Positions 1-64,000 of a stretch of 64,000 nt of DNA are shown piece after piece (the stretch's first letter is position 1; each line of letters starts with the position of its first letter). Made by a program: the position numbers and the translations under genes. The DNA is from Acidimicrobiales bacterium. GTDB taxonomy: Bacteria; Actinomycetota; Acidimicrobiia; Acidimicrobiales; MedAcidi-G1. The stretch lies in assembly GCA_014237715.1 (NCBI GenBank), contig JAAZZG010000003.1, positions 195,291-259,290 of the forward strand. Reading direction: 5' to 3'. Under the pieces are notes generated by a model. The model searched no databases and had not been told where the DNA came from. It was given only the letters and a program-made list of their open reading frames with translations.

Positions 1-2
1 AG

Positions 3-407
3 AAGGCTGCGGCAGCGAATAAGCCGAAGACCCCGTTCGGTAAGAAGTTCCTGGACGAGCAAAAGGCCGCACTCATTGCCGAGCGGGCCCGGTATGTCCT
101 GAGTGCCGACAACCTCCAAGCCGAGGCGGATGCGCTCCTCGAGGACCGCGACCCAGGTGACGTCCAGTTCGATGGTGAGTCTGGCGAGGGCGACACGCTG
201 GCCGTAGAGCGTGACCTCGATCTGGCCCTTAGTGCCCAGGCCCGGGAGGCTGTCGATGAGATCGACGCCGCTCTGGAACGGATCCGCAAGGGCGTCTACG
301 GAGTCTGCGTGAAGTCCGGGAAGAACATTCCAAGAGAACGCCTCGAGATCATCCCGTGGGCATCCCAGCGGGTCGAGTTCAAGGCCGGGGGACTGGGCCG
401 CCGGTGA
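3..407 (+). CDS. DksA/TraR-family protein, 5' end outside window, zinc finger degenerate
   Basis: Open from the window edge and closed by TGA at 405-407. The visible 134 residues start with a Lys/Ala-rich stretch, then an alpha-helical coiled-coil segment, then the DksA/TraR C-terminal signature (ALERIRKGVYGVC followed by SGKNIPRERLEIIPWAS). DksA proteins bind RNA polymerase and normally carry a four-cysteine zinc finger of the form CxxC...CxxC. Here only the first cysteine (YGVC) survives: the second is Ser and the CVEC pair reads RVEF, so zinc binding is unlikely. The stop overlaps the GTG start of lspA, so the two are probably cotranscribed. The true N-terminus is not visible. Confidence 0.8.
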   Translation, partial: KAAAANKPKTPFGKKFLDEQKAALIAERARYVLSADNLQAEADALLEDRDPGDVQFDGESGEGDTLAVERDLDLALSAQAREAVDEIDAALERIRKGVYGVCVKSGKNIPRERLEIIPWASQRVEFKAGGLGRR

Positions 408-877
408 TTTCTGGCGCCGGCCTTCCTGGCCGGTGGACGGCGCCCGCATGCGTCGGGTTGGCTGTCGTCGGCCTCGATCAGCTCACCAAGTGGTGGGCGC
501 TCCATGCGCTGGACGATCGATCCATCGATCTCGTCTGGACGCTGCGGCTGCATCTGGTCCACAACACCGGCGCGGCGTTCAGCCGGGGCGAGGGCCTCGG
601 GCCGCTCCTGGCAGGTCTGGTCGTCGTCGTAATGCTCTTGCTGGTCCGACATGCGGTGAGGACCGACGATCCAGTCGTCCACATCACGGTCGGCGCCATC
701 GCCGGCGGAGCGTTGGCCAACCTGATCGACCGGGTGTTCCGTGCCCATGACGGCCTGTTGTCCGGTGCCGTAGTCGACTTCGTTGACCTCCAGTGGTGGC
801 CGGTGTTCAACTTGGCTGACGCGGTGATCGTGGTCGGTGGAATCCTGATGGTGTTGCGAGGATGGATCCGTGGTTGA
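404..877 (+). CDS. lspA: Lipoprotein signal peptidase (signal peptidase II)
   Basis: A 157-residue integral membrane aspartyl protease that cleaves the signal peptide of diacylglyceryl-modified prolipoproteins at the membrane. Four hydrophobic segments are visible. The conserved NTGAAF motif is at residues 54-59 and the two catalytic aspartates lie in NLIDR (Asp109) and FNLAD (Asp139). An upstream ATG at 356 would add 16 residues, but the GTG at 404 overlaps the TGA of the preceding gene (GTGA) and gives the usual family length. The 3' end overlaps rluD by eight bases. The order lspA-rluD is common in bacteria. Confidence 0.93.
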   Translation: MISGAGLPGRWTAPACVGLAVVGLDQLTKWWALHALDDRSIDLVWTLRLHLVHNTGAAFSRGEGLGPLLAGLVVVVMLLLVRHAVRTDDPVVHITVGAIAGGALANLIDRVFRAHDGLLSGAVVDFVDLQWWPVFNLADAVIVVGGILMVLRGWIRG

Positions 878-1880
878 CGTACCGAGTGAGTCGACAGATG
901 ACGGTGAAGATGAACCGGTTCTGGACGAGACCGTCCCAGCGGCACTGGACGGGGAACGGATTGATCGGGTGGTCGCACTGCTGGCCGACGTCAGCCGCAA
1001 CCGGGCCGGCATCGCCATCGCCGCCGGCTCGGTTCGTCTGGACGGCGCGGTAGTCACCCAGCGCTCCCGGAAGGTCCGTGCCGACGAGGAACTAGTGGTC
1101 GACGGGCTGGAGCGTGAGGCGGTGCACGTACCCGAGGGCGATGCCTCGGTGGTCGTGTCGGTGCTGTACGACGACGATGACGTCATCGTGGTCGACAAGC
1201 CGTCCGGTCTGGTCGTCCATCCAGGTGCCGGCAATATGGAGGGCACGCTCGTCAACGGCCTGCTGGCTCGTTATCCGGAGATGGCCGGGGTGGGCTCGGC
1301 TGCCCGACCGGGCATCGTCCACCGGCTGGACCTTGGTACGTCCGGCGCACTCGCCGTGGCCCGGACCCAGGTGGCCTACGACTCGTTGGTGGGTCAGTTG
1401 GCCGAACGCACCGTAGGACGTCGCTACCTTGCCCTGGTCTGGGGTCGGCCTGAAGCTCCTACCGGCGTGGTCGACGCCCCGATTGGCCGTTCCACCAAGG
1501 ACAGGACCCGCATGGCCGTAATCGGTTCGGGTCGTCCTGCCCGCACCCACTACGACGTGGAGGAGACGAGGGTCGAACCGGCGACCAGCCTTCTCAGGTG
1601 TCGACTGGAAACCGGCCGGACCCATCAGATACGGGTCCACCTGTCGGCCATTGGCCATCCGCTGGTCGGTGACCGGGCCTATGGCGGCGAACGGGAGGGC
1701 CTTCCCGAGGGGCCGCCGCTGGATCGACCGTTCCTGCACGCTGCGCATCTCGCATTCGAGCATCCGGTAACCGGGAAGCGAATGGCCTTCGATGCGCCGT
1801 TACCTGTCGATTTGGTCGGGCTTCTCGAGCGTTTGGGCCCGCCTGAACCAAATGAAGCGGAGCCTGAAGCTAGAGCCTGA
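870..1880 (+). CDS. rluD: RluA-family 23S rRNA pseudouridine synthase
   Basis: A 336-residue enzyme that isomerises uridine to pseudouridine in RNA, most likely in 23S rRNA helix 69 as for RluD. It has an acidic N-terminal tail, an S4 RNA-binding domain at about residues 26-80, and the catalytic domain with HRLDLGTSG at 151-159, where Asp154 is the catalytic aspartate. The GRTHQIRVH motif lies further on. The GTG start overlaps the end of lspA. RluD versus another RluA paralogue (RluC, RluB) cannot be settled from the sequence alone; the position next to lspA favours RluD. Confidence 0.9.
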   Translation: MVDVPSESTDDGEDEPVLDETVPAALDGERIDRVVALLADVSRNRAGIAIAAGSVRLDGAVVTQRSRKVRADEELVVDGLEREAVHVPEGDASVVVSVLYDDDDVIVVDKPSGLVVHPGAGNMEGTLVNGLLARYPEMAGVGSAARPGIVHRLDLGTSGALAVARTQVAYDSLVGQLAERTVGRRYLALVWGRPEAPTGVVDAPIGRSTKDRTRMAVIGSGRPARTHYDVEETRVEPATSLLRCRLETGRTHQIRVHLSAIGHPLVGDRAYGGEREGLPEGPPLDRPFLHAAHLAFEHPVTGKRMAFDAPLPVDLVGLLERLGPPEPNEAEPEARA

Positions 1881-1912
1881 AATTGGCTTCCGGGCTAGTC
1901 TCTGAAGCGGAG

Positions 1913-2353
1913 TTAGCCGTCCGGCCAGGCTGATTCACCCCGCGACATTGCGGCGATGTCCTCCAGAGTGAACGAGTCCAGATACCGCTGCATGTGGCTT
2001 CCGGCGCTAGCCCAGATGGACAGCAGCACGCACTGGCCCTCGTGGTCGCACGCTCCGCCAGTATGCGGGTCGGCGAAGTCGCCGGCCACGATCGGACCGT
2101 CCACGGCTGCCACGATCTGGGACAGGAGGATCGTGTTGGGCTCCCGGGCCAGCACGTATCCACCGCCCACCCCGCGCTTTGAGCGGACCAGGCCGGCTCC
2201 TTTGAGGGCCAGGAGGATCTGTTCCAGGTACGGCTGGGGGAGGCCGGTGATGTCGGCCACCTCGCGCACCGACCGGGGTGTCTGGCCGTCGCCGTGGAGG
2301 GCGAGCGACAGGAGGGCGCGGCTGGCGTAGTCGCCCCGCGTCGAGACCTTCAC
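1913..2353 (-). CDS. Rrf2-family transcriptional regulator
   Basis: A 146-residue winged-helix repressor-type protein. The N-terminus (MKVSTRGDYASRALLSLA) and the recognition helix region with LPQPYLEQIL and GVGGGY are typical of Rrf2/IscR/NsrR. Proteins such as IscR ligate an Fe-S cluster with three cysteines. Only two are present here (Cys102 and Cys108), so cluster binding is uncertain. The GTG start is supported by a TAGGAT -10 box eight bases upstream on the minus strand. It diverges from the phosphodiesterase-like gene at 2464, with a 15-base tandem repeat in the shared intergenic region that could be its operator. Confidence 0.88.
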   Translation of the reverse strand: MKVSTRGDYASRALLSLALHGDGQTPRSVREVADITGLPQPYLEQILLALKGAGLVRSKRGVGGGYVLAREPNTILLSQIVAAVDGPIVAGDFADPHTGGACDHEGQCVLLSIWASAGSHMQRYLDSFTLEDIAAMSRGESAWPDG

Positions 2354-2361
2354 GGCGCCTG

Positions 2362-2367
2362 ATCCTA
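2362..2367 (-). promoter_or_regulatory. -10 box, leaderless promoter of the Rrf2 gene
   Basis: TAGGAT on the minus strand, eight bases before the GTG start at 2353, with no Shine-Dalgarno sequence. Confidence 0.55.
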
Positions 2368-2397
2368 GGCGGCTCCCGTGGCCACGGGTCCCGTCGA

Positions 2398-2458
2398 CCG
2401 GTGTGGGTTGCCCCGGTATGGGTCGCTCCGGTGTGGGTCGCCCCCGGTTTAGGTTGCA
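2398..2458 (+). repeat. Four imperfect 15-base tandem repeats in a divergent promoter region
   Basis: Units begin at 2398, 2413, 2428 and 2444. The pattern is CCGGTGTGGGTCGCC with small changes. The last unit has mutated into the -10 box (TAGGTT) of the gene at 2464. The array lies between the divergent starts of the Rrf2 regulator and the phosphodiesterase-like gene, so repeated operator sites are plausible. Confidence 0.7.
2450..2455 (+). promoter_or_regulatory. -10 box, leaderless promoter of the phosphodiesterase-like gene
   Basis: TAGGTT, eight bases before the ATG at 2464. It lies in the last unit of the tandem repeat. Confidence 0.55.
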
Positions 2459-2463
2459 GGCCG

Positions 2464-3609
2464 ATGGCCGACGAGCACCCCACCCCCGATCCCGTGGTGC
2501 CCGACTACGGCGACGCCTGCGTGACCCGTCTGGTGCCCGCCCTGTTGGATGGTCCTGAGGGTCCGGACGGTTGGCCTGACTGGCTGCCCTCCGAAGTGGG
2601 CGAAGCGTCGCGGGTACTCCTGCTCGTACTCGACGGCCTGGGTTGGCGACAACTGCAGGCCCGCTCCAACCGGGCGCCCGTCATGACGTCACTGCTCGGC
2701 GGCCCGATCACGACGGTGGCGCCGTCCACCACGGCCGCCGCCCTGACGTCGATCTCCACCGGGGTACCGCCCGGTGAACACGGCGTTGTCGGCTACCGGA
2801 TGGTCGTCGGGGGCGCCGAGGTGGGCGCCCACGACGAGGTCCTCAACTCTCTCCGCTGGACGACGGCCCGCGGTGACGCCCGTCGACGATACGACCCGAG
2901 GGCCTTCCAGCCGTGCCCCCTGTTCGGCGACCAGTGGCCCCTGGTGGTGACCCGCCGGGCCTTCCTCGAATCGGGCTTCACCGTCGCGCACCTCTCCGAC
3001 ACTCGGCTGGTGGGCTACGCCGACCGTACGGGTCTCGTCGAATCGGTGGTGGATGCCTTCGCCGGGGGAGAGGCCTTCGTCTACGCCTACTGGGATGACA
3101 TTGACCGCACGGCCCACGAGTTCGGACTTGTCGAGCACTACGACGACGAGCTCATGGCCTGTGACGTCATGGTCGATGAACTGTTGAATCGCCTCCCGGC
3201 CGACACCGCTGTGGTGGTGACCGCCGATCACGGCCAGGTCCACGTCGGTGACCGGATCTTGGAGTTGCCGGCAGAGGTGAGTGGCCTGATCGATGGTCAG
3301 AGCGGGGAGGCTCGCTTCCGGTGGCTGCATGCCCGGGCAGGCGCGGCTACCGATCTGGCGGCGGCTGCTGCCGAGGCGTTCGGCGAGGTGGCGTGGGTTC
3401 GTGGTGTGGACCAGGTGGTGGCTGACGGTTGGTTAGGGCCAGTGGTTACCGGGTCGGCACGCCGACGTCTGGGGGACGTCGCTGTAGTTCCCCACGAGCC
3501 GGTGGCCATTGTGGATCCGGCCGAGCACACCTCTATCCATCTCATTGGCCGCCACGGTTCATTGACCTCCGATGAGGTGTTCGTTCCCGCGCTCTGCGCG
3601 GTCACCTGA
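2464..3609 (+). CDS. Alkaline phosphatase-superfamily protein, nucleotide pyrophosphatase/phosphodiesterase type
   Basis: A 381-residue soluble hydrolase of the type I phosphodiesterase/nucleotide pyrophosphatase family. Metal-site motifs appear in order: LVLDGLG (Asp57), PSTTAAALTSI with the likely nucleophile Thr near 90, YWDDIDRTAHEFG, VVTADHGQVH, and a C-terminal RHGS. The substrate cannot be told. A longer reading frame begins at 2278, but that stretch is only the tandem repeats and the divergent regulator. The ATG at 2464 is preceded by a leaderless -10 box. No signal peptide is seen, so a cytoplasmic location is likely. Confidence 0.85.
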   Translation: MADEHPTPDPVVPDYGDACVTRLVPALLDGPEGPDGWPDWLPSEVGEASRVLLLVLDGLGWRQLQARSNRAPVMTSLLGGPITTVAPSTTAAALTSISTGVPPGEHGVVGYRMVVGGAEVGAHDEVLNSLRWTTARGDARRRYDPRAFQPCPLFGDQWPLVVTRRAFLESGFTVAHLSDTRLVGYADRTGLVESVVDAFAGGEAFVYAYWDDIDRTAHEFGLVEHYDDELMACDVMVDELLNRLPADTAVVVTADHGQVHVGDRILELPAEVSGLIDGQSGEARFRWLHARAGAATDLAAAAAEAFGEVAWVRGVDQVVADGWLGPVVTGSARRRLGDVAVVPHEPVAIVDPAEHTSIHLIGRHGSLTSDEVFVPALCAVT

Positions 3610-3656
3610 GGCATTCCGCCGTTTGATGGCAACTGTCCGTAGCGGGCGATGCGGCC

Positions 3657-3662
3657 TAGAGT
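3657..3662 (+). promoter_or_regulatory. -10 box, leaderless promoter of bpa
   Basis: TAGAGT, eight bases before the ATG at 3671, with no Shine-Dalgarno sequence. Confidence 0.5.
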
Positions 3663-3670
3663 CCGGAGCG

Positions 3671-4213
3671 ATGGACGGCGGCCACGAGGAGACGAGCGAC
3701 AGAGACGGCGAGGATCGGCTGCAGTCCGTCGAGCCCGAGGTCGTGAACGGCCCGTCGGTGGGCTCGGATGACGAGGGTGCGCTCGACGACGAGATCGATG
3801 AGTCCATCGAGCATCCGGCCAAGGTGATGCGGGTGGGCACGATGATGCGCCAACTCCTCGAGGAGGTCCGCCTGGCCACCCTCGACGAGCCCAGCCGGGA
3901 TCGTCTTCGGGAGATCTACGCCACGTCGGTAACTGAGTTGGGCACCGCCCTGTCGCCAGACCTACGTGAGGAACTTGGCCGTCTGGCTCTGCCGTTCGCC
4001 GAGGATGCGGCCCCCAGTGTCGACGAGCTTCGGATCGCGCAGGCTCAGTTGGTGGGTTGGCTCGAGGGTCTCATTCAGGGAATTCAGGCCACGCTGTTCG
4101 CTCAGCAGATGGCTGCCCAGCAGCAGTTGGCTGGGATGCGGCGCGGCGAGTTGGAACCCGGAGGGCCGGACGGGGAACCGGGTCCCGACGTACGTCCGGG
4201 GACCTACCTGTGA
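3671..4213 (+). CDS. bpa: Bacterial proteasome activator Bpa (PafE)
   Basis: A 180-residue protein of the DUF2587 family. Bpa forms a dodecameric ring that docks on the 20S proteasome and feeds it unfolded proteins without ATP. The acidic N-terminus is followed by the conserved core HPAKVMRVGTMMRQLLEEV and ELRIAQAQLVGWLEGL, then FAQQMAAQQQLAGMRRG. The C-terminus ends in GTYL (177-180), matching the HbYX-like GQYL docking tail of the mycobacterial protein. The start at 3671 is supported by a leaderless -10 box; the longer frame from 3572 is not conserved-looking. It implies that proteasome genes exist elsewhere in this genome. Confidence 0.9.
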   Translation: MDGGHEETSDRDGEDRLQSVEPEVVNGPSVGSDDEGALDDEIDESIEHPAKVMRVGTMMRQLLEEVRLATLDEPSRDRLREIYATSVTELGTALSPDLREELGRLALPFAEDAAPSVDELRIAQAQLVGWLEGLIQGIQATLFAQQMAAQQQLAGMRRGELEPGGPDGEPGPDVRPGTYL

Positions 4214-4249
4214 GCTTCATGGGGGAGCCACGCGCGGAGTGCGCGCCCC

Positions 4250-7200
4250 GTGGGTAGCGGCTTCACCCATCTCCATGTCCACACCGAGTTTTCGATGTTG
4301 GACGGGGCGGCTCGAGTCGGCGACCTGGTCGACGCCGCGGTGGCTGACGGTCAGACGGCCCTCGGGATCACCGACCACGGCAACATGTACGGGATCCTGG
4401 ACTTCTACCGGGCCTGTCGCGACCGGGGGGTCAAACCGATCCTGGGTACCGAGGCCTACATGGCCCACGACACCCGGTTCGAGCGCCCGTCCCGTCGTGG
4501 GCGGGTCGATGATTCCGGTGGTCAGACGGATGGCGGGCGCAAGCTCATGTACCACCTCACACTCCTGGCCGAGAGCGATGCCGGGTACCGCAACCTGATC
4601 CAAGTAGCCAGCCGGGCTTTTCTGGAGGGCTACTACTACAAGCCCCGGGTCGACTGGGACGTCCTCTCGGATCATGCCGAGGGTCTGATCGCCACGACCG
4701 GCTGCCTTGGTGGGCACGTACTCCAGGCCCTCATGCGCGACGACTACGACGACGCACGGGTCAAGGCGGCCCGCCTCCAGGAGATCTTCGGGAAGGACAA
4801 CCTGTTCATCGAGCTTCAGGACCAGGGCATTCCCGAGCAGCACCGGACTAACCCGCTTCTCGAGAAGTTGGCCGCTGACCTGGGCGCCCCGCTGCTGGCC
4901 ACCAATGACAGCCACTACACCCATCGTGATGACGCCCGGGCCCACGACGCGCTGCTGTGTGTGCAGACCGGCTCGTTGATGAGTGACCCGGACCGCTTCC
5001 GATTCTCCGGTGAGGAGCACTACCTGAAGTCGGCCGTCGAGATGCGCGACCTGTTCCGTGACGTGCCCTCCGCGTGTGACAACACCCTGTGGATCGCTGA
5101 GCGATGCGAGGTGGAGATCGAGTTCGGCAACCCGCAACTGCCCGACTTTCCCATCCCCGAGGGGTTCGACGGGGCCGACGCCTACCTCGAGCACCTGACT
5201 TTCGAGGGTGCACGTAAGCGGTGGGGTGACCAGTTGGAGGACAAGGTCGTCGAGCGTTTGGCCTACGAACTCACCACGATTCGGGAGATGGGCTTCTCGT
5301 CGTACTTCCTGATCACGTGGGACCTCATCAGTCACGCCCGTGGCCGGGACATCCGGGTCGGCCCGGGTCGGGGGAGCGCGGCGGGCTGTGCGGTGGCCTA
5401 TTGCCTTTGGATCACTGACATGGACCCCATCGAGTACGACCTGCTGTTCGAGCGGTTCCTGAATCCAAGTCGTATCTCCATGCCCGATATCGACATGGAC
5501 TTCGACTCGCGATACCGCGACGAGATGATCCGCTACGCATCCGAGAAGTACGGCCGCGATCACGTTGCCCAGATCGTGACGTTCTCCCAGATCAAGGCCC
5601 GGGCCGCCGTACGCGACGCGGCCCGCGTGCTTGGCTACCCGTACGCGGTGGGCGATCGGATCGCCAAGGCCATACCACCACTCATCATGGGCCGCGACAC
5701 TCCGCTGGCGGCCTGCCTGGAGGAGACCGAAAAGCACGCAGACGGGTTCAAGATGGCGTCCGACCTCCGGGACATGTACACCGTCGACGACGATGTGAAG
5801 GCCGTGGTCGACGTGGCCAAGGGGCTCGAGGGCCTGCGCCGCCAGGACGGGATCCACGCGGCGGCCGTGGTCATCACCCGTGAGCCGCTGACCGACTACC
5901 TACCTATTCAACGAAAGCCCGAGTCCGGCCAGGACCCCGAGGACGCCCCGGTCGTCACCCAGTACGAGATGCATGGCGTGGAGGACCTGGGTCTGCTCAA
6001 GATGGACTTCCTGGGCCTTCGCAATCTGGACGTCATCACCGACACTCTGGCCCTTATTGAACGCACCACCGGTGAGGTGGTCGACATCGACGAGGTGGAC
6101 CTCGAGGACGCCCCCACCTACGAGATGCTGACCCGGGGTGACTCCATTGGGGTGTTCCAGTTGGAGTCGGGCCCCATGCGGTCCCTGATGAGGTCACTGG
6201 CACCGACGACATTCGAGGACGTGGCCGCCCTTGTGGCGTTGTACCGGCCGGGCCCGATGGCCGCCAACATGCACAACGACTACGCCGATCGGAAGAACGG
6301 CCGTAAGGAGGTCGAGTTCTTCCACGCCGATGCTGAGGAACTCCTGGCGGACACTTACGGACTGATGATCTATCAGGAGTCGGTAATGCGGGTGGCCCAG
6401 AAGTTCGCCGGGTACTCGTTGGCCGACGCCGACAACCTTCGGAAGGCGTGCGGTAAGAAGGACCGCGAACTCATGGCGAAGGAGCGGGTCGCCTTCGTGG
6501 GGGGCTGTGAGGCCACGGGGTACGGCGAGCATCTGGGTAACGAACTCTTCGACACCGTGGAACAGTTCGCCGACTACGCCTTCAATAAGAGCCACTCCTA
6601 CGGGTACGGCTACATCGCCTACCAGATCGCCTACCTGAAAGCGCACTTCCCGGTTCAGTACCTTGCGGCCCTGCTGACCAGCGTGAAATCGAATCTAGAT
6701 AAGGCGGCTGTCTACCTGAACGAGTGTCGTGTGCTGGGCATCGAGGTGACGGTGCCAGATGTGAACGTGGCGCGGTCCGACTTCGAGCCGGTGCCCGTAC
6801 CTGATGTCGGCGACAATGCACAGAACGGTGCTGCGAACGGGGTCGCAACCGGGTTCGCGTCGAAGGGGTCGGCTGGCCGGATCGTGTTCGGCCTCTCGGC
6901 GGTCCGAAACGTGGGTGAGGGTCTGGTTGAGCGTTTGGTGGCTGAGCGGGACGCCAATGGTCCGTTCATGGATTTCAACGACTTCTGCGAGCGGTGCGAC
7001 ACCACGGTGCTCAACAAGCGCACGATTGAGTCGCTTATCAAGGCCGGGGCGTTCGACGCCATGGGGCACACCCGGCAGGGTCTCTTGCACGCCCATGAGC
7101 AGATCATCGACCACACAGTGGCCCGACGGAAGGAGCACGACATGGGGGTCATGTCGTTGTTCGGTGAGGTCGAGGGTGACGGGCCGACCTTCGATGAGCG

Positions 7201-7849
7201 GATCGCCATCACTGACGTCGAGTTCGACAAGATGACCCGCCTGGCCTTTGAGAAGGAGATGCTGGGCCTGTACGTGTCGGACCATCCCCTCCTGGGCTAC
7301 GAGGTTGCCCTGGGGCGTCGGTGTGACGCCTCAATCACCGAGCTGGAAGATGCCGAGGAGGGCGTGTTCCGGATCGTCGGCGGCGTGGTCACCAACCTGG
7401 ACAAGAAGTGGACACGCAAGGGCGACCTTATGGCCGTGTTCGCGCTGGAGGACCTGGGAGCCTCCATGGAGGTGATGGTCTTCCCCAAGACCATGGCCGA
7501 CCACGGACACAAGTTGGCCGACGACGTGATCGTGCTGGTCAAGGGACGAATCGACCGGCGAGACGATCTCCCAAAGGTCATCTGTCATGACATCGAGGTG
7601 CTCCGTACATCTGAGCTGGAGGAGGCCAGGCCGGTGCATGTGTACCTCCCGATCGAGCGGGTGCGGCCGGAAACTGTTGCCGAACTGAAGGGCCTCTTGG
7701 CCTCCCATCCTGGCGATTCGGAGGTGTTTCTCCATTTGGGAGATCGGCAGGTACTCCGTCTGCCCGCTGACTATTGCGTCGACCCCGCCAGTGGTCTGAT
7801 GGCCGAGATCCGGGTGCTCCTGGGGGCTGACGCCGTTCTCGCCGGCTGA
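4250..7849 (+). CDS. dnaE: DNA polymerase III alpha subunit
   Basis: The 1199-residue replicative polymerase catalytic subunit, DnaE1 type by length. The N-terminal PHP domain opens with HLHVHTEFSMLDGA (7-20). The palm carries GPGRGSAAG and PDIDMDFD near residue 412, with catalytic aspartates, and KMDFLGLRNL supplies a third acidic residue. A helix-hairpin-helix region and a C-terminal OB fold (FRIVGGVVTNLDKKWTRKG) follow. The GTG start at 4250 lies 36 bases after bpa with no clear Shine-Dalgarno sequence. No intein or frameshift is seen. Confidence 0.97.
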   Translation: MGSGFTHLHVHTEFSMLDGAARVGDLVDAAVADGQTALGITDHGNMYGILDFYRACRDRGVKPILGTEAYMAHDTRFERPSRRGRVDDSGGQTDGGRKLMYHLTLLAESDAGYRNLIQVASRAFLEGYYYKPRVDWDVLSDHAEGLIATTGCLGGHVLQALMRDDYDDARVKAARLQEIFGKDNLFIELQDQGIPEQHRTNPLLEKLAADLGAPLLATNDSHYTHRDDARAHDALLCVQTGSLMSDPDRFRFSGEEHYLKSAVEMRDLFRDVPSACDNTLWIAERCEVEIEFGNPQLPDFPIPEGFDGADAYLEHLTFEGARKRWGDQLEDKVVERLAYELTTIREMGFSSYFLITWDLISHARGRDIRVGPGRGSAAGCAVAYCLWITDMDPIEYDLLFERFLNPSRISMPDIDMDFDSRYRDEMIRYASEKYGRDHVAQIVTFSQIKARAAVRDAARVLGYPYAVGDRIAKAIPPLIMGRDTPLAACLEETEKHADGFKMASDLRDMYTVDDDVKAVVDVAKGLEGLRRQDGIHAAAVVITREPLTDYLPIQRKPESGQDPEDAPVVTQYEMHGVEDLGLLKMDFLGLRNLDVITDTLALIERTTGEVVDIDEVDLEDAPTYEMLTRGDSIGVFQLESGPMRSLMRSLAPTTFEDVAALVALYRPGPMAANMHNDYADRKNGRKEVEFFHADAEELLADTYGLMIYQESVMRVAQKFAGYSLADADNLRKACGKKDRELMAKERVAFVGGCEATGYGEHLGNELFDTVEQFADYAFNKSHSYGYGYIAYQIAYLKAHFPVQYLAALLTSVKSNLDKAAVYLNECRVLGIEVTVPDVNVARSDFEPVPVPDVGDNAQNGAANGVATGFASKGSAGRIVFGLSAVRNVGEGLVERLVAERDANGPFMDFNDFCERCDTTVLNKRTIESLIKAGAFDAMGHTRQGLLHAHEQIIDHTVARRKEHDMGVMSLFGEVEGDGPTFDERIAITDVEFDKMTRLAFEKEMLGLYVSDHPLLGYEVALGRRCDASITELEDAEEGVFRIVGGVVTNLDKKWTRKGDLMAVFALEDLGASMEVMVFPKTMADHGHKLADDVIVLVKGRIDRRDDLPKVICHDIEVLRTSELEEARPVHVYLPIERVRPETVAELKGLLASHPGDSEVFLHLGDRQVLRLPADYCVDPASGLMAEIRVLLGADAVLAG

Positions 7850-7856
7850 GCGCTTT

Positions 7857-7886
7857 TTGACCGGGTTGGGAAACCCCCCGGATACC
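7857..7886 (+). promoter_or_regulatory. Possible promoter upstream of the unknown gene at 7965
   Basis: TTGACC at 7857-7862 and GATACC at 7881-7886, 18 bases apart. This is weak compared with other promoters here. Confidence 0.3.
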
Positions 7887-7964
7887 GGGCAAAATGGGGG
7901 AGCCCACAGGCGGGATTCTTGGCGGGATCTCGGAACCACACGGGCTCAACCGGAGGTATCGAGC

Positions 7965-8633
7965 ATGGCGATCGAGGTCGAGACCAAGGACTGCACGATG
8001 CTCGGTGATGCCGAGATCGAGGAGATGGCAGACCAGTGTGCTGAAGGGCCGAACCCGTTTGGTATCGGACTGATCTCCAAGCAGACCGAGGAGTGGGTCC
8101 TCATCAGTACCGCTCGAGAGGGTGGGCGACTGAAGGGCTTCGCCTTCTTCACCCTTGAGCGGATCGGCGGCACCCCGGCGGTCATTGTCGGTTTGGCTTC
8201 CATCCATCGGACCTCCAAGCGCGACACGGTGCTGCGGGCGCTCACCACCGAACAGCTCCGTCGGGCCGTGATGGCCTTCCCCGATGAGGACGTGGTGGTT
8301 GGCACCCGCTTCAACGAGGTCTCCGGCTTCGAGGCCCTTAAGGGCCTGAGCGGGATCGTTCCCCGTCCCGGCCACAAGGCTTCGGGCGAGGAGCGTGCAT
8401 GGGGTCGACGCTTCGTCAAGCGCTTCGGCCTGTCGACGCTGGCCTACCAGGAGAAGCGGTTCACCTCGCCCGGTAAGGGCTTCCCGGCGTGTGTGTTCGA
8501 TCACACCAGTCTCAAGGCCGACAAGGTGGATGCCAGCGTGGTGGCCTTCTTCGACGATCTCGATCCGACGGCTGGTGACGTGCTCATCGGTACCGGTTGG
8601 GCGTTGGCCGAGGACCTCGAGAAGTACGCCTGA
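7965..8633 (+). CDS. Conserved-looking protein of unknown function
   Basis: A 222-residue soluble protein that I do not recognise. It has a mixed alpha/beta pattern with no signal peptide or membrane segment. Stretches such as LKGFAFFTLERIGGTPAVIVGLASIHRT and a following helix resemble an acyltransferase (GNAT-like) fold, but no acetyl-CoA motif is convincing. The ATG at 7965 has a good ribosome site (GGAGG at 7952-7956). Coding is supported by strong third-position GC bias and by the lack of a better frame. It stands between dnaE and a nitroreductase; the 28-base gap to the latter suggests cotranscription. Confidence 0.7.
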   Translation: MAIEVETKDCTMLGDAEIEEMADQCAEGPNPFGIGLISKQTEEWVLISTAREGGRLKGFAFFTLERIGGTPAVIVGLASIHRTSKRDTVLRALTTEQLRRAVMAFPDEDVVVGTRFNEVSGFEALKGLSGIVPRPGHKASGEERAWGRRFVKRFGLSTLAYQEKRFTSPGKGFPACVFDHTSLKADKVDASVVAFFDDLDPTAGDVLIGTGWALAEDLEKYA

Positions 8634-8661
8634 GTCGGGACGGTCGGAGCGGGGCTGCCCC

Positions 8662-9264
8662 ATGACCGTCGCCGACGCACTTCGCGACCGGCGGTCCTGT
8701 CGTTCGTTCACTGATCAGCCGTTGGCTCCAGGCGTGGTGGACGGCCTCGTTGACCGGGCCCGACGAACCCCGACGGCCGGAAACTGTCAGGGCGTCGAGT
8801 TCCTGGTGCTCGAGAGTGGTGAGGCCGCCGCCTACTGGGACACCACCCTGTCTGCCGATCGTCGAGCCGACTTCCCGTGGCCCGGGCTGCTAGTCGCTCC
8901 GGCCCTCGTGGTGCCCTGGGGCGTTCCCGATCGCTATGTCGCCCGCTATGCCGAAGCCGACAAGGTCCGGACCGGGCTCGGCGAGTCGGCCGGAGACTGG
9001 TCAGTGCCCTATTGGTTGACTGATGCCGCCTTCGCCGCCATGGCTCTCCAGTTATTGGCCGTTGAAGAGGGGTTGGGGTGCTGCTTTTTCGGCCTGTTCG
9101 ACCACGAGGCAGCGGTGGCCGAACGATTCGGAGCGCCCGATGGGGCACGGGCCGTGGGCACTATCGCCATCGGCCATCCGGATCCGTCGGCTTTCCGGCC
9201 CAGTGGCTCGGTCGACCGTGGGCGTCGGCCCCTGGACGAGATACTCCATCGCGGTATGTGGTGA
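8662..9264 (+). CDS. Nitroreductase-family flavoprotein
   Basis: A 200-residue FMN-dependent oxidoreductase. The N-terminal RRSCRSF (9-15) is the usual FMN-phosphate contact (RRSxRxF), PTAGNCQG follows, and the C-terminal half has AAMALQLLAVEEGLGCCFFGLFD and a terminal IAIGHPD typical of the fold. Physiological substrates of this family are rarely predictable. The ATG at 8662 gives the family length; a longer open frame from 8395 overlaps the preceding gene and was rejected. Confidence 0.85.
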   Translation: MTVADALRDRRSCRSFTDQPLAPGVVDGLVDRARRTPTAGNCQGVEFLVLESGEAAAYWDTTLSADRRADFPWPGLLVAPALVVPWGVPDRYVARYAEADKVRTGLGESAGDWSVPYWLTDAAFAAMALQLLAVEEGLGCCFFGLFDHEAAVAERFGAPDGARAVGTIAIGHPDPSAFRPSGSVDRGRRPLDEILHRGMW

Positions 9265-9324
9265 CTCTTGATTCCGTGAACGGCTCCCGAAGAGCCCGGT
9301 AGCGACCGCTGATGGGCTGGCCGG

Positions 9325-9330
9325 TACCGT
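9325..9330 (+). promoter_or_regulatory. -10 box, leaderless promoter of the DUF35/thiolase pair
   Basis: TACCGT, six bases before the ATG at 9337. Confidence 0.5.
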
Positions 9331-9336
9331 CCGGCT

Positions 9337-9762
9337 ATGAGCGATGACACCGCCGGGGACGCCCCGGTCATTCCTGAGCGCCTACCCATAGTCGACTACC
9401 TGCAGTTGGGCGACGACCCTCATCTGCTGGCCAACGAGTGCACCAACTGCGGTGCCCGTTTCTTCGACAGGCGAAACGCTTGCGCAAAGTGCGGCAAGGC
9501 CGAGTTCGGCTCTGCCCGGGTAGCCGATGACGCTGTTCTGAAGTCCTTCAGCATCGTGCACCGAGCGGCGCCGGGTATTCCGGTGCCGTACGTCTCGGCG
9601 ATCGTCGAGACTGGCGACGGCACTTCCGTGCGGGCGAACGTAGTTGGTCTCGACGACCCGATGACCGCCGAACTGGGGATGAGCCTGGTGTTCACCACCT
9701 ACGGGTGTGGAACCGACGACAACGGGACCGAGTGCGTGGCCTTTGGCTACGCCTCGGTCTGA
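9337..9762 (+). CDS. DUF35-type zinc-ribbon and OB-fold protein
   Basis: A 141-residue protein with an N-terminal rubredoxin-like zinc ribbon (Cys35, Cys38, Cys49, Cys52 in CTNCG...CAKCG) followed by an OB-fold acyl-CoA-binding domain. Such proteins act as partners of thiolase-like enzymes, for example ChsH2 with the aldolase Ltp2 in actinobacterial steroid degradation, or the DUF35 scaffold of archaeal HMG-CoA synthase. The thiolase-like gene follows after 47 bases, so a two-subunit enzyme is likely. The start is supported by a leaderless -10 box. Confidence 0.85.
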   Translation: MSDDTAGDAPVIPERLPIVDYLQLGDDPHLLANECTNCGARFFDRRNACAKCGKAEFGSARVADDAVLKSFSIVHRAAPGIPVPYVSAIVETGDGTSVRANVVGLDDPMTAELGMSLVFTTYGCGTDDNGTECVAFGYASV

Positions 9763-9809
9763 CCGGTCTCCGGGACACACGAACGAGCCATACGAGCGAG
9801 CAGGAGTAG

Positions 9810-11009
9810 ATGATGAACGACGCAGTCTGGGTACTGGGAACGAGCATGACCCGATTCGGGCGGTATCCCGAACTTGATGCGGTGGACCTGGCGTCCAGAG
9901 CGTGTCTAGATGCGCTGGCTGACGGCGGGGTGACCATCCACGATATGGACGTAATGGGCGCCGGAACGCTGTTCCAGGCCCAGGCGGGCATGGGTCAACG
10001 GATCCAGAAGCAGATCGGGCAGACCGGGATCCCCGTGTTCAACGTGACTAACGCGTGTGCCACCGGAGCCACGGCCATCCGCACTGTCTATCTGGCCATC
10101 AAGGCCGGGGAGGCCCAGATGGGCCTGGCTGTTGGCGTGGAGCAGATGGGCAAGATGGGCCTGTTACGGGGCGGCGCCAAAGACGAAGCCAAGGTCTACG
10201 AGCCGGCGGGTCGCTACGGCGCCGTGGCGCCTATCGACGGCATTCTCGGCACCGAGACCATGCCGGGCGTTTTCGCCCAGGCCGGGATGGGGTACGCCTA
10301 CGAGAACGATGGGGTGGGCTTCGAGCAGTTCGCCAAGGTGGCCTACAAGAACCACCTGCACTCCACGCTGAACCCGCTGGCCCAGTACCGCAAGGAGTTC
10401 TCCATGGAGGAGATTATGGGCTCACCGGTACAGAGCTACCCCAACACCCTGCTCATGTGCTGCCCGACCGGTGATGGTGCAGCCGCCGCCGTGCTGGTAT
10501 CTGAGGAGCGGCTACGTTCGCTGCCGACCGAAGTTCAGAAGCGGGCCGTGAAGATCTCGGCCTCGGTACTGACCAGCGATCCGTGGGTGGAGAGCGGCCA
10601 GGTGCAGCCCGACGTCAACACGCTGACCCGTAACGCTGCCGCTCAGGCCTACGAGGCAGCCGGGGTCGGTCCGGAGGATCTCGATCTGGTCGAGCTCCAC
10701 GACTGCTTCGCCACCGCCGAGCTCATCCACTACGACAACCTCGGCCTATGCGAGCGGGGCGGGGCTGGTGACTTCATCGACTCCGGTGCGCCGTTTCGCG
10801 ACGGTCGGATTCCAGTGAACGTGTCGGGGGGCCTGATCTCCAAGGGGCACCCCATTGGGGCGACCGGGGTGGCCAACGTCTATGAGGTCACTACACACCT
10901 ACGCGGGGAGGCCGGCGACCGTCAGGTCGAAGGCGCGAAGGTGGGTCTGGCCCACGTGATCGGCCTTGGCTCAGCGTGCGGCATCCACATCCTCGAGAAG
11001 GCCGCCTGA
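9810..11009 (+). CDS. Thiolase-superfamily protein, SCP2-thiolase/Ltp type
   Basis: A 399-residue enzyme of the lipid-transfer-protein thiolase group. The nucleophilic cysteine lies in NACATGA (Cys83), followed by VELHDCFATAE, SKGHPIGATG (His347) and GSACGIHI (Cys390), so all three catalytic positions are present. Family members cleave or form C-C bonds of acyl-CoAs, either as thiolases or as retro-aldolases of steroid side chains. Pairing with the DUF35 gene makes the aldolase option reasonable. AGGAG at 9802-9806 is better spaced for the second ATG at 9813 than for the first at 9810, so the true start may be three bases later. Confidence 0.88.
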   Translation: MMNDAVWVLGTSMTRFGRYPELDAVDLASRACLDALADGGVTIHDMDVMGAGTLFQAQAGMGQRIQKQIGQTGIPVFNVTNACATGATAIRTVYLAIKAGEAQMGLAVGVEQMGKMGLLRGGAKDEAKVYEPAGRYGAVAPIDGILGTETMPGVFAQAGMGYAYENDGVGFEQFAKVAYKNHLHSTLNPLAQYRKEFSMEEIMGSPVQSYPNTLLMCCPTGDGAAAAVLVSEERLRSLPTEVQKRAVKISASVLTSDPWVESGQVQPDVNTLTRNAAAQAYEAAGVGPEDLDLVELHDCFATAELIHYDNLGLCERGGAGDFIDSGAPFRDGRIPVNVSGGLISKGHPIGATGVANVYEVTTHLRGEAGDRQVEGAKVGLAHVIGLGSACGIHILEKAA

Positions 11010-11045
11010 CCCGCCGGTCGAGTTTGAGGGTCCGGTCCGCCCCGG

Positions 11046-13052
11046 TCAGGACTGCTCGGCCAACGCAGCCCGTAGAGCGTCGGGAGTGTCGACAGGGGCC
11101 TTGCAGGCGAAGTTTCGACACACCCAGGCCCGGTCGCCATCTCGTCCCTCCCACATCGGACCACCGAACGGCTCGCCCCATGCCAGGACGACATTGGGTC
11201 GCCACGTGTCGGCCGCCGCGACCACCAGGTCGGGTCGATCGCCGGTCACCACGATCTCGGTGATCCCGGTGTGGAACAGGTCGGCGGCCCCCAGAAGGTG
11301 ACCGAACGCCGTGGGGTGGGCACCTACCTGCTCGCCCAGCAGTCTCAGCACGCCCTCGGCAGCCTCGTTGTAGCGGGCGTCGCCCACCAGAGCTCCGAGG
11401 CGCAGCAGAGCCACAGCGGCGAGGCTGTTGGCCGATGGTTGGGCGTTGTCCATCAGGTTCTTGGGGCGCCGAACCAGAGCCTCGGCGTCGTGCCCGGTGG
11501 AGTGGAACCCACCGTGGTCGACGTCCAGAAAACGGTCCAACAGCATGTCGGCGGTCGAAACGGCCATCTCGGTCCAGCGCGCTTCCCCCGAGGCCTCGCC
11601 GAGGCGGGTCAGGCCATCGACCATGGCAGCGTGGTCCTCCGCGTAGCCGAGCGTGTGGGCGCCGGCATCCGCTTGCCACGATCGCAGCCAACGTCCGTCG
11701 TCGCGACGGAGCGTCCGACACAGGAAGTCGGCGTTGGACCGTGCGGCATTGAGCCAGTCCTCCCGGCCCACGGCCATGGCCGCCTCTGAGAGCGTGGCCA
11801 GCATCAGACCGTTCCATTCGGTGAGGACCTTGTCGTCCAGCCCGGGACGGATCCGATGCTCCCGGCGGTCCAGCAGTGCCCGGCGGGCTTGTTCGACAGG
11901 TTCGGGTCGAACCAGGTCACCCCGGACGGGACGGTGGAGAATGTTCGCCCCCTCGAAGTTGCCCTGCCCGGTGACGCCGTACCACTCGATGGCTGACTCG
12001 GTCACACCTTGACCGAGGCCCTCGCAGACCTCTCGTATCTCGTCCTCAGACCAGACGTAGAAGGTCCCTTCGGCGCCTTCTGAATCGGCATCCTCGGCCG
12101 AGAAGAACCCACCGTCCGGATGGCGTAGGTCGGCCAACACGTAGTCGATGGTCTCGGTGGCTACCTGCAGCCATCTTTGGTGACCCAGAACCCGCCACCC
12201 GTGGAGGTAGGTCCGGGCCAGTAGGGCGTTGTCGTAGAGCATTTTTTCGAAGTGGGGGACCAGCCACCATGGGTCGACCGAATAGCGGGCGAAACCGCCG
12301 GCCAGCTGGTCGTACATGCCGCCCGAGGCCATGGCGTCCAGTGTGGTGGTGGCCACCTCGACGGCCCGTCGATCCGTGCGCCCGGCGGCATGGCGGGCCG
12401 ACATGTGTCGGAGCAGGGCCTCGAGACTCATGGCCTGCGGGAACTTAGGGGCGCCACCGAACCCCCCCCATTCATCGTCGTGCTGGTCGCTCAGGTGACC
12501 GACAGCGGTAGCCAGGGCGTCGGGTGGGGGGGGAGTCTCACCTGCGGGAAGATCGCCGTGACGGGCCATCGAGGCGGTGAGTCGGTCACCCAGACCGTCT
12601 AGGTCATCTCGTCGGATCGCCCACGCCTTGGTCACGGCATCCAGAACCTGGGGGAAGGACGGCATGCCGCCCCGGGGCTGGTCCGGCCAGTAGGTGCCGC
12701 CGTGGAACGGACGGCCGTCAGGATGGCAGAACACTGTCATGGGCCAGCCGCCCCGTCCGGTCAGAGCGGTTACGGCATCCATGTAGATCGAGTCGATGTC
12801 CGGACGTTCCTCCCGGTCGACTTTCACGTTCACGAAGCCGGCGTTCATCGTTGCCGCTATCTCAGTGTTCTCGAAGCACTCGTGGGCCATGACATGACAC
12901 CAGTGGCAGGCTGAGTACCCCACGCTCAACAGGATGGGGACGTCACGTTCGGCGGCCGCTGCTATGGCCTCCGGACCCCACGGATACCAATCCACCGGAT
13001 TGTCAGCGTGTTGGCGGAGGTAGGGACTGGACTGGCCAGCGAGGAGGTTCAC
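11046..13052 (-). CDS. YyaL/SPATS20-family thioredoxin-domain protein
   Basis: A 668-residue protein, the usual length for this family. The N-terminal thioredoxin-like domain has a CxxC motif in YSACHWCHVM (Cys49, Cys52). The rest is an alpha/alpha six-barrel resembling N-acylglucosamine 2-epimerases (EKMLYDNALLARTYLHGW, DNAQPSANSLAA). The role is not established; a thiol-dependent function is inferred. The GTG start at 13052 has a TAGCGT -10 box seven bases upstream. It converges on the thiolase gene, with 36 bases between stops, and diverges from menA. Confidence 0.88.
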   Translation of the reverse strand: MNLLAGQSSPYLRQHADNPVDWYPWGPEAIAAAAERDVPILLSVGYSACHWCHVMAHECFENTEIAATMNAGFVNVKVDREERPDIDSIYMDAVTALTGRGGWPMTVFCHPDGRPFHGGTYWPDQPRGGMPSFPQVLDAVTKAWAIRRDDLDGLGDRLTASMARHGDLPAGETPPPPDALATAVGHLSDQHDDEWGGFGGAPKFPQAMSLEALLRHMSARHAAGRTDRRAVEVATTTLDAMASGGMYDQLAGGFARYSVDPWWLVPHFEKMLYDNALLARTYLHGWRVLGHQRWLQVATETIDYVLADLRHPDGGFFSAEDADSEGAEGTFYVWSEDEIREVCEGLGQGVTESAIEWYGVTGQGNFEGANILHRPVRGDLVRPEPVEQARRALLDRREHRIRPGLDDKVLTEWNGLMLATLSEAAMAVGREDWLNAARSNADFLCRTLRRDDGRWLRSWQADAGAHTLGYAEDHAAMVDGLTRLGEASGEARWTEMAVSTADMLLDRFLDVDHGGFHSTGHDAEALVRRPKNLMDNAQPSANSLAAVALLRLGALVGDARYNEAAEGVLRLLGEQVGAHPTAFGHLLGAADLFHTGITEIVVTGDRPDLVVAAADTWRPNVVLAWGEPFGGPMWEGRDGDRAWVCRNFACKAPVDTPDALRAALAEQS

Positions 13053-13059
13053 CCGGATG

Positions 13060-13065
13060 ACGCTA
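13060..13065 (-). promoter_or_regulatory. -10 box, leaderless promoter of the YyaL-type gene
   Basis: TAGCGT on the minus strand, seven bases before the GTG start at 13052. Confidence 0.5.
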
Positions 13066-13117
13066 CCGACGGTGTGGGGTGGAGGTCGCCGGTGTCCGGT
13101 GCCGGCAGACTGGTCCC

Positions 13118-13981
13118 ATGAACCGGTGGATCCTTGGGGCGCGACCTCGCACCCTGCCTGCGGCGGTAGTGCCCGTGTTGGTCGGGACCGCCGTGGCCGC
13201 CGGTTCGGGGATCATCTGGTGGAGAGCTGCCGCCGCACTGGTGGTAGCCCTCGCCCTGCAGGTGGCCACGAACTACGCCAACGACCTGTCCGACGGTGTG
13301 CGAGGTACTGACGGGCCCCAACGCGTCGGCCCGGCTCGGCTGGTCGGTTCAGGTCTCGCCGGCGCCACTGAGGTACGTCTGGCCATGCTGGTCGCCTTCG
13401 GGGTGGCTGCGGTGGCCGGTCTGGCCCTGGCCGTTGCCGTGACACCGTGGCTACTGCTGGTCGGTGCAGCATCCATTGCTGCCGGCTGGCTCTACACCGG
13501 TGGCCCCCGACCCTACGGCTACCTCGGATTGGGTGAGGTGTTCGTCTTCGTGTTCTTCGGACTAGTGGCCACCGTGGGCAGCGTCTACGTCCACCAGCAG
13601 GAGGTTCCGGCTCTGGTCTGGCCGGCGGCCGTAGCCGTGGGATTTCTGGCTTGTTCGCTGCTGGTAGTCAACAACCTGCGCGATCGACCGACTGATGCCG
13701 AATCCGGCAAGCGGACCCTCGCCGTCCGTATGGGGGACCGGCCGACCCGGATCCTCTACGTGGTGTTGATCGACGGGGCGCTCATCGTGGGTTCTCTGTG
13801 CGCCGTCTCGAGGCCGTGGGCCATACTGGTGCTGGGGGCCGGCGTGGTGGCCGGTCCGGCGGTGCGGCGGGTGCTGGCCGATGCCGAAGGGCCCGACCTG
13901 ATCGACGTGCTGGGTCGCACGGGTCGCACCCAACTGGTGGCCGGTGCACTCCTGACCTTGGGACTCGTTCTGTCGGTCTGA
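13118..13981 (+). CDS. menA: 1,4-dihydroxy-2-naphthoate polyprenyltransferase
   Basis: A 287-residue membrane enzyme of the UbiA superfamily with about eight hydrophobic helices. It attaches the prenyl chain to 1,4-dihydroxy-2-naphthoate to give demethylmenaquinone. The two Asp-rich motifs are [14 protein letters not shown] and [22 protein letters not shown], the latter specific for MenA. The ATG at 13118 fits the family; a frame open from 13079 adds a polar leader with no support. menG, the next enzyme of the pathway, is encoded convergently just downstream. Confidence 0.92.
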
Positions 13982-13989
13982 CGAGATCT

Positions 13990-14008
13990 GTCGCCTCCGG
14001 TCGGCGAC
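13990..14008 (+). terminator. Hairpin between convergent menA and menG
   Basis: A six-base stem (GTCGCC/GGCGAC) with a seven-base loop in the 42-base convergent gap. There is no T tract, so this is weak. Confidence 0.35.
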
Positions 14009-14023
14009 GTCCTGGCTTGTCGG

Positions 14024-14755
14024 TCAGGTTCGCGTGGCGGTCAGTAGTTGGGCGATGCCGCCACTGCACCGGTCCTTAACTAACTCGGTAAATCCCGCCG
14101 CAGCGATGGTGGCCAGAAGCTTGTCTTCGGGAGGCAGGTAGGCCACCGATCGAGGTAGGTAGCGGTAGGCATCCCGGTTGGAAAACACCCCGCCCACCAA
14201 TGGCACGACCCGACCGAAGTACACCCCGTGGCCGATTCGCAGCACCGGGTTTCGGGGTCGGTCAACCTCCAGTAGGGCGATCCGGCCGCCCGGGCGAAGC
14301 ACTCTGGCCAGCTCGGCCAGGAACGGTTCAAGACTGGTGAAGTTCCGGAGAGCGAATCCGCACGTGACCCCGTCTATAGATCCGTCGGCGGCCGGTAGGC
14401 GCAGCGCGTCGGCGTGAACGAGAGGCGCATCGGTCCGGGCGGCGGCCAGCATTCCCCACGACAGGTCCATTCCAATGGGGCGGTGGCCCGCGTTGGACAG
14501 GTCACGGCAGAGGTCGCCGGTCCCGCAGGCCAAGTCCAGGACGGTCGAGGAGTCCGGAAGAGAGAGGCGCCGCACTGTCCGCTTTCGCCAACGCACGTCC
14601 AGGCGAAACGTCATAATCCGGTTTACCAAGTCGTACCGAGGGGCAATGGCATCGAACATGGAGCGCACCGCGGTGGCCTTAGCGTCCCCGGTAGGGAGGG
14701 GTGCGCCGGGGTTGGGAATGCGGCTGGTGTCAGGGAAGCGGCTTGGGTCGCTCAT
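14024..14755 (-). CDS. menG: Demethylmenaquinone methyltransferase
   Basis: A 243-residue class I SAM methyltransferase of the UbiE/MenG family, the last step of menaquinone synthesis. Visible are SMFDAIAPRYDLVNRIMTF, the SAM-binding loop VLDLACGTGDL, FALRNF and the late motif of UbiE enzymes (LPRSVAYLPP). The ATG at 14755 gives the normal N-terminus; upstream in-frame sequence to 15010 overlaps the membrane-protein gene and was rejected. It is the last gene of the operon mshD-rlmN-membrane protein-menG. Confidence 0.93.
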   Translation of the reverse strand: MSDPSRFPDTSRIPNPGAPLPTGDAKATAVRSMFDAIAPRYDLVNRIMTFRLDVRWRKRTVRRLSLPDSSTVLDLACGTGDLCRDLSNAGHRPIGMDLSWGMLAAARTDAPLVHADALRLPAADGSIDGVTCGFALRNFTSLEPFLAELARVLRPGGRIALLEVDRPRNPVLRIGHGVYFGRVVPLVGGVFSNRDAYRYLPRSVAYLPPEDKLLATIAAAGFTELVKDRCSGGIAQLLTATRT

Positions 14756-14811
14756 GTCGTCTGGGGAGGGGTCCTTGGGGGCGAACTCGACGGTACGTCC
14801 GTCAGCTGTGC

Positions 14812-15147
14812 TCAGTTGAACCAGATCTTCTGGTGTTCCCGGCTCTGAGGATGGATCAGCAGGGCCAGCAGCACAACGGGAAACAGCAGAGCAAAGGCCA
14901 GGGCCATCGGATTGCCGAACCCGTACCAGGTGAGGCGGATAAGCACGGCCGCTACAGCGGTACCCACGCCGAGACGCCAACCCCAGCGCTTGTCGTTGGC
15001 GATGGCCCATGCCGCTGGGAACATGGCGATACCGACCAGGAACAGCGTCTGGCCTCGGACGAGGTTGAAGATGCCTTCGATGTACAACAGCATCGTGGCC
15101 GAAGCCAGCGTCTGCGGGTGCATGCGGTTGATCCAGCGACGTTCCAC
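14812..15147 (-). CDS. Small membrane protein of unknown function
   Basis: A 111-residue protein with three to four hydrophobic segments (near residues 15-33, 34-48, 58-75 and 80-98) and a short polar tail (HPQSREHQKIWFN). I do not recognise the family. The GTG start lies 12 bases after the rlmN stop and menG follows 56 bases later, so it is part of that operon. Membrane location and co-expression with menaquinone synthesis are all that can be said. Confidence 0.75.
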   Translation of the reverse strand: MERRWINRMHPQTLASATMLLYIEGIFNLVRGQTLFLVGIAMFPAAWAIANDKRWGWRLGVGTAVAAVLIRLTWYGFGNPMALAFALLFPVVLLALLIHPQSREHQKIWFN

Positions 15148-15159
15148 GTAGCCAGTCTG

Positions 15160-16335
15160 TCAGCGGCTCGACCCGTTACCTCGACGTCGGGGTGCTGCGA
15201 CCGGCACCGACCCTTCGGCGTTCACGCTGTCAGCGTTCGCCCGCTCGGCTCGTAATTGCCCGCAGGCAGCGTCGATCTCGGTGCCGCGGGTCCGGCGGAT
15301 GGTGGCATTGCCGCCCCGGGCGTTCACCTCGTCGGCGAACTCCCGAACCCGGGCAGGCGAGGATCCGCGTGTCGGCCATCCGGGCGTCGGATTGAGTGGG
15401 ATGAGGTTCACATGGGCGCCCAGTGGACGGGCGTAGTCGGCCAGTCGGGCAGCGTCCTCCGGCCTGTCGTTGACGTTGTCGATGAGGGCCCACTCGAAGG
15501 AGAGGCGCCGACCGGTGGCGGTGACGTGCGCTTGGCAGGCATCGGCCAGTTCAGCCAACGGGTAGCGCCGATTCAACGGGACCAACTCGTCGCGCAGGTC
15601 GTCGTCCGCCGCATGCAACGACACCGCCAGGTTCACTGGCAGCCCCTCGGTGGCCATTCGACGGATGCCGGGCACCACGCCGACCGTCGAGATGGTGAGG
15701 TGGCGCGCCGACAGCCCGAGGTCGCCATGGAGGCGCTGGACGGCCGCCCACGTTCGGTCATAGTTGGCCAGCGGCTCACCCATGCCCATGAAGACCACGT
15801 TGGAGACCCGGCGGTTGCCGGCTTCGACCTGGGCCCGCACAACCTGTTCTACGATCTCGCCGGTCGAGAGGTGGCGGTCGAAGCCCATCTGGCCGGTAGC
15901 GCAGAAGCCGCACGCCATGGCGCATCCGGCCTGAGTGCTGACACACACCGTGGAACGGTCCTTGTAGTGCATGAGCACCGTCTCGATGAGTGATCCGTCG
16001 GCCAGACGCCACAGCCACTTGACGGTGTCGCCGCCGTCACCCACCGACCGGGTGTCCTCAGTGAGAGCGGGGGGAAGGAGATCGGCCAGGGGGCCGCGGA
16101 GGGCCTTGGGAAGCGTGGAGACGTCCTCTGGGCCGATGAGGTCGCGGTACAGGCCCTGCCAGAGCTGGTCGACGCGGTAGGTGGGGAGCGCAGTGCCGGT
16201 GGTTTCGCCTACTTCGGCGACGAGTGCGTCCAGTCCGGCCCGGTCGGGGTCGTAGCGGCTAGGAGAGAGCCCTCTAGGGGGACCGACTGCTGAAGAGTCG
16301 GTCTCCGGAGCGTCACTTGCCGGGGAACAGGTCAC
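15160..16335 (-). CDS. rlmN: Dual-specificity 23S rRNA/tRNA adenine C2-methyltransferase
   Basis: A 391-residue radical SAM enzyme that methylates A2503 of 23S rRNA and A37 of some tRNAs. The Fe-S cluster motif CxxxCxxC is at Cys138, Cys142 and Cys145. The two mechanistic cysteines are Cys131 (VCVSTQ) and Cys358 (IDAACGQL). GMGEPLANYD is the usual GGEP-like motif. Both termini are somewhat longer than in E. coli. The GTG start overlaps the mshD stop (GTGA), showing translational coupling. Confidence 0.95.
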   Translation of the reverse strand: MTCSPASDAPETDSSAVGPPRGLSPSRYDPDRAGLDALVAEVGETTGTALPTYRVDQLWQGLYRDLIGPEDVSTLPKALRGPLADLLPPALTEDTRSVGDGGDTVKWLWRLADGSLIETVLMHYKDRSTVCVSTQAGCAMACGFCATGQMGFDRHLSTGEIVEQVVRAQVEAGNRRVSNVVFMGMGEPLANYDRTWAAVQRLHGDLGLSARHLTISTVGVVPGIRRMATEGLPVNLAVSLHAADDDLRDELVPLNRRYPLAELADACQAHVTATGRRLSFEWALIDNVNDRPEDAARLADYARPLGAHVNLIPLNPTPGWPTRGSSPARVREFADEVNARGGNATIRRTRGTEIDAACGQLRAERANADSVNAEGSVPVAAPRRRGNGSSR

Positions 16336-17105
16336 CGGACGATGCGTTGGTAGGCCCGACTGGTGAACTCGCGATCGAAGCCGAGCGCCCCGTACATCTT
16401 GCGGGCCGGCTTGTTGTCCGACTCCACGTAGAGGATGGCCTGGCGTAGGCCTTGACTCGCCAGGTAGGCCAGACCGGCCAACGAGAGTTCGCGACCAAGG
16501 CCCCGACCGTGATGCTCGGGGTCTACGGCAATGGCGTAAATTTCTCCGAGCGCCGGCTTCTCATCGGTGTGGACCTTGGTCCAGCAGAATCCGATAATCG
16601 ACTCGTTCCCGTCGTCATCCGTTTCCTCGAGGATCAGGAAGCCCTCGGGGTCATACCAGGACTCAGCCTGTTTGGCGGCCAGGTCTTCAGGGGTCATATC
16701 GCCCTGTTCGGGATGCCAGTCGAAAGCCTTGTTGTTGCACTCGATGAATGCCTCGGCGTCCTCGGGGCGAAAGGCCCGCACGACCAGGTCGGTGGGCAGT
16801 GCCGGTAGCTGCCTTCGCAGGCGCAGGAGGTCGCGGTAGGGCACGAAGCCGGCCCGGGTGGGGACCTCATCGCTGCGCTCGTCTACCCGTTCGATCCAGT
16901 ATTCGAGTCGTCCGCCACCCTCGATCACCACGGCCTGGGTGGCGGCTTCCAGCAGACGACGCCCACGGTCGTCGTTGGTGCCCCGCTCGTCGGACGGGTC
17001 GCCGGGAGCTGCGGGTTCGGAGATGTTGAGTTCGACGAGCCAGCGTTCCGGGTCACCGGAGAGGCTGGCGGTATCGGTTCCGTCCGTGACGGTCCACCGG
17101 TCCAT
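16332..17105 (-). CDS. mshD: Mycothiol synthase (acetyl-CoA:Cys-GlcN-Ins acetyltransferase)
   Basis: A 257-residue enzyme with two tandem GNAT domains that performs the last step of mycothiol synthesis, the main actinobacterial thiol. The C-terminal domain shows the MshD signature ECNNKAFDWHPEQGDMT, then the acetyl-CoA loop VDPEHHGRGLGREL and the end ALGFDREFTSRAYQR. The ATG at 17105 sits eight bases downstream of a TAGCCT -10 box on the minus strand. A longer open frame from 17150 would run into the divergent nth gene. It supports an actinobacterial host. Confidence 0.93.
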   Translation of the reverse strand: MDRWTVTDGTDTASLSGDPERWLVELNISEPAAPGDPSDERGTNDDRGRRLLEAATQAVVIEGGGRLEYWIERVDERSDEVPTRAGFVPYRDLLRLRRQLPALPTDLVVRAFRPEDAEAFIECNNKAFDWHPEQGDMTPEDLAAKQAESWYDPEGFLILEETDDDGNESIIGFCWTKVHTDEKPALGEIYAIAVDPEHHGRGLGRELSLAGLAYLASQGLRQAILYVESDNKPARKMYGALGFDREFTSRAYQRIVR

Positions 17106-17113
17106 GGTCGCTG

Positions 17114-17119
17114 AGGCTA
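17114..17119 (-). promoter_or_regulatory. -10 box of mshD, overlapping the nth -10 box
   Basis: TAGCCT on the minus strand, eight bases before the mshD ATG. Its first two bases lie opposite the TA of the nth -10 box. Confidence 0.6.
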
Positions 17120-17123
17120 CCGT
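17118..17123 (+). promoter_or_regulatory. -10 box of nth, overlapping the mshD -10 box
   Basis: TACCGT, eight bases before the nth GTG at 17132. Confidence 0.6.
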
Positions 17124-17131
17124 CGCCCTTC

Positions 17132-17773
17132 GTGGGACGACCAAGGTCAATCAAGGGACGGGCCGCCGAGGCACATCGCCGGCTGGGCGATGAGTACCCG
17201 GGTGCCGAATGTGAGCTGAATCATGAGAATCCGTTCCAGCTTCTGGCCGCCACCATCCTCTCTGCCCAGTGCACCGACAAGCGGGTGAACATGGTGACGC
17301 CCGCCTTGTTTGCCGCATACCCGGAGCCGGTTGACCTGGCTGGGGCGGTGCCCCATGAACTGCAGGAGATCGTCCGTTCCACCGGCTTCTACGCCAACAA
17401 GGCGAAGAGCCTGTTGGGTATGGCCCAGCGCCTCGTAGAAGTATTCGATTCGGAGGTTCCGTCGTCGATGACCGACCTGACGTCGCTGCCCGGGGTGGGG
17501 CGCAAGACGGCCAATGTGGTCCGCAGCGTGGCCCTCGACCTGCCCGGCCTACCGGTGGATACTCATGTGGGACGACTCTCGCGGCGGCTGGGGTTGACGA
17601 CGGAGACGGATCCGGTGAAGGTCGAGATGGAGCTGAATCCGATGGTGCCCGCGGCTCAGAGGGGAGAGTTCAGCCTCCGCCTGATTCTGCACGGGCGTCG
17701 GGTCTGTCCGAGCCGAAAGCCCCGGTGTGGGGAGTGTGTGCTCCAGGACTTCTGTCCCGCCGCCCACATCTGA
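17132..17773 (+). CDS. nth: Endonuclease III
   Basis: A 213-residue DNA glycosylase/AP lyase for oxidised pyrimidines in base-excision repair. The helix-hairpin-helix is LPGVGRKTANVV with catalytic Lys125, and the catalytic Asp is Asp143 in VDTHVGR. The [4Fe-4S] cluster ligands are Cys192, Cys199, Cys202 and Cys208 in the normal C-x6-C-x2-C-x5-C spacing. The GTG start is supported by a leaderless -10 box. It is divergent from mshD with only 26 bases between starts. Confidence 0.95.
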   Translation: MGRPRSIKGRAAEAHRRLGDEYPGAECELNHENPFQLLAATILSAQCTDKRVNMVTPALFAAYPEPVDLAGAVPHELQEIVRSTGFYANKAKSLLGMAQRLVEVFDSEVPSSMTDLTSLPGVGRKTANVVRSVALDLPGLPVDTHVGRLSRRLGLTTETDPVKVEMELNPMVPAAQRGEFSLRLILHGRRVCPSRKPRCGECVLQDFCPAAHI

Positions 17774-17917
17774 TTCCGCCGGAAACGGGCATGACAGACG
17801 TCACTCGGAAATAGGGACCAGAACCCGTTCTGCCCATCCTTCCGGTGGTGTACGTTCACTCCGCCGGGTCCCGCCACCCGGCTTAGCGAGGAGAGGGTTC
17901 CCGCCACCCGCCTTGCC

Positions 17918-17945
17918 CGTTCGGCGCCCCTCGGGGCGCCGAACG
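17918..17945. terminator. Strong hairpin, probably a bidirectional terminator
   Basis: A perfect 13-base inverted repeat (CGTTCGGCGCCCC and its complement) around a two-base centre, followed on the plus strand by ACATTTTGG. It lies between nth (plus) and the small coiled-coil gene (minus) and could serve both. A weaker hairpin (CCGGGT/ACCCGG) is at 17864-17881. Confidence 0.7.
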
Positions 17946-17971
17946 ACATTTTGGGGCCGGTTTCGAATTCC

Positions 17972-18184
17972 TCAGGCTCGTCGAGCCCGGGCCAGTTCCC
18001 GCAGGGCGCCACGTAGGTGGCGTTCCACTTCGTGGAGGCCCGACCGGTCCCTGGCCTCTTCATCAGTCGAGGTGGTACTGAAGGCCGCCAGTTCCTCGAT
18101 CCGTCGAGTGAGGGCTTCGAGCTGGCTGGCCAACGACGAGAGCTCAGCGTCCACCCGGGCTTCGTTCGATTCGGATCCGTCCAT
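17972..18184 (-). CDS. Small predicted coiled-coil protein
   Basis: A 70-residue, highly charged protein with a helical heptad-like stretch (LSSLASQLEALTRRIEELAAF) and an Arg-rich C-terminus (ELARARRA). I do not recognise it. The frame stays open far upstream to 18565, but that part is the complement of hisD; the ATG at 18184 is the last reasonable start. No leaderless -10 box or ribosome site is obvious. A terminator hairpin lies 26 bases downstream. It is probably a real small gene divergent from hisD, but this is not certain. Confidence 0.5.
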   Translation of the reverse strand: MDGSESNEARVDAELSSLASQLEALTRRIEELAAFSTTSTDEEARDRSGLHEVERHLRGALRELARARRA

Positions 18185-18244
18185 ACACGCGAGTCTGGCC
18201 GACTCCGGTTTGAAACCCCAGCCGAGGCCCCGGGTGGTGGCCGG

Positions 18245-18250
18245 TAGCGT
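18245..18250 (+). promoter_or_regulatory. -10 box, leaderless promoter of the his operon
   Basis: TAGCGT, six bases before the hisD GTG at 18257. No attenuator or leader peptide fits in front of it. Confidence 0.55.
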
Positions 18251-18256
18251 GGCGGC

Positions 18257-19588
18257 GTGCTCCGACGATTCGATCTTCGAGGGGATCTGCCCGGTTCTTC
18301 TGCGGATCTGCGGGCCGCCCTGCCCCGACCCGATCTGGGGGGTCCGGGCTCTGAAGGTGCTGTCCTGAGTGCCGTGCGGACCATTCTCGACGACGTTAAG
18401 GCCCGTGGTGACGAGGCTGTACGCGAGTTGACGTCCCGGTTCGACGGCGCTGAACCGACGGCCATCCAGGTCGATCCGGTCGAGGTAGCCGCCGCCCTGG
18501 ACCGCATCGACCCCGTCCTCCGCACTGCGTTGGAGGTAGCCGCAGAAGCTATCCAGCGTCATCACGTGGGTCAGGTCCGTTCCGAGTACAGGACTGAGGA
18601 TGCCGGTCTCGTGGTGCGCTCAGTCAGTCGCCCTGTGGAACGTGCGGGCTGCTATGTCCCGGGAGGGCGGGCCGCGTATCCCTCGACCGTTCTCATGACC
18701 GCCGTTCCGGCCCGGGTGGCCGGTGTCGACGAGGTCGTGGTGTGCGTACCCCCGGACCCGGATGGCCGCGTCGCAGAGGTAACCCTGGCGGCAGCCGCGG
18801 TGGCCGGGGTGGACGCCGTCTACGCGGTGGGTGGCGCCCAGGCCGTGGCCGCCATGGCCTTCGGTACCGAGTCGATCCCCCCGGTCGATGTCATCGTCGG
18901 TCCGGGAAACGTGTACGTGGCCCTGGCCAAGCGCGAGGTTGCCGGTCTGGTCGGCGTACCTTCGGCCTTCGCCGGTCCGTCGGAGGTCGTGGTGGTGGCC
19001 GATGCGACCGTTCCTGCCAGTTTCGTCGCCATTGACATTGTCGTACAGGCCGAACACGGGCCAGACGGGCTGGCCTGGTTGATCACCTGGGACGAGGCAG
19101 TGGCCGACGCCGTGGATGCCGAGGTGTCGCGCATCGTCGAGGCCTCGCCGCGACGCGACGACGTGACGGCCACGTTGGCCTCTGCCGGCTGGGTGGTCCT
19201 GGTCGACGGTCCAAACGAGGCACTGGCGGTGTCGGATGCCATTGCTCCCGAGCACCTTCAGTTGATGGTCGATGATGCCGAGTCGTTAGCCGACCGGGTC
19301 CGCCACGCGGGAGCGGTCTTCTGTGGTCCATGGTCTCCGGCCTCGCTTGGCGACTACGTGGCCGGTCCCAGCCACGTCCTCCCCACCGCCGGTACCGCAC
19401 GCTTCTCGGGCGCCCTCACGGTTGCCGACTTCACCAAAGAGGTCCACATCGTGACCGCCGATCGGGGCGCCCTTGAACGACTGGCGCCCCACGTGGCGGC
19501 GCTGGCCGACGCCGAGGGCCTCGATGCTCACGCCGCATCCGTCCAGATCCGAACCCGTCACCGTCTGGGCACCAGCCACGATGTCTGA
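18257..19588 (+). CDS. hisD: Histidinol dehydrogenase
   Basis: A 443-residue zinc-dependent NAD enzyme that oxidises L-histidinol to histidine, the last step of histidine synthesis. Visible are RAGCYVPGGRAAYPSTVLM, VIVGPGNVYVA, FAGPSEVVV, EHLQL and LPTAGTARFSGALTVADF, the conserved order for this family. It is first in the cluster hisD-hisC-hisB-hisH-hisA-hisF. The GTG start has a TAGCGT -10 box six bases upstream. The stop overlaps the hisC start. Confidence 0.96.
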   Translation: MLRRFDLRGDLPGSSADLRAALPRPDLGGPGSEGAVLSAVRTILDDVKARGDEAVRELTSRFDGAEPTAIQVDPVEVAAALDRIDPVLRTALEVAAEAIQRHHVGQVRSEYRTEDAGLVVRSVSRPVERAGCYVPGGRAAYPSTVLMTAVPARVAGVDEVVVCVPPDPDGRVAEVTLAAAAVAGVDAVYAVGGAQAVAAMAFGTESIPPVDVIVGPGNVYVALAKREVAGLVGVPSAFAGPSEVVVVADATVPASFVAIDIVVQAEHGPDGLAWLITWDEAVADAVDAEVSRIVEASPRRDDVTATLASAGWVVLVDGPNEALAVSDAIAPEHLQLMVDDAESLADRVRHAGAVFCGPWSPASLGDYVAGPSHVLPTAGTARFSGALTVADFTKEVHIVTADRGALERLAPHVAALADAEGLDAHAASVQIRTRHRLGTSHDV

Positions 19589-20705
19589 GTTCGTACAGCC
19601 CCTGGCCCGCGACGGTGTGGTGAGCATGGAGGGTTATCACTCGCCTCAGGTTGACGTCGCCGTCCGCCTCAACACCAACGAGTCGCCGGTGCCTCCACCC
19701 GAGGGATTCAGCGCGGCAGTGGCTGTAGCGGCCACCGAACTGTCCTGGAACCGCTATCCAGACCGTCACGCCACGGCGCTACGGTCCGCCCTGGCCGAAG
19801 CCCATGGGGTAACCCCGATGCAGGTCTTCGCTGCCAACGGCTCCAACGAAGTCCTCCAGAGCCTGCTGCTGGCCTACGGCGGCCCAGGTCGATCTGCTGC
19901 GGTGTTCGAGCCGACGTACGCCATGTACGCCCAGATCGCCCGCACCACAGGGACCGACGTTCTTCGAGGCACCCGTGACGCCGACCACCGACTGGTCTCC
20001 GATGACGTCATGGCGCTGGTGGCCGACGAGCAACCGGCGCTGGTCTTCCTGTGTTCGCCCAACAACCCGACGGGTACCGTGGACCCGGTCGGATTGGTGG
20101 CCGACCTGGTGGATGTGGCAGCTGGCTACGGGGGCCTGGTGGTTGTCGACGAGGCATACGGACAGTTCGCCTCGACGAGTGCCGTGGATCTGTTGGCCGA
20201 GGACCGCCCGCTGGTTGTGAGCCGGACCTTCTCCAAGACATGGGCCATGGCCGGGGCGAGGCTGGGCTATCTCCTGGCCCCGACCTGGTGCGTGGCTGAA
20301 CTCGACAAGGTGGTCCTGCCATACCACCTTGATGCCTTTAAGCAGGCCGTCGGGATCCTGGCCCTCGAGCACCGGGCGGCTATGGACGATCGGGTCGCCC
20401 AACTGGTGGCTGACCGGAACCGGATGGCCGCCGCCCTCGACGTCCTACCGGTCACAGCGTGGCCATCGGAGGCGAACTTCATCCTGTTCCGACCGGACAC
20501 CCGGTCGGGTCGAGACGTCTGGCAGGCCCTGGTCGACCGCTCAGTTCTCGTCCGGGATTTCACCAACATGGTTGGAATCCAGGGGTGCCTCCGGGTCACC
20601 ATCGGGACGACCGACGAAAATGATCGTTTCATCGAGGCCCTGGGGCAGATCCTGGGTGGGTCCCTCGCTGAAGCACCTCACGAACCAGACACCGAAGGGG
20701 ACTGA
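19581..20705 (+). CDS. hisC: Histidinol-phosphate aminotransferase
   Basis: A 374-residue PLP enzyme converting imidazole acetol phosphate to histidinol phosphate. The fold type I signature includes NGSNEVLQ, SPNNPTGT, VDEAYGQF and the PLP lysine in SRTFSKTWAMAGARLGY. The ATG at 19581 overlaps the hisD stop by eight bases, which indicates coupling; a longer frame from 19473 lies inside hisD and was rejected. hisB begins one base after the stop. Confidence 0.95.
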   Translation: MSEFVQPLARDGVVSMEGYHSPQVDVAVRLNTNESPVPPPEGFSAAVAVAATELSWNRYPDRHATALRSALAEAHGVTPMQVFAANGSNEVLQSLLLAYGGPGRSAAVFEPTYAMYAQIARTTGTDVLRGTRDADHRLVSDDVMALVADEQPALVFLCSPNNPTGTVDPVGLVADLVDVAAGYGGLVVVDEAYGQFASTSAVDLLAEDRPLVVSRTFSKTWAMAGARLGYLLAPTWCVAELDKVVLPYHLDAFKQAVGILALEHRAAMDDRVAQLVADRNRMAAALDVLPVTAWPSEANFILFRPDTRSGRDVWQALVDRSVLVRDFTNMVGIQGCLRVTIGTTDENDRFIEALGQILGGSLAEAPHEPDTEGD

Positions 20706-20706
20706 C

Positions 20707-21303
20707 ATGGCACGTACCGGAAGCCGCCAGCGCACGACGAAGGAGACGGCCATCTCCGTCGAGATCGACCTGGACCGCATGGTGGTGGCCGACGTTTCGG
20801 CATCGACTGGCATCCCGTTTTTTGATCACATGCTCGACCAGCTGGGCCGCCATGGGGGCTTCGGCCTGCGGGTCTCCTGTGACGGCGATCTGAACATCGA
20901 CGCCCACCACACCGTGGAAGACGTCGGCATCGCCCTGGGTGAGGCCTTCGCTGATGCGCTGGGCGACAAGGCGGGCGTTAGGCGTTTCGCCTCGATCCGA
21001 GTGCCGCTCGATGAGGCGCTGGTCGACGTGGCCCTCGACCTGTCGGGGCGTCCGTACCTCCACCACGATGTCGAGTTTCCCGGTGAGAAGATCCTCGGCG
21101 ACCCGCCGTTCGACCCACAGTTGATGGAGGAGTTCTGGCGGGCATTCACGGTGGCGGCCCGCATTACTTTGCACCTCACGGTGGTGCGCGGAAAGAACAC
21201 CCACCACATCGTGGAGGCCTCCTTTAAGGGCGTGGCCCGAGCCCTGCGCGATGCTGTGCGGATCGATGGTGGCGACGTGCCGTCCACCAAGGGCAGCCTG
21301 TGA
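20707..21303 (+). CDS. hisB: Imidazoleglycerol-phosphate dehydratase
   Basis: A 198-residue manganese enzyme, monofunctional as in other Actinobacteria (no phosphatase domain). The metal-binding motifs FFDHMLDQLGRHG, DAHHTVEDVGIALG and the C-terminal KNTHHIVEASFKGVARALRDA are present. The ATG at 20707 gives the usual length. The last codons overlap the hisH start (GTGA at 21300-21303). Confidence 0.96.
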   Translation: MARTGSRQRTTKETAISVEIDLDRMVVADVSASTGIPFFDHMLDQLGRHGGFGLRVSCDGDLNIDAHHTVEDVGIALGEAFADALGDKAGVRRFASIRVPLDEALVDVALDLSGRPYLHHDVEFPGEKILGDPPFDPQLMEEFWRAFTVAARITLHLTVVRGKNTHHIVEASFKGVARALRDAVRIDGGDVPSTKGSL

Positions 21304-21968
21304 CCCGACCCGACGGGGCCGCCTCCCCGGTACGGACAGGCCCCCTCCTGGCCGTTCTGGACTACGGAATCGGCAACCTGCGATCAGCCCAAAAGGCCCT
21401 CCAAAGGGTGGGCGCCGATGCCCGTCTGACCAGCGACCCCGACGAGGTCGCGGCGGCTGACGGATTGGTACTGCCCGGCGTGGGGGCGTTTGGACGTTGC
21501 ATTGAGGCACTGCGGGCTGCGGGTCTCTGGGAGACGGCGATGGAAGCGGCCAGCGAAGCCGCGGCAGGGACCGGGCGACCGTTCCTGGGAGTCTGCGTGG
21601 GACTCCAGATGCTCCACGAGACGAGTGCGGAGTCACCTGGCGTGGCCGGTCTCGGCGTATTGCCCGGTGAGGTGACGCTGTTGTCCGATGCCGTGAAGCG
21701 ACCCCAGATGCAGTGGAACCGCCTGGACAAGAACGGAACCGATAAGCATCCGATGCTGGACGGTCTGGGTGACGACCCGTGGACCTACTTCGTGCACAGT
21801 TATGCCGCACCGGTCGGACCCGACACGGTGGCCACATGCACTTACGGCGATGAGGTCTGTGCGGCCGAAGCTCGGAGCCTGCTCTGGGCGTGCCAGTTCC
21901 ACCCGGAGAAGTCCTCAGCCACAGGCCTCCGAGTACTGGAGAACTTTGTGGGTCTGGTCGCCAGATGA
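21300..21968 (+). CDS. hisH: Imidazole glycerol phosphate synthase, glutaminase subunit
   Basis: A 222-residue class I glutamine amidotransferase that supplies ammonia to HisF. The nucleophile is Cys99 in LGVCVGLQ, and the His-Glu pair is His201 and Glu203 in FHPEKSS. PGVGAFG forms the oxyanion region. It has a roughly 15-residue N-terminal extension before LAVLDYGIGN. The GTG start overlaps the hisB stop and the end overlaps hisA (ATGA). Confidence 0.94.
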   Translation: MTRPDGAASPVRTGPLLAVLDYGIGNLRSAQKALQRVGADARLTSDPDEVAAADGLVLPGVGAFGRCIEALRAAGLWETAMEAASEAAAGTGRPFLGVCVGLQMLHETSAESPGVAGLGVLPGEVTLLSDAVKRPQMQWNRLDKNGTDKHPMLDGLGDDPWTYFVHSYAAPVGPDTVATCTYGDEVCAAEARSLLWACQFHPEKSSATGLRVLENFVGLVAR

Positions 21969-22732
21969 GTACACCCGCGCTGTTCCCGGCCATCGACCTA
22001 CGTGCTGGTCGCTGCGTGCGCCTCATGCAGGGCGACTACGACCGGGAGACCGTGTACGGCGAGGATCCCGTCGCCCAGGCCCTGGCCTTCCAGGAGGCGG
22101 GCGCCGACTGGGTCCACGTGGTGGACCTCGACGCCGCCCGGACTGGTGACCCGGTAAACCGGCCGGTAGTCGCCGCGGTGGCCGCCGCGCTCGACGTGCC
22201 CGTCCAGACCGGTGGGGGCGTCCGGTCGGTCGCTGATGCTCGGGACCTGTTCGACGCCGGGGTGTTCCGGGTGGTACTGGGCACCGCAGCGGTCGAGGAC
22301 CCGGACCTCGTGACTGCGGTGGCCGATCATGGCCCGGTGGCCGTCGGGCTCGACGTGTGGGGCGACGAGGTGGCTGTCCGGGGCTGGACCGAGGGCAGCG
22401 GTCTGAAGCTCGGCGATGCGTTGATCCGGTATTCGGACCTGGGGACCGCGGCCTTCGTCATCACCCGGATCGAACGTGACGGCACGCTCGAAGGCCCTGA
22501 TGTGGACGGGCTGGCCGCCGTACTAGCTGCCACCAGCGTCGACGTGGTGGCCTCAGGTGGTGTGGGCCGCCCCAGCGACCTAGCTGACTTGGCGGCTCTC
22601 GACGTGGACGGCCGCCGCATAGCGGGGATCATCCTCGGACGGGCGCTCTACGAGGGCACCGTTGACCTCGCCGAGGCCGTCCGGCAACTTTCGGAGGGTC
22701 CGTCGGGCCACCTGGCAGGGAATCAGGCCTGA
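21965..22732 (+). CDS. hisA: ProFAR isomerase
   Basis: A 255-residue (beta-alpha)8 barrel that opens the ring of ProFAR by an Amadori rearrangement. The catalytic Asp11 lies in [14 protein letters not shown], with [14 protein letters not shown] and ASGGVG as phosphate-binding loops. In many Actinobacteria this protein is PriA and also replaces TrpF. Here a separate trpF occurs at 29892, so a single role is more likely. The ATG at 21965 overlaps the hisH stop. Confidence 0.93.
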
Positions 22733-22734
22733 CC

Positions 22735-23520
22735 GTGGAGACCGTGCGTATCGTCCCTTGTCTGGACGTCGACAACGGCCGGGTGGTCAAGGGCGTGAAC
22801 TTCGTGGGTCTACGCGATGCCGGTGACCCGGTGGAGCTGGCGGCCCGCTACGACAGCGAGGGCGCCGACGAACTCGTGTTCCTGGACATCACAGCGTCTT
22901 CCGATGCCCGGGAGACCACCTTGGACATGGTTCGCCGCGTGGCCGAGGAGGTGTTCATCCCGTTCACCGTCGGTGGGGGTATCAGGACGGTCGAGGACGC
23001 CCGGGGGATCCTGCGGGCCGGCGCTGACAAGGTCTCGGTCAACACGGCTGCTGTCGATCGCTCTGAACTCGTCGGTGAGTTGGCCGCTGAGTTCGGGAGC
23101 CAGTGCGTGGTGGTGGCCGTGGATGCCCGACGGGCCGGACCGGATTTCGGGGCTGCTACCAGCGGGTTCGAGGTGTTCACTCATGGCGGTCGGATGTCGA
23201 CCGGATGGGACCTCGTGGCCTGGATTACCGAGGTCGTTGACCGGGGAGCCGGCGAGATCCTGCTGACGTCCATGGACCGTGACGGCACCCGTGACGGCTT
23301 CGATGTCGAGATGCTCCGGACCGTGGGCGACGTGGCCACCGTGCCACTGATCGCCAGCGGCGGCGTCGGAAACCTCGATCACCTGGTGGCCGGAGCAGTA
23401 GACGGTGGTGCCAATGCCGTACTGGCCGCCTCAATCTTCCACTTCGGGGAATACACGGTGGCCGAGGCGAAGGCCCACCTGGCAGCGGCCGGTGTGACCG
23501 TTCGGCCCGTGACCCGTTGA
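22735..23520 (+). CDS. hisF: Imidazole glycerol phosphate synthase, cyclase subunit
   Basis: A 261-residue barrel enzyme that uses ammonia from HisH to form imidazole glycerol phosphate and AICAR. Visible are [20 protein letters not shown] with Asp11, [16 protein letters not shown] and ASGGVGN. The GTG at 22735 follows the hisA stop by two bases; a second in-frame GTG at 22744 is possible. hisG and hisE are not in this window. Confidence 0.95.
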
Positions 23521-23529
23521 CCGCGCCGT

Positions 23530-23535
23530 TACCGT
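23530..23535 (+). promoter_or_regulatory. -10 box, leaderless promoter of the GroES-like gene
   Basis: TACCGT, seven bases before the GTG at 23543. It decides between several possible starts. Confidence 0.5.
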
Positions 23536-23542
23536 GCACCTT

Positions 23543-23944
23543 GTGAACACGCAGAAGACCTCGTCCGGCCAGTCTCTAGAGAGAGGCTCCTCAGACGGCA
23601 ACGGTGTAATGCCCGGCCCGTCGGATCACGAGGGCCTCCCCATCAAGATGCTCAACGACCGCATCCTCGTGCGAACCGACTCCGAGGAGGGGGAGCGTCG
23701 CTCCACCGGCGGCATCCTCATCCCGGCCACTGCCCAGGTGGGGAAGCGTCTGGCCTGGGCCCAGGTGGTGGCCGCCGGTCCCAACGTTCGTGCCATGGAA
23801 GTAGGCGACCAGGTGCTGTTCAACCCGGAGGACCGCTACGAGGTTGAGGTTCGGGGACACGACTACATCATTCTCCGGGAGCGCGACGTCCACGCGGTGG
23901 CTGCCCAGCGCCTCGAAGAGGGAAGCACAGGCCTGTATCTGTAG
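23543..23944 (+). CDS. GroES-like co-chaperonin with N-terminal extension
   Basis: A 133-residue protein whose last 95 or so residues match the Cpn10 fold: MLNDRILVRTDSEEGERRSTGGILIP, then VVAAGP, VGDQVLF and DYIILRERDVHAV. GroES caps GroEL and assists folding in the cytoplasm. It is odd in two ways: no groEL follows, and about 37 polar residues precede the domain. If translation began at the ATG at 23609 the extension would shrink to about 15 residues. The GTG at 23543 is chosen because of its -10 box. It may be a second, specialised GroES or an unrelated user of the fold. Confidence 0.75.
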   Translation: MNTQKTSSGQSLERGSSDGNGVMPGPSDHEGLPIKMLNDRILVRTDSEEGERRSTGGILIPATAQVGKRLAWAQVVAAGPNVRAMEVGDQVLFNPEDRYEVEVRGHDYIILRERDVHAVAAQRLEEGSTGLYL

Positions 23945-24023
23945 CGGGAACGGGTAACCGGGTCCGACGGTTTGCCTCCGACGGCGAATTGAAACACGGA
24001 CCGTCAGCGCAAGGGGGCGACCG

Positions 24024-24029
24024 TAGGCT
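24024..24029 (+). promoter_or_regulatory. -10 box, leaderless promoter of hisI-trpE
   Basis: TAGGCT, seven bases before the hisI ATG at 24037. Confidence 0.5.
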
Positions 24030-24036
24030 GACCCCC

Positions 24037-24444
24037 ATGCCTCCCGCTCCCTCCACCATCGAGTCGACCCCCATTGCTGCGACGGCTGAACAGTTGGAGG
24101 GCGTGACCTTCAACGAGGACGGCCTGGTGCCGGCCATTGTCCAGGAGGAGCACACTGGGCGGATCCTGATGATGGCGTGGATGAACGCCGACTCCCTGCG
24201 CGAGACCATGACCACCGGTAGGACCTGGTTCTGGAGCCGCAGTCGCCGCGAATACTGGTGCAAGGGCGAGACCTCAGGCGATCGCCAGTACGTCCGTGAG
24301 GCGTACTACGACTGCGACGCCGACACTCTGCTCTTCGTGGTCGAACAGGAGGGGAAGGGCGCCTGCCACACGGGCGAGTACAGCTGCTTCTTCCGTCCGT
24401 TCGGACCGGAGGCCGTGTCAAACGCGGTCGTCGACGCTGGCTGA
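24037..24444 (+). CDS. hisI: Phosphoribosyl-AMP cyclohydrolase
   Basis: A 135-residue zinc enzyme that opens the adenine ring of PR-AMP in histidine synthesis. The signature WFWSRSRREYWCKGETSG is followed by DCDADTLLF and a cysteine pair in KGACHTGEYSCFF that binds zinc. No HisE domain is fused. The ATG at 24037 fits the leaderless -10 box. The trpE gene begins 16 bases after the stop, linking histidine and tryptophan synthesis in one transcript. Confidence 0.94.
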   Translation: MPPAPSTIESTPIAATAEQLEGVTFNEDGLVPAIVQEEHTGRILMMAWMNADSLRETMTTGRTWFWSRSRREYWCKGETSGDRQYVREAYYDCDADTLLFVVEQEGKGACHTGEYSCFFRPFGPEAVSNAVVDAG

Positions 24445-24460
24445 TCCAGCGACCCATCCT

Positions 24461-25999
24461 GTGATCAGCCCCGATCGCGAGGAATTTCGGGCGCTAGCGC
24501 GCGGCCATGCCGTCGTGCCTGTTTGGCGCGAGTTGCTGGCCGATCTGACCACCCCGGTCTCCCTGTACGCCCGTTGCGTGGGTGACGGCGAGGGCTTCCT
24601 GCTCGAAAGCGTCGACCGGGGTGAGACCTGGGGCCGGTGGTCATTCATCGGCCGCAACCCGTCGCTCACCCTTACCTCCCATGGCGCCGGGGGCGACCTA
24701 GACGTCAGCGGTGACCTTCCGGCGGGGATCCGTACCGACGCCGGGATGCTGGCCGCTCTCGAAGATCTCCTGGCGCACTTTCGATCGCCGACCATCGAGG
24801 ATCTTCCTCCGCTACACGGGGGCCTCATGGGCTACCTGGGTTATGACGTCGTGCGCGAGGTGGAACATCTTCCCGACGTGCCGCCCGACGACCGGGGCTT
24901 CCCCGACGGGGTCATGTCGGTCATCGGTGAGATGGTGGCCATCGACCACTGGCGCCAACGGGCCGTCTTGCTTGTCAACGTGGTGGTGCCCGAGCTCACC
25001 GGCGACGAGGCGGCCGATAATGCAGTACTGGACGCCGCCTACGACGAGGCGGCGTTCCGGCTCGACCAGCTGGCATCCGACGGAGCCCGGCCGCTCGATG
25101 AACCCCTGATGGCGCCGCCCGATCCCTCTGACGAACCGCCCGAGGTGACCTCCACCATGGGTGCCGACCTGTACAAGGTCGCAGTGGAGGTTGCACGGGA
25201 GCACATTTTGGCTGGCGACGTGTTCCAGGTCGTCCTGTCACAACGTTTCGACGTGGAGCTCGATGCTGAGCCCTACGACGTGTACCGGGTGCTCCGGCAG
25301 GTGAACCCGAGCCCCTACATGTACTTCCTGCGTTACGAGGACCTCACCGTGGTGGGGGCCTCGCCCGAGCCCATGGTTCAGTTACTCGACGGTCGGGTTG
25401 TGTCACGGCCCATTGCCGGCACCCGTCGTCGGGGCCGCAACGATGTCGACGATCGCCGGATGGCCGCCGAATTGGCCGAGGACCCCAAGGAGGTGGCCGA
25501 GCACGTGATGCTCGTCGACCTGGCCCGAAACGACGTGGGTCGGGTCGTGGCCTTCGGCTCCGAAGAGGTCGAGGAGATGATGACGCTGGAGCGTTACAGC
25601 CACGTCATGCACCTCACTAGTCAGGTTGCCGGCGAATTGGCTGAAGGCTGCACCCCGATCGACGTCCTTCGGGCCACCCTGCCCGCCGGCACGGTTTCTG
25701 GTGCCCCCAAAGTGAGGGCCATGGAGATCATCGACGCCCTCGAGCCGGTCAAGCGGGGTCCCTATGCGGGCATCGTCGGTTACTTCGATTTCACCGGCAA
25801 CATCGACACGGCCATTGCCATCCGTACCATGTTCGTCCGTGACGGAATCGCCTCAGTCCAGGCCGGAGCGGGGATCGTGGCTGACAGTGTCCCAGAACTC
25901 GAGCACCTGGAATGCCAGAACAAGGCCCGGGCGCTGCTGTCGACCATTCCGGCTGCCCGTCGGATGACAGCGGCCCGTCGTGCTGCCAGCGACGGTTGA
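24461..25999 (+). CDS. trpE: Anthranilate synthase component I
   Basis: A 512-residue chorismate-utilising enzyme, the first committed step of tryptophan synthesis. It has the N-terminal domain with an LLES feedback-site motif (FLLESVDRGE), then the catalytic domain: PSPYMYFLRYED, PIAGTRRRG, VDLARNDVGRV, PAGTVSGAPKVRAMEII and AGAGIVADS. The GTG at 24461 gives full length; no other start fits the N-terminal domain. The partner trpG and trpD are not in the window. It ends overlapping the ygfZ region closely. Confidence 0.94.
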   Translation: MISPDREEFRALARGHAVVPVWRELLADLTTPVSLYARCVGDGEGFLLESVDRGETWGRWSFIGRNPSLTLTSHGAGGDLDVSGDLPAGIRTDAGMLAALEDLLAHFRSPTIEDLPPLHGGLMGYLGYDVVREVEHLPDVPPDDRGFPDGVMSVIGEMVAIDHWRQRAVLLVNVVVPELTGDEAADNAVLDAAYDEAAFRLDQLASDGARPLDEPLMAPPDPSDEPPEVTSTMGADLYKVAVEVAREHILAGDVFQVVLSQRFDVELDAEPYDVYRVLRQVNPSPYMYFLRYEDLTVVGASPEPMVQLLDGRVVSRPIAGTRRRGRNDVDDRRMAAELAEDPKEVAEHVMLVDLARNDVGRVVAFGSEEVEEMMTLERYSHVMHLTSQVAGELAEGCTPIDVLRATLPAGTVSGAPKVRAMEIIDALEPVKRGPYAGIVGYFDFTGNIDTAIAIRTMFVRDGIASVQAGAGIVADSVPELEHLECQNKARALLSTIPAARRMTAARRAASDG

Positions 26000-26021
26000 C
26001 CTTTCTCATGGGGCCACCGTT

Positions 26022-26855
26022 ATGACCGCCGTTCGTCGGCAGCGCGACGTCCTACGGGTTGCCGGACCCGATGCCCGGACGTACCTCCAGGGCCAGCTCA
26101 GCCAGGACGTCGACGCTCTGGACGTCGGTGGTGCAGCGAACACCTTCGTGTTGCAGCCCACCGGCAAGGTCGAGGCGTGGATGCGGATCTCGAGGATGGC
26201 CGACGACGTGTTCATGTTGGATATGGACGCTGGTTGGGGAGCGGTCGTACTCGCCCGCCTGACCCGTTTCTTACTGCGGACCGCCTGCACGGTGGAACCC
26301 GTCGACTGGGACCTGGTCACGGTGCTGGATGCTGAGATGGGGTCGGTGGATGTTCCTCCAGACGGGCTGGCGTTGCCTGTGGCCTGGCCCGGCCTACGAG
26401 CCGTCGACCTGCTCGGTCCGTTGGTTGATATTCCTGAAGGCCTCACCGATGGTGACGACTCGATGTGGGAGCAACGTCGGATCGCTGCCGGCATCCCGAT
26501 GATGGGTGCCGAGATGGATGAGACGACCATCCCTGGTGCCACCGGAGTGGTCGACCGGTCGGCCAGCTTCACCAAGGGGTGCTACACCGGTCAGGAGCTG
26601 GTGGCACGGGTCGACAGTCGGAGCGCCGGAACCCCGACACGAATCGTGCGGGCAGTCGGACAGGGTTCCCTGCCGTTGACCGGGGCAGAGATCACGCTTG
26701 ATGGTGTTGTGGCCGGTCGGCTGACCAGCGTGGCCACCCGACCCGGGTCAGGACCCGACGACGGGTTCGTGGCCCTCGCTCAGGTCAAGCGGGCCATTGT
26801 GGTGCCGGTGATGGTGGACGCCGACGGTACGCCGGTCTCACTCCTCGCTGACTGA
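26022..26855 (+). CDS. ygfZ: YgfZ/GcvT-like folate-binding protein
   Basis: A 277-residue protein of the YgfZ family, involved in assembly or repair of certain Fe-S enzymes through folate. The signature KGCYTGQELVAR (Lys185, Cys187) is present, and RTYLQGQLSQDV near the N-terminus matches the GcvT-type barrel. The ATG at 26022 follows trpE by 22 bases; a frame open from 25980 is possible but lacks support. Its 3' end overlaps the convergent histidine kinase gene by 18 bases. Confidence 0.85.
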   Translation: MTAVRRQRDVLRVAGPDARTYLQGQLSQDVDALDVGGAANTFVLQPTGKVEAWMRISRMADDVFMLDMDAGWGAVVLARLTRFLLRTACTVEPVDWDLVTVLDAEMGSVDVPPDGLALPVAWPGLRAVDLLGPLVDIPEGLTDGDDSMWEQRRIAAGIPMMGAEMDETTIPGATGVVDRSASFTKGCYTGQELVARVDSRSAGTPTRIVRAVGQGSLPLTGAEITLDGVVAGRLTSVATRPGSGPDDGFVALAQVKRAIVVPVMVDADGTPVSLLAD

Positions 26856-28271
26856 GGGGACCCGTACCACCATCTCGGTGCCTCCGTCGGGAGGTGCCAC
26901 GGCTTCGACCTCGCCATCCATGGCTTGTACCAGTTCGCGGACGATGGCCAGCCCCAGGCCGGAACCTGACTCCCGGACGGTCGGGCGGTGCTGGGCCACG
27001 TAGAGACGCTCGAATACGTGGGGGAGGTCGTCGGCTGGGATGCCCAGGCCATCGTCAGTGATACGGACCTGGATCCACGGGCCTGTTGGCTGGATCTCGA
27101 CCGTCAGGGTGGTTGCCGCGTACCGCAGACCATTTTCGACCAAGTTGCCCACTATCTGCGCCCAGCGATCGTGGTCGACCATTGACACGACGACGTCGTT
27201 AGCGATACCGGCTGGGTTCGTTGCGGAGGTTTGGACGATGACCTGGATGCCGGCTTCAGCGGCCGCCGGGCCGAAAGCGTCGACCACCTCGGTGGTCGAC
27301 GCCGCAATGTCCACCGGGTGCAGGTCTAGGGCGAACTGTCGGGCATCCAGACGGGCCAACTCCAGTAGGTCGCGGACGAGGCGTTCCAGACGAGAGGCCT
27401 CGGCCAGGATCACCTTGCCGGCCCGGATGGGCTCGGAGATCGTCCCTTCGGCCAGACCCTCTGCGTACCCGCGGATGGAGGTCATGGGTGTCCGGAGATC
27501 GTGAGAGACCGAGAGCAGAAACTGGCGTTCCAGGCCCCGAGACCGCTCCAGTCCCTCAGCCATGGCGTTTACCGCTGCCACCAGCTCGGAGACCTCGTCT
27601 GGCCGCCGCGATGGTGACCCGGCCGGGTACGGATCCACTCGGGCATCCAATCGGCCGGCGGCGATTTGGTGGGCGGCCGCAGCTACCTCGGTCACCGGCC
27701 GGGCCAGAGAGTGGCTAAGGCGGAGGGCTACGAGCACGGAGACGATGATGGACACCAACGCACCTAGCAACATCCACTGGTAGGTGCCGGCCAGAGGGTC
27801 GACGGATCGACGGCTGGCTACTACGACGATGGCTGGACCGGTGGCGTCAGCCGGCAACGGCACCACGGCGGCCGCCCAGGCCACAGCGTCTCGGACCCCC
27901 GATGTGTGGACCGCTTCGTCGGGCCCAGCAGCCTCCTCGGCCAATGGACGCAGGTCGTCGGCGGTCACAACATTTGGAAGATTGCTGAGGACAAATAGGG
28001 GACTGCCATCACGTGGGACCACGGCCATGCCGATTTCGTCGAGGTTCATCGAGTGACGGAGCCGTTCGCGGACACCCTGGCTGAGTCTGGGATGGGTCAG
28101 GTATGACATCCCATCCTCGAACGCCGCGGCCATGGCCAGGGTCTGGCCGACCACATGGCGTTCAGTGGTCGACGCCGAGCGGGTCGAAGCGACCACCGCG
28201 GTTCCTGCGCCCACCAGGACGAGGGCCAGAACCACCAGTCCGACCATGGTGGTCAGCAGTCGGATCCTCAT
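26838..28271 (-). CDS. Two-component sensor histidine kinase
   Basis: A 477-residue membrane kinase. There are two hydrophobic segments (about 8-28 and 165-185) flanking an extracytoplasmic sensor region, a HAMP linker (about 186-245), a HisKA domain with His257 in SVSHDLRTPMTSIRGY, and an HATPase domain with NLVENGLRYA, DDGLGIP and SGLGLAIV. The ATG at 28271 places the first membrane helix correctly; 12 further upstream residues would overlap the regulator. The partner response regulator ends 13 bases upstream. The signal is unknown. Confidence 0.93.
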   Translation of the reverse strand: MRIRLLTTMVGLVVLALVLVGAGTAVVASTRSASTTERHVVGQTLAMAAAFEDGMSYLTHPRLSQGVRERLRHSMNLDEIGMAVVPRDGSPLFVLSNLPNVVTADDLRPLAEEAAGPDEAVHTSGVRDAVAWAAAVVPLPADATGPAIVVVASRRSVDPLAGTYQWMLLGALVSIIVSVLVALRLSHSLARPVTEVAAAAHQIAAGRLDARVDPYPAGSPSRRPDEVSELVAAVNAMAEGLERSRGLERQFLLSVSHDLRTPMTSIRGYAEGLAEGTISEPIRAGKVILAEASRLERLVRDLLELARLDARQFALDLHPVDIAASTTEVVDAFGPAAAEAGIQVIVQTSATNPAGIANDVVVSMVDHDRWAQIVGNLVENGLRYAATTLTVEIQPTGPWIQVRITDDGLGIPADDLPHVFERLYVAQHRPTVRESGSGLGLAIVRELVQAMDGEVEAVAPPDGGTEMVVRVPSVSEE

Positions 28272-28284
28272 GAAGTGTGCCTCA

Positions 28285-28989
28285 TCAGTCCAGCCGATAA
28301 CCGACACCGCGGACGGTGGCCAGGGGGAGGTCGTCGCCTAACTTCCGACGGACCTGCCGCACGTGGACGTCGACCGTCCGCTCGTCACCGATCCAGCCGT
28401 CGCCCCATGCACCGTCCAGGATCTGGCGCCGGGTCAGCGCTCGACCGACGTGTTCGACGAGAAACCACAGCAGGGCGAACTCCCGGGCGGCCAGTGAGGC
28501 CACGACGCCATCCACCGTGACCTCGAGGCGTTCGCCGTCGATGCGGACACCGCCGAACTCGACCACCGGTCCGGTCGTCGTCGCGGCCCTCGCTGAGCGG
28601 CGGAGCACTGCGCGGACACGGCCCATGAGTTCGCGGGGGCTGAACGGCTTGATCACGTAGTCGTCGGCGCCCAACTCGAAGCCGACTATCCGGTCAACTT
28701 CGTCGTCGCGGGCCGTGATCATGATGATGGGAACGTCCGAAGTGGCACGGATGCGCCGGCAGGCCTCCAGGCCGTCGATGCCGCCCGGCAGGCCGAGGTC
28801 GAGGAGTACCAGTGCCGGCGATCGTTCGGCGAACAGGACCAGCGCCCGCTCGCCGCTGTCGGCCAGGTAGGGCCGATGGCCGTCCTGACGGAGGTACAGG
28901 TCCAGGAGGTCGGCGATGTGGGGCTCGTCCTCGATGACCAGGATCACGGCACCGTCGATACGCGTCGGGTCACCTGAATCTCCAGCCAT
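28285..28989 (-). CDS. OmpR-family response regulator
   Basis: A 234-residue regulator with a receiver domain (LVIEDEPHIADLL, phosphoacceptor Asp64 in LLDLGLPGG, Lys114 in VIKPFSP) and a C-terminal winged helix (REFALLWFLVEH, VHVRQVRRKLGDD, TVRGVGYRLD). It forms an operon with the kinase that follows. The intergenic region up to trpC carries repeated CCATCGTNGCA sequences that may be its own binding sites. The start at 28989 is chosen from domain position; in-frame sequence to 29103 overlaps trpC. Confidence 0.93.
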   Translation of the reverse strand: MAGDSGDPTRIDGAVILVIEDEPHIADLLDLYLRQDGHRPYLADSGERALVLFAERSPALVLLDLGLPGGIDGLEACRRIRATSDVPIIMITARDDEVDRIVGFELGADDYVIKPFSPRELMGRVRAVLRRSARAATTTGPVVEFGGVRIDGERLEVTVDGVVASLAAREFALLWFLVEHVGRALTRRQILDGAWGDGWIGDERTVDVHVRQVRRKLGDDLPLATVRGVGYRLD

Positions 28990-28993
28990 GACC

Positions 28994-29033
28994 CCATCGT
29001 TGCACGATGGATCCTCCAAAACCCATCGTGGCA
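28994..29033. promoter_or_regulatory. Candidate response-regulator binding repeats
   Basis: Two direct copies of CCATCGTNGCA at 28994-29004 and 29023-29033, 29 bases start to start. The first copy is also half of an inverted repeat, CCATCGT-TGC-ACGATGG (28994-29010). They lie just upstream of the response-regulator gene and about 65 bases from trpC. Autoregulation is an inference. Confidence 0.45.
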
Positions 29034-29083
29034 GATGAGGGTTGTGTGAGGGAATCGGCTCCGGGGCACCTCGGGGGTGTCGG

Positions 29084-29089
29084 TAGCCT
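29084..29089 (+). promoter_or_regulatory. -10 box, leaderless promoter of trpCFBA
   Basis: TAGCCT, six bases before the trpC GTG at 29096. Confidence 0.55.
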
Positions 29090-29095
29090 CCGGTC

Positions 29096-29902
29096 GTGGC
29101 CACCTATCTCGATCGGATCCTCGACGTACATCGCACGGCCGCCGCTGCCGATCGCCGGAGCGTCGGTGCACTAGTCGATGCGGCGCTCGGGCTACCCGAA
29201 GCACGGCGCTTCACTGACGCTCTGGTGGAAGCTCCGGCCGGAGAACCGGCGGTAATCGCTGAGGTAAAGCGCCGTTCGCCCTCACGGGGAGACCTGGCCG
29301 TTGACCTCGACCCGGTGGGCACCGCCATGGAATACGTTGCTGGGGGAGCGGCTTGCCTCTCGGTCCTGACCGACGTCGACCACTTCGGAGGATCGCCAGA
29401 CGATCTAGCCGCTGCCCGAGATGCCGTAGGGGTCCCGGTACTCCGAAAGGATTTCACCATCGACGCCCGCGACGTCTGCGATGCCCGTCTGATGGGGGCC
29501 GATGCGGTGCTCCTGATTGCTGCGGCACTCGACGATGCCGAGTTGACCGACTTTCACGCCCTGGCCGTCGAAGTGGGCCTCGACGCCCTCGTGGAGATCC
29601 ACGACGAGGCCGAACTGGAGCGAGCCCTGACGGTCGGTGCGCGGCTCATAGGGGTCAATCAACGGGATCTGGTCACCTTCGAGGTCGACACGGCCCGGGC
29701 CGTCCGCATGGCCCCGCTCATGCCTGACTGGGTCGTTCGGGTAGCCGAGTCGGGCATCCGGGGGCCCGCCGACGCCCGCACGCTTGTGGATGCCGGCTAC
29801 CACGCACTCCTGGTGGGCGAGTTGCTGGTGACCTCGAGCGACCGCACGGGTGCCGTGCGAGCCCTCCGGGGGGCGCCCGAGGGACTACAAAATGAGGGAT
29901 GA
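29096..29902 (+). CDS. trpC: Indole-3-glycerol phosphate synthase
   Basis: A 268-residue barrel enzyme forming the indole ring of tryptophan. Visible are VIAEVKRRSPSRGDL, SVLTDVDHFGGS, VLRKDFTID, LIGVNQRDL and VAESGI. It is monofunctional. It is first in trpC-trpF-trpB-trpA, with overlapping or nearly overlapping ends throughout. The GTG start has a leaderless -10 box. Confidence 0.95.
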   Translation: MATYLDRILDVHRTAAAADRRSVGALVDAALGLPEARRFTDALVEAPAGEPAVIAEVKRRSPSRGDLAVDLDPVGTAMEYVAGGAACLSVLTDVDHFGGSPDDLAAARDAVGVPVLRKDFTIDARDVCDARLMGADAVLLIAAALDDAELTDFHALAVEVGLDALVEIHDEAELERALTVGARLIGVNQRDLVTFEVDTARAVRMAPLMPDWVVRVAESGIRGPADARTLVDAGYHALLVGELLVTSSDRTGAVRALRGAPEGLQNEG

Positions 29903-30620
29903 TTCAGTCGTGTTCATCAAGATCTGTGGCATCACCTGCGCTGAGGACGCGTTGCTTGCCACGGCACTGGGCGCCGATGCCCTCGGCTTCATCTTCGCCC
30001 CGTCGCGGCGTCAGGTGAGTGAACGGGTGGTGCGCGACATCGTGGGACAGCTCCCGCCGGACGTGATGACAGTAGGGGTGTTCCGCAACACCGGGAAGGC
30101 CCGAGTAGTCGAGACGGTGAATCGAATAGGTCTACGAGCCGCCCAACTCCACGGCGATGAGTCGCCTACAACCACCCGCTGGGTAGCTGATCGGGTACCG
30201 GTGACCATCCGGGCACTGCCGGCCGGTTCGCCCGATCTGGACCGCTTCGACGAGTTCGGTGCTGACCTGCTCCTTCTGGATGCTCCTACCCCCGGAGCGG
30301 GCCAGGTGTTCGACTGGGCCATGGCCGACGGGCCGTCGTCGGCCAGACCGATGCTGCTGGCTGGTGGCCTCACACCAGACAACGTGGGTGAGGCCATCGA
30401 GCGGGTGGACCCTTACGGCGTTGACGTGGCCAGTGGCGTGGAAGCCGGGCCGGGGCGCAAGGATCCCCGCCTGTTGCGGGCGTTCATGATCAATGCGCGG
30501 GCGGCCCGACCGACCCGGGTCGAGGGCTATCGGGGCGACACGGAGAATCGTCCATTTGATTGGCAGCAGGACGAAGTTGAACCTCCCGGTGGGGTAGATC
30601 GAGGAATGGACCGGCCATGA
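29892..30620 (+). CDS. trpF: Phosphoribosylanthranilate isomerase with C-terminal tail
   Basis: A 242-residue barrel enzyme of tryptophan synthesis. The N-terminus VFIKICGIT holds the catalytic Cys, followed by [38 protein letters not shown] with the catalytic Asp, LAGGLTPDN and [15 protein letters not shown]. Family members usually end near this point; here about 45 extra polar residues follow. The ATG at 29892 has GAGGGA upstream and overlaps trpC by 11 bases; a GTG at 29910 is the alternative. A dedicated TrpF is uncommon in Actinobacteria that use PriA. Confidence 0.92.
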
Positions 30621-31771
30621 CACTGCAGGAGCCCACACCGGACGGGAGGTTCGGCGAGTTCGGCGGCCGATTCGTGCCCGAGACGCTGATTCCGGCCGTC
30701 CTCGAGCTCGAAGTGGAGTTTCGTAAGGCCTGGGCCGACCCGACCTTCCGGACCGAACTGGATGCCCTATTGGCTGACTACGCCGGTCGGCCGTCCCCGA
30801 TGACCGAGTGTCACAACCTGTCCTCGGAACTGGGCTGTCGCTTGTTCCTGAAGCGGGAGGACCTCAATCACACGGGTTCTCACAAGATCAACAATGTGCT
30901 GGGTCAGGCCCTGCTGGCCCAGAGAATGGGCAAGACCCGCCTGCTGGCTGAGACCGGGGCGGGTCAGCACGGTGTCGCCTCAGCCACCGCAGCGGCCCTC
31001 CTCGGAATGGAGTGCTGTGTGTATATGGGCGAGGTCGACGTGAAGCGCCAGGAGCTCAACGTTTTCCGAATGCGCCTTCTGGGTGCTGAGGTCCGGACGG
31101 CAATGTCGGGTAGCCGTACTCTCAAGGACGCGGTGAACGAGGCCATGCGGGACTGGGTGGCCACGGTGGCAGAGTCGCACTACTGCCTCGGATCGGTCAT
31201 GGGCCCCCATCCGTACCCGTGGATGGTTCGCACGTTCCATGAGGTACTGGGTCGTGAGGCCCGCGAGCAGAGCGAGGCTTTGTTGGGTGGCCCGCCCGAC
31301 ATGGTGGTGGCCTGTGTGGGTGGTGGCTCCAACGCCATCGGCATCTTCTCGGGGTTTTCCGACGCGGCGACCGAACTGGTTGGCGTGGAGCCGGCGGGTG
31401 GCGCCGCGGTGGGGCGTGGTGTGCCAGGTGTGGTCCACGGCATGGACTCCTACCTAATGCAGGACGAGTTCGGTCAGGTACTGGAGGCTGAGTCGATTAG
31501 TGCCGGTCTGGACTATCCAGGGGTCGGCCCCGAGCACAGCCATCTAGCCTCCATCGGCCGAGCCCGGTACGAGGCGGTTACCGATGACGAGGTGGTCGAG
31601 GCCTTCCAGCTGCTAAGCCGGTCAGAGGGGATTATTCCGGCACTGGAACCGGCCCATGCCTTGGCCTGGGTCTCCCGGGAACGGGCAGCACTGGCCGGAA
31701 AATCGGTGGTGGTGAATCTGTCGGGGCGTGGCGACAAAGACGTGGCCCAGATGATGGACATTCTGGCGTGA
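30617..31771 (+). CDS. trpB: Tryptophan synthase beta chain
   Basis: A 384-residue PLP enzyme joining indole and serine. [12 protein letters not shown] opens the protein, Lys90 in [10 protein letters not shown] binds PLP, GAGQHG and GGGSNAIG bind the cofactor phosphate, and NLSGRGDKD closes it. This is the TrpB1 type that works with TrpA. The ATG overlaps the trpF stop (ATGA) and the end overlaps trpA (GTGA). Confidence 0.97.
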
Positions 31772-32580
31772 GCATCCCGAACGAAGATGGGAGCTCGCGG
31801 GTGATCGGTCCGGTCGAGGCGGCACTGCGTGCTCGACGTGATGGTGGTGGCAAATGCCTCGTCGTGTACGTGACCGGCGGCCTTGGCGACGACTGGCTGG
31901 ACACGGCCCGGGCGGTAGCTGCCGCCGGTGCCGACGTGATCGAGATTGGGGTGCCGTTCTCGGATCCTGTAATGGATGGTCCGACGATCCAGGCCGCCAA
32001 TGACGTTGCTTTAGCCGGTGGTGCCACGCCGGTGAGCATCCTCAACGCCCTCCGGGATGCCGATGTGGGCGTGCCGCTGGCTGTGATGACCTACTACAAC
32101 ATTGCCTTTCGGATGGGTCTGGAACGGTTTGCCGAATCGCTGATCGTCTCGGGGGTGTCGGGCTGCATCCTGCCCGACCTTCCTTTGGAGGAGGCTGGTC
32201 CGTGGTTGGAGGTGGCGGCTGATGCTGGTGTCGAACCGATCCTCCTGGCTGCCCCTACGGCCCCTGACGATCGTCTGCCCCGCATCTGCGAGAGGACCCG
32301 CGGTTTTGTATATGGCGTCGGGCTTTTGGGGGTGACCGGGGTGCGGTCCGAGTTGGCGGCCAGCGCCGTCGAGATCGCCTCGCGACTCAAGCCCATCACT
32401 GATGTACCGGTACTGGTCGGCGTGGGTATCGGGACCCCATCACAGGCGGTAGAGGCATCGAGTCACGGTGACGGGGTGGTGGTCGGTTCGGCCGTCGTAC
32501 AACGCATGGTCGATCGGGCCGGCCCGGAGGGTGTCGCCGAGTTGGTGGCGGACTTCCGTGCCGCCCTCGACGCCGGCTGA
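31768..32580 (+). CDS. trpA: Tryptophan synthase alpha chain
   Basis: A 270-residue barrel enzyme that cleaves indole-3-glycerol phosphate. The catalytic pair is Glu59 in [20 protein letters not shown] and Asp137 in [19 protein letters not shown] and [10 protein letters not shown] complete the family pattern. It is the last gene of the trp operon and is followed by the globin gene after 24 bases. Confidence 0.96.
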
Positions 32581-32604
32581 CTCCCCGTCAGCGACCAGCC
32601 GCCA

Positions 32605-33048
32605 ATGACGAGTCAGAGCGTGCCCATGGGACGACAAAAGCCCTGGGTGCGGATTGGACCCGAGAGCACAGAGATCGTGGCCGACACGCTCTTCGAACTT
32701 GTGGGGCCCGAGTGGTTCGATGACCTGGCCGACCGATTTTACGATGGAGTGGCGGAGGACCCTGTACTGCGACCGCTGTATCCCGACGACCTGGCCGGTC
32801 CGGCCGGCCGGCTCGCCGGCTTCCTGCGCCAGTATTGGGGTGGCCCTGCCGACTACAGCGTCGAGCGGGGACACCCTCGGCTGCGGATGCGGCACGCCCC
32901 CTATATCATCGGCTCGGTCCAGCGGGACGCCTGGCTGACCTGCATGTCGACCGCGGTCGCCGGCGGCGGTCTCAGCCGGTCCGCCGAACTGGCGGTTATG
33001 GAGTACTTCCTGAACGCAGCCCAGCATCTGGTGAACGCTCCGGATTGA
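32605..33048 (+). CDS. Group II truncated haemoglobin
   Basis: A 147-residue haem protein of the trHbO/GlbO type. Tyr46 (B10), proximal His97 in RMRHAPY (F8) and Trp110 (G8) match the group II pattern, along with DRFYDGVAEDPVLRPLYP and FLRQYWGGPADY. Such proteins handle oxygen, NO or peroxide in Actinobacteria. Translation may start at the ATG at 32605 or at an in-frame ATG at 32626. It may be read from the trp transcript. Its stop is followed directly by a multi-stem inverted-repeat element. Confidence 0.92.
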   Translation: MTSQSVPMGRQKPWVRIGPESTEIVADTLFELVGPEWFDDLADRFYDGVAEDPVLRPLYPDDLAGPAGRLAGFLRQYWGGPADYSVERGHPRLRMRHAPYIIGSVQRDAWLTCMSTAVAGGGLSRSAELAVMEYFLNAAQHLVNAPD

Positions 33049-33164
33049 CTCTTTCGCGCCGCTACAGCGGCCGGGAACCGTCCGAAAGAGACCGTTGTCA
33101 TTTCCGATGGACTCGGAACCCGGAGACAGATCCTTGGAACGAAAGGCCTCCGGGATCGGAAATG
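33049..33164 (+). ncRNA. Candidate structured RNA element between globin and HU genes
   Basis: Nested inverted repeats fill this interval. Stem A pairs 33049-33056 with 33083-33090 (8 bp) and encloses hairpin B, 33058-33063 with 33066-33071 (6 bp). Stem C pairs 33099-33108 with 33155-33164 (10 bp, CATTTCCGAT). Inside it stem D pairs 33119-33125 with 33148-33154 (7 bp), and stem E pairs 33132-33135 with 33143-33146. All are exact. It matches no RNA family I can name. It could be a 3' end structure of the globin message, a 5' leader of HU, or a separate RNA. Confidence 0.45.
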
Positions 33165-33165
33165 C

Positions 33166-33194
33166 TTGACATTGGGTGCTGAAAGTAGTCGGAT
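33166..33194 (+). promoter_or_regulatory. Possible promoter of the HU gene
   Basis: TTGACA at 33166-33171 and TCGGAT at 33189-33194 with 17 bases between. The -35 is perfect and the -10 weak. Confidence 0.4.
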
Positions 33195-33248
33195 GTCATT
33201 TGACCACGAGGTGGGCAGACCCATCCCGAGACCCAAAGGAGATGGTCG

Positions 33249-33569
33249 ATGAACAAGAGCGATGTAATCGCAGCAATGGCGGACCGGGCTGGGACGTCCA
33301 ATAAGGATGCCGGTGCGTGTCTGGATGCCTTCTTCGATGTGGTGGCTGATGCGGTGGCCGCCGGTGGTGACAAGGTGTCGATTCCTGGTTGGATCTCGTT
33401 TGAGCAGGTCCACCGGGCGGCCCGGATGGCCCGTAACCCACAGACTGGCGAGCCTGTTCACGTGGCGGCCCGTAACGCCTGCAAGGTGTCTGTCGGCTCG
33501 AAGTTGAAGGCCGCTGCCAATAGCGGTGGTGGAGCGGCCGAGGCGGCGCCCTCACCCTCCTCCTGGTGA
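33249..33569 (+). CDS. HU-family DNA-binding protein
   Basis: A 106-residue nucleoid protein. MNKSDVIAAMADRAGTSNKDAG and the beta-arm region FEQVHRAARMARNPQTGEPVHVAAR match HU, with the RNPQTG tip that intercalates in DNA. A short Ala/Ser/Pro tail replaces the Lys-rich tail of mycobacterial HupB. AAAGGAG at 33235-33241 is one of the few strong ribosome sites in the window, fitting high expression. A terminator follows at 33617. Confidence 0.93.
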   Translation: MNKSDVIAAMADRAGTSNKDAGACLDAFFDVVADAVAAGGDKVSIPGWISFEQVHRAARMARNPQTGEPVHVAARNACKVSVGSKLKAAANSGGGAAEAAPSPSSW

Positions 33570-33616
33570 GCACTGCGGGTCGCCTACTGCGACTCGACAT
33601 CATCTGAGAAGTTGAC

Positions 33617-33646
33617 CGAGGCCGGGGTGGCGACACCCCGGCCTCG
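33617..33646 (+). terminator. Terminator hairpin after the HU gene
   Basis: A perfect 13-base stem (CGAGGCCGGGGTG and its complement) with a GCGA tetraloop, then TGCATTT. It lies 48 bases after the HU stop. Confidence 0.75.
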
Positions 33647-33699
33647 TGCATTTCGGCCCACCGACAGATTCCCGACCCTGTTTGGAAGGAACTTCCAAC

Positions 33700-34134
33700 G
33701 TGTCCGACATCCTGCTACCACCTGAGGCGGTCATTCCGCACCGTGATCCGTTCCTCTTGTTGACCGAGGTCACCGAAGTGACCTCGGGGGAGCGGGCCGT
33801 GGGCCACTGGGACCTGACCGGTGACGAGCCTTTCTTTGCTGGACATTTCCCTGGTCGACCGACGCTCCCCGGTGTTTTGATGTGTGAATCGATCGCCCAG
33901 TTGGGGGCCTATGCCCTGCTCAGCCGCCCGGACTTCGTCGGTCGTCTAGCTCTTTTCGGTGGTCTTGACGGGGTTCGGTTCCGGCGTCAAGTGGTACCGG
34001 GCGAGCGGTTGGACCTGGAGGTGGAACTGAGTCGGGTGTCGGCCAGGGCCGGCAAGGGCACGGGACGGGCCTCGGTGGGCGGCGAGGAGGCGTGCCGGTG
34101 TGAGCTGATGTTCGTCTTCGTGGACGCCGCCTGA
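33700..34134 (+). CDS. fabZ: 3-hydroxyacyl-ACP dehydratase, FabZ type
   Basis: A 144-residue hot-dog-fold dehydratase of fatty-acid elongation. PHRDPFLLLTEV is followed by FFAGHFPGRPTLPGVLMCESIAQ with catalytic His49 and Glu63, and VRFRRQVVPGERLDLEVEL near the end. The GTG at 33700 has GGAAGGA at 33684-33690; a frame open from 33646 includes the HU terminator and was rejected. It converges on the fab operon. Actinobacteria with a type II system as here use FabZ. Confidence 0.9.
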   Translation: MSDILLPPEAVIPHRDPFLLLTEVTEVTSGERAVGHWDLTGDEPFFAGHFPGRPTLPGVLMCESIAQLGAYALLSRPDFVGRLALFGGLDGVRFRRQVVPGERLDLEVELSRVSARAGKGTGRASVGGEEACRCELMFVFVDAA

Positions 34135-34175
34135 CCAACTCGACGGGTCGCTGACTGGCTGACCGGAGCCGGGAA

Positions 34176-35348
34176 CTACGCCGGGCCGATAACCAGACTT
34201 CCGTTGTGGCCACCGAACCCAAACGAGTTCGACATGGAGATTCCGGGCGTCCAAGGTGCGGGTTCGCCGGCGACGATGTTGGTCGCTGGCATCTCCGGAT
34301 CGGGCGTGGCGTAGCCCGATGTTGGCGGGATCAGGCCCTTCTGCATGGCCAGGATCACTGCTACGGCCTCAATGGCGCCGGCGGCCCCTAGAGCGTGACC
34401 GGTGATCCCCTTGGTGGAGGTGACCTGCGGGCCGTCATCGCCGAACACCTCCTTCATGGCGAACGCCTCGGCCATATCGTTCAGCGGGGTCGACGTGCCG
34501 TGGGCATTGATGTGGACCACATCGGCGGCGTCTACTCCGGCCTCTTCGAGGGCCAGACGCATGCAGTTGATGGCTCCCACTCCGCCGGGTGACGGGGCGG
34601 TGATGTGGTGGGCGTCGGCCGTGCTAGCGCCGCCCAGGATCTCGGCCAGAATGGTCGCCCCACGAGCTTCGGCGGTTTCCCAGTCTTCCAGGACGAGCAC
34701 GCCAGCGCCTTCGCCCATGACGAAGCCGTCGCGTTCCGCGTCGAACGGCCGGGAAATCCCGGCTGACGAGAAGGCCGTCATATTGGTGAAGCCGGCCACG
34801 GCCGCATCTACGAACGGGGCCTCGCTTCCACCGGCCAGCACCACGTCGCAACGCCCGTAGGCGATTAGCCGTGCGGCATTGGCCAAGGCGTGGGTTCCGG
34901 CGGCGCAGGCCGTGCAGGTGTTCTCCGCGGGGCCCTGAAAGCCGTGCTTCATCGACACGGCGGCCGGGGCGGCATTGGGCATCATCATGGGGATGAGGAA
35001 CGGAGACACTCGTCGGGAGCCCTTCTCGCTCATCACGAGAATCTGGTCCTCGAGGGTCTGGATGCCGCCGATGCCGGTGCCGATGAACACGCCCCGACGG
35101 GTCGGATCAGCGGTCAGTTCACCGGCTTGTTCTAGGGCCATGTCAGACGCAGCGATGGCGAACTGCGTGCAGCGGTCGCTGCGACGGACCTCCTTGGGGT
35201 TCTCGAACCACGGGGAGGGATCGAAGTCGGGGACCAGACGGTCGCCTTCCGGTGCCGGACCACACAGTCCGTTCCAGAACGCGTCTACGCCGACGCCGCA
35301 CGTGGAGACCACGCCCAGGCCGGTGACGGCCACCCGACGACGGGTCAT
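34176..35348 (-). CDS. fabF: Beta-ketoacyl-ACP synthase II
   Basis: A 390-residue condensing enzyme of fatty-acid elongation. The nucleophile is Cys148 in CTACAAGTHA and the two catalytic histidines lie in NAHGTSTPLND and TGHALGAAGAIEAV. The N-terminus RRVAVTGLGVVS and the C-terminus NSFGFGGHNGSLV are typical. It overlaps the acpP stop by one base (TAATG), so the two are coupled. It is the last gene of the operon fabD-fabG-acpP-fabF. Confidence 0.95.
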   Translation of the reverse strand: MTRRRVAVTGLGVVSTCGVGVDAFWNGLCGPAPEGDRLVPDFDPSPWFENPKEVRRSDRCTQFAIAASDMALEQAGELTADPTRRGVFIGTGIGGIQTLEDQILVMSEKGSRRVSPFLIPMMMPNAAPAAVSMKHGFQGPAENTCTACAAGTHALANAARLIAYGRCDVVLAGGSEAPFVDAAVAGFTNMTAFSSAGISRPFDAERDGFVMGEGAGVLVLEDWETAEARGATILAEILGGASTADAHHITAPSPGGVGAINCMRLALEEAGVDAADVVHINAHGTSTPLNDMAEAFAMKEVFGDDGPQVTSTKGITGHALGAAGAIEAVAVILAMQKGLIPPTSGYATPDPEMPATNIVAGEPAPWTPGISMSNSFGFGGHNGSLVIGPA

Positions 35349-35590
35349 TAGAGCTTGCCGGTGATCAGCTGGTAGGCGCCGCCAATGGTGGTGATGTCCT
35401 CCAGCTCCTCCTCCTCGACGTTGACGCCGAACTCCTCCTCAAGGGCCATAACCAACTCGACGAGGTCGAGGCTGTCGGCATCGAGGTCCTCGGCGAAGGA
35501 GGCCTCCATGGTGACCTGATCGGCTTCTACCGACAGGACCTCGACCGCACACTTCCGGAACTTCTCGAAGTTTTCTTCGTTCACCGTCAT
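35348..35590 (-). CDS. acpP: Acyl carrier protein
   Basis: An 80-residue acidic helical protein that carries growing acyl chains. The phosphopantetheine serine is Ser40 in [21 protein letters not shown]. It sits between fabG and fabF. A TAAGGT -10 box upstream at 35624-35629 suggests its own promoter with a short leader, in addition to read-through from fabG; this would allow the high expression usual for ACP. Confidence 0.96.
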
Positions 35591-35623
35591 TCTCCGTTCT
35601 GCTTGATGATCGTGAACTGCCTC

Positions 35624-35629
35624 ACCTTA
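35624..35629 (-). promoter_or_regulatory. -10 box of a possible acpP promoter
   Basis: TAAGGT on the minus strand, 33 bases before the acpP ATG, in the 124-base fabG-acpP gap. No clear -35 is seen. The rest of the gap holds only a weak hairpin. Confidence 0.4.
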
Positions 35630-35714
35630 GAGCGGAGCGATCCACGGGGGAATGGATTGTGGCCTACGACACTCGGGGTCGTTTCGCTTGTCGCTACTCA
35701 CGAACCGGGGGTAC

Positions 35715-36440
35715 TCAACCCATGAACAGGCCGCCGTCCACGGGGAGGACGGCCCCGGTCACGTAGCTGGCGTCCTCTGATGCCAGAAAGGTCACTGCCG
35801 CGGCGACCTCAGAGACCTCGCCCAGGCGACCCAGCGGCACGGCCTCGGCGTAGTTGGCCTGCTGGTCGTCGGGAAGGGCAGCCAGCATGTCGGTCAGGAT
35901 GGGCCCCGGTGCCACCACGTTGACGGTCACGTTCCGGCTGGCGAACTCCTTGGCCAGAGAGCGTCCCAGACCAACTAGGCCCGCCTTAGACGCCGAGTAG
36001 TTGGCCTGACCGGTCTGTCCGACCCGACCGGCGACCGACGAGACCAGGACGATTCGACCCCAACGCCCCTTTATCATCCGCCTGACGGCCCGACGGCAAA
36101 CCCGGAATGCGCCGGTGAGATTGGCGTCCAGCACGTCGATGAAGTCGTCGTCGGACATCCGCAGCACTAGGCCGTCCCGGGTGATGCCGGCGTTGGCCAC
36201 CAGTATCTCGACGGGCCCCAACTGCTCCTCGATAGCGGTGAACGCCGCGTCGACCTGTTCGGTGTCGGTGACGTCACACGGCACGGCGAGAATGCCCGCC
36301 TCGGAAACCTCGATCGGTGCCTCTCCCCGGCAGGTCACGGCCACCCGGTGCCCGGCAGCGACGAACGCCTTGGCGCAGGCAAGGCCGATGCCGCGGTTTC
36401 CACCGGTGACCAGTACGACTCGACTGATTGGTTCACTCAT
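35715..36440 (-). CDS. fabG: 3-oxoacyl-ACP reductase
   Basis: A 241-residue NADPH-dependent short-chain dehydrogenase. The cofactor loop is TGGNRGIG (12-19), NAG at 83-85, and the catalytic residues are Ser135, Tyr148 and Lys152 in SSVAGRVGQTGQANYSASK. In a fatty-acid operon the FabG assignment is firm. The ATG at 36440 gives a normal N-terminus; a frame open to 36572 overlaps fabD and was rejected. Confidence 0.95.
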   Translation of the reverse strand: MSEPISRVVLVTGGNRGIGLACAKAFVAAGHRVAVTCRGEAPIEVSEAGILAVPCDVTDTEQVDAAFTAIEEQLGPVEILVANAGITRDGLVLRMSDDDFIDVLDANLTGAFRVCRRAVRRMIKGRWGRIVLVSSVAGRVGQTGQANYSASKAGLVGLGRSLAKEFASRNVTVNVVAPGPILTDMLAALPDDQQANYAEAVPLGRLGEVSEVAAAVTFLASEDASYVTGAVLPVDGGLFMG

Positions 36441-36505
36441 GATTGCTCTGGGTTCCTGACTGGGTTTCTTGGGTGGGCTTGGCTCGGGCGTTTGCGCGGT
36501 GGGAA

Positions 36506-37687
36506 CTATTGGGCGCGAAGCCACGCAATGGGCTTGGATGCGGTAACCCGTTCGGTGTCGACAGCGAGCCACCCCATGAACTCGCCGGCGAACGACGAAT
36601 AAACCTCGGTCGTACCGATGTGGCCCAGCAGGGCACCGGCGGCCACTACCTGGCCGGGTCCGATGTCGGCCACCGGCGTGAAGACACCGGTGGCCGGGCT
36701 CACCACCATGCGGTCGGTGGCGAAGAGGTGTTCTCCCTCGACGGCCTCACCGTCAGCCTCCGCCATAGCGGGGGCAGCTAGCTCGTCGAGGAGCGAGTCG
36801 AGATGGTCCGGGGTGTTGACGGTGAGTCGGGTCGCCCCCTTGATGGTCCGCTTGACAAGCCCGGTCAGGACACTGCCTGGGCCCAGTTCGACGAACGTGG
36901 TGAAGCCGGCGAGGCCCAGCGTCTCAAGGCTCTGGGCCCACCGCACGGGACTGCACAGTTGGGCGTTCATGAGAGCCCGCCACGTTGCCGGGTTCTGGTG
37001 GGCGGTGGCATCCACGTTGGCCACCACGACCCCCTCCGGCATCCGGATGTCGGTCCTGTTGATGGCTTCGCTGAGTCGATCCCGGGCCGGCGACATGAAC
37101 GGGGTATGGAAGGCGCCGGACACTTCCAGGGTGGTGGCTCGTTTGGCGCCCCGATCCTTGGCCTCCTGGCCGGCTGCAGCCACCGCTTCGGGATCACCGG
37201 CGATGACCACCTGTCCGGGGGCGTTGTAGTTGGCCACCCAGACGTCACCGTCGACCGCTGAACATGCTTCTTCCACGCTTGAGTCGTCGAGTCCCAGCAC
37301 GGCGGCCATGGTGCCTTCGGGTTCCTGTACTGCCACCTGCATGGCTTCACCCCGTTCGACCACCAGGGTCACTGCGTCTTCGAAGGCCAGGGCGCCCGAG
37401 GCGGTCAGGGCGCTGTACTCGCCAAGGCTGTGTCCGGCGTGGCCCGCCGCGTCGATGCCGAGCCGCTCCACGGCATCGAGGATCACCATGCTGGTCACGA
37501 AGGTGGCCAGCTGGGCGTTGCGGGTCTCGCGGAGTTCGTCGGCGTCGGCGGCGAGCAGCAGGTGGGTCACGTCGCGTCCCGCTGCCTCGGACGCCTCGTC
37601 GACCAGTTCCCAGGATGGGTGGTCAGACCAGGGTGCTCCCATGCCGGGCTGTTGGGAGCCCTGGCCGGAGTAGGTGAAGGCGATCAT
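36506..37687 (-). CDS. fabD: Malonyl-CoA:ACP transacylase fused to a lysine-free biotinyl-like domain
   Basis: A 393-residue protein; FabD is normally about 310. Residues 1-300 are the acyltransferase: FTYSGQGSQ, nucleophile Ser87 in GHSLGE, His194 in GAFHTPF and VELGPGSVLTGLVKR. Residues 327-390 look like a biotinyl/lipoyl barrel: VVSPATGVFTPVADIGPGQVV, LLGHIGTTEV, then SFAGEFMGWLAVDTERV and KPIAWL. At the usual MKM position it reads TTEVYSS, so no lysine is available for biotin. An Ala/Glu linker joins the two. The start has GAGGAG four bases upstream. No fabH is found next to it. Confidence 0.9.
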   Translation of the reverse strand: MIAFTYSGQGSQQPGMGAPWSDHPSWELVDEASEAAGRDVTHLLLAADADELRETRNAQLATFVTSMVILDAVERLGIDAAGHAGHSLGEYSALTASGALAFEDAVTLVVERGEAMQVAVQEPEGTMAAVLGLDDSSVEEACSAVDGDVWVANYNAPGQVVIAGDPEAVAAAGQEAKDRGAKRATTLEVSGAFHTPFMSPARDRLSEAINRTDIRMPEGVVVANVDATAHQNPATWRALMNAQLCSPVRWAQSLETLGLAGFTTFVELGPGSVLTGLVKRTIKGATRLTVNTPDHLDSLLDELAAPAMAEADGEAVEGEHLFATDRMVVSPATGVFTPVADIGPGQVVAAGALLGHIGTTEVYSSFAGEFMGWLAVDTERVTASKPIAWLRAQ

Positions 37688-37760
37688 CGGTCTCCTCGGA
37701 GGGACGCGGAAGGGTGGCGGTTCCGTCGGTGACGGGGCATTGAACCCGCTGCGTCGGCCC

Positions 37761-37766
37761 ATCGTA
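37761..37766 (-). promoter_or_regulatory. -10 box of the fab operon
   Basis: TACGAT on the minus strand, 73 bases upstream of the fabD ATG. No clear -35 is seen. Confidence 0.35.
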
Positions 37767-37838
37767 GGGGCCCGTCAACGGTTGGGTCACGGGTTGTCCC
37801 GAGGTCGCGGAGCGGGCCTCCAGTCAGGGGCCCACCGG

Positions 37839-37844
37839 TAGGCT
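37839..37844 (+). promoter_or_regulatory. -10 box upstream of tRNA-Leu(CAA)
   Basis: TAGGCT, 10 bases before the mature 5' end at 37855. Confidence 0.4.
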
Positions 37845-37854
37845 CAAACAGCTC

Positions 37855-37941
37855 GCCCGGGTGGCGGAATTGGCAGACGCGGAGGATTCAAAATCCTCTG
37901 GCTGAAAGGTCGTGCGGGTTCAAGTCCCGCCCCGGGCACCA
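37855..37941 (+). tRNA. tRNA-Leu (anticodon CAA)
   Basis: An 87-base class II tRNA with encoded CCA. The acceptor stem GCCCGGG pairs with CCCGGGC at 37931-37937. The anticodon stem GAGGA/TCCTC encloses the loop TTCAAAA, giving anticodon CAA (reads UUG). It has a long variable arm and a T loop GTTCAAGTC. Confidence 0.97.
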
Positions 37942-37952
37942 GATGTTCTTCG

Positions 37953-37958
37953 TACAAT
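37953..37958 (+). promoter_or_regulatory. -10 box of the coiled-coil gene at 37969
   Basis: TACAAT, ten bases before the ATG at 37969. It is close to consensus, but the spacing is longer than in other leaderless genes. Confidence 0.4.
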
Positions 37959-37968
37959 GGCCGGTTCC

Positions 37969-38277
37969 ATGGCACGCTCGGTGATTGAACGACGCCTGAC
38001 TGAGGTTGGCGAACGCCTCCAGCGACTCCGGTCCGATCTGGCGGTGGCCGAGGAGCAGTTGGCCCACCTGTCGGCCGACGCGACCGATGCCCGGGTTCGT
38101 GCCCTGGTCTCGGAAACGGCTCAGTCGGGAAGCGCCCATCGCGACGCCGAGCGTCACGCCCGGGCCATGGAACGCCACCGTGATGACGTGGTGGCCAACA
38201 TCGTCCGGCTGGAGGCCATCCAGGACGACCTGCTGGATCGGATGGGGTCCGGCGGGCGAGGAGACCGAGATGACTGA
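37969..38277 (+). CDS. Predicted coiled-coil protein
   Basis: A 102-residue, strongly charged, all-helical protein with heptad-like runs (VIERRLTEVGERLQRLRSDL, VAEEQLAHLSADATDARVRA). It has no membrane segment. I do not recognise a family. Starts at 37957 and 37969 are both possible; the second lies downstream of a TACAAT box. Its end overlaps the pdtaR start by eight bases, so it is coupled to that regulator and may act with it. Confidence 0.75.
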   Translation: MARSVIERRLTEVGERLQRLRSDLAVAEEQLAHLSADATDARVRALVSETAQSGSAHRDAERHARAMERHRDDVVANIVRLEAIQDDLLDRMGSGGRGDRDD

Positions 38278-38887
38278 TTCGCGCGGGGCCTCTACCGTGC
38301 CCGGCGTGCCACCAGTACGGGTGGTCCTGGCCGAAGACGAGGCCATCATTCGTCTCGACCTCAAGGAGACCCTCATAGACGAGGGGTACGACGTGGTGGG
38401 TGACACCGGCCGGGGTGATCGTGCTGTCGAGCTAGTGGCCGAACTGGACCCCGACGTTGTCATCCTGGACATCAAGATGCCGGGACTCGACGGGATCGAG
38501 GCGGCATCGCGTATCGCCGACTCCCACGACACCGCGGTGGTCATCCTCACAGCGTTCAGCCAGCGGGACCTGATCGACCGGGCCGTCGAGGCCGGAGCGC
38601 TGGCCTACTTGGTCAAGCCGTTCCAGCGATCCGAACTGGTGCCGGCCGTCGAGGTGGCCCGTGCCCGCCACCGAGAGATGCGTGCCCTGACCGATCAGGC
38701 CCAGACGTTGACCGATCGACTCGAGGCCCGCAAGGTGATCGACCGGGCAAAGGGCGTCCTCCTCGATGAGGTCGGCCTATCTGAGAAGGAAGCGTTCCGG
38801 TTCCTGCAGACCTCTTCCATGTCAGGGCGTCAGACCATGGCCGACGTGGCCCGTTCTGTCATCGACGAGGGCCTCCGACCTTCCTGA
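38270..38887 (+). CDS. pdtaR: ANTAR-domain response regulator, PdtaR type
   Basis: A 205-residue regulator that acts on RNA rather than DNA. The receiver has VVLAEDEAIIRLDL, phosphoacceptor Asp67 in ILDIKMPGLDG and Lys116 in YLVKPF. The C-terminal ANTAR domain (about 140-200) reads ARKVIDRAKGVLLDEVGLSE followed by AFRFLQTSSM. In mycobacteria PdtaR antiterminates target messages after phosphorylation by PdtaS. No kinase is adjacent. The start overlaps the coiled-coil gene. Confidence 0.92.
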   Translation: MTDSRGASTVPGVPPVRVVLAEDEAIIRLDLKETLIDEGYDVVGDTGRGDRAVELVAELDPDVVILDIKMPGLDGIEAASRIADSHDTAVVILTAFSQRDLIDRAVEAGALAYLVKPFQRSELVPAVEVARARHREMRALTDQAQTLTDRLEARKVIDRAKGVLLDEVGLSEKEAFRFLQTSSMSGRQTMADVARSVIDEGLRPS

Positions 38888-38926
38888 AGGGTCGGACCGC
38901 CAGCCGGGTTGGTCACCGTTGGGGAT

Positions 38927-38932
38927 TAGGGT
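38927..38932 (+). promoter_or_regulatory. -10 box, leaderless promoter of polA
   Basis: TAGGGT, seven bases before the GTG at 38940. Confidence 0.55.
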
Positions 38933-38939
38933 CGCCGCG

Positions 38940-41648
38940 GTGCCCGGACTCCTCCTCCTCGACGGAAATTCATTGACTTACCGGGCGTTCTTTGCCATTC
39001 CCAGAGACATGGTGACCCGTACCGGGCAGGAGACCAACGCCGTCTTCGGTTTCACCCAGATGCTCCTGTCCCTGCTACGCGATCACGAACCCGAAGGGGT
39101 CGCCGTGGCCTTTGATCGGCCGGGGGGCACCTTTCGCCACGAGCGCCTACCGTCGTACAAGGCGAACCGTGAGAAGCAGGAGGATTCGCTCTACCAGCAG
39201 CTCGATCTGGTCCGCGAGTTGGTCGACTCCCTGGGATTGAGGGTGGTGGATGCCGAGGGTTTCGAGGCCGACGATGTCCTAGCGACCCTCGCCACCGTGG
39301 CCCGCGACGCCGGCCGGGACGTGACCATCGTGACCGGGGACCGGGACAGTTACCAGTTGGTGGAGGATCCGCATGTCCGGGTGCTCTACAACAAGCGGGG
39401 GGTGTCGGACTACGCCCTGTACGACGAGGCGGGCATCCTCGAACGCACCGGAGTCCGACCCATGGACTATGTGGCCTATGCCGCGTTGCGGGGCGACTCC
39501 TCTGACAATTTGCCTGGGGTTCCCGGGGTTGGGGAGAAGACGGCGGCCAAGCTGATCAACGCCTATGGGGGGCTCGACGGGATCTTCGCTGCGGCCGACG
39601 ATCAGACCCCCAAGCTCCGGGAGAACCTGAACGCCAGCGAGGGCCTCGCCCGGCTGAACGAGGAGATGATGGTGCTCGTGCGCGACGTGCCGCTGGGGTT
39701 GACCGCCGACGACCTGGACCAGGGCCCCGTCGACGTGGAGCGGGCCGGTGGGCTGCTCGACGTGTTGGAGCTGAGCCGGGCGCGCGAACGCCTGGCTGCA
39801 CTGCTGGGCGTCGACTTCGGTGGTGATGGGGCAGATTCAGGGGAGGGCCGAGACGGATCCACGGGGGCCTCGGGAGAGTTGGAAGTTTCCGTCAACGTCG
39901 TCAGAGATGCGGCAGGGATCGAGGCCATCGGAGCGGCAGCGTCGGCGACCAGCCCGCTTGGCCTGGCCGCGGCGGCCGAGCCGCCGTCAGGTCCCGCCGG
40001 CCCCGATCTCGGTCCTGGCCTGGCGGTATCCGACGGCGAGCAGGCCTGGTGGATTCCCGCTGACCTGTTGGCTGATCCAGCGGCCACCGCTGCGTTGGCC
40101 GGGCTGCTGGGTACCGATGGTCCGGGTGTAGCGGCCCATGACGTCAAGCCGATGTTGCGGGCCCTGCAACGACAGGGCATCTGCGAGGTCCACCTGGTGT
40201 TAGACACGGCGCTCGCCGGCTACCTACTGGACCCGGCTGACGCCACCTATGACCTCGGGGTGCTCCTGGAGCGTCATGCCCGACGGATGCTTCCGGTGAC
40301 CGGAGCGCCCGATGGGCAGTTGGACCTGAGTGGCGAGGCGGCCGACCCGTCGGTGGAGGCCGGACACCGGGCGGCCGCGGTCTGCATCCTGCGGGATCCG
40401 CTGGTCTCGGCCATGGAGGCCCAGGGGCTTCTTTCTCTCAACGCCGATATCGAGGTTCCCCTCGTCGCCGTGTTGGCCCGTATGGAGGAGTTAGGCATCG
40501 GCGTCGACGTCGCCGAGTTGACCCGCCTCCGTGACGAGCTCACCGCCAACTGCGAACGCCTGCGAAGCCTTGTCCACGAGGCGGCCGGGGAGGAGTTCAA
40601 CGTGAACTCCACCAAACAGCTCAGGGAGGTGCTTTTCGAGAAGCTGGGTCTCACCCCTGGCAAGAAGACCAAGACCGGGTTCTCCACCGACGCGTCCACC
40701 CTGGAGCGCCTCCGGGATGACCATCCTGTGGTTGCCCACCTACTCTCCTACCGCGAGGTCGAGAAGCTCCGGTCCACGTACGGCGAGGGTCTGTTGGCTG
40801 AGGCTGGTCCGGGTGACCGAATCCGCGCCACGTTTAACCAGACGGTTGCCCGAACGGGCAGGCTCAGCTCGGATGCACCGAACCTCCATAACATCCCTGT
40901 CCGCACCGAGGCCGGGCGGGCCTTCCGCCGGGCCTTCGTGCCGATCGACGGCTGCACGTTGCTGGTAGCCGACTACAACCAGATCGAGTTGCGGGTCATC
41001 GCCCACCTGGCTGACGACCCGGGCTTGGTCGCGGCGTTCGAGGCTGGCGATGACATCCACACCGCGGTAGCCGCCCGGACGTGGGGCATCGACCCGTCCG
41101 AAGTGACCTCCGAGGTGCGGAACCGAGCCAAAATGGTGGCCTACGGGCTGGCCTACGGCATGGAGGCTTACGGGCTGTCCCAGCGGCTGGGCTCATCGGT
41201 CGACGAGGCCAATGAGATCCTCGAGTCGTACTTCGCCGCCTTCCCGTCGGTCCGCGACTACATGGAGCGGACGGTCGACGAGGCCCGCCAGAAGGGCTAC
41301 ACGGAGACCCTTTTCGGGCGTCGTCGACGCATACCTGAGCTCTCGTCCCCTAACTTCAACGTGCGTCAGGCCGCTGAACGCCAGGCCATGAACGCCGGCA
41401 TCCAGGGTCTGGCTGCCGACGTCTTCAAGGTGGCCCTCATCCGGATCGACGACCGGCTCCGGGCTGACGGGTCGGCGTCCCGTCTAGTGCTCCAGGTCCA
41501 TGACGAGGTGATCCTCGAAGTTCCGACCAACGAGGTTGCCGACGTGGAGGCGATGGTCCGCTCGGAGATGACGGGGGCCTACGACCTGCGGGTGGAGTTG
41601 GCCGTCGAGGTCGCCACCGGCGCCACCTGGGCTCACGCCAAGGGCTGA
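38940..41648 (+). CDS. polA: DNA polymerase I
   Basis: A 902-residue repair polymerase. The N-terminal 5' nuclease (LLLLDGNSLTYRAFFAIP, DEVEADD-like EGFEADDVL, GDRDSYQL, GDSSDNLPGVPGVGEKTA) is complete. The middle 3'-5' exonuclease domain lacks recognisable catalytic acids and is probably inactive, as in other Actinobacteria. The polymerase domain has ARTGRLSSDAPNLHNIP, VADYNQIELR, NRAKMVAYGLAYG and QVHDEVILEV. A longer frame from 38766 lies inside pdtaR; the GTG at 38940 follows a leaderless -10 box. Confidence 0.95.
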   Translation: MPGLLLLDGNSLTYRAFFAIPRDMVTRTGQETNAVFGFTQMLLSLLRDHEPEGVAVAFDRPGGTFRHERLPSYKANREKQEDSLYQQLDLVRELVDSLGLRVVDAEGFEADDVLATLATVARDAGRDVTIVTGDRDSYQLVEDPHVRVLYNKRGVSDYALYDEAGILERTGVRPMDYVAYAALRGDSSDNLPGVPGVGEKTAAKLINAYGGLDGIFAAADDQTPKLRENLNASEGLARLNEEMMVLVRDVPLGLTADDLDQGPVDVERAGGLLDVLELSRARERLAALLGVDFGGDGADSGEGRDGSTGASGELEVSVNVVRDAAGIEAIGAAASATSPLGLAAAAEPPSGPAGPDLGPGLAVSDGEQAWWIPADLLADPAATAALAGLLGTDGPGVAAHDVKPMLRALQRQGICEVHLVLDTALAGYLLDPADATYDLGVLLERHARRMLPVTGAPDGQLDLSGEAADPSVEAGHRAAAVCILRDPLVSAMEAQGLLSLNADIEVPLVAVLARMEELGIGVDVAELTRLRDELTANCERLRSLVHEAAGEEFNVNSTKQLREVLFEKLGLTPGKKTKTGFSTDASTLERLRDDHPVVAHLLSYREVEKLRSTYGEGLLAEAGPGDRIRATFNQTVARTGRLSSDAPNLHNIPVRTEAGRAFRRAFVPIDGCTLLVADYNQIELRVIAHLADDPGLVAAFEAGDDIHTAVAARTWGIDPSEVTSEVRNRAKMVAYGLAYGMEAYGLSQRLGSSVDEANEILESYFAAFPSVRDYMERTVDEARQKGYTETLFGRRRRIPELSSPNFNVRQAAERQAMNAGIQGLAADVFKVALIRIDDRLRADGSASRLVLQVHDEVILEVPTNEVADVEAMVRSEMTGAYDLRVELAVEVATGATWAHAKG

Positions 41649-41667
41649 GGGTTCGGGTCTCCGCTAG

Positions 41668-42399
41668 ATGGACCACTGGTTCGAGGGGGTCGCCGACTAC
41701 CTGGGAGACGCCTACCGTCGCTACTCATTCACCTACGGAACCGTCCAGGAGGTCGACGTCCTGATCGACGTGCTGGGCCTCGGCGAGGGGTCCCGCCTAC
41801 TGGACGTCGGTTGTGGCCCGGGACGCCACAGCCATGAACTGGCCCGGCGTGGCATTGAGGTCGTGGGCATCGACGTGTCGGAGACCTTCGTGGACCTGGC
41901 CCGCCGGGACGCCCCAGAAGGGGCGACATTCATCCATGGCGATGCTCGGACCATGGTTTTCGACAGCGAGTTCAACGCGGCTATTTCGCTCTGCCAGGGA
42001 GCGTTCGGCCTGGCCGGAGGGCCGGGAGCCGACACCGCCGTGCTTGACCCCGACGGAGCCATCCTGGATCGCATCGTGGCCGCCGTTCGGCCGGGAGGTG
42101 GTGTGGTCCTGAGCGCGTTTTCGGCCTACTTCCAGGTTCGCTTTCTGGCTGAGACCGACGACTTCGATGCCGATACCGGCGTCAACCGGGAGCACACGGT
42201 GCTCCGGAACGGTGACGGCGCCGAGACGCCAGCTGAACTCTGGACCACCTGCTTCACTCCGCGGGAACTCCGCCTGCTGGCCGACCGCGCCGGGCTGGTG
42301 GTCGACGAGGTCCGTTCGGTAACTCCCGGCGACTACGCCCTTCGACCACCGGATCTAGAACATCCCGAGTTCCTGATGATTGGACGGCGAGCCGACTGA
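41668..42399 (+). CDS. Class I SAM-dependent methyltransferase
   Basis: A 243-residue protein. The SAM-binding loop is LLDVGCGPGRHSHELARRG near residue 45, with the acidic VVGIDVS strand after it and FIHGDARTM beyond. The C-terminal part (TTCFTPRELRLLADRAGL) is common in small-molecule methyltransferases. The substrate is not evident. It lies 20 bases after polA and before the rpsA leader. Confidence 0.85.
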   Translation: MDHWFEGVADYLGDAYRRYSFTYGTVQEVDVLIDVLGLGEGSRLLDVGCGPGRHSHELARRGIEVVGIDVSETFVDLARRDAPEGATFIHGDARTMVFDSEFNAAISLCQGAFGLAGGPGADTAVLDPDGAILDRIVAAVRPGGGVVLSAFSAYFQVRFLAETDDFDADTGVNREHTVLRNGDGAETPAELWTTCFTPRELRLLADRAGLVVDEVRSVTPGDYALRPPDLEHPEFLMIGRRAD

Positions 42400-42456
42400 C
42401 GGACCCGCCTTGAATTTGGCTGGGTTCCGTCCGACGGGGTCTCGATGGGGGCCCGG

Positions 42457-42462
42457 TAGGAT
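42457..42462 (+). promoter_or_regulatory. -10 box in the rpsA leader region
   Basis: TAGGAT, 86 bases before the rpsA start. Transcription would give a leader of about 80 bases, unlike most genes here. No -35 is clear and no known leader motif was recognised. Confidence 0.4.
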
Positions 42463-42548
42463 CTCCGGGTCTGTTTCGCGTGTGCACATGCCGTGTTCAT
42501 GCGTTCGGAATGACCTGTCCACCTACTCCCATCCGACGAGAAGAACAC

Positions 42549-44060
42549 GTGCCCGAACTGACTCTGATCCCCTCCGCCCTCGATTCCCCGCCCATGGGGA
42601 GTTTCGACGAGAGCGGGGAGTACATCCCCCGTCCCATCACCGAGAACGATCTTGGCTCCCTGACGCTCGACGAGGCCTATTCGGCCACCATGGTCGACGT
42701 TGAGAACGGTCAACTGGTCGAGGGCACCGTCGTCCGGGTCGACAAGGACGAGGTCCTGCTGGACATTGGTTACAAGTCCGAAGGCGTCATTCCGCCCCGC
42801 GAGCTGTCGATCCGCAACGGCGTCGATCCGAACGAGATCGTGGCCGTTGGCGAAAAGATCGAAGCCGTGGTTCTCCAGCGTGAGGACAAGGACGGCCGTC
42901 TGGTCCTGTCCAAGAAGCGGGCCCAGTACGAGCGGGCCTGGGGTCGGATCGAGGAGATCAAGGAAGGTGACGGAATGGTTTCCGGCGCTGTGATCGAGGT
43001 CGTCAAGGGCGGGCTGATCGTCGACATCGGACTCCGTGGCTTCCTTCCCGCTTCACTCGTGGAGCTACGCCGGGTCCGTGACCTGCAGCCCTTCATCGGG
43101 ACCACGATCGACGCCAAGATCATCGAATTGGACAAGAACCGCAACAACGTGGTCCTGTCTCGCCGTGCCTGGCTTGAAGAGACCCAGAAGGAACAGCGCG
43201 AAGAGTTCCTGCACAACCTTCGCTCTGGAGAGATCCGCAATGGCACCGTGTCCAGCGTCGTCAACTTCGGTGCTTTCGTCGACCTCGGCGGCATGGACGG
43301 CCTCGTGCACGTGTCGGAGTTGTCGTGGAAGCACATCGACCACCCCGGTTCGGTAGTCGCTGTCGGCGACGAGATAGAGGTGCAGGTTCTCGAGGTCGAC
43401 CTCGGCCGTGAGCGCATCAGCCTCTCGTTGAAGGCCACTCAGCAGGATCCGTGGCAGGAGTTCGCCGGCGCCCATCAGGTAGGTGAACTGGTATACGGCC
43501 GGGTAACCAAGTTGGTGCCGTTTGGCTCGTTCGTCCAGGTGGGCGACGGGATCGAGGGTCTGGTCCACATCTCAGAGATGTCGGCCCACCACGTGGACCT
43601 GCCCGAGCAGGTCGTGACACCCGGCGAGGAACTGTGGGTCAAGATCATCGACCTCGACCTTCAGCGTCGACGGATCAGCCTGTCAATCAAGCAGGCTGCC
43701 GAGGGTGGGATCGTGGCTGCCGAGTATCAGGAGCACTTCGGCGAGCACGCCTACGACGACGAGGGCAACTTCATCGGAGAGGAGAGCTCTGAGGGCCAGG
43801 AGGCCTGGGCCGACATGTTCGATGCTTCGGCTGCTGTTGACGGAGAAGCCGCTTCAGAGGAGGCGCCCGCCGAGGACGTCGCTGAAGAGGAGGCTCCAGC
43901 TGCTGAAGTCGCCGCCGAGGGGGCTGCCGTAGAGGGTGCCCCGGTCGGGGAAGCTGACGGCGAGGAGGCCCCCACCGAGGAAGCGGCGGCCGAAGTCGTG
44001 GCGGAGGCTGTCGAGGCTGAGCCCGAGGCTGAGCCCGAGGCTGAGCCCACCGAGGTCTGA
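42549..44060 (+). CDS. rpsA: 30S ribosomal protein S1
   Basis: A 503-residue RNA-binding protein that brings messages to the ribosome. Four S1 domains are visible at about 54-122, 141-206, 227-295 and 312-381, with repeated GxxVxxVxxFGAFVxL and GLVHxSE motifs in the last two. The tail from about 430 is Ala/Glu-rich and ends with a repeated EAEP unit encoded by a 12-base tandem repeat (about 44011-44046). The GTG at 42549 is chosen; upstream codons to 42480 are Cys-rich and unlike S1. Confidence 0.94.
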   Translation: MPELTLIPSALDSPPMGSFDESGEYIPRPITENDLGSLTLDEAYSATMVDVENGQLVEGTVVRVDKDEVLLDIGYKSEGVIPPRELSIRNGVDPNEIVAVGEKIEAVVLQREDKDGRLVLSKKRAQYERAWGRIEEIKEGDGMVSGAVIEVVKGGLIVDIGLRGFLPASLVELRRVRDLQPFIGTTIDAKIIELDKNRNNVVLSRRAWLEETQKEQREEFLHNLRSGEIRNGTVSSVVNFGAFVDLGGMDGLVHVSELSWKHIDHPGSVVAVGDEIEVQVLEVDLGRERISLSLKATQQDPWQEFAGAHQVGELVYGRVTKLVPFGSFVQVGDGIEGLVHISEMSAHHVDLPEQVVTPGEELWVKIIDLDLQRRRISLSIKQAAEGGIVAAEYQEHFGEHAYDDEGNFIGEESSEGQEAWADMFDASAAVDGEAASEEAPAEDVAEEEAPAAEVAAEGAAVEGAPVGEADGEEAPTEEAAAEVVAEAVEAEPEAEPEAEPTEV

Positions 44061-44083
44061 CCCGAGGGACGGTTCCCTTCGGG
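44061..44083 (+). terminator. Weak hairpin after rpsA
   Basis: An eight-base stem with one G-T pair directly after the rpsA stop, with no T tract. It may be an end or processing signal. Confidence 0.3.
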
Positions 44084-44115
44084 AATCAGACCTTCGCCAT
44101 CATCGGACAGCTTCG

Positions 44116-44763
44116 ATGCTCGAGATCGGCCTGACCGGGGGCATTGGCTCCGGCAAGTCCACCGTCGCAGCGCTCCTCGTGAAGCGCGGAGCGGTGCTTC
44201 TGGACGCCGACGCCATCGTTCGCGAGCTTCAGGAGCCAGGCACGCCGGTGTTCGTGGCCATGGTGGAACGTTGGGGCGACGAGATCGTGGCCGCCGACGG
44301 AGGACTCAACCGTCAGGCGGTGGCCGACCGGGCCTTCGGCGATGCGGACGAACTGGAGGCGCTGAACGCCATCGTGCATCCCGCGGTGGCCGATGAGATG
44401 ACCCGGCGGCGCAAGGCGCTGGCCGGGACCGATGCCACGGTGATCCTCGATATCCCCCTCCTGGTCGAATCGGGCCACGAGGGACTGGGCGGCGTCATCG
44501 TGGTCGACGTGGATCCCGATGTGGCCGTGGGTCGTCTCGTGACCCATCGGGGGTTCACCGAGGATGACGCACGGGGCCGGATGGCCCGCCAGGCCTCCCG
44601 GGAGGACCGTCTGGCCCGAGCTGACGTCGTGATCGACAACTCCGGGACGGTGGCCGACCTATTCGCCGAGGTGGGCCTGGCATGGGCATGGATCGAGGGT
44701 CTGGAGCGACCCGTTCCCGGTGAGGCCGTGACCCGCATCGGGAGCCGTACCGAACGCTCCTAG
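44116..44763 (+). CDS. coaE: Dephospho-CoA kinase
   Basis: A 215-residue P-loop kinase, the last step of coenzyme A synthesis. The Walker A is GGIGSGKST (8-16), followed by [27 protein letters not shown] and [12 protein letters not shown]. The ATG at 44116 fits; the frame open from 43936 is inside rpsA. It lies 55 bases after rpsA, an order common in Actinobacteria. Confidence 0.94.
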
Positions 44764-44782
44764 CCCTGCCACGGCCGCTGGC

Positions 44783-44788
44783 TACGCT
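44783..44788 (+). promoter_or_regulatory. -10 box, leaderless promoter of uvrB
   Basis: TACGCT, six bases before the ATG at 44795. Confidence 0.5.
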
Positions 44789-44794
44789 CCACTA

Positions 44795-46891
44795 ATGGAC
44801 GACCTGGCCACTTCGGACCTGCCGGACACGTCTGTAGATTCGGCGCCCACCGGAACCGTCGGACCGGCCCGGGGTCAGCCCTTCAAGGTTCATGCCCCCT
44901 TTTCACCGGCCGGCGACCAGCCGAAGGCCATCGACGAACTGGCCGACGGTATAGAGGGAGGCGAGCGCTTCCAGACGTTGCTGGGCATCACCGGCAGTGG
45001 CAAGAGCGCCACCATTGCGTGGACCATCGAGAAGGTTCAACGACCCACGTTGGTCATCGCTCCCAACAAGGCCCTGGCCGCGCAGTTGGCCAACGAGCTC
45101 AGGGAGTTCTTTCCCGACAACCGGGTCGAGTACTTCGTCTCGTACTACGACTACTACCAACCCGAGGCCTACCTTCCGACGTCGGACACCTTCATCGAGA
45201 AGGACTCGTCGGTGAACGACGAGATCGACCGCCTCCGACATTCGGCCACATCGTCACTGCTGACCCGCCGGGACACCATCGTGGTGGCGTCGGTGTCGTG
45301 TATCTACGGTCTCGGATCACCCGAGCACTACGAGGGCCAACTCCTGGTGTTGGAGGTCGGCCAGACCATCGAGCACCGGGCCACCCTGGGTCGCCTTGTC
45401 GACCTTCGCTACGAACGAAATGACATGGTGCTGGGGCGGGGCAAGTTCCGAGTGAAGGGCGACACGCTGGAGATACATCCGGCCTATGAGGAGACGGCGT
45501 TCCGGATCTCGTTGTTTGGCGACGAGGTGGAGGCCATCACCGAGGTGGATCCGCTCACCGGTGAACACCTCCGCCAGCTCGACGACCTGGTGATCTTCCC
45601 GGCCACCCACTACATGGCCGATGCCGAGAACATCCGGCGGGCCATCGGCGGGATCGAGGCTGAGCTGGTCGAACAGCTCCAAGTCTTCGAAGTCGAACAG
45701 AAGCTCCTCGAAGCCCAGCGGTTGCGGATGCGTACCGAACATGACCTCGAGATGCTTGGGGAGCTGGGCTACTGCAACGGGGTCGAGAACTACTCCATGC
45801 ACCTCGACGGTCGCTCATACGGTGATCGTCCCTACACCCTGCTCGACTATTTCCCCGACGACTTCCTGGTGGTTCTCGACGAGTCTCACGTGGCCGTGCC
45901 CCAGCTTCACGGCCAGTACGCCGGCGACCGCAGCCGCAAGGCCACGCTCATCGAGCACGGTTTCCGGTTGCCATCGGCAGCCGACAACCGACCGCTCACT
46001 TTTGACGAGTTCACGGGTCGGGTCGGCCAGGTGGTGTTCCTGTCGGCCACGCCCGGCAACTGGGAGATCGAGGCCAGCAGTCGGGTGGTCGAGCAGATCG
46101 TGCGCCCCACCGGTCTGGTCGACCCCGAGGTAGTGGTGCGCCCCACCAAGGGTCAGATCGACAACCTCCTGGAGATGATCGCCGGGCGGGTGGCCGTCGA
46201 GCAGCGGGTATTGGTCACCACCCTGACCAAGAAGATGGCCGAGGACCTCACCGACTACCTGCTCGAGCAGGGGGTTCGGGTCCGCTATCTGCATTCCGAC
46301 ATCGACACTGTGCAACGCATCGAGATCCTGCGTGACCTGCGACTGGGGGAGTTCGACGTGCTGGTGGGGATCAACCTGCTTCGTGAGGGTCTCGATCTCC
46401 CCGAGGTCTCGTTGGTGGCCATCCTGGACGCCGACAAAGAGGGCTTCCTTCGGAGCGAGACTTCGCTGGTGCAGACCATTGGTAGGGCGGCCCGCAACGT
46501 GGACGGCCAGGTCGTGATGTATGCCGATGCCGTCACGCCGTCCATGCAGCGGGCCATCTCTGAGACCCATCGCCGTCGTGGACTCCAACAGGCCCACAAT
46601 GAGAAACACGGGATCGACCCGCAGACAGTCCGCAAGGCAGTGAGCGACATCCTCTCGATGATTCGGCCCGACCGCACGGCGCCCACCCCGAGGGGAAAGA
46701 AGCGCCGGGCCGAGCGCCTCATTGAGGACTTCGCCGAGATGGGCCTCGACGATCTCCAACGCCTCCTGTTCACCCTCGAACAGGAGATGGGCGAGGCGGC
46801 GGCCAGCCTGCGTTTCGAATACGCGGCCCGGCTACGCGACGAGATCCGCGAGGTCGAACGAGAGCTCCGCGACCTCGCCGAGGCCACCTGA
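44795..46891 (+). CDS. uvrB: Excinuclease ABC subunit B
   Basis: A 698-residue damage-verification helicase of nucleotide excision repair. After a roughly 30-residue extension come [12 protein letters not shown], Walker A GITGSGKS (64-71), the beta-hairpin region [28 protein letters not shown] and QTIGRAARN. The C-terminal UVR motif ([20 protein letters not shown]) binds UvrC. The start has a leaderless -10 box. It is followed by uvrA and uvrC, an unusually complete cluster. Confidence 0.96.
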
Positions 46892-46939
46892 CGGACCATC
46901 TCTGATCGGGCCATCTGATGGCCCCCCTTGACCGGCCCC

Positions 46940-46945
46940 TAGGCT
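46940..46945 (+). promoter_or_regulatory. -10 box, leaderless promoter of uvrA
   Basis: TAGGCT, seven bases before the GTG at 46953. No LexA-like box was recognised nearby. Confidence 0.5.
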
Positions 46946-46952
46946 CGCCCGG

Positions 46953-49823
46953 GTGTCTGAACGGCTGATCGTCAAGGGTGCTCGGGAGCACAACCTCCGC
47001 GACGTCGATCTGGACCTCCCTCGGGACCAGATCATCTGCTTTACCGGCATCTCCGGCTCCGGCAAATCGTCGCTGGCCTTTGACACCATCTACGCCGAGG
47101 GGCAGCGCCGCTACGTCGAGTCACTGTCGGCCTACGCCCGCCAGTTCCTGGGCCAGATGGACAAGCCCGACGTCGACTTCATCGAAGGCCTCTCGCCGGC
47201 CATATCAATCGACCAGAAGAGCGCTTCGCGGAACCCCCGGTCGACGGTCGGAACCATCACCGAGGTCTACGACTACCTGCGCCTGCTGTACGCCCGGATC
47301 GGTATTCCACACGATCCAGAGACCGGAGAGCGGCTCGTTCGCCAGACCCCCCAGCAGATCGTGGACCGGATTCTCGAAATGGACCCCGGCACCCGTTTTC
47401 AGGTCCTGGCTCCGGTGGTCCGTGGCCGTAAGGGCACCTACGACACCCTGCTGGGTGACCTGGCCGGCCAGGGGTTCAGCCGGGCCATCGTGGACGGCGA
47501 GCCGTACGAACTCGCTGACCTTGAGCGGGGTGACCTGGACCTGGCCCGCTACGAGATGCACACCATCCAGGTAGTTGTCGACCGTCTGGTACTCAAGGAG
47601 GGCATCGAGCGACGCCTCACTGAGTCCATGGAGACCGCTTTGGCCCTCGCTGAGGGGATCGCCGAGGTGCAGGTAGTGCCGCGCGACGGTGAGCTTGATA
47701 CGGAGGGAAACCCGGCCGAGCTGCGCACCATCGTGTTCAGCCAGCATCTGTCGCGACCCAGCGACGGTCGCTCGTTCGAGGACCTGGCTCCCCGGAACTT
47801 CTCCTTCAACAGTCCCTACGGGGCGTGCGACCACTGCGACGGCCTGGGCACGGTCTTCCAGGTGGACGCCGACCTCGTGGTGCCCAACCCTGATCTGGGT
47901 CTCGGCGAAGGAGCGATTGCACCGTGGTCCGGCGGCAACAATCGTTACTTCGGACGCCTCGTTGAAGCGGTGACCGAGGAGTTGGGAGTCGACCCGGCCA
48001 CACCGTGGTCAAAGCTGCCTAAGAAGGTTCGCTCGACGTTCCTCGACGGTGGGCTCAAGAATCGGGTGCAGGTCCGCTACAAGAACCGGTTCGGGCGCAC
48101 CAGGGTCTACTCGGCCAACTTCGAGGGCGTCATGCCATACCTCCGTCGCCGGCACCGTGACGCCGAGAGCGACTCAGCCAGAGAGCACGTCGAGGGCTAC
48201 ATGCGCCAGGTGGCCTGCCCGGAATGCGAGGGAGCCCGTTTGAACCCGTTGTCACTGGCTGTGACCATCGACGGCCACTCGCTCTCGGAGGTCTGTGCCC
48301 TGTCGATCGCCGATGCGGCCAGGGTGCTGCGTGATCTGGAGTTGACCGACCGCGAGGCGATGATCGCCGAGCAGGTCCAGAAGGAGATCAACGCTCGGTT
48401 GGGCTTCCTGCTCGACGTGGGTCTCGACTATCTCTCGCTATCGAGATCCGCGGCGACCCTTGCCGGCGGCGAGGCCCAGCGCATCCGGTTGGCCTCACAG
48501 ATTGGGAGTGGCCTGGTCGGCGTCCTGTACGTGCTCGACGAACCTTCGATCGGCCTCCATCAACGCGACAACCAGCGCCTCATCGAGACCCTGGTCCGCC
48601 TACGCGACCTCGGGAACACAGTCATAGTGGTCGAACACGACGAGGAGACCATCCGCGCCTCGGACCACGTGGTCGACATCGGTCCGGGAGCCGGTGAACA
48701 CGGGGGAGAGGTTGTCCATTCCGGGTCGGTCAAGGGTCTATTGGCCAAGAAGGCCTCACTCACCGGGCAGTACCTGTCAGGGAGGAAGGCCATCGCCATC
48801 CCCGAGGCGCGCCGGCCGGGAGACGGCGGCCACCTGGTCGTACGGGGTGCCCGGGAGAACAACCTCCGGAACCTTGACGCTGCCTTCCCGACAGGATGCT
48901 TCGTGGCCGTTACCGGGGTATCGGGCTCTGGTAAGTCGACGCTGGTCAACGAGATCCTGCACAAGGGCCTGATGCAGAAGGTGTACCGCTCCAAGGTTCC
49001 GCCTGGCCTACATACCGCCCTGGACGGCGTCGAGGCCATCGACAAGGTCATCAACATCGACCAGACACCGATCGGAAGGACCCCACGATCCAACGCCGCC
49101 ACTTACACCGGTGTGTTCGACCACGTCCGGAAGCTGTTCGCCAAGACCGAGGAGTCGCGGATCCGCGGCTACCAGCCCGGACGGTTCAGTTTCAATGTGA
49201 AGGGTGGCCGATGCGAGGCGTGCGCCGGTGACGGGACGATTCGCATAGAGATGCACTTCTTGCCCGACGTGTACGTGCCGTGCGAGGTCTGCAAGGGGCA
49301 GCGGTACAACCGCGACACCCTGGACGTCCGCTTCAAGGGGCGCACCATTGCCGACGTACTGGACATGCCGTGCAGCGAGGCGCTCACGTTCTTTGAGAAC
49401 CAGCCGTCGATCACCCGCCACATGCAGACGCTTGTCGACGTGGGCCTGGGGTACGTGCGTCTCGGCCAGTCGGCGCCCACCCTGTCGGGCGGCGAGGCCC
49501 AGCGGGTCAAGCTGGCTAGTGAGCTGGCCAAGCGCCCCACCGGTCATACCGTCTACATCCTCGATGAGCCGACCACCGGCCTGCATTTCGAGGATGTGCG
49601 AAAGCTCCTCGGCGTGCTGAACCGGCTCGTCGACCAGGGCAACTCGGTGATTGTGATCGAACACAACCTGGACGTGGTCAAGACAGCCGACTGGTTGGTC
49701 GACCTGGGCCCGGAGGGCGGAAGCGGCGGTGGCGCCCTGGTGGCCGAGGGAACGCCGGAGCATGTGGCCACGGTGACTGGCAGCTATACCGGCCGATTTC
49801 TCGCCGAGATGCTGGGCCGCTAG
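46953..49823 (+). CDS. uvrA: Excinuclease ABC subunit A
   Basis: A 956-residue ABC-type ATPase that scans DNA for damage and loads UvrB. It has two nucleotide-binding halves: Walker [10 protein letters not shown] (32-40) and [10 protein letters not shown], each with an LSGGEAQR or LAGGEAQR signature. Zinc-finger cysteines appear in CDHCDG, CPECEG and CEACAGDG...CEVCKGQR. The GTG start has a leaderless -10 box seven bases upstream. Confidence 0.97.
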
Positions 49824-49855
49824 CTGCCTCTGAGATGCCTGCTCTCGGGAGCCTC

Positions 49856-49861
49856 TAACCT
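49856..49861 (+). promoter_or_regulatory. -10 box, leaderless promoter of uvrC
   Basis: TAACCT, six bases before the ATG at 49868. Confidence 0.5.
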
Positions 49862-49867
49862 CGGAAG

Positions 49868-51730
49868 ATGGTCGAGCGTCCGCCGGCGGGCACCATCCCC
49901 GATGCTCCCGGTTCCTACCAGTTCCGTGACGGGCAGGGTCGGGTGTTGTACGTGGGCAAGGCCAAGAGCCTTCGTAGTCGGCTGAACAGTTACTTCGGTC
50001 GCCGGGATCGCATGATCCCCCGGACAGCCCAGATGCTCGACGAGGCCGCTGACGTCGAGTGGATCCAGGTGGCCAACGAACTCGAGGCGTTGATGCTCGA
50101 GCACACCCTCATCCAGGAGCACAAACCCCGATTCAACGTGGACCTGAAGGACGACAAGTCGTACCCGTTCCTGGCCATCACGACCGGCGAGGAATGGCCC
50201 CGCCCCATGGTCACCCGGGGCAAGCGCCGTCGAGGGGTCCGGTACTTCGGCCCCTACGGTCACGCTGGGGCCATTCGGGAGACGCTCGACCTCCTACTCC
50301 GGACCTTTCCGGCCCGGACCTGTTCGGACACCAAGTTCCGGGAGCACGAACGGCAGGGGCGGCCCTGTTTGTTGTTTCACATTGAGAAGTGCAGCGGCCC
50401 GTGCGTGGGGGAGGTATCCCGGGAGGACTACGACGGGATCGTCGCCGACCTGATTCGGTTCCTCGAGGGCGATACCGACGCTGTGGTCGAGCGGCTCCGG
50501 GCCGAGATGGAGGCGTCGTCGGCGGCGCTCGAGTTCGAGGCGGCGGCCCGGCACCGGGATCGACTGTCCAGCGTGCTGCGAGCCCTAGAGAAGCAGCAGA
50601 TGGTGGCGGCCCGGAGCGAGGACCTCGACGTCTTCGGACTGGCCGGCGACGACTTGGAAGCGGCGGCCCAGGTGTTCTATGTGCGCAAGGGGCGCGTAGT
50701 GGGACGAAAGGGCTTCGTGGTGGAACGTGCCGAGGACCTGGACCGTGGCCACTTGGTGGCCGAGGTACTTTCGGCCCATTACCGGGACGATCCACCCCGG
50801 GGGATCCCTCGGCAGGTTCTCGTGCCTGACGAGCCCGCCGATGGGCGGTTGCTGGAGCAGTGGTTGTCCGGCGAACGTGAGGGACCGGTCACCATCCGGG
50901 TCCCGCAGCGGGGCGACAAGCGGGGGCTGTTGGAGACGGTGACTCGCAATGCCGACGAGGAGTTCGTCCGGCATCGTCTGAAGCGGGCGTCGGACCACAA
51001 CAGCCGGGCCCGGGCGCTGAACGAACTCCAGATGGCTCTGTCGCTGCCCGAGGCACCACTACGGATCGAGTGCTACGACATGAGCCATCTACAGGGAACG
51101 GACTATGTGGGTTCGATGGTGGTGCTGGAGGACGGTCTTCCACGTACCTCGGACTACCGGAGATTTCGGATACGCCATGTGGACGGCAATGACGACTACG
51201 CAGCAATGGCCGAGGTCCTGACCCGGCGCCTGACGGCATTCCTCGAGGAACAGGCCATGCCGATCGACGAGCGGCCGGGGCGCTTCGCCTACCCGCCCCA
51301 GCTCCTTTTGGTGGACGGCGGAAAGGGCCAGTTGGGCGTAGCTGAGCGGGTGGTGGCCGAGTTGGGCCTGACCGACCGGATACCGGTGGCGTCACTGGCC
51401 AAGCAATTCGAAGAAGTCTTCCGGCCCGGGTCGTCCGAGCCGGTCCGTCTTCCCCGGGGATCCGAGGCGTTGTACCTGCTTCAGCGGATCCGTGACGAGT
51501 CGCACCGGTTCGCCATTGCGTACCACCGGCAGTTGCGGTCCAAGAGGATGACGGGATCGGTGCTTGACGGGATCGTTGGTTTGGGGCCGGCCCGGCGAAA
51601 GCGGCTGGTCTCAGCCTTTGGAGGCGTCAGGGCCGTGCAGGGGGCGTCACTGGAAGAGTTGCAGGCGCTCACCTGGCTACCTGACGAGGTGGCCGATGCT
51701 GTCTTCGCCAAGGCCCACAAGGTTGGCTGA
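49868..51730 (+). CDS. uvrC: Excinuclease ABC subunit C
   Basis: A 620-residue nuclease that makes both incisions in nucleotide excision repair. The N-terminal GIY-YIG domain includes GSYQFRDGQGRVLYVGKAKS. A Cys-containing segment (CLLFHIEKCSGPCVG) follows, then a UVR motif, the RNase H-like domain (IECYDMSHLQGTDYVGSMVV, LLVDGGKGQL) and terminal helix-hairpin-helices. The stop is 11 bases from the convergent transporter gene. Confidence 0.96.
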   Translation: MVERPPAGTIPDAPGSYQFRDGQGRVLYVGKAKSLRSRLNSYFGRRDRMIPRTAQMLDEAADVEWIQVANELEALMLEHTLIQEHKPRFNVDLKDDKSYPFLAITTGEEWPRPMVTRGKRRRGVRYFGPYGHAGAIRETLDLLLRTFPARTCSDTKFREHERQGRPCLLFHIEKCSGPCVGEVSREDYDGIVADLIRFLEGDTDAVVERLRAEMEASSAALEFEAAARHRDRLSSVLRALEKQQMVAARSEDLDVFGLAGDDLEAAAQVFYVRKGRVVGRKGFVVERAEDLDRGHLVAEVLSAHYRDDPPRGIPRQVLVPDEPADGRLLEQWLSGEREGPVTIRVPQRGDKRGLLETVTRNADEEFVRHRLKRASDHNSRARALNELQMALSLPEAPLRIECYDMSHLQGTDYVGSMVVLEDGLPRTSDYRRFRIRHVDGNDDYAAMAEVLTRRLTAFLEEQAMPIDERPGRFAYPPQLLLVDGGKGQLGVAERVVAELGLTDRIPVASLAKQFEEVFRPGSSEPVRLPRGSEALYLLQRIRDESHRFAIAYHRQLRSKRMTGSVLDGIVGLGPARRKRLVSAFGGVRAVQGASLEELQALTWLPDEVADAVFAKAHKVG

Positions 51731-51741
51731 CGAGAAACGCA

Positions 51742-52584
51742 TCAGCCGCTGACAATGGCGGCGATGGCCGTCAGGGCGACCAGCAGTCCGAGGATCTGTG
51801 TGCGCGACATCCGCTCATGCAGGACGTAGCGGGCCAGCAGCACGGTTGATGCCGGATAGAGCGAGCCGAGCACGGCTACCAGGCTCAGCATTCCCCGGTG
51901 GACGGCGTAGAGCATGGTCAGGTTGGCGGTCATGTCCAGGATTCCGGCGCCCACGATGGTTGACCGGCCCTCGTCGCGGCGGGGGATGGGCGACCGGCTC
52001 ATCCGGGCCAGCAGAAGGAGGGCTACACCGGCGGAGACAACTCGGGCACTGACCAACGGCCACGGCGTGGTCGCCTCGGCCGTCAGGTCCATGAAGATGA
52101 AGAATCCGCCGAAGGCGGCACCTGACAGCAGGGCTTCACCCAGTAGCCCCGGGGTCAGGGATCTCTTATCTGAATCGTCTCGCTTTTCGCGGGAGACCAT
52201 GGTGATGGCCACCATGCCCAGGAAGACGCCGACCACCTGAAGCGGACCGAGCCGGTCACCGAAGCAGATGCCCCAAAGGACAGGAACCGCCGCGTTGCTC
52301 ACCGCGGCGATCGGGGCGACCACGGCCATCGGGCCTCGACCGAGACAGTGGTAGAGGCAGCCGATGCCCACGACGCCCGAGAGGCCGGCCCCTAGACCGA
52401 AGACCAGATCCCGGACAGTCACCGTCTCGGCGATGAATGGGGCGACCATGAGAATTAGGAACAGGCCAACCACATGGGAGGCGGCGACCACCACCAGTAC
52501 GTGGGTCCGGCGTGCCGCCGAACCGCCGAGGAAGTCGCCCGCGCCGAATAGGAGCGACGAGAGCAGGGCTAGGGCGGCGGCCAT
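51742..52584 (-). CDS. EamA/DMT-superfamily membrane transporter
   Basis: A 280-residue protein with about ten hydrophobic helices in two repeated halves, the EamA pattern. The substrate is unknown; relatives export metabolites. A much longer frame reaches 53277, but that part is the complement of the methyltransferase. The ATG at 52584 has a TACCAT -10 box seven bases upstream. It is divergent from the methyltransferase gene at 52624. Confidence 0.85.
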   Translation of the reverse strand: MAAALALLSSLLFGAGDFLGGSAARRTHVLVVVAASHVVGLFLILMVAPFIAETVTVRDLVFGLGAGLSGVVGIGCLYHCLGRGPMAVVAPIAAVSNAAVPVLWGICFGDRLGPLQVVGVFLGMVAITMVSREKRDDSDKRSLTPGLLGEALLSGAAFGGFFIFMDLTAEATTPWPLVSARVVSAGVALLLLARMSRSPIPRRDEGRSTIVGAGILDMTANLTMLYAVHRGMLSLVAVLGSLYPASTVLLARYVLHERMSRTQILGLLVALTAIAAIVSG

Positions 52585-52591
52585 CCATCGG

Positions 52592-52597
52592 ATGGTA
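52592..52597 (-). promoter_or_regulatory. -10 box, leaderless promoter of the EamA gene
   Basis: TACCAT on the minus strand, seven bases before the ATG at 52584. Confidence 0.5.
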
Positions 52598-52623
52598 CGG
52601 CTCGCCGTGCGAGGCTCACCGTC

Positions 52624-53382
52624 GTGGACGATCCAGCGCAGGAAGCGGTGCAATCCATAGACCCGTGGGAGGAGCACGCCGCCTGGTGGCAGGACGGGTT
52701 CACCGACGGTGCCGACGCCGAATATGTCGAACAGATCCTGCCTCTGGCTACTGCGCTGCTGGACGGGTACGACCGTGTGCTGGACGTGGGGGCTGGTGAG
52801 GGCCAGATCAGCCGTCTCGCGGCGGCGGGTGGTTCGTCGGTTGTGGTTGGTGTGGATCCGACCCGGGCCCAGACGGCCGAGGCGGCTCGCCGTGGGGGAG
52901 GGCCGGCCTACCTGCGATCGACGGCCGATGGACTGCCGTTCGGCGACGGGTCGTTCGACGCGGTGGTGGCCTGCTTGGTGTTCGAGCACATCGAGGCGGT
53001 TGACGAGGCGGTGGCCGAGGTGGCCCGTGTGCTGGCTGACGGAGGCCGCTTCGCCTTTTTCCTGAACCACCCGCTGATCCAGACGCCTGGGAGCGGCTGG
53101 GTGGACGATCAGATCATGGAGCCGCCGGAGCAGTACTGGAGGATCGGCCCCTACCTCGTGGAATCGATCGAGTCCGAAGAGGTGGCCAAGGACGTCTTCC
53201 TCCCGTTCGTCCATCGACCGGTTAGTCGGTACGTGAACGCCATGGCCGACCATGGCCTTGTCTTGCGGCGGATGCACGAACCTACGCCGCCCGAGGGCTT
53301 TCTTGAGCGGGCTGCCGAGTACCGGGAGGCGGCAACCATTCCGCGCCTACTCGTCCTGGTGGCAGAACGTGAGAGGCGCTGA
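52624..53382 (+). CDS. Class I SAM-dependent methyltransferase
   Basis: A 252-residue protein of the UbiE/Methyltransf_11 kind. VLDVGAGEGQISRLAAAGG is the SAM loop, followed by VVGVDPT, LPFGDGSFDAVVACLVFEHI and VARVLADGGRFAFF. The segment VDDQIMEPPEQYWRIGPY is unusual and may bind substrate. The target is unknown. The GTG at 52624 is the first start; no -10 box or ribosome site is clear. It is not obviously linked to rapZ downstream. Confidence 0.82.
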   Translation: MDDPAQEAVQSIDPWEEHAAWWQDGFTDGADAEYVEQILPLATALLDGYDRVLDVGAGEGQISRLAAAGGSSVVVGVDPTRAQTAEAARRGGGPAYLRSTADGLPFGDGSFDAVVACLVFEHIEAVDEAVAEVARVLADGGRFAFFLNHPLIQTPGSGWVDDQIMEPPEQYWRIGPYLVESIESEEVAKDVFLPFVHRPVSRYVNAMADHGLVLRRMHEPTPPEGFLERAAEYREAATIPRLLVLVAERERR

Positions 53383-53440
53383 CCCGTTCGCCGACCCAAG
53401 GGTCAACTAGCCGGGCCGGTGGCTCAGTGGGTGTCCCGTC

Positions 53441-53446
53441 TAGCAT
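53441..53446 (+). promoter_or_regulatory. -10 box, leaderless promoter of rapZ-yvcK
   Basis: TAGCAT, six bases before the ATG at 53453. Confidence 0.5.
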
Positions 53447-53452
53447 TGGCCC

Positions 53453-54298
53453 ATGAGCGACCTCTTGGTCATCACCGGCCTGTCGGGCGCCGGGCGTAGT
53501 GAGTTCGCCAAGGATCTCGAGGATCTCGGCTGGTTCGTTATCGATCGCCTACCGCCCGATATAGCCACGAAGGTGGCTGACCTGGCCGTAGGGCCGACCG
53601 CGCCGTGGGACCGTGTTGCCTTCGCCCTGAGGGCCGACGTGACTGGGGGCGAGACTTTGCGGGCCGTGTCCGAGCTGCGGGACAGTGGCGAACGGCTTCG
53701 GGTGGTGTTCCTCGATTGCTCGACGGAAACTCTGGTGCGCCGTTATGAGTCAAGTCGTCGGCCCCACCCGTCGCCGGCCGCCGGTCTAGAAGAGGCCATC
53801 GAGGACGAACGGACACTTATGGAGCCGGTCCGGGCCGCGGCGGACCTCGTCCTAGACACCTCGGACCTCAACGTTCACGAGCTTCGGGATCAGGTCGCCC
53901 GCCTGTACGGCGAGTCCGACGATCGGCCCATGCGTACGACCATCACCTCGTTTGGCTACAAGCACGGCCTGCCCCGTGATGCCGATCTCATTCTGGACTG
54001 CCGGTTCCTCCCCAACCCGCACTGGATCCCAGAACTGCGGCCTCTGACCGGACTGGATGGACCGGTGAGGGAGCACGTTCTGAGTCACGAGGTGACCCAG
54101 GAGTTTCTCGACCAGATGGGTGACCTGCTGGGCATGTTGATGCCGGCTTACGTCGCCGAGGGCAAGTCGTACCTCTCCATCGCTCTGGGATGCACCGGTG
54201 GCCGCCACCGGTCGGTGGCTGTGGCCGAAACTGTCGCCGAGATGCTTAGGGGTCGGGAATTTGATCCGGTGGTGACCCACCGCGACATCGGACGGTGA
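53453..54298 (+). CDS. rapZ: RapZ-family nucleotide-binding protein
   Basis: A 281-residue P-loop protein. The Walker A reads GLSGAGRS with Arg in place of Lys, which is common in actinobacterial members. LEDLGWFVIDRLPP, VFLDCSTETLVRRYESSRRPHP and the C-terminal GCTGGRHRSVAVAE are diagnostic. In E. coli RapZ binds a small RNA controlling glucosamine synthesis; the actinobacterial role is less clear. The stop overlaps the yvcK start (GTGA). Confidence 0.93.
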   Translation: MSDLLVITGLSGAGRSEFAKDLEDLGWFVIDRLPPDIATKVADLAVGPTAPWDRVAFALRADVTGGETLRAVSELRDSGERLRVVFLDCSTETLVRRYESSRRPHPSPAAGLEEAIEDERTLMEPVRAAADLVLDTSDLNVHELRDQVARLYGESDDRPMRTTITSFGYKHGLPRDADLILDCRFLPNPHWIPELRPLTGLDGPVREHVLSHEVTQEFLDQMGDLLGMLMPAYVAEGKSYLSIALGCTGGRHRSVAVAETVAEMLRGREFDPVVTHRDIGR

Positions 54299-55182
54299 GC
54301 GACCTGCATTCTGCGTCGGTCGGAGTCTGTGCGTTGGGTGGCGGGCACGGGCTGGCCACCAGCCTCCGGGCTGTGCGGAGCTACGCGGACCACGTCACGG
54401 CGGTGGTGTCCATCGCCGACGACGGTGGTTCCAGCGGTCGGATCCGTTCGGCCATGGGCGGGCCAGCGCCTGGTGACCTCCGGCGATGCTTTGAGGCCCT
54501 TGGGGACGGGTCGATGTTGACCGCTGAGATGGGCTGGCGATTCGACGGTGGCGAGCTTGCCGGTCATGCGTTGGGCAATCTGGTCATTGCCGGTCTGGTT
54601 GCCGCATCCGATGATCTGGTGTCGGCCCTCGATGAGGTGGGTCGCCTTGTTGGCGCTATTGGCCGGGTACTGCCCGCGACGTCGGTGCCCGTGGATCTGG
54701 TGGCCGACACTGGGGAGTGGGAGGTGGAGGGCCAGGTGGCGGTCCACCGGGCGGTTGGCGTGGTGGGCCTTCGGCTGTCGCCGATCGATGCCACGGCACC
54801 ACCGGAGACGGTGGCAGCCATTGAGGGCGCTGACCAGATCGTGCTCGGCCCCGGATCCTTCTTTACCAGCGTTCTAGCCGCCACGTTGTCCGCCGACGTC
54901 CAGGGTGCCCTTGCCCGTCGATCTGGCCCGCTGGTGCTGGTGGCGAACCTCGCTCAGGACCGTGAGGGACCCGTGGAACTAGCCGACCACCTTCGTCTGC
55001 TGGATGAACACGGCGTACGGCCCGACGTCCTCCTCATGGATGACCGCTCAGACCGGACGCCACCAATCGGTCCCGAGGTGGTTCGGGCACCGTTGGCGGG
55101 TCGGGATGGACGTGTCCACGACCCGGTCCAGCTGGGATCCGCTCTCGCATCCTGTCTGGGCCGACGCGGCTGCAGCGAGTGA
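54295..55182 (+). CDS. yvcK: YvcK/CofD-like gluconeogenesis factor
   Basis: A 295-residue Rossmann-like protein. ALGGGHGLATSLRAVR, SIADDGGSSGRIR, GPAPGDLRRCF and GHALGNLVIAGLV are family motifs, and VLGPGSFFTSVLAATL follows. YvcK binds UDP-GlcNAc and coordinates carbon flow with cell-wall synthesis. It is coupled to rapZ. In most Actinobacteria whiA follows; here the next gene is gap. Confidence 0.92.
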   Translation: MSDLHSASVGVCALGGGHGLATSLRAVRSYADHVTAVVSIADDGGSSGRIRSAMGGPAPGDLRRCFEALGDGSMLTAEMGWRFDGGELAGHALGNLVIAGLVAASDDLVSALDEVGRLVGAIGRVLPATSVPVDLVADTGEWEVEGQVAVHRAVGVVGLRLSPIDATAPPETVAAIEGADQIVLGPGSFFTSVLAATLSADVQGALARRSGPLVLVANLAQDREGPVELADHLRLLDEHGVRPDVLLMDDRSDRTPPIGPEVVRAPLAGRDGRVHDPVQLGSALASCLGRRGCSE

Positions 55183-55353
55183 TCGGAGGCCGGTAGGGGC
55201 GGCGGGCGAACTTATGACGGTTTTCCTGGCCGGGACGCGTCGCGTGACAGCCTGAATCGGCTATCAATACAGGGTCCGGAGTCTCATCGAAAGATGGTGC
55301 CGGGTTCGATTCGTAGATCAGGCGGACTACCGCCCTAGGAGGCAGGACTTTCC
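55183..55353 (+). other. Intergenic region where whiA would be expected; leader of gap
   Basis: A 171-base gap with no coding potential. It ends with a small hairpin (55321-55325 with 55330-55334) followed by a strong ribosome site, AGGAGG at 55337-55342, eleven bases before the gap ATG. No clear promoter hexamers were recognised. Confidence 0.6.
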
Positions 55354-56412
55354 ATGACCGTCCGTGTAGGCATTAACGGATTCGGCCGCATCGGCCGCAA
55401 CTTCTTCCGGGCCGCCAGGGCCCAGGGGGCGGACATCGAGTTCGTCGCCGTTAATGACCTGGGGTCCATCGACACAATGGCGTTTCTACTCGGTAATGAT
55501 TCGGTCCACGGTCGACTCGATGCAAAGATCCGGACTACCCGGGACAGCATCGTGGTCGACGGTCAGAAGATGAGGGTCTTGTCTGAGCGTGACCCCGGGA
55601 ACCTGCCGTGGGGTGAGTTAGGCGTCGACGTGGTCATCGAGTCGACTGGGTTCTTCACGGCTCGCGACAAGGCCGCGCTACACCTGGCCGGCGGGGCCAA
55701 GAAGGTGATCATCTCGGCGCCGTCAGGCGACTGTGACGCCACGTTCGTGGTCGGCGTGAACGATGACGACTACAACCCGGCCAAGCACCACGTCATCTCT
55801 AATGCCTCGTGTACCACCAACTGCTTCGTTCCCATGATCAAGGTCCTCGACGACGCCTTCGGCGTGGTGCAGGGCTTCATGACCACCACGCATGCCTACA
55901 CCGGAGATCAGAGCCTTGTGGACGGACCGCACAGCGACCTGCGACGGGCCCGTGGAGCGGCGGTCAACATCGTGCCCACTTCGACTGGTGCGGCTCGGGC
56001 CACCAGTCTGGTGATGCCAAAGATGAAGGGGAAGCTGGACGGCATTTCCCTGCGGGTGCCGATCCCCGATGGCTCGGTCACCGACTTCGTAGGCACGCTC
56101 AAGAAATCTGTCACCAAGGAGCAGGTCAATGCGGCGTTCGCCGCAGCAGCGCGGAGTGGCCCTCTAGCCAAGGTGCTGGACTACAGCTCCGACCCGTTGG
56201 TGTCGGCGGACATCGTGGGTCGCCCTGCCTCATGCACCATCGATTCAGATCTCACCATGGCCACCGGCACGATGGTCAAGGTCCTTGGTTGGTACGACAA
56301 CGAGATGGGCTACTCGACCCGTCTAGTCGACCTCACCAAGATCGTCGGCACGCGCCGATCCAAGAAGGCCAAGGTGAAGGCGGCCGCCAAGAAGTCGGCC
56401 GCCCGGAAGTAG
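55354..56412 (+). CDS. gap: Glyceraldehyde-3-phosphate dehydrogenase with Lys-rich tail
   Basis: A 352-residue NAD-dependent glycolytic enzyme. GINGFGRIGRN opens the protein, the nucleophile is Cys153 in SNASCTTNC, His180 lies in TTTHAYTGDQ, and WYDNEMGYSTRLVDL is near the end. After the normal end comes a tail of about 20 residues rich in Lys and Ala (332-352), absent from typical enzymes. It is first in gap-pgk-tpiA. A Shine-Dalgarno sequence is present, unlike most neighbours. Confidence 0.95.
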   Translation: MTVRVGINGFGRIGRNFFRAARAQGADIEFVAVNDLGSIDTMAFLLGNDSVHGRLDAKIRTTRDSIVVDGQKMRVLSERDPGNLPWGELGVDVVIESTGFFTARDKAALHLAGGAKKVIISAPSGDCDATFVVGVNDDDYNPAKHHVISNASCTTNCFVPMIKVLDDAFGVVQGFMTTTHAYTGDQSLVDGPHSDLRRARGAAVNIVPTSTGAARATSLVMPKMKGKLDGISLRVPIPDGSVTDFVGTLKKSVTKEQVNAAFAAAARSGPLAKVLDYSSDPLVSADIVGRPASCTIDSDLTMATGTMVKVLGWYDNEMGYSTRLVDLTKIVGTRRSKKAKVKAAAKKSAARK

Positions 56413-56441
56413 GGAACGAAACGGCCGGACGGCCCTCCGTG

Positions 56442-57557
56442 ATGGATGTTCCACGGCTCGAGGACCTCGGTGACCTGAATGGTCGTCGGGTCTTGGTCCG
56501 TTGCGATTTCAACGTGCCGTTGGCTAACGGCGTCATTACCGATGATCTCCGGATTCGGGCTGCGGTGCCCACGCTTCGGTATCTGACCGACGCCGGAGCG
56601 CATGTCACGGCGTGCTCCCACCTAGGGCGTCCTGAGGGATCATCAGATCCGGCGTACACCATGGATCCGGTCCGGGCCCGGCTGGTTGACCTGGCGCCCG
56701 GCGTCGACCTACTGGAGAACCTCCGGTTTGATCCGGGAGAGACCGGCAACGATCCGGCCTTTGTTCAATGCTTGATCGAAGGCCAGGACGCCTACGTCAA
56801 CGACGCTTTTGGTGCGTCCCACCGGCCCCACGCTTCGGTTATCGGTCCGCCCCAGCATCTGCCGTCGGCGGCCGGTCGCCTATTGGCCCGCGAGGTCGAG
56901 GTGTTGGGTGGTCTCCGCTTGTCGGCTCGCCGACCGTTCGTGGGGATCATGGGCGGGGCCAAGGTGAGCGACAAGCTCGGCGTCATCGAGGCACTCCTCG
57001 GTGTGGTTGACGAGCTCATCGTGGGTGGCGGCATGTGCTTCACGTTTCTGGCCGCCAAAGGCGCCAGCGTCGGCTCGTCGCTCCTCGAGGAGGACATGAT
57101 CGAGACGTGTGCCCGGCTGTTGGATTCGGGTGCTCCGATCCGGTTGCCGATGGACATCACAGCGCTCGGCCCGGGCGGGAGGATCGGCGATCCGTCGGCC
57201 GGTGGCGAGGTTCGACAGGTCGGGACGTCAATGCCTGAAGGTTGGATGGGCTTAGACATCGGGCCCGGATCCGCCGTCGAGTTCTGCGATCTCATCGCCG
57301 AAGCCCGCACGGTGCTCTGGAACGGACCGATGGGCGTTTTCGAGGACCCACGGTTTGCTGCCGGGACTCGCACGGTGGCCGACGCGGTTGCCGATTGTCG
57401 GGGATTCACCGTGGTCGGCGGGGGAGACAGCGCGGCGGCAGCCCGCCAGTTCGGCGTGGACGACCGCATGGACCATGTGTCGACCGGTGGCGGTGCGGCA
57501 CTGGAGTTAATCGAACAAGGAGACCTGCCCGGCCTGGCTGCGCTTCGTGGCCAGTGA
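56442..57557 (+). CDS. pgk: Phosphoglycerate kinase
   Basis: A 371-residue glycolytic kinase, slightly short for the family. VLVRCDFNVPL, SHLGRPEG, FVGIMGGAKVSDKLGV, FLAAKG, TVLWNGPMGVFE and VVGGGDSAAAA with STGGGAALE are present. The ATG at 56442 is chosen, with a GTG one codon earlier as an alternative. It lies 29 bases after gap. Confidence 0.95.
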   Translation: MDVPRLEDLGDLNGRRVLVRCDFNVPLANGVITDDLRIRAAVPTLRYLTDAGAHVTACSHLGRPEGSSDPAYTMDPVRARLVDLAPGVDLLENLRFDPGETGNDPAFVQCLIEGQDAYVNDAFGASHRPHASVIGPPQHLPSAAGRLLAREVEVLGGLRLSARRPFVGIMGGAKVSDKLGVIEALLGVVDELIVGGGMCFTFLAAKGASVGSSLLEEDMIETCARLLDSGAPIRLPMDITALGPGGRIGDPSAGGEVRQVGTSMPEGWMGLDIGPGSAVEFCDLIAEARTVLWNGPMGVFEDPRFAAGTRTVADAVADCRGFTVVGGGDSAAAARQFGVDDRMDHVSTGGGAALELIEQGDLPGLAALRGQ

Positions 57558-57608
57558 TCGGGTGGCCAGTGGTCGACAGCAGGCAGTGACGAGCGACAGG
57601 ACGGAAAC

Positions 57609-58388
57609 ATGAGCGAGCGAAGGCCGCTGATCAGCGGCAACTGGAAGATGCACCACAACCACTTCGAGGCCATACAGGCCGTGCAAAAGTTGTCGTATGT
57701 GCTGTCGGCCAACGACTACGACGCCGTGGACGTGTCGCTCCACCCGCCATTCACCGACCTCCGGTCGGTCCAGACGGTGCTGGAGTCCGACGAGATCCCG
57801 ATTGCCCTCGGAGCTCAGCACTGTCATTGGGAGGAGAAGGGCGCGTTCACCGGTGAGGTTTCAGCCGGGATGTTGGCCAAGCTGAACGTGTCGCTGGTGA
57901 TCGTCGGCCACTCAGAACGCCGCGAGGTGTTCGGCGAGACCGACGACAATGTCAACCGCAAGGTGAAGGCGGTGCTGGCCAACGGGATGACCCCGATCAT
58001 GTGCTGTGGCGAGACGCTCGACGAGCGTGAGGCCGGGCAGGCGAGAGACAAGGTCGAACGCCAGGTCCTTGAGGGCCTCGCTGGCTTGAAGGGCGACCAG
58101 GTAGCCGGTCTTGTGGTGGCCTACGAGCCGATCTGGGCCATCGGAACCGGCAAGACCGCAACCCCGGAAGACGCCCAGGAAATGTGTGCCACCGTCCGCA
58201 ACGCGGTGCGCGGCAGCTGGGGGACCGAGGCGGCTGACAGCGTACGGATCCAGTACGGCGGGTCGGTCAAGCCGGTCAATGCGCCGGACCTAATGCGCCA
58301 GTCCGATATCGACGGTGCCCTCGTCGGAGGGGCATCTCTGGATCCTGACGAGTTTGCCCGGATCATCGCCTACCGACTTGTCGGCTGA
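57609..58388 (+). CDS. tpiA: Triosephosphate isomerase
   Basis: A 259-residue barrel enzyme of glycolysis. The catalytic residues are Lys13 in GNWKMHHN, His101 in VGHSERRE and Glu173 in AYEPIWAIGTGKTA; GGSVKP and LVGGASL bind phosphate. It follows pgk by 51 bases with only a weak AGGA before the ATG. Confidence 0.96.
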   Translation: MSERRPLISGNWKMHHNHFEAIQAVQKLSYVLSANDYDAVDVSLHPPFTDLRSVQTVLESDEIPIALGAQHCHWEEKGAFTGEVSAGMLAKLNVSLVIVGHSERREVFGETDDNVNRKVKAVLANGMTPIMCCGETLDEREAGQARDKVERQVLEGLAGLKGDQVAGLVVAYEPIWAIGTGKTATPEDAQEMCATVRNAVRGSWGTEAADSVRIQYGGSVKPVNAPDLMRQSDIDGALVGGASLDPDEFARIIAYRLVG

Positions 58389-58445
58389 GACCATTCAGCC
58401 TCAATGGCACCCCTGATCACTGAACCGGTCATCCCCGGGTGCCGG

Positions 58446-58451
58446 TAACCT
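58446..58451 (+). promoter_or_regulatory. -10 box, leaderless promoter of secG
   Basis: TAACCT, six bases before the ATG at 58458. Confidence 0.5.
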
Positions 58452-58457
58452 CTCCCC

Positions 58458-58682
58458 ATGTTCGTGCTGGTCGCCATCATCCAGGCCCTCTCTGGGCTCG
58501 GCCTCATCTTCCTCGTGCTGCTGCACAGCGGGAAGGGCGGCGGTCTGTCCGACATGTTCGGCGGGGGTATCGGTGCCCAGACCGCAGGATCGACCGTGGT
58601 GGAGCAGAACCTGGACCGGATCACCGTGCTCACGGCCCTGATCTTCGCCTTCTCCACGATCACTCTCGGCCTTCTCTTCTAG
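58458..58682 (+). CDS. secG: Preprotein translocase subunit SecG
   Basis: A 74-residue membrane protein with two hydrophobic helices (about 2-22 and 55-74) joined by a Gly-rich loop (HSGKGGGLSDMFGGG), the classic SecG layout. It assists SecYE in protein export. Its place after tpiA is conserved in Actinobacteria. Confidence 0.94.
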   Translation: MFVLVAIIQALSGLGLIFLVLLHSGKGGGLSDMFGGGIGAQTAGSTVVEQNLDRITVLTALIFAFSTITLGLLF

Positions 58683-58741
58683 GGCTTCTTCCAGCGAGCG
58701 GAACCGGTTCCCAGCCCTGCTGCGGGTAGAGAAGGGGCCGG

Positions 58742-58747
58742 TAGATT
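58742..58747 (+). promoter_or_regulatory. -10 box upstream of tRNA-Leu(AAG)
   Basis: TAGATT, 29 bases before the mature tRNA 5' end. TTGACC at 58746-58751 overlaps it but has no -10 at a usable distance. Confidence 0.35.
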
Positions 58748-58776
58748 GACCGCCGTCCGGGACATCCGGATACCAC

Positions 58777-58863
58777 GTCGGAGTGGCGGAATTGGCAGAC
58801 GCGCCAGCTTAAGGAGCTGGTGCCCGCAAGGGCGTGGGGGTTCAAGTCCCCCCTCCGACACCA
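58777..58863 (+). tRNA. tRNA-Leu (anticodon reads AAG)
   Basis: An 87-base class II tRNA with encoded CCA. The acceptor stem GTCGGAG pairs with CTCCGAC at 58853-58859. The anticodon stem CCAGC/GCTGG encloses the loop TTAAGGA, so positions 34-36 read AAG. Bacteria usually have GAG for this box. The variable arm and T arm are normal. The 3' end is the apparent attachment site for the downstream units. Confidence 0.93.
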
Positions 58864-58865
58864 CA
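58840..58865 (+). repeat. Attachment-site-like repeat, copy 1 (3' end of tRNA-Leu)
   Basis: The 26 bases from the T loop through CCA and two bases beyond. They recur exactly at 59398-59423 and imperfectly at 60843-60869. Confidence 0.85.
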
Positions 58866-58903
58866 GGCTGCGCGTGTCCGGCGAATGTTGTAGACCTTCG
58901 CGA

Positions 58904-59362
58904 ATGGCTGTTGACGGCGTGTCCAGGGTTCGGAGGGCCGAAGAAGCGGACTATCGGACTGCCACAGAAGTTCTCTTGCGCTCGCGCTATGCGTCGGTGC
59001 CGGCGATTCCGTCTCTTGTGCATTCTGACGAGGAGGTGAAGGCGCACTTTGTGGGAACCGTCATGCCGTTTGCAGAGGTATGGGTGGCGGAAGTCGACGA
59101 AGCAGTTTCCGGTGTGCTGGTTCTGAACGGGAATTGGATTGAACAGTTGTATGTCGACCCCGATTGGACCAATCAAGGACTTGGCACCGCCCTTATGGAA
59201 CGAGCGAAAGTCGAGCGCCCGGAGGCCCTTGACCTCTGGACGTTCGAAAGCAACCGAGGGGCACAACGCTTTTATGAACGGCATGGCTTCCGGGCTGTTG
59301 GTGGAACCAACGGCGATAACGAAGAGGGAGAGGCAGATATCCACTATCGGTGGGTCAAGTGA
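58904..59362 (+). CDS. GNAT-family N-acetyltransferase
   Basis: A 152-residue enzyme. The acetyl-CoA loop is WTNQGLGTALME after the strand WIEQLYVDPD, and the C-terminal FESNRGAQRFYERHGFRAVG is typical of the fold. The substrate is unknown. The ATG at 58904 is chosen; a GTG at 58919 is possible. It is the only gene in the segment between two tRNA-Leu 3' end copies. Its codon use looks less GC-biased than the core genes, which fits acquisition by transfer. Confidence 0.82.
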   Translation: MAVDGVSRVRRAEEADYRTATEVLLRSRYASVPAIPSLVHSDEEVKAHFVGTVMPFAEVWVAEVDEAVSGVLVLNGNWIEQLYVDPDWTNQGLGTALMERAKVERPEALDLWTFESNRGAQRFYERHGFRAVGGTNGDNEEGEADIHYRWVK

Positions 59363-59397
59363 GCATCATGTGTTGTGATTCAGTGATGACTGGGGGC

Positions 59398-59423
59398 GTT
59401 CAAGTCCCCCCTCCGACACCACA
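59398..59423 (+). repeat. Attachment-site-like repeat, copy 2
   Basis: Exact 26-base copy of 58840-58865. Upstream bases GGGGGC differ from the tRNA T stem, so it cannot be part of a working tRNA. Confidence 0.85.
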
Positions 59424-59496
59424 AGAGTGCCGGTCTGCATCGATTGGTTTTTGGAGCATGCTGGGCGGTTGAGGGAGGCCTTTGGGCCAGCATTGA

Positions 59497-59517
59497 CTGG
59501 ACTCAATTGAGTTCCAG
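59497..59517 (-). terminator. Palindromic hairpin after the selenoprotein gene
   Basis: A near-perfect palindrome centred on ACTCAATTGAGT, flanked by CTGG and TCCAG, 11 bases past the stop at 59529. There is no T tract. A second inverted repeat (ATGCTGG at 59458 with CCAGCAT at 59487) lies beyond. Confidence 0.45.
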
Positions 59518-59528
59518 TTTCGCTCCGC

Positions 59529-60674
59529 TCAGCGGTCACCTGGGGTGAGGTAGAACCACATCGGCTGTGGTGCGTCTTGGTCTTGCATTGCTTGGCGGGC
59601 GGCCATCATCACCTTGCCGGTTTCGGTCTGGTCGAGGAACCAGCGCGTGCTGGCCCAGGCGGCAGGGGCGTGGTCGACCATCGCGAGGGCAGCGGTCTCG
59701 TAGTAGCTGCGAATGTCGTGGCCGACCCGCATCGGCAAGCCCGGGATGCCGGCTTCGGCCCATGGGGTGCCTTCGGAGATACGGATGAAGGCCTCGATGG
59801 CAGCGGGGATCTCGTCGGCCGCAACGACGCGGCCCGCTCCGAATCGGCCGTCGCTCATCTCGACGCCGCGGTGGTAGGCGGCGAGCAGGCCGCGAGCCTC
59901 GTCGATGGCGGGATGGGCGTCGGGGTCGTGACGCGGGGGGAGCGGGCAGGCGAGCATTTCGTCGCCACCGTCGGGGATCGATTCATCGAATTCGGCGAGG
60001 ACGGGTTCGGTGGCGTTCAGCAGGGCGAACGCTACGTCCAGCACGCGGTGCTGGAACTCCGGATCGCCTGGCTTGCCGAGCGGTCGCCCGAGTGGGAAGT
60101 CACACCACAGACCGCGGGGCGGGGCCGAGCTCTCGATCTGCTTGCGGATCGATCCGAGGGCGACGGTGGCGATCCCCTCAGCCTCGAAGACGTGGGCGAG
60201 CGTACTCACGGTACGCGTGCACAGCGGTCAAACCGGGGTAAGCAGAACGACGTCGACGCCCTGATCGCGCAGGAACTTGGCGCCAGCCGGCCCGGAGTCC
60301 ATGCGGATGGCCGACAGGTCGAACTGGTTGCCGGCGTAGGCGAGATGCTGATCGGCCACGCGGCCGATCACGCCGCGCTCGGCCAATTCGTCGAGTCGGT
60401 CCACCGGTAACACGGTGTTCATGTCGTAGGCGAATCCCGACCCGTCGAAGTTGGGACTCCAGTGGCCGGTCACGTAGTCGCGTCGGCTGTCGTCGAGGAC
60501 GCGGTAACCCGTATCCATGACCTCGAAGTCGTCCTGGTCTGGATGATGCAGTGACGCGGTCGTCACGATCGCGACCGTCGCATCAGCGAGCGGTGGTGGT
60601 GTGGTGAACGCCGTCGTCTCGAAGCTCTCACCGGGGAGCGCTTCGGTCAGCGCCTTGATGTCGGAGTCAGCCAT
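59529..60674 (-). CDS. GrdB/PrdB-like selenoprotein with in-frame UGA (Sec149)
   Basis: Two open frames in the same phase are separated by one UGA (60230-60228). Read through, they give 381 residues of the glycine/sarcosine/betaine/D-proline reductase selenoprotein B family: VAIVTTASLHH, FAYDMNTVLPVDRLDELAERGVIG, GVDVVLLTPV, then Sec149-Pro-Leu-Cys152, TLAHVFEAEGIATVAL and WCDFPLGRPLGKPGD. The UGA falls where the family has its redox Cys or Sec, in U-x-x-C. A SECIS-like hairpin follows at once. The ATG at 60674 has a TAGTTT -10 box seven bases upstream. The reaction is unknown; a reductase-like selenol role is inferred. A nonsense-mutated Cys homologue is the alternative, but less likely. Confidence 0.8.
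60191..60223 (-). promoter_or_regulatory. Bacterial SECIS-like hairpin
   Basis: Minus strand, just after the UGA. A perfect 6-bp upper stem, GCGUAC/GUACGC (60216-60200), has the 5-base apical loop CGUGA, with G as its second base. The loop starts 18 bases after the UGA. A lower stem UGUG/CACG closes an internal loop. This fits the known bacterial pattern: a small loop with G in its first two bases, 16-37 bases from UGA. Confidence 0.7.
60228..60230 (-). other. In-frame UGA, proposed selenocysteine codon
   Basis: Codon 149 of the GrdB-like gene. The flanking residues are LLTPV before and PLC after. Confidence 0.78.
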
Positions 60675-60681
60675 GAGAGTG

Positions 60682-60687
60682 AAACTA
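60682..60687 (-). promoter_or_regulatory. -10 box, leaderless promoter of the selenoprotein
   Basis: TAGTTT on the minus strand, seven bases before the ATG at 60674. It decides that start over the in-frame extension to 60869. Confidence 0.5.
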
Positions 60688-60842
60688 TCGCTAGCGGAAC
60701 GTCTCCCGGCGAGGCCATGACCACTCAAATCGAGCAGATCACCGTTATCGGCACACGGTGCCTTATCTGAGTTGCCCGGGCCGAGCAGCCCAACTGCCCA
60801 CATGCCTGGAACAAGGGGAAGATGGCACCAGGGGACATGGCC

Positions 60843-60869
60843 GGGGGCGTTCAAGTCGCCCTCCGACAC
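60843..60869 (+). repeat. Attachment-site-like repeat, copy 3 (degraded)
   Basis: Matches copy 2 from GGGGGCGTTCAAGTC through CTCCGACAC, except for a C-to-G change and one missing C, and it lacks the final CCA. Copies 2 and 3 share the 15 bases GGGGGCGTTCAAGTC, including a CG not found in the tRNA itself. Confidence 0.75.
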
Positions 60870-61046
60870 GTAGAGATGCTCGTCAATACGGATCTCGAAA
60901 GGGCGTCCTCCGCAGGACGAACCTTTCCGGTACTTCGCCTACTGACCTGAAGCCCTGAGACGGCTTGTCCTCTTCCCCCGGGGCCTGCTGGAATCGACAT
61001 CGTCCGAGCAAACAACACCTTCATCAGAGAGAAAGCAGGCGGAGCC

Positions 61047-61340
61047 ATGCTCTTCCATGTCACCCATCACCACGACGAGCACACGTGCCCGGCTAAAGAC
61101 GACGCCACCATGGCGGTCACCTTCGGCGCGGTGATGGACACCCTGACCGAGCACGTCAATGAGGTGGTGGGTGCCTGGGTGGATCCGCCGGGCCACGATT
61201 TCTTCTTCGTGGTCGACGCCGACGACGCCGCCCAGGTCTTTCAGGGCATGTTTCCGATCATTGATGCCGGCACGGCACAGGTCCGACCGGTCGGCGACTT
61301 CGCGGCCATGCTCAAGGCCCGGGCCGAGGCGAACGCCTGA
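61047..61340 (+). CDS. Small alpha/beta protein with His-rich N-terminus
   Basis: A 97-residue protein that begins MLFHVTHHHDEHTCP and continues with a pattern like a dimeric alpha/beta-barrel (ferredoxin-like) domain, as in DUF3303 proteins: GAWVDPPGHDFFFVVDADD, then a helix and a strand (TAQVRPVGDF). The family match is tentative. The histidines and Cys could bind a metal. GGCGGAG stands before the ATG. It lies between the tRNA-bounded units and the oxygenase operon. Confidence 0.65.
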   Translation: MLFHVTHHHDEHTCPAKDDATMAVTFGAVMDTLTEHVNEVVGAWVDPPGHDFFFVVDADDAAQVFQGMFPIIDAGTAQVRPVGDFAAMLKARAEANA

Positions 61341-61502
61341 GGAAACCTCGACGAAATCTCTTTCGAGCCCCGTTGGTAGGCCTTCTGGCTGTCCTGTTGG
61401 AACGGGTTGACGAAGAGACTTTCGACTGACTTGGAGTCGTGCCTGGACGGCAGCGAGATCAGCGAACATGAACGCAATACATCTCTACTAGGAGTTATCG
61501 CA

Positions 61503-62468
61503 ATGAGCATCCCAGTGTCACGCCGACTCGACTTCACCGAAATCCCGGTGACCGACCTGTCTGACCTCGTTGCTGGCAAGGATGACCCGGCCACGATCGA
61601 TGCTCTTGGCGCGGCCTGCCGAGATGTCGGCTTCGTGTATATCCAGAAGCACGGAGTCGCCCAAGATTTGATCGACGACCTCTTAGCTGCTTCTGACGAG
61701 TTCTTCGCTCGCCCGATGGACGAAAAGATGCAAAGCCTCCTCAGCGACCGGCTACGCGGGTATCTGCCACTGCGTTACCGGTCCTATGAAGGTGAAGAGA
61801 CCGCGGCAACCAGCAATCAAGAGGGCTATTGGATGGGCGTAGAGCGTCCACTTAACCCACAGAACAAGTTGGATGGCCCCAACGTTTGGCCAGAAGAAGG
61901 CGAGGTGCTGCGCAGCGCTATGGAGGCCTACTACGAAGCGGCCGACGCACTCTCTGGAGTGCTGCAGCGCGCCTTTTCTCTGGCGTTAGGCCAGAAGTCG
62001 GACTTTCTTCGAAACCTGTTCAACCCCGTGCAATCGCTGCTGAAGGTCAACCACTATCCACCTCAAGCGAACCCAACGACCGTCAGCAATATCGGTGTCG
62101 TGCCTCATTCAGACGAAGGCGGCTTCACCATTCTCTGGCAGGACGACAACGGCGGGCTGGAGATCGAAAGCAAGAGTGGCGAATGGGTTGAGGCGCCGCC
62201 CATCCCTGGAACGTTCGTGGTCAATCTGGGCGACGCGATGCAGATCTGGACTAATGGGGAGTTCTCCTCGACGCCGCATCGAGTCATCAATCGATCGGGT
62301 GTCGACCGCTATTCGATTCCCTTCTTCGCCTATGCCCGGTCGGACGCGCCGATTGCACCGTTGATGAACGGCGCAATCGATGACCCAGATGCCGAACTGA
62401 GCGAGGCCTATCAACGAAGGCACTGGCATCGCATTTTCCCAATTGCCGACATCCTTGAGCCGGCATAG
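61503..62468 (+). CDS. 2-oxoglutarate/Fe(II)-dependent oxygenase, isopenicillin-N-synthase-like
   Basis: A 321-residue enzyme. The iron ligands are His202 and Asp204 in PHSDEGGFTILWQD and His259 in STPHRVINRS; Arg269 in DRYSIPFF binds the 2-oxoglutarate carboxylate. The N-terminal RDVGFVYIQKHGV is typical of this group. The ATG at 61503 has AGGAG eight bases upstream; the frame open from 61407 is not supported. It forms an operon with the methyltransferase that starts nine bases after the stop. The substrate is unknown; hydroxylation or ring modification of a small acid is possible. Confidence 0.88.
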   Translation: MSIPVSRRLDFTEIPVTDLSDLVAGKDDPATIDALGAACRDVGFVYIQKHGVAQDLIDDLLAASDEFFARPMDEKMQSLLSDRLRGYLPLRYRSYEGEETAATSNQEGYWMGVERPLNPQNKLDGPNVWPEEGEVLRSAMEAYYEAADALSGVLQRAFSLALGQKSDFLRNLFNPVQSLLKVNHYPPQANPTTVSNIGVVPHSDEGGFTILWQDDNGGLEIESKSGEWVEAPPIPGTFVVNLGDAMQIWTNGEFSSTPHRVINRSGVDRYSIPFFAYARSDAPIAPLMNGAIDDPDAELSEAYQRRHWHRIFPIADILEPA

Positions 62469-62477
62469 GAGGCGGCG

Positions 62478-63578
62478 ATGACCGGAGACGACAGGACACA
62501 CGTCGCCATGACAAGTGGCGGGGCCTATTCGCTGGCGACCCTGGGAGCAAAGGACGTCATCGACGGCGCCTGGCCGCTGGTCCGAGAGGCGATCGAACGC
62601 AGTCCGGACCGGCCAGGCCACGCGTTTACCTTCTCCGACATGGGAACCGCCGATGGCGGCACCTCATTCGACATGATCGGCGATGCGATTGCTGCGATTC
62701 GCGGGCGTTTCCCTGAGCGTGATGTGCAGATCGTCTACACCGATCAGCCGCACAACGACTACAACGCCATCTTCCGTATGGTCCATGGCCTAACCGGACA
62801 ACCGAGTTACCTCGATCGCTTTGAGAACGTCCAAGTCCTGGCCTCGGCAACATCTTTTTATGACCCAATTCTGCCGACGGGAACGCTCGACCTCGGGTTC
62901 TCGGCCACTGCGATGCACTGGCTGTCGCGCAAACCGTGTGACATTCCAGATCACGTTCAGGCGGTCGGTGCAACGGGCGCGAGTATGGCCGAGTTTCAGC
63001 GCCAAGCAGCGAAGGATTGGGAAGTGATCCTTCTTCGACGTGCCACGGAACTGGCACCGGGCGGTCGCCTCGTGCTGGTGAATTTCGGAGTCGACGACGA
63101 AGGCCGCTATCTCGGCAACACAGGCGGGGTCAACATGTTCGACACGTTCGACGCCATCTGGCGCAGTTTCGTGAAAGACAACACCATTACCGAAGCCGAA
63201 TACCGTGCGATGACCTTGCCTCAGTACTACAAGAGCGTCGAGGAGTTCCGGGCACCACTCGACGACAGCGACAGCCCGGTCAGTCAAGCCGGGCTCAGCG
63301 TCGAGCATTGCGAGACCCGGGTTGTGCCATGCCCCTTCGCTAGCGACTTCCAGCAACATGGCGACACGGCACGGTTCGCAGCCGACTATGTTCCGACGCT
63401 TCGCTCCTGGAGCGCAGCCACGTTCCGCTCCGGACTCAGCACCGACCGCCCCGATGATGAGCGTGACAGAATCATCGACGCCTTTTACGGCGCCTACGAA
63501 ACCATGGTGCGTGAAGCCCCTGAAGGCCACGCAATGGACTACGTCCACGTGTACCTCACAATCGCGAAGAGCCAGTGA
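62478..63578 (+). CDS. SABATH-family carboxyl methyltransferase
   Basis: A 366-residue SAM-dependent enzyme of the family best known from plant salicylate, jasmonate and gibberellin methyltransferases. Diagnostic stretches are DMGTADGGTS (54-63), YTDQPHNDYNAIFR (87-100), SFYDPILPTGTLDLGFS (126-142) and AMHWLS (145-150). It would methylate the carboxyl group of a small acid. Bacterial members are sparse. AGGAGG five bases before the ATG is a strong ribosome site. Coupling to the oxygenase suggests both act on one substrate. Confidence 0.87.
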   Translation: MTGDDRTHVAMTSGGAYSLATLGAKDVIDGAWPLVREAIERSPDRPGHAFTFSDMGTADGGTSFDMIGDAIAAIRGRFPERDVQIVYTDQPHNDYNAIFRMVHGLTGQPSYLDRFENVQVLASATSFYDPILPTGTLDLGFSATAMHWLSRKPCDIPDHVQAVGATGASMAEFQRQAAKDWEVILLRRATELAPGGRLVLVNFGVDDEGRYLGNTGGVNMFDTFDAIWRSFVKDNTITEAEYRAMTLPQYYKSVEEFRAPLDDSDSPVSQAGLSVEHCETRVVPCPFASDFQQHGDTARFAADYVPTLRSWSAATFRSGLSTDRPDDERDRIIDAFYGAYETMVREAPEGHAMDYVHVYLTIAKSQ

Positions 63579-63767
63579 CAACCGATCGGAAGCCTCTGAA
63601 CAGGGGAAACGCTCGAGCGATGGAACACAGGCAACCCGCCGAAGGAGGTGGGGTGCGACGAAGACGAGCTCGGGACAGGGTGGATTAACTCGGGTGGGAG
63701 GGGTTGGAAGTCTGCCCGTCAGGCATTCAGGCGGTGTCGAGGCGCTCGACCGGTTGGCCGGTTACCT

Positions 63768-63998
63768 TCAACGAGTTGTGCCGGCGAATCGTGGCTCGGA
63801 GACCCCTTTGACCCCCAGACCTTCGATAGCGAGTGTGGCACCTGGCTCGAAGCCATCTCGCCCCGGTTCTGATGGGATAGTCCCGCCCGCACCGATGGTA
63901 GTGACGAAGAGCGTGTCGAGATTTGCTCCACCAAAGCACGGCATGGATGGTTTCTGGATTGGGAGTTCGATTCGGCAGTCGACGTCACCGTTCGGAGT
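63768..63998 (-). CDS. SMP-30/gluconolactonase-like protein, 3' end only
   Basis: The visible 76 C-terminal residues enter from the right window edge and stop at 63768. LPIQKPSMPCFGGANLDTLFVTT followed by GFEPGATLAIEGLGVKGVSEPRFAG is the usual end of SMP-30/regucalcin beta-propellers, which hydrolyse lactones. It is convergent with the SABATH gene, with 189 bases between in which I see no gene. The rest lies outside the window. Confidence 0.75.
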   Translation of the reverse strand, partial: TPNGDVDCRIELPIQKPSMPCFGGANLDTLFVTTIGAGGTIPSEPGRDGFEPGATLAIEGLGVKGVSEPRFAGTTR

Positions 63999-64000
63999 GA

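Follow-up and report, generated by a model that had tools for sequence, protein, structure and literature searches.

An in-frame UGA very probably encodes the active-site selenocysteine of a PrdB-like protein with its own C-terminal part in an Acidimicrobiales bacterium

GrdB and PrdB are selenocysteine (Sec) enzymes of anaerobic clostridia, and the name PrdB refers to a Stickland enzyme from anaerobic organisms. Among the selenoproteins listed in the accessible part of a paper that also gives a model of the bacterial SECIS element, bSECIS (PMC13188914), are D-proline reductase (TIGR04483) and GrdB (PF07355). Selenoproteins with a UxxC motif and the name 'proline reductase PrdB' have been described from marine surveys, with 42 sequences from the Sargasso Sea in 2005 (PMC1088965) and 235 from GOS in 2008, where they ranked as the seventh commonest (PMC2398784). 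These proteins were named by homology, and the accessible parts of both papers say nothing of a host lineage, a C-terminal extension or an absence of PrdA. Since marine 'PrdB' selenoproteins have been known since 2005, the kind itself is not new. Judged by their description, the survey sequences may well include members of the long or the short form considered below. No description of the long acidimicrobial form was found in a literature search of open-licence PMC papers, and this long, apparently partner-free actinobacterial form looks new among the PrdB-like selenoproteins.

The gene presented here lies on the minus strand of the window, that is, the whole stretch of 64,000 nucleotides that was analysed, and occupies positions 59529..60674 (381 codons and a UGA stop at 59531-59529). 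Between the ATG at 60674, which matches homologues starting at the same residue of the alignment (MADSDIKA...), and position 59532 the frame is interrupted only once, by the UGA of codon 149 at 60230-60228. The original observation of a selenoprotein gene with an in-frame UGA is confirmed: the two same-phase minus-strand frames that the initial annotation joined are separated by this codon alone and give 381 residues together, and an ordinary ORF listing does split the gene into two pieces, as had been expected of standard gene calling. Despite its apparent stop, the gene very probably gives a single protein whose active site holds selenocysteine. Profile matches and the structural model delimit a PrdB-like selenol/thiol redox domain at residues 1-218 (60021..60674, minus strand), followed by a mostly helical C-terminal part at residues 219-381 (59532..60020, minus strand).

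The first of these parts is homologous to clostridial PrdB (hhalign probability 99.8). The proposed Sec149 (60228..60230, in the context TPV-U-PLC) and its UxxC partner Cys152 (60219..60221) align with the Sec and the Cys of PrdB, whose gene has a TGA at the codon corresponding to Sec149. Both positions of the UxxC/CxxC motif are invariant in six proteins of the PrdB/GrdB superfamily, PrdB included, and Cys152 is also invariant in an alignment of 34 long-form sequences, which agrees with the earlier placement of the UGA at the redox position (U-P-L-C). The long form differs from clostridial PrdB in its 163 additional C-terminal residues and in its score against the PrdB equivalog model TIGR04483, which reaches 106.5 bits over residues 27-217, far under the 300-bit cut-off; all 34 sequences match this family at E ≤ 0.001. 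It differs also in its setting, a genome with haem-copper oxidase subunit I genes in which a PrdA-family protein was not found. With GrdB, GrdF and GrdH (PF07355, TIGR01918) the protein shares the same redox domain, which matches the GrdB profiles from about position 263 onward (about 263-377). These profiles have about 260 positions before that domain, whereas the long form has instead an unrelated C-terminal part. The scores were 21.4 bits for PF07355 (GRDB; gathering threshold 22) and 33.7 bits for TIGR01918 (cut-off 65.45). The initial annotation had called the joined frame a full-length member of the reductase selenoprotein B family; the likeness to PrdB holds for residues 1-218, but a full-length GrdB it is not, and membership of the PF07355 type is not borne out, as the curated cut-offs of PF07355, TIGR04483 and TIGR01918 are all missed. 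A further relative is encoded on a Roseomonas plasmid (L139, 'glycine/sarcosine/betaine reductase selenoprotein B family protein'); it has CPVC at the UxxC position, and differs in having Cys for Sec, a length of 302 aa by coordinates and no counterpart to most of the C-terminal part. The gene of this Cys homologue lies end to end with an adenylyltransferase SelO gene (L139:9869-12254).

The downstream half matched no Pfam family at E ≤ 1, and 11 of its 163 positions are invariant among the 34 sequences. Its profile matched neither PrdA nor the PF09338 protein of a same-genus genome (G010), and the idea that it is a piece of one of these was rejected. In the AlphaFold model (AF2; pLDDT 93.2, pTM 0.92), Sec149 follows strand 142-146 and precedes helix 152-165, and the chain beyond residue 219 forms seven helices and one strand. 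Searches of the PDB by sequence and of solved structures by fold (Foldseek) both returned no matches at E ≤ 0.001.

We consider it likely that the locus makes a single selenoprotein, with a SECIS-guided Sec149 and a PrdB-like domain joined to a helical C-terminal part, which works as a stand-alone selenol reductase. According to this proposal, SelB and Sec-tRNA, guided by the hairpin after the UGA, would insert selenocysteine at codon 149, and Sec149-x-x-Cys152 at the start of a helix would form the selenol/thiol redox centre of residues 1-218. The PrdB-like domain would be joined to a helical C-terminal part of its own (219-381), which may close or build the substrate pocket, and unlike clostridial PrdB the protein would probably be active without a pyruvoyl partner of the PrdA type, a stand-alone mode that we infer. 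The selenol could attack a small substrate, either splitting a C-N, C-S or C-halogen bond reductively or reducing an oxidised thiol or a similar group, and Cys152 would then release the product, leaving a selenenylsulfide to be reduced by a thioredoxin-type protein. This chemistry is a guess by likeness to the GrdB/PrdB family, and a selenol-dependent reductase is our best guess of function.

The same selenoprotein could instead serve mainly in thiol or peroxide homeostasis, as a thioredoxin-like disulfide or peroxide reductase. The position of the UxxC motif at a helix start and the haem-copper oxidase of the genome are consistent with such a role, and so is one lineage (G037), in which the genes immediately upstream of the long form encode a membrane protein of the DsbD/CcdA type and a protein with the thioredoxin/AhpC-TSA fold (L090:2-1555); this pair is a possible electron donor. 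However, the domain is homologous to PrdB/GrdB, and the protein matched none of the thioredoxin families in the Pfam, NCBIfam profile and hhalign searches. Moreover, the polar residues H71, S73, D77, D84, H110 and Q117 lie away from the motif and do not vary among the 34 aligned sequences, which suggests a pocket for a specific substrate. We regard a main role in thiol or peroxide homeostasis as unlikely, though it is the strongest of the alternatives.

The gene neighbourhood was rejected as a guide to function. Among 80 of the 152 neighbouring ORFs, taken from 31 of the 33 loci with a crude ORF caller, so that some are surely spurious, no Pfam family occurs in more than five, the commonest being Bac_luciferase and MFS_1 (5/80 each). 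Neighbours vary between lineages and are conserved only within sub-clades, where a functional link is possible; the clusters c3, c9, c11 and c12 are common to nine loci. In the window itself, positions 61407-63578 encode a 2OG-Fe(II) oxygenase and then a SAM-dependent carboxyl methyltransferase of PF03492.

Another reading takes the protein as a genuine subunit of a D-proline (or glycine/sarcosine/betaine) reductase with a pyruvoyl partner of the PrdA/GrdE type, and is favoured by the PrdB homology of residues 1-218 and by the UxxC motif. The PrdA/GrdE family PF09338, which gave three matches on the prd plasmid used as positive control (NZ_CP154617.1), had no match in the own genome (G000), which is 92.57% complete, so that a partner may have been missed. 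It was likewise not found in five of the six other long-form genomes, which makes six of the seven tested, own included. The search for GrdA (PF04723) also gave no match, with no control sequence matching either. The remaining genome, G010, is of the same genus and does contain a PF09338 protein (318.6 bits), in a separate cluster (L146:3325-13337, contig C45) together with a component C beta subunit (578 bits against a cut-off of 450) and a GrdF-like selenoprotein whose gene has an in-frame TGA. These genes mark it as a reductase cluster of the Grd type within an actinobacterial genome, and it favours the partnered reading. It adjoins genes for a GCV_T-type protein, an Amidohydro_2 protein and a Rieske oxygenase. 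Its PF09338 protein matches, below cut-off, the NCBIfam model of the fluoroacetate reductase FarE, a name which hints at non-amine leaving groups among the enzymes of this group. Against a partnered reductase stand the location of the long form of G010 on a different contig (C10), the missing PF09338 matches elsewhere, the distance from the PrdB equivalog cut-off and the additional C-terminal part. A PrdA-type partnership is quite improbable. The stand-alone selenol reductase is the best reading, since PF09338 was not found in six of the seven genomes, the neighbours vary and thioredoxin-type genes lie beside the long form at L090.

Whether the UGA is translated cannot be read from the window by itself. 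It contains 10 in-frame TGAs, that of the present gene included, flanked by open stretches of at least 140 and at least 200 codons, and 147 of the 1642 TGA codons in its six frames are followed by a model-like hairpin of ≤ -7.5 kcal/mol. Neither the open frame nor the hairpin is therefore rare, such statistics were rejected as proof, and the case depends on relatives. A search for the joined protein gave matches in 43 of the 61 near genomes, the own one among them, and in 76 of 396 genomes from the phylum. A collection of named genomes gave 23 loci, the titles being mostly those of Acidimicrobiales or other Actinomycetota MAGs, with other phyla named for three. Together with the haem-copper oxidase genes, this accords with the aerobic-looking actinobacterial relative that had been envisaged. 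To judge by their titles, some of these relatives are oceanic (ETNP, ALOHA, ActinoDeep) and others are not. Copies that are 88% identical occur on contigs titled Acidobacteria and Planctomycetaceae (L050, L051), for which misplaced MAG contigs or wrong labels seem likely.

Of the 53 loci L018-L070, which comprise the own locus and some contigs that were fetched twice, 51 have the UGA at the Sec site, and two are contig ends that stop at residue 144 and do not reach it. Among 60 long-form loci, in which some sequences were also fetched twice, 57 have UGA, two are cut-off ends and one (L117) has Cys. Removal of identical proteins left 48 full-length long forms (47 with Sec), and the 34 that share less than 90% identity, own included, comprise 33 with UGA and one with Cys. 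The UGA thus aligns with Cys or Sec in homologues, clostridial PrdB among them, which is the outcome that the initial annotation had proposed to look for. Of five genomes taken as Cys forms, three show Cys directly (L117, L127 and L133), and for the other two, G071 and G135, it was deduced because their frames have no stop. A tree built from 74 domain sequences, with a midpoint root used for drawing, unites the long forms in a single branch (support 100/100) of 35 rows. These are 33 Sec forms, the one Cys form and L047, a long form that breaks off at residue 210 and had been labelled short by the script. At the level of sequence, the long form is thus a distinct clade, with a C-terminal part of its own.

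Several genomes contain additional copies. G215 has a divergent second long form (G215:C157:71567-72664) with one TGA and 36% identity over residues 23-372, besides a closer long-form copy, and at L068:3058-4944 a full long form is followed in tandem by a partial one, with the UGA motif in both. The own genome encodes a short PrdB-like paralogue (G000:C11:20462-21052, L091) with its own in-frame TGA and a hairpin at the same place with a different stem sequence. In several relatives the short paralogue lies near genes for a MerR-type regulator and for MenC_N, TPP enzyme and alpha/beta hydrolase proteins, the last three of which fit menaquinone synthesis.

The SECIS hairpin (GCGUAC-CGUGA-GUACGC, 60200..60216, minus strand) has a 6-bp stem (60216-60211 with 60205-60200) and a CGUGA loop (60210-60206) that begins 17 nt after the UGA. 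In the accessible text of the published source, the bSECIS model is given as a stem of 4-16 bp, a loop of 3-9 nt, a distance of 16-37 nt from the UGA, a G in the first two loop positions and an MFE ≤ -7.5 (PMC13188914). The bare six-pair hairpin (-6.8 kcal/mol) would alone fail the energy rule, and the element agrees with the model through a larger 48-nt fold with lower pairs (-12.8). Across the 33 Sec sequences, codons 152-159, within which the hairpin is located, have the lowest synonymous difference of all 373 eight-codon windows (0.128, against a mean of 0.540 per codon column). Covariation was assessed on 101 loci, of which 94 have UGA followed by xxC, giving 75 distinct stretches of 42 nt; the Cys forms L117, L127, L133 and L139, the cut-off L046 and L070 and the UxxD form L093 were excluded. 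Of the 450 cells for the six pairs (columns 15-20/26-31), 96.7% are paired, whereas shuffling gives 72.4%. Five of the six covary, with changes on both sides, and the sixth never varies; double changes fill 108 stem cells, against 34.9 in shuffled and at most 9 in slid controls. The stem sequences differ between long and short forms, and the columns are identical. The bacterial-type SECIS proposed after the UGA is therefore upheld by model fit and covariation alike.

The own genome also has the machinery that Sec insertion was expected to need, namely selA, selB, selD and tRNA-Sec, with best matches above cut-offs. Contig C22 carries selA and selB side by side and the tRNA-Sec (ARAGORN, anticodon tca). 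The selD gene, on C11 (80011-80934, L016), contains one in-frame TGA, and is therefore probably a selenoprotein gene too. selA was found in all 26 Sec long-form genomes given to the search, a subset of the long-form genomes, and in three of nine same-order genomes without a joined-protein match. As it is present in all five genomes taken as Cys forms, loss of the Sec machinery was rejected as the cause of these forms.

Within the C-terminal part, the differences at third codon positions (0.60) are about double those at first (0.35) and second positions (0.30), which indicates that the half downstream of the UGA is under selection as protein in the joined frame. The view that the UGA is an ordinary stop, due to mutation or sequencing error, and that the halves are a pseudogene or two small proteins, can appeal to the comparable open flanks of the ten TGAs in the window, but is ruled out by the retention of UGA in 33 of 34 sequences across 42-88% pairwise protein identity, the Cys at the aligned site in L117, the covarying hairpin and this codon-position bias. 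Decoding of the UGA as Sec is, from these comparisons, strongly supported, and the interpretation given in the initial annotation is supported overall.

Summarizing, PrdB-like selenoproteins are among the commonest in sea water, yet they bear the name of an enzyme of anaerobes. One PrdB-like group is now placed in Acidimicrobiales-type, apparently aerobic genomes, and a natural Cys relative (L117) and SECIS elements backed by covariation are supplied with it. As a tentative and wider possibility, this clade could be an aerobic, largely aquatic actinobacterial PrdB type that became independent of the pyruvoyl partner by gaining a helical C-terminal domain outside the known families, and that performs a new selenol-dependent reductive cleavage in oxic settings, among them sea water. 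Should the long form be among the marine survey sequences, as is likely, the function of an abundant marine selenoprotein would become testable.
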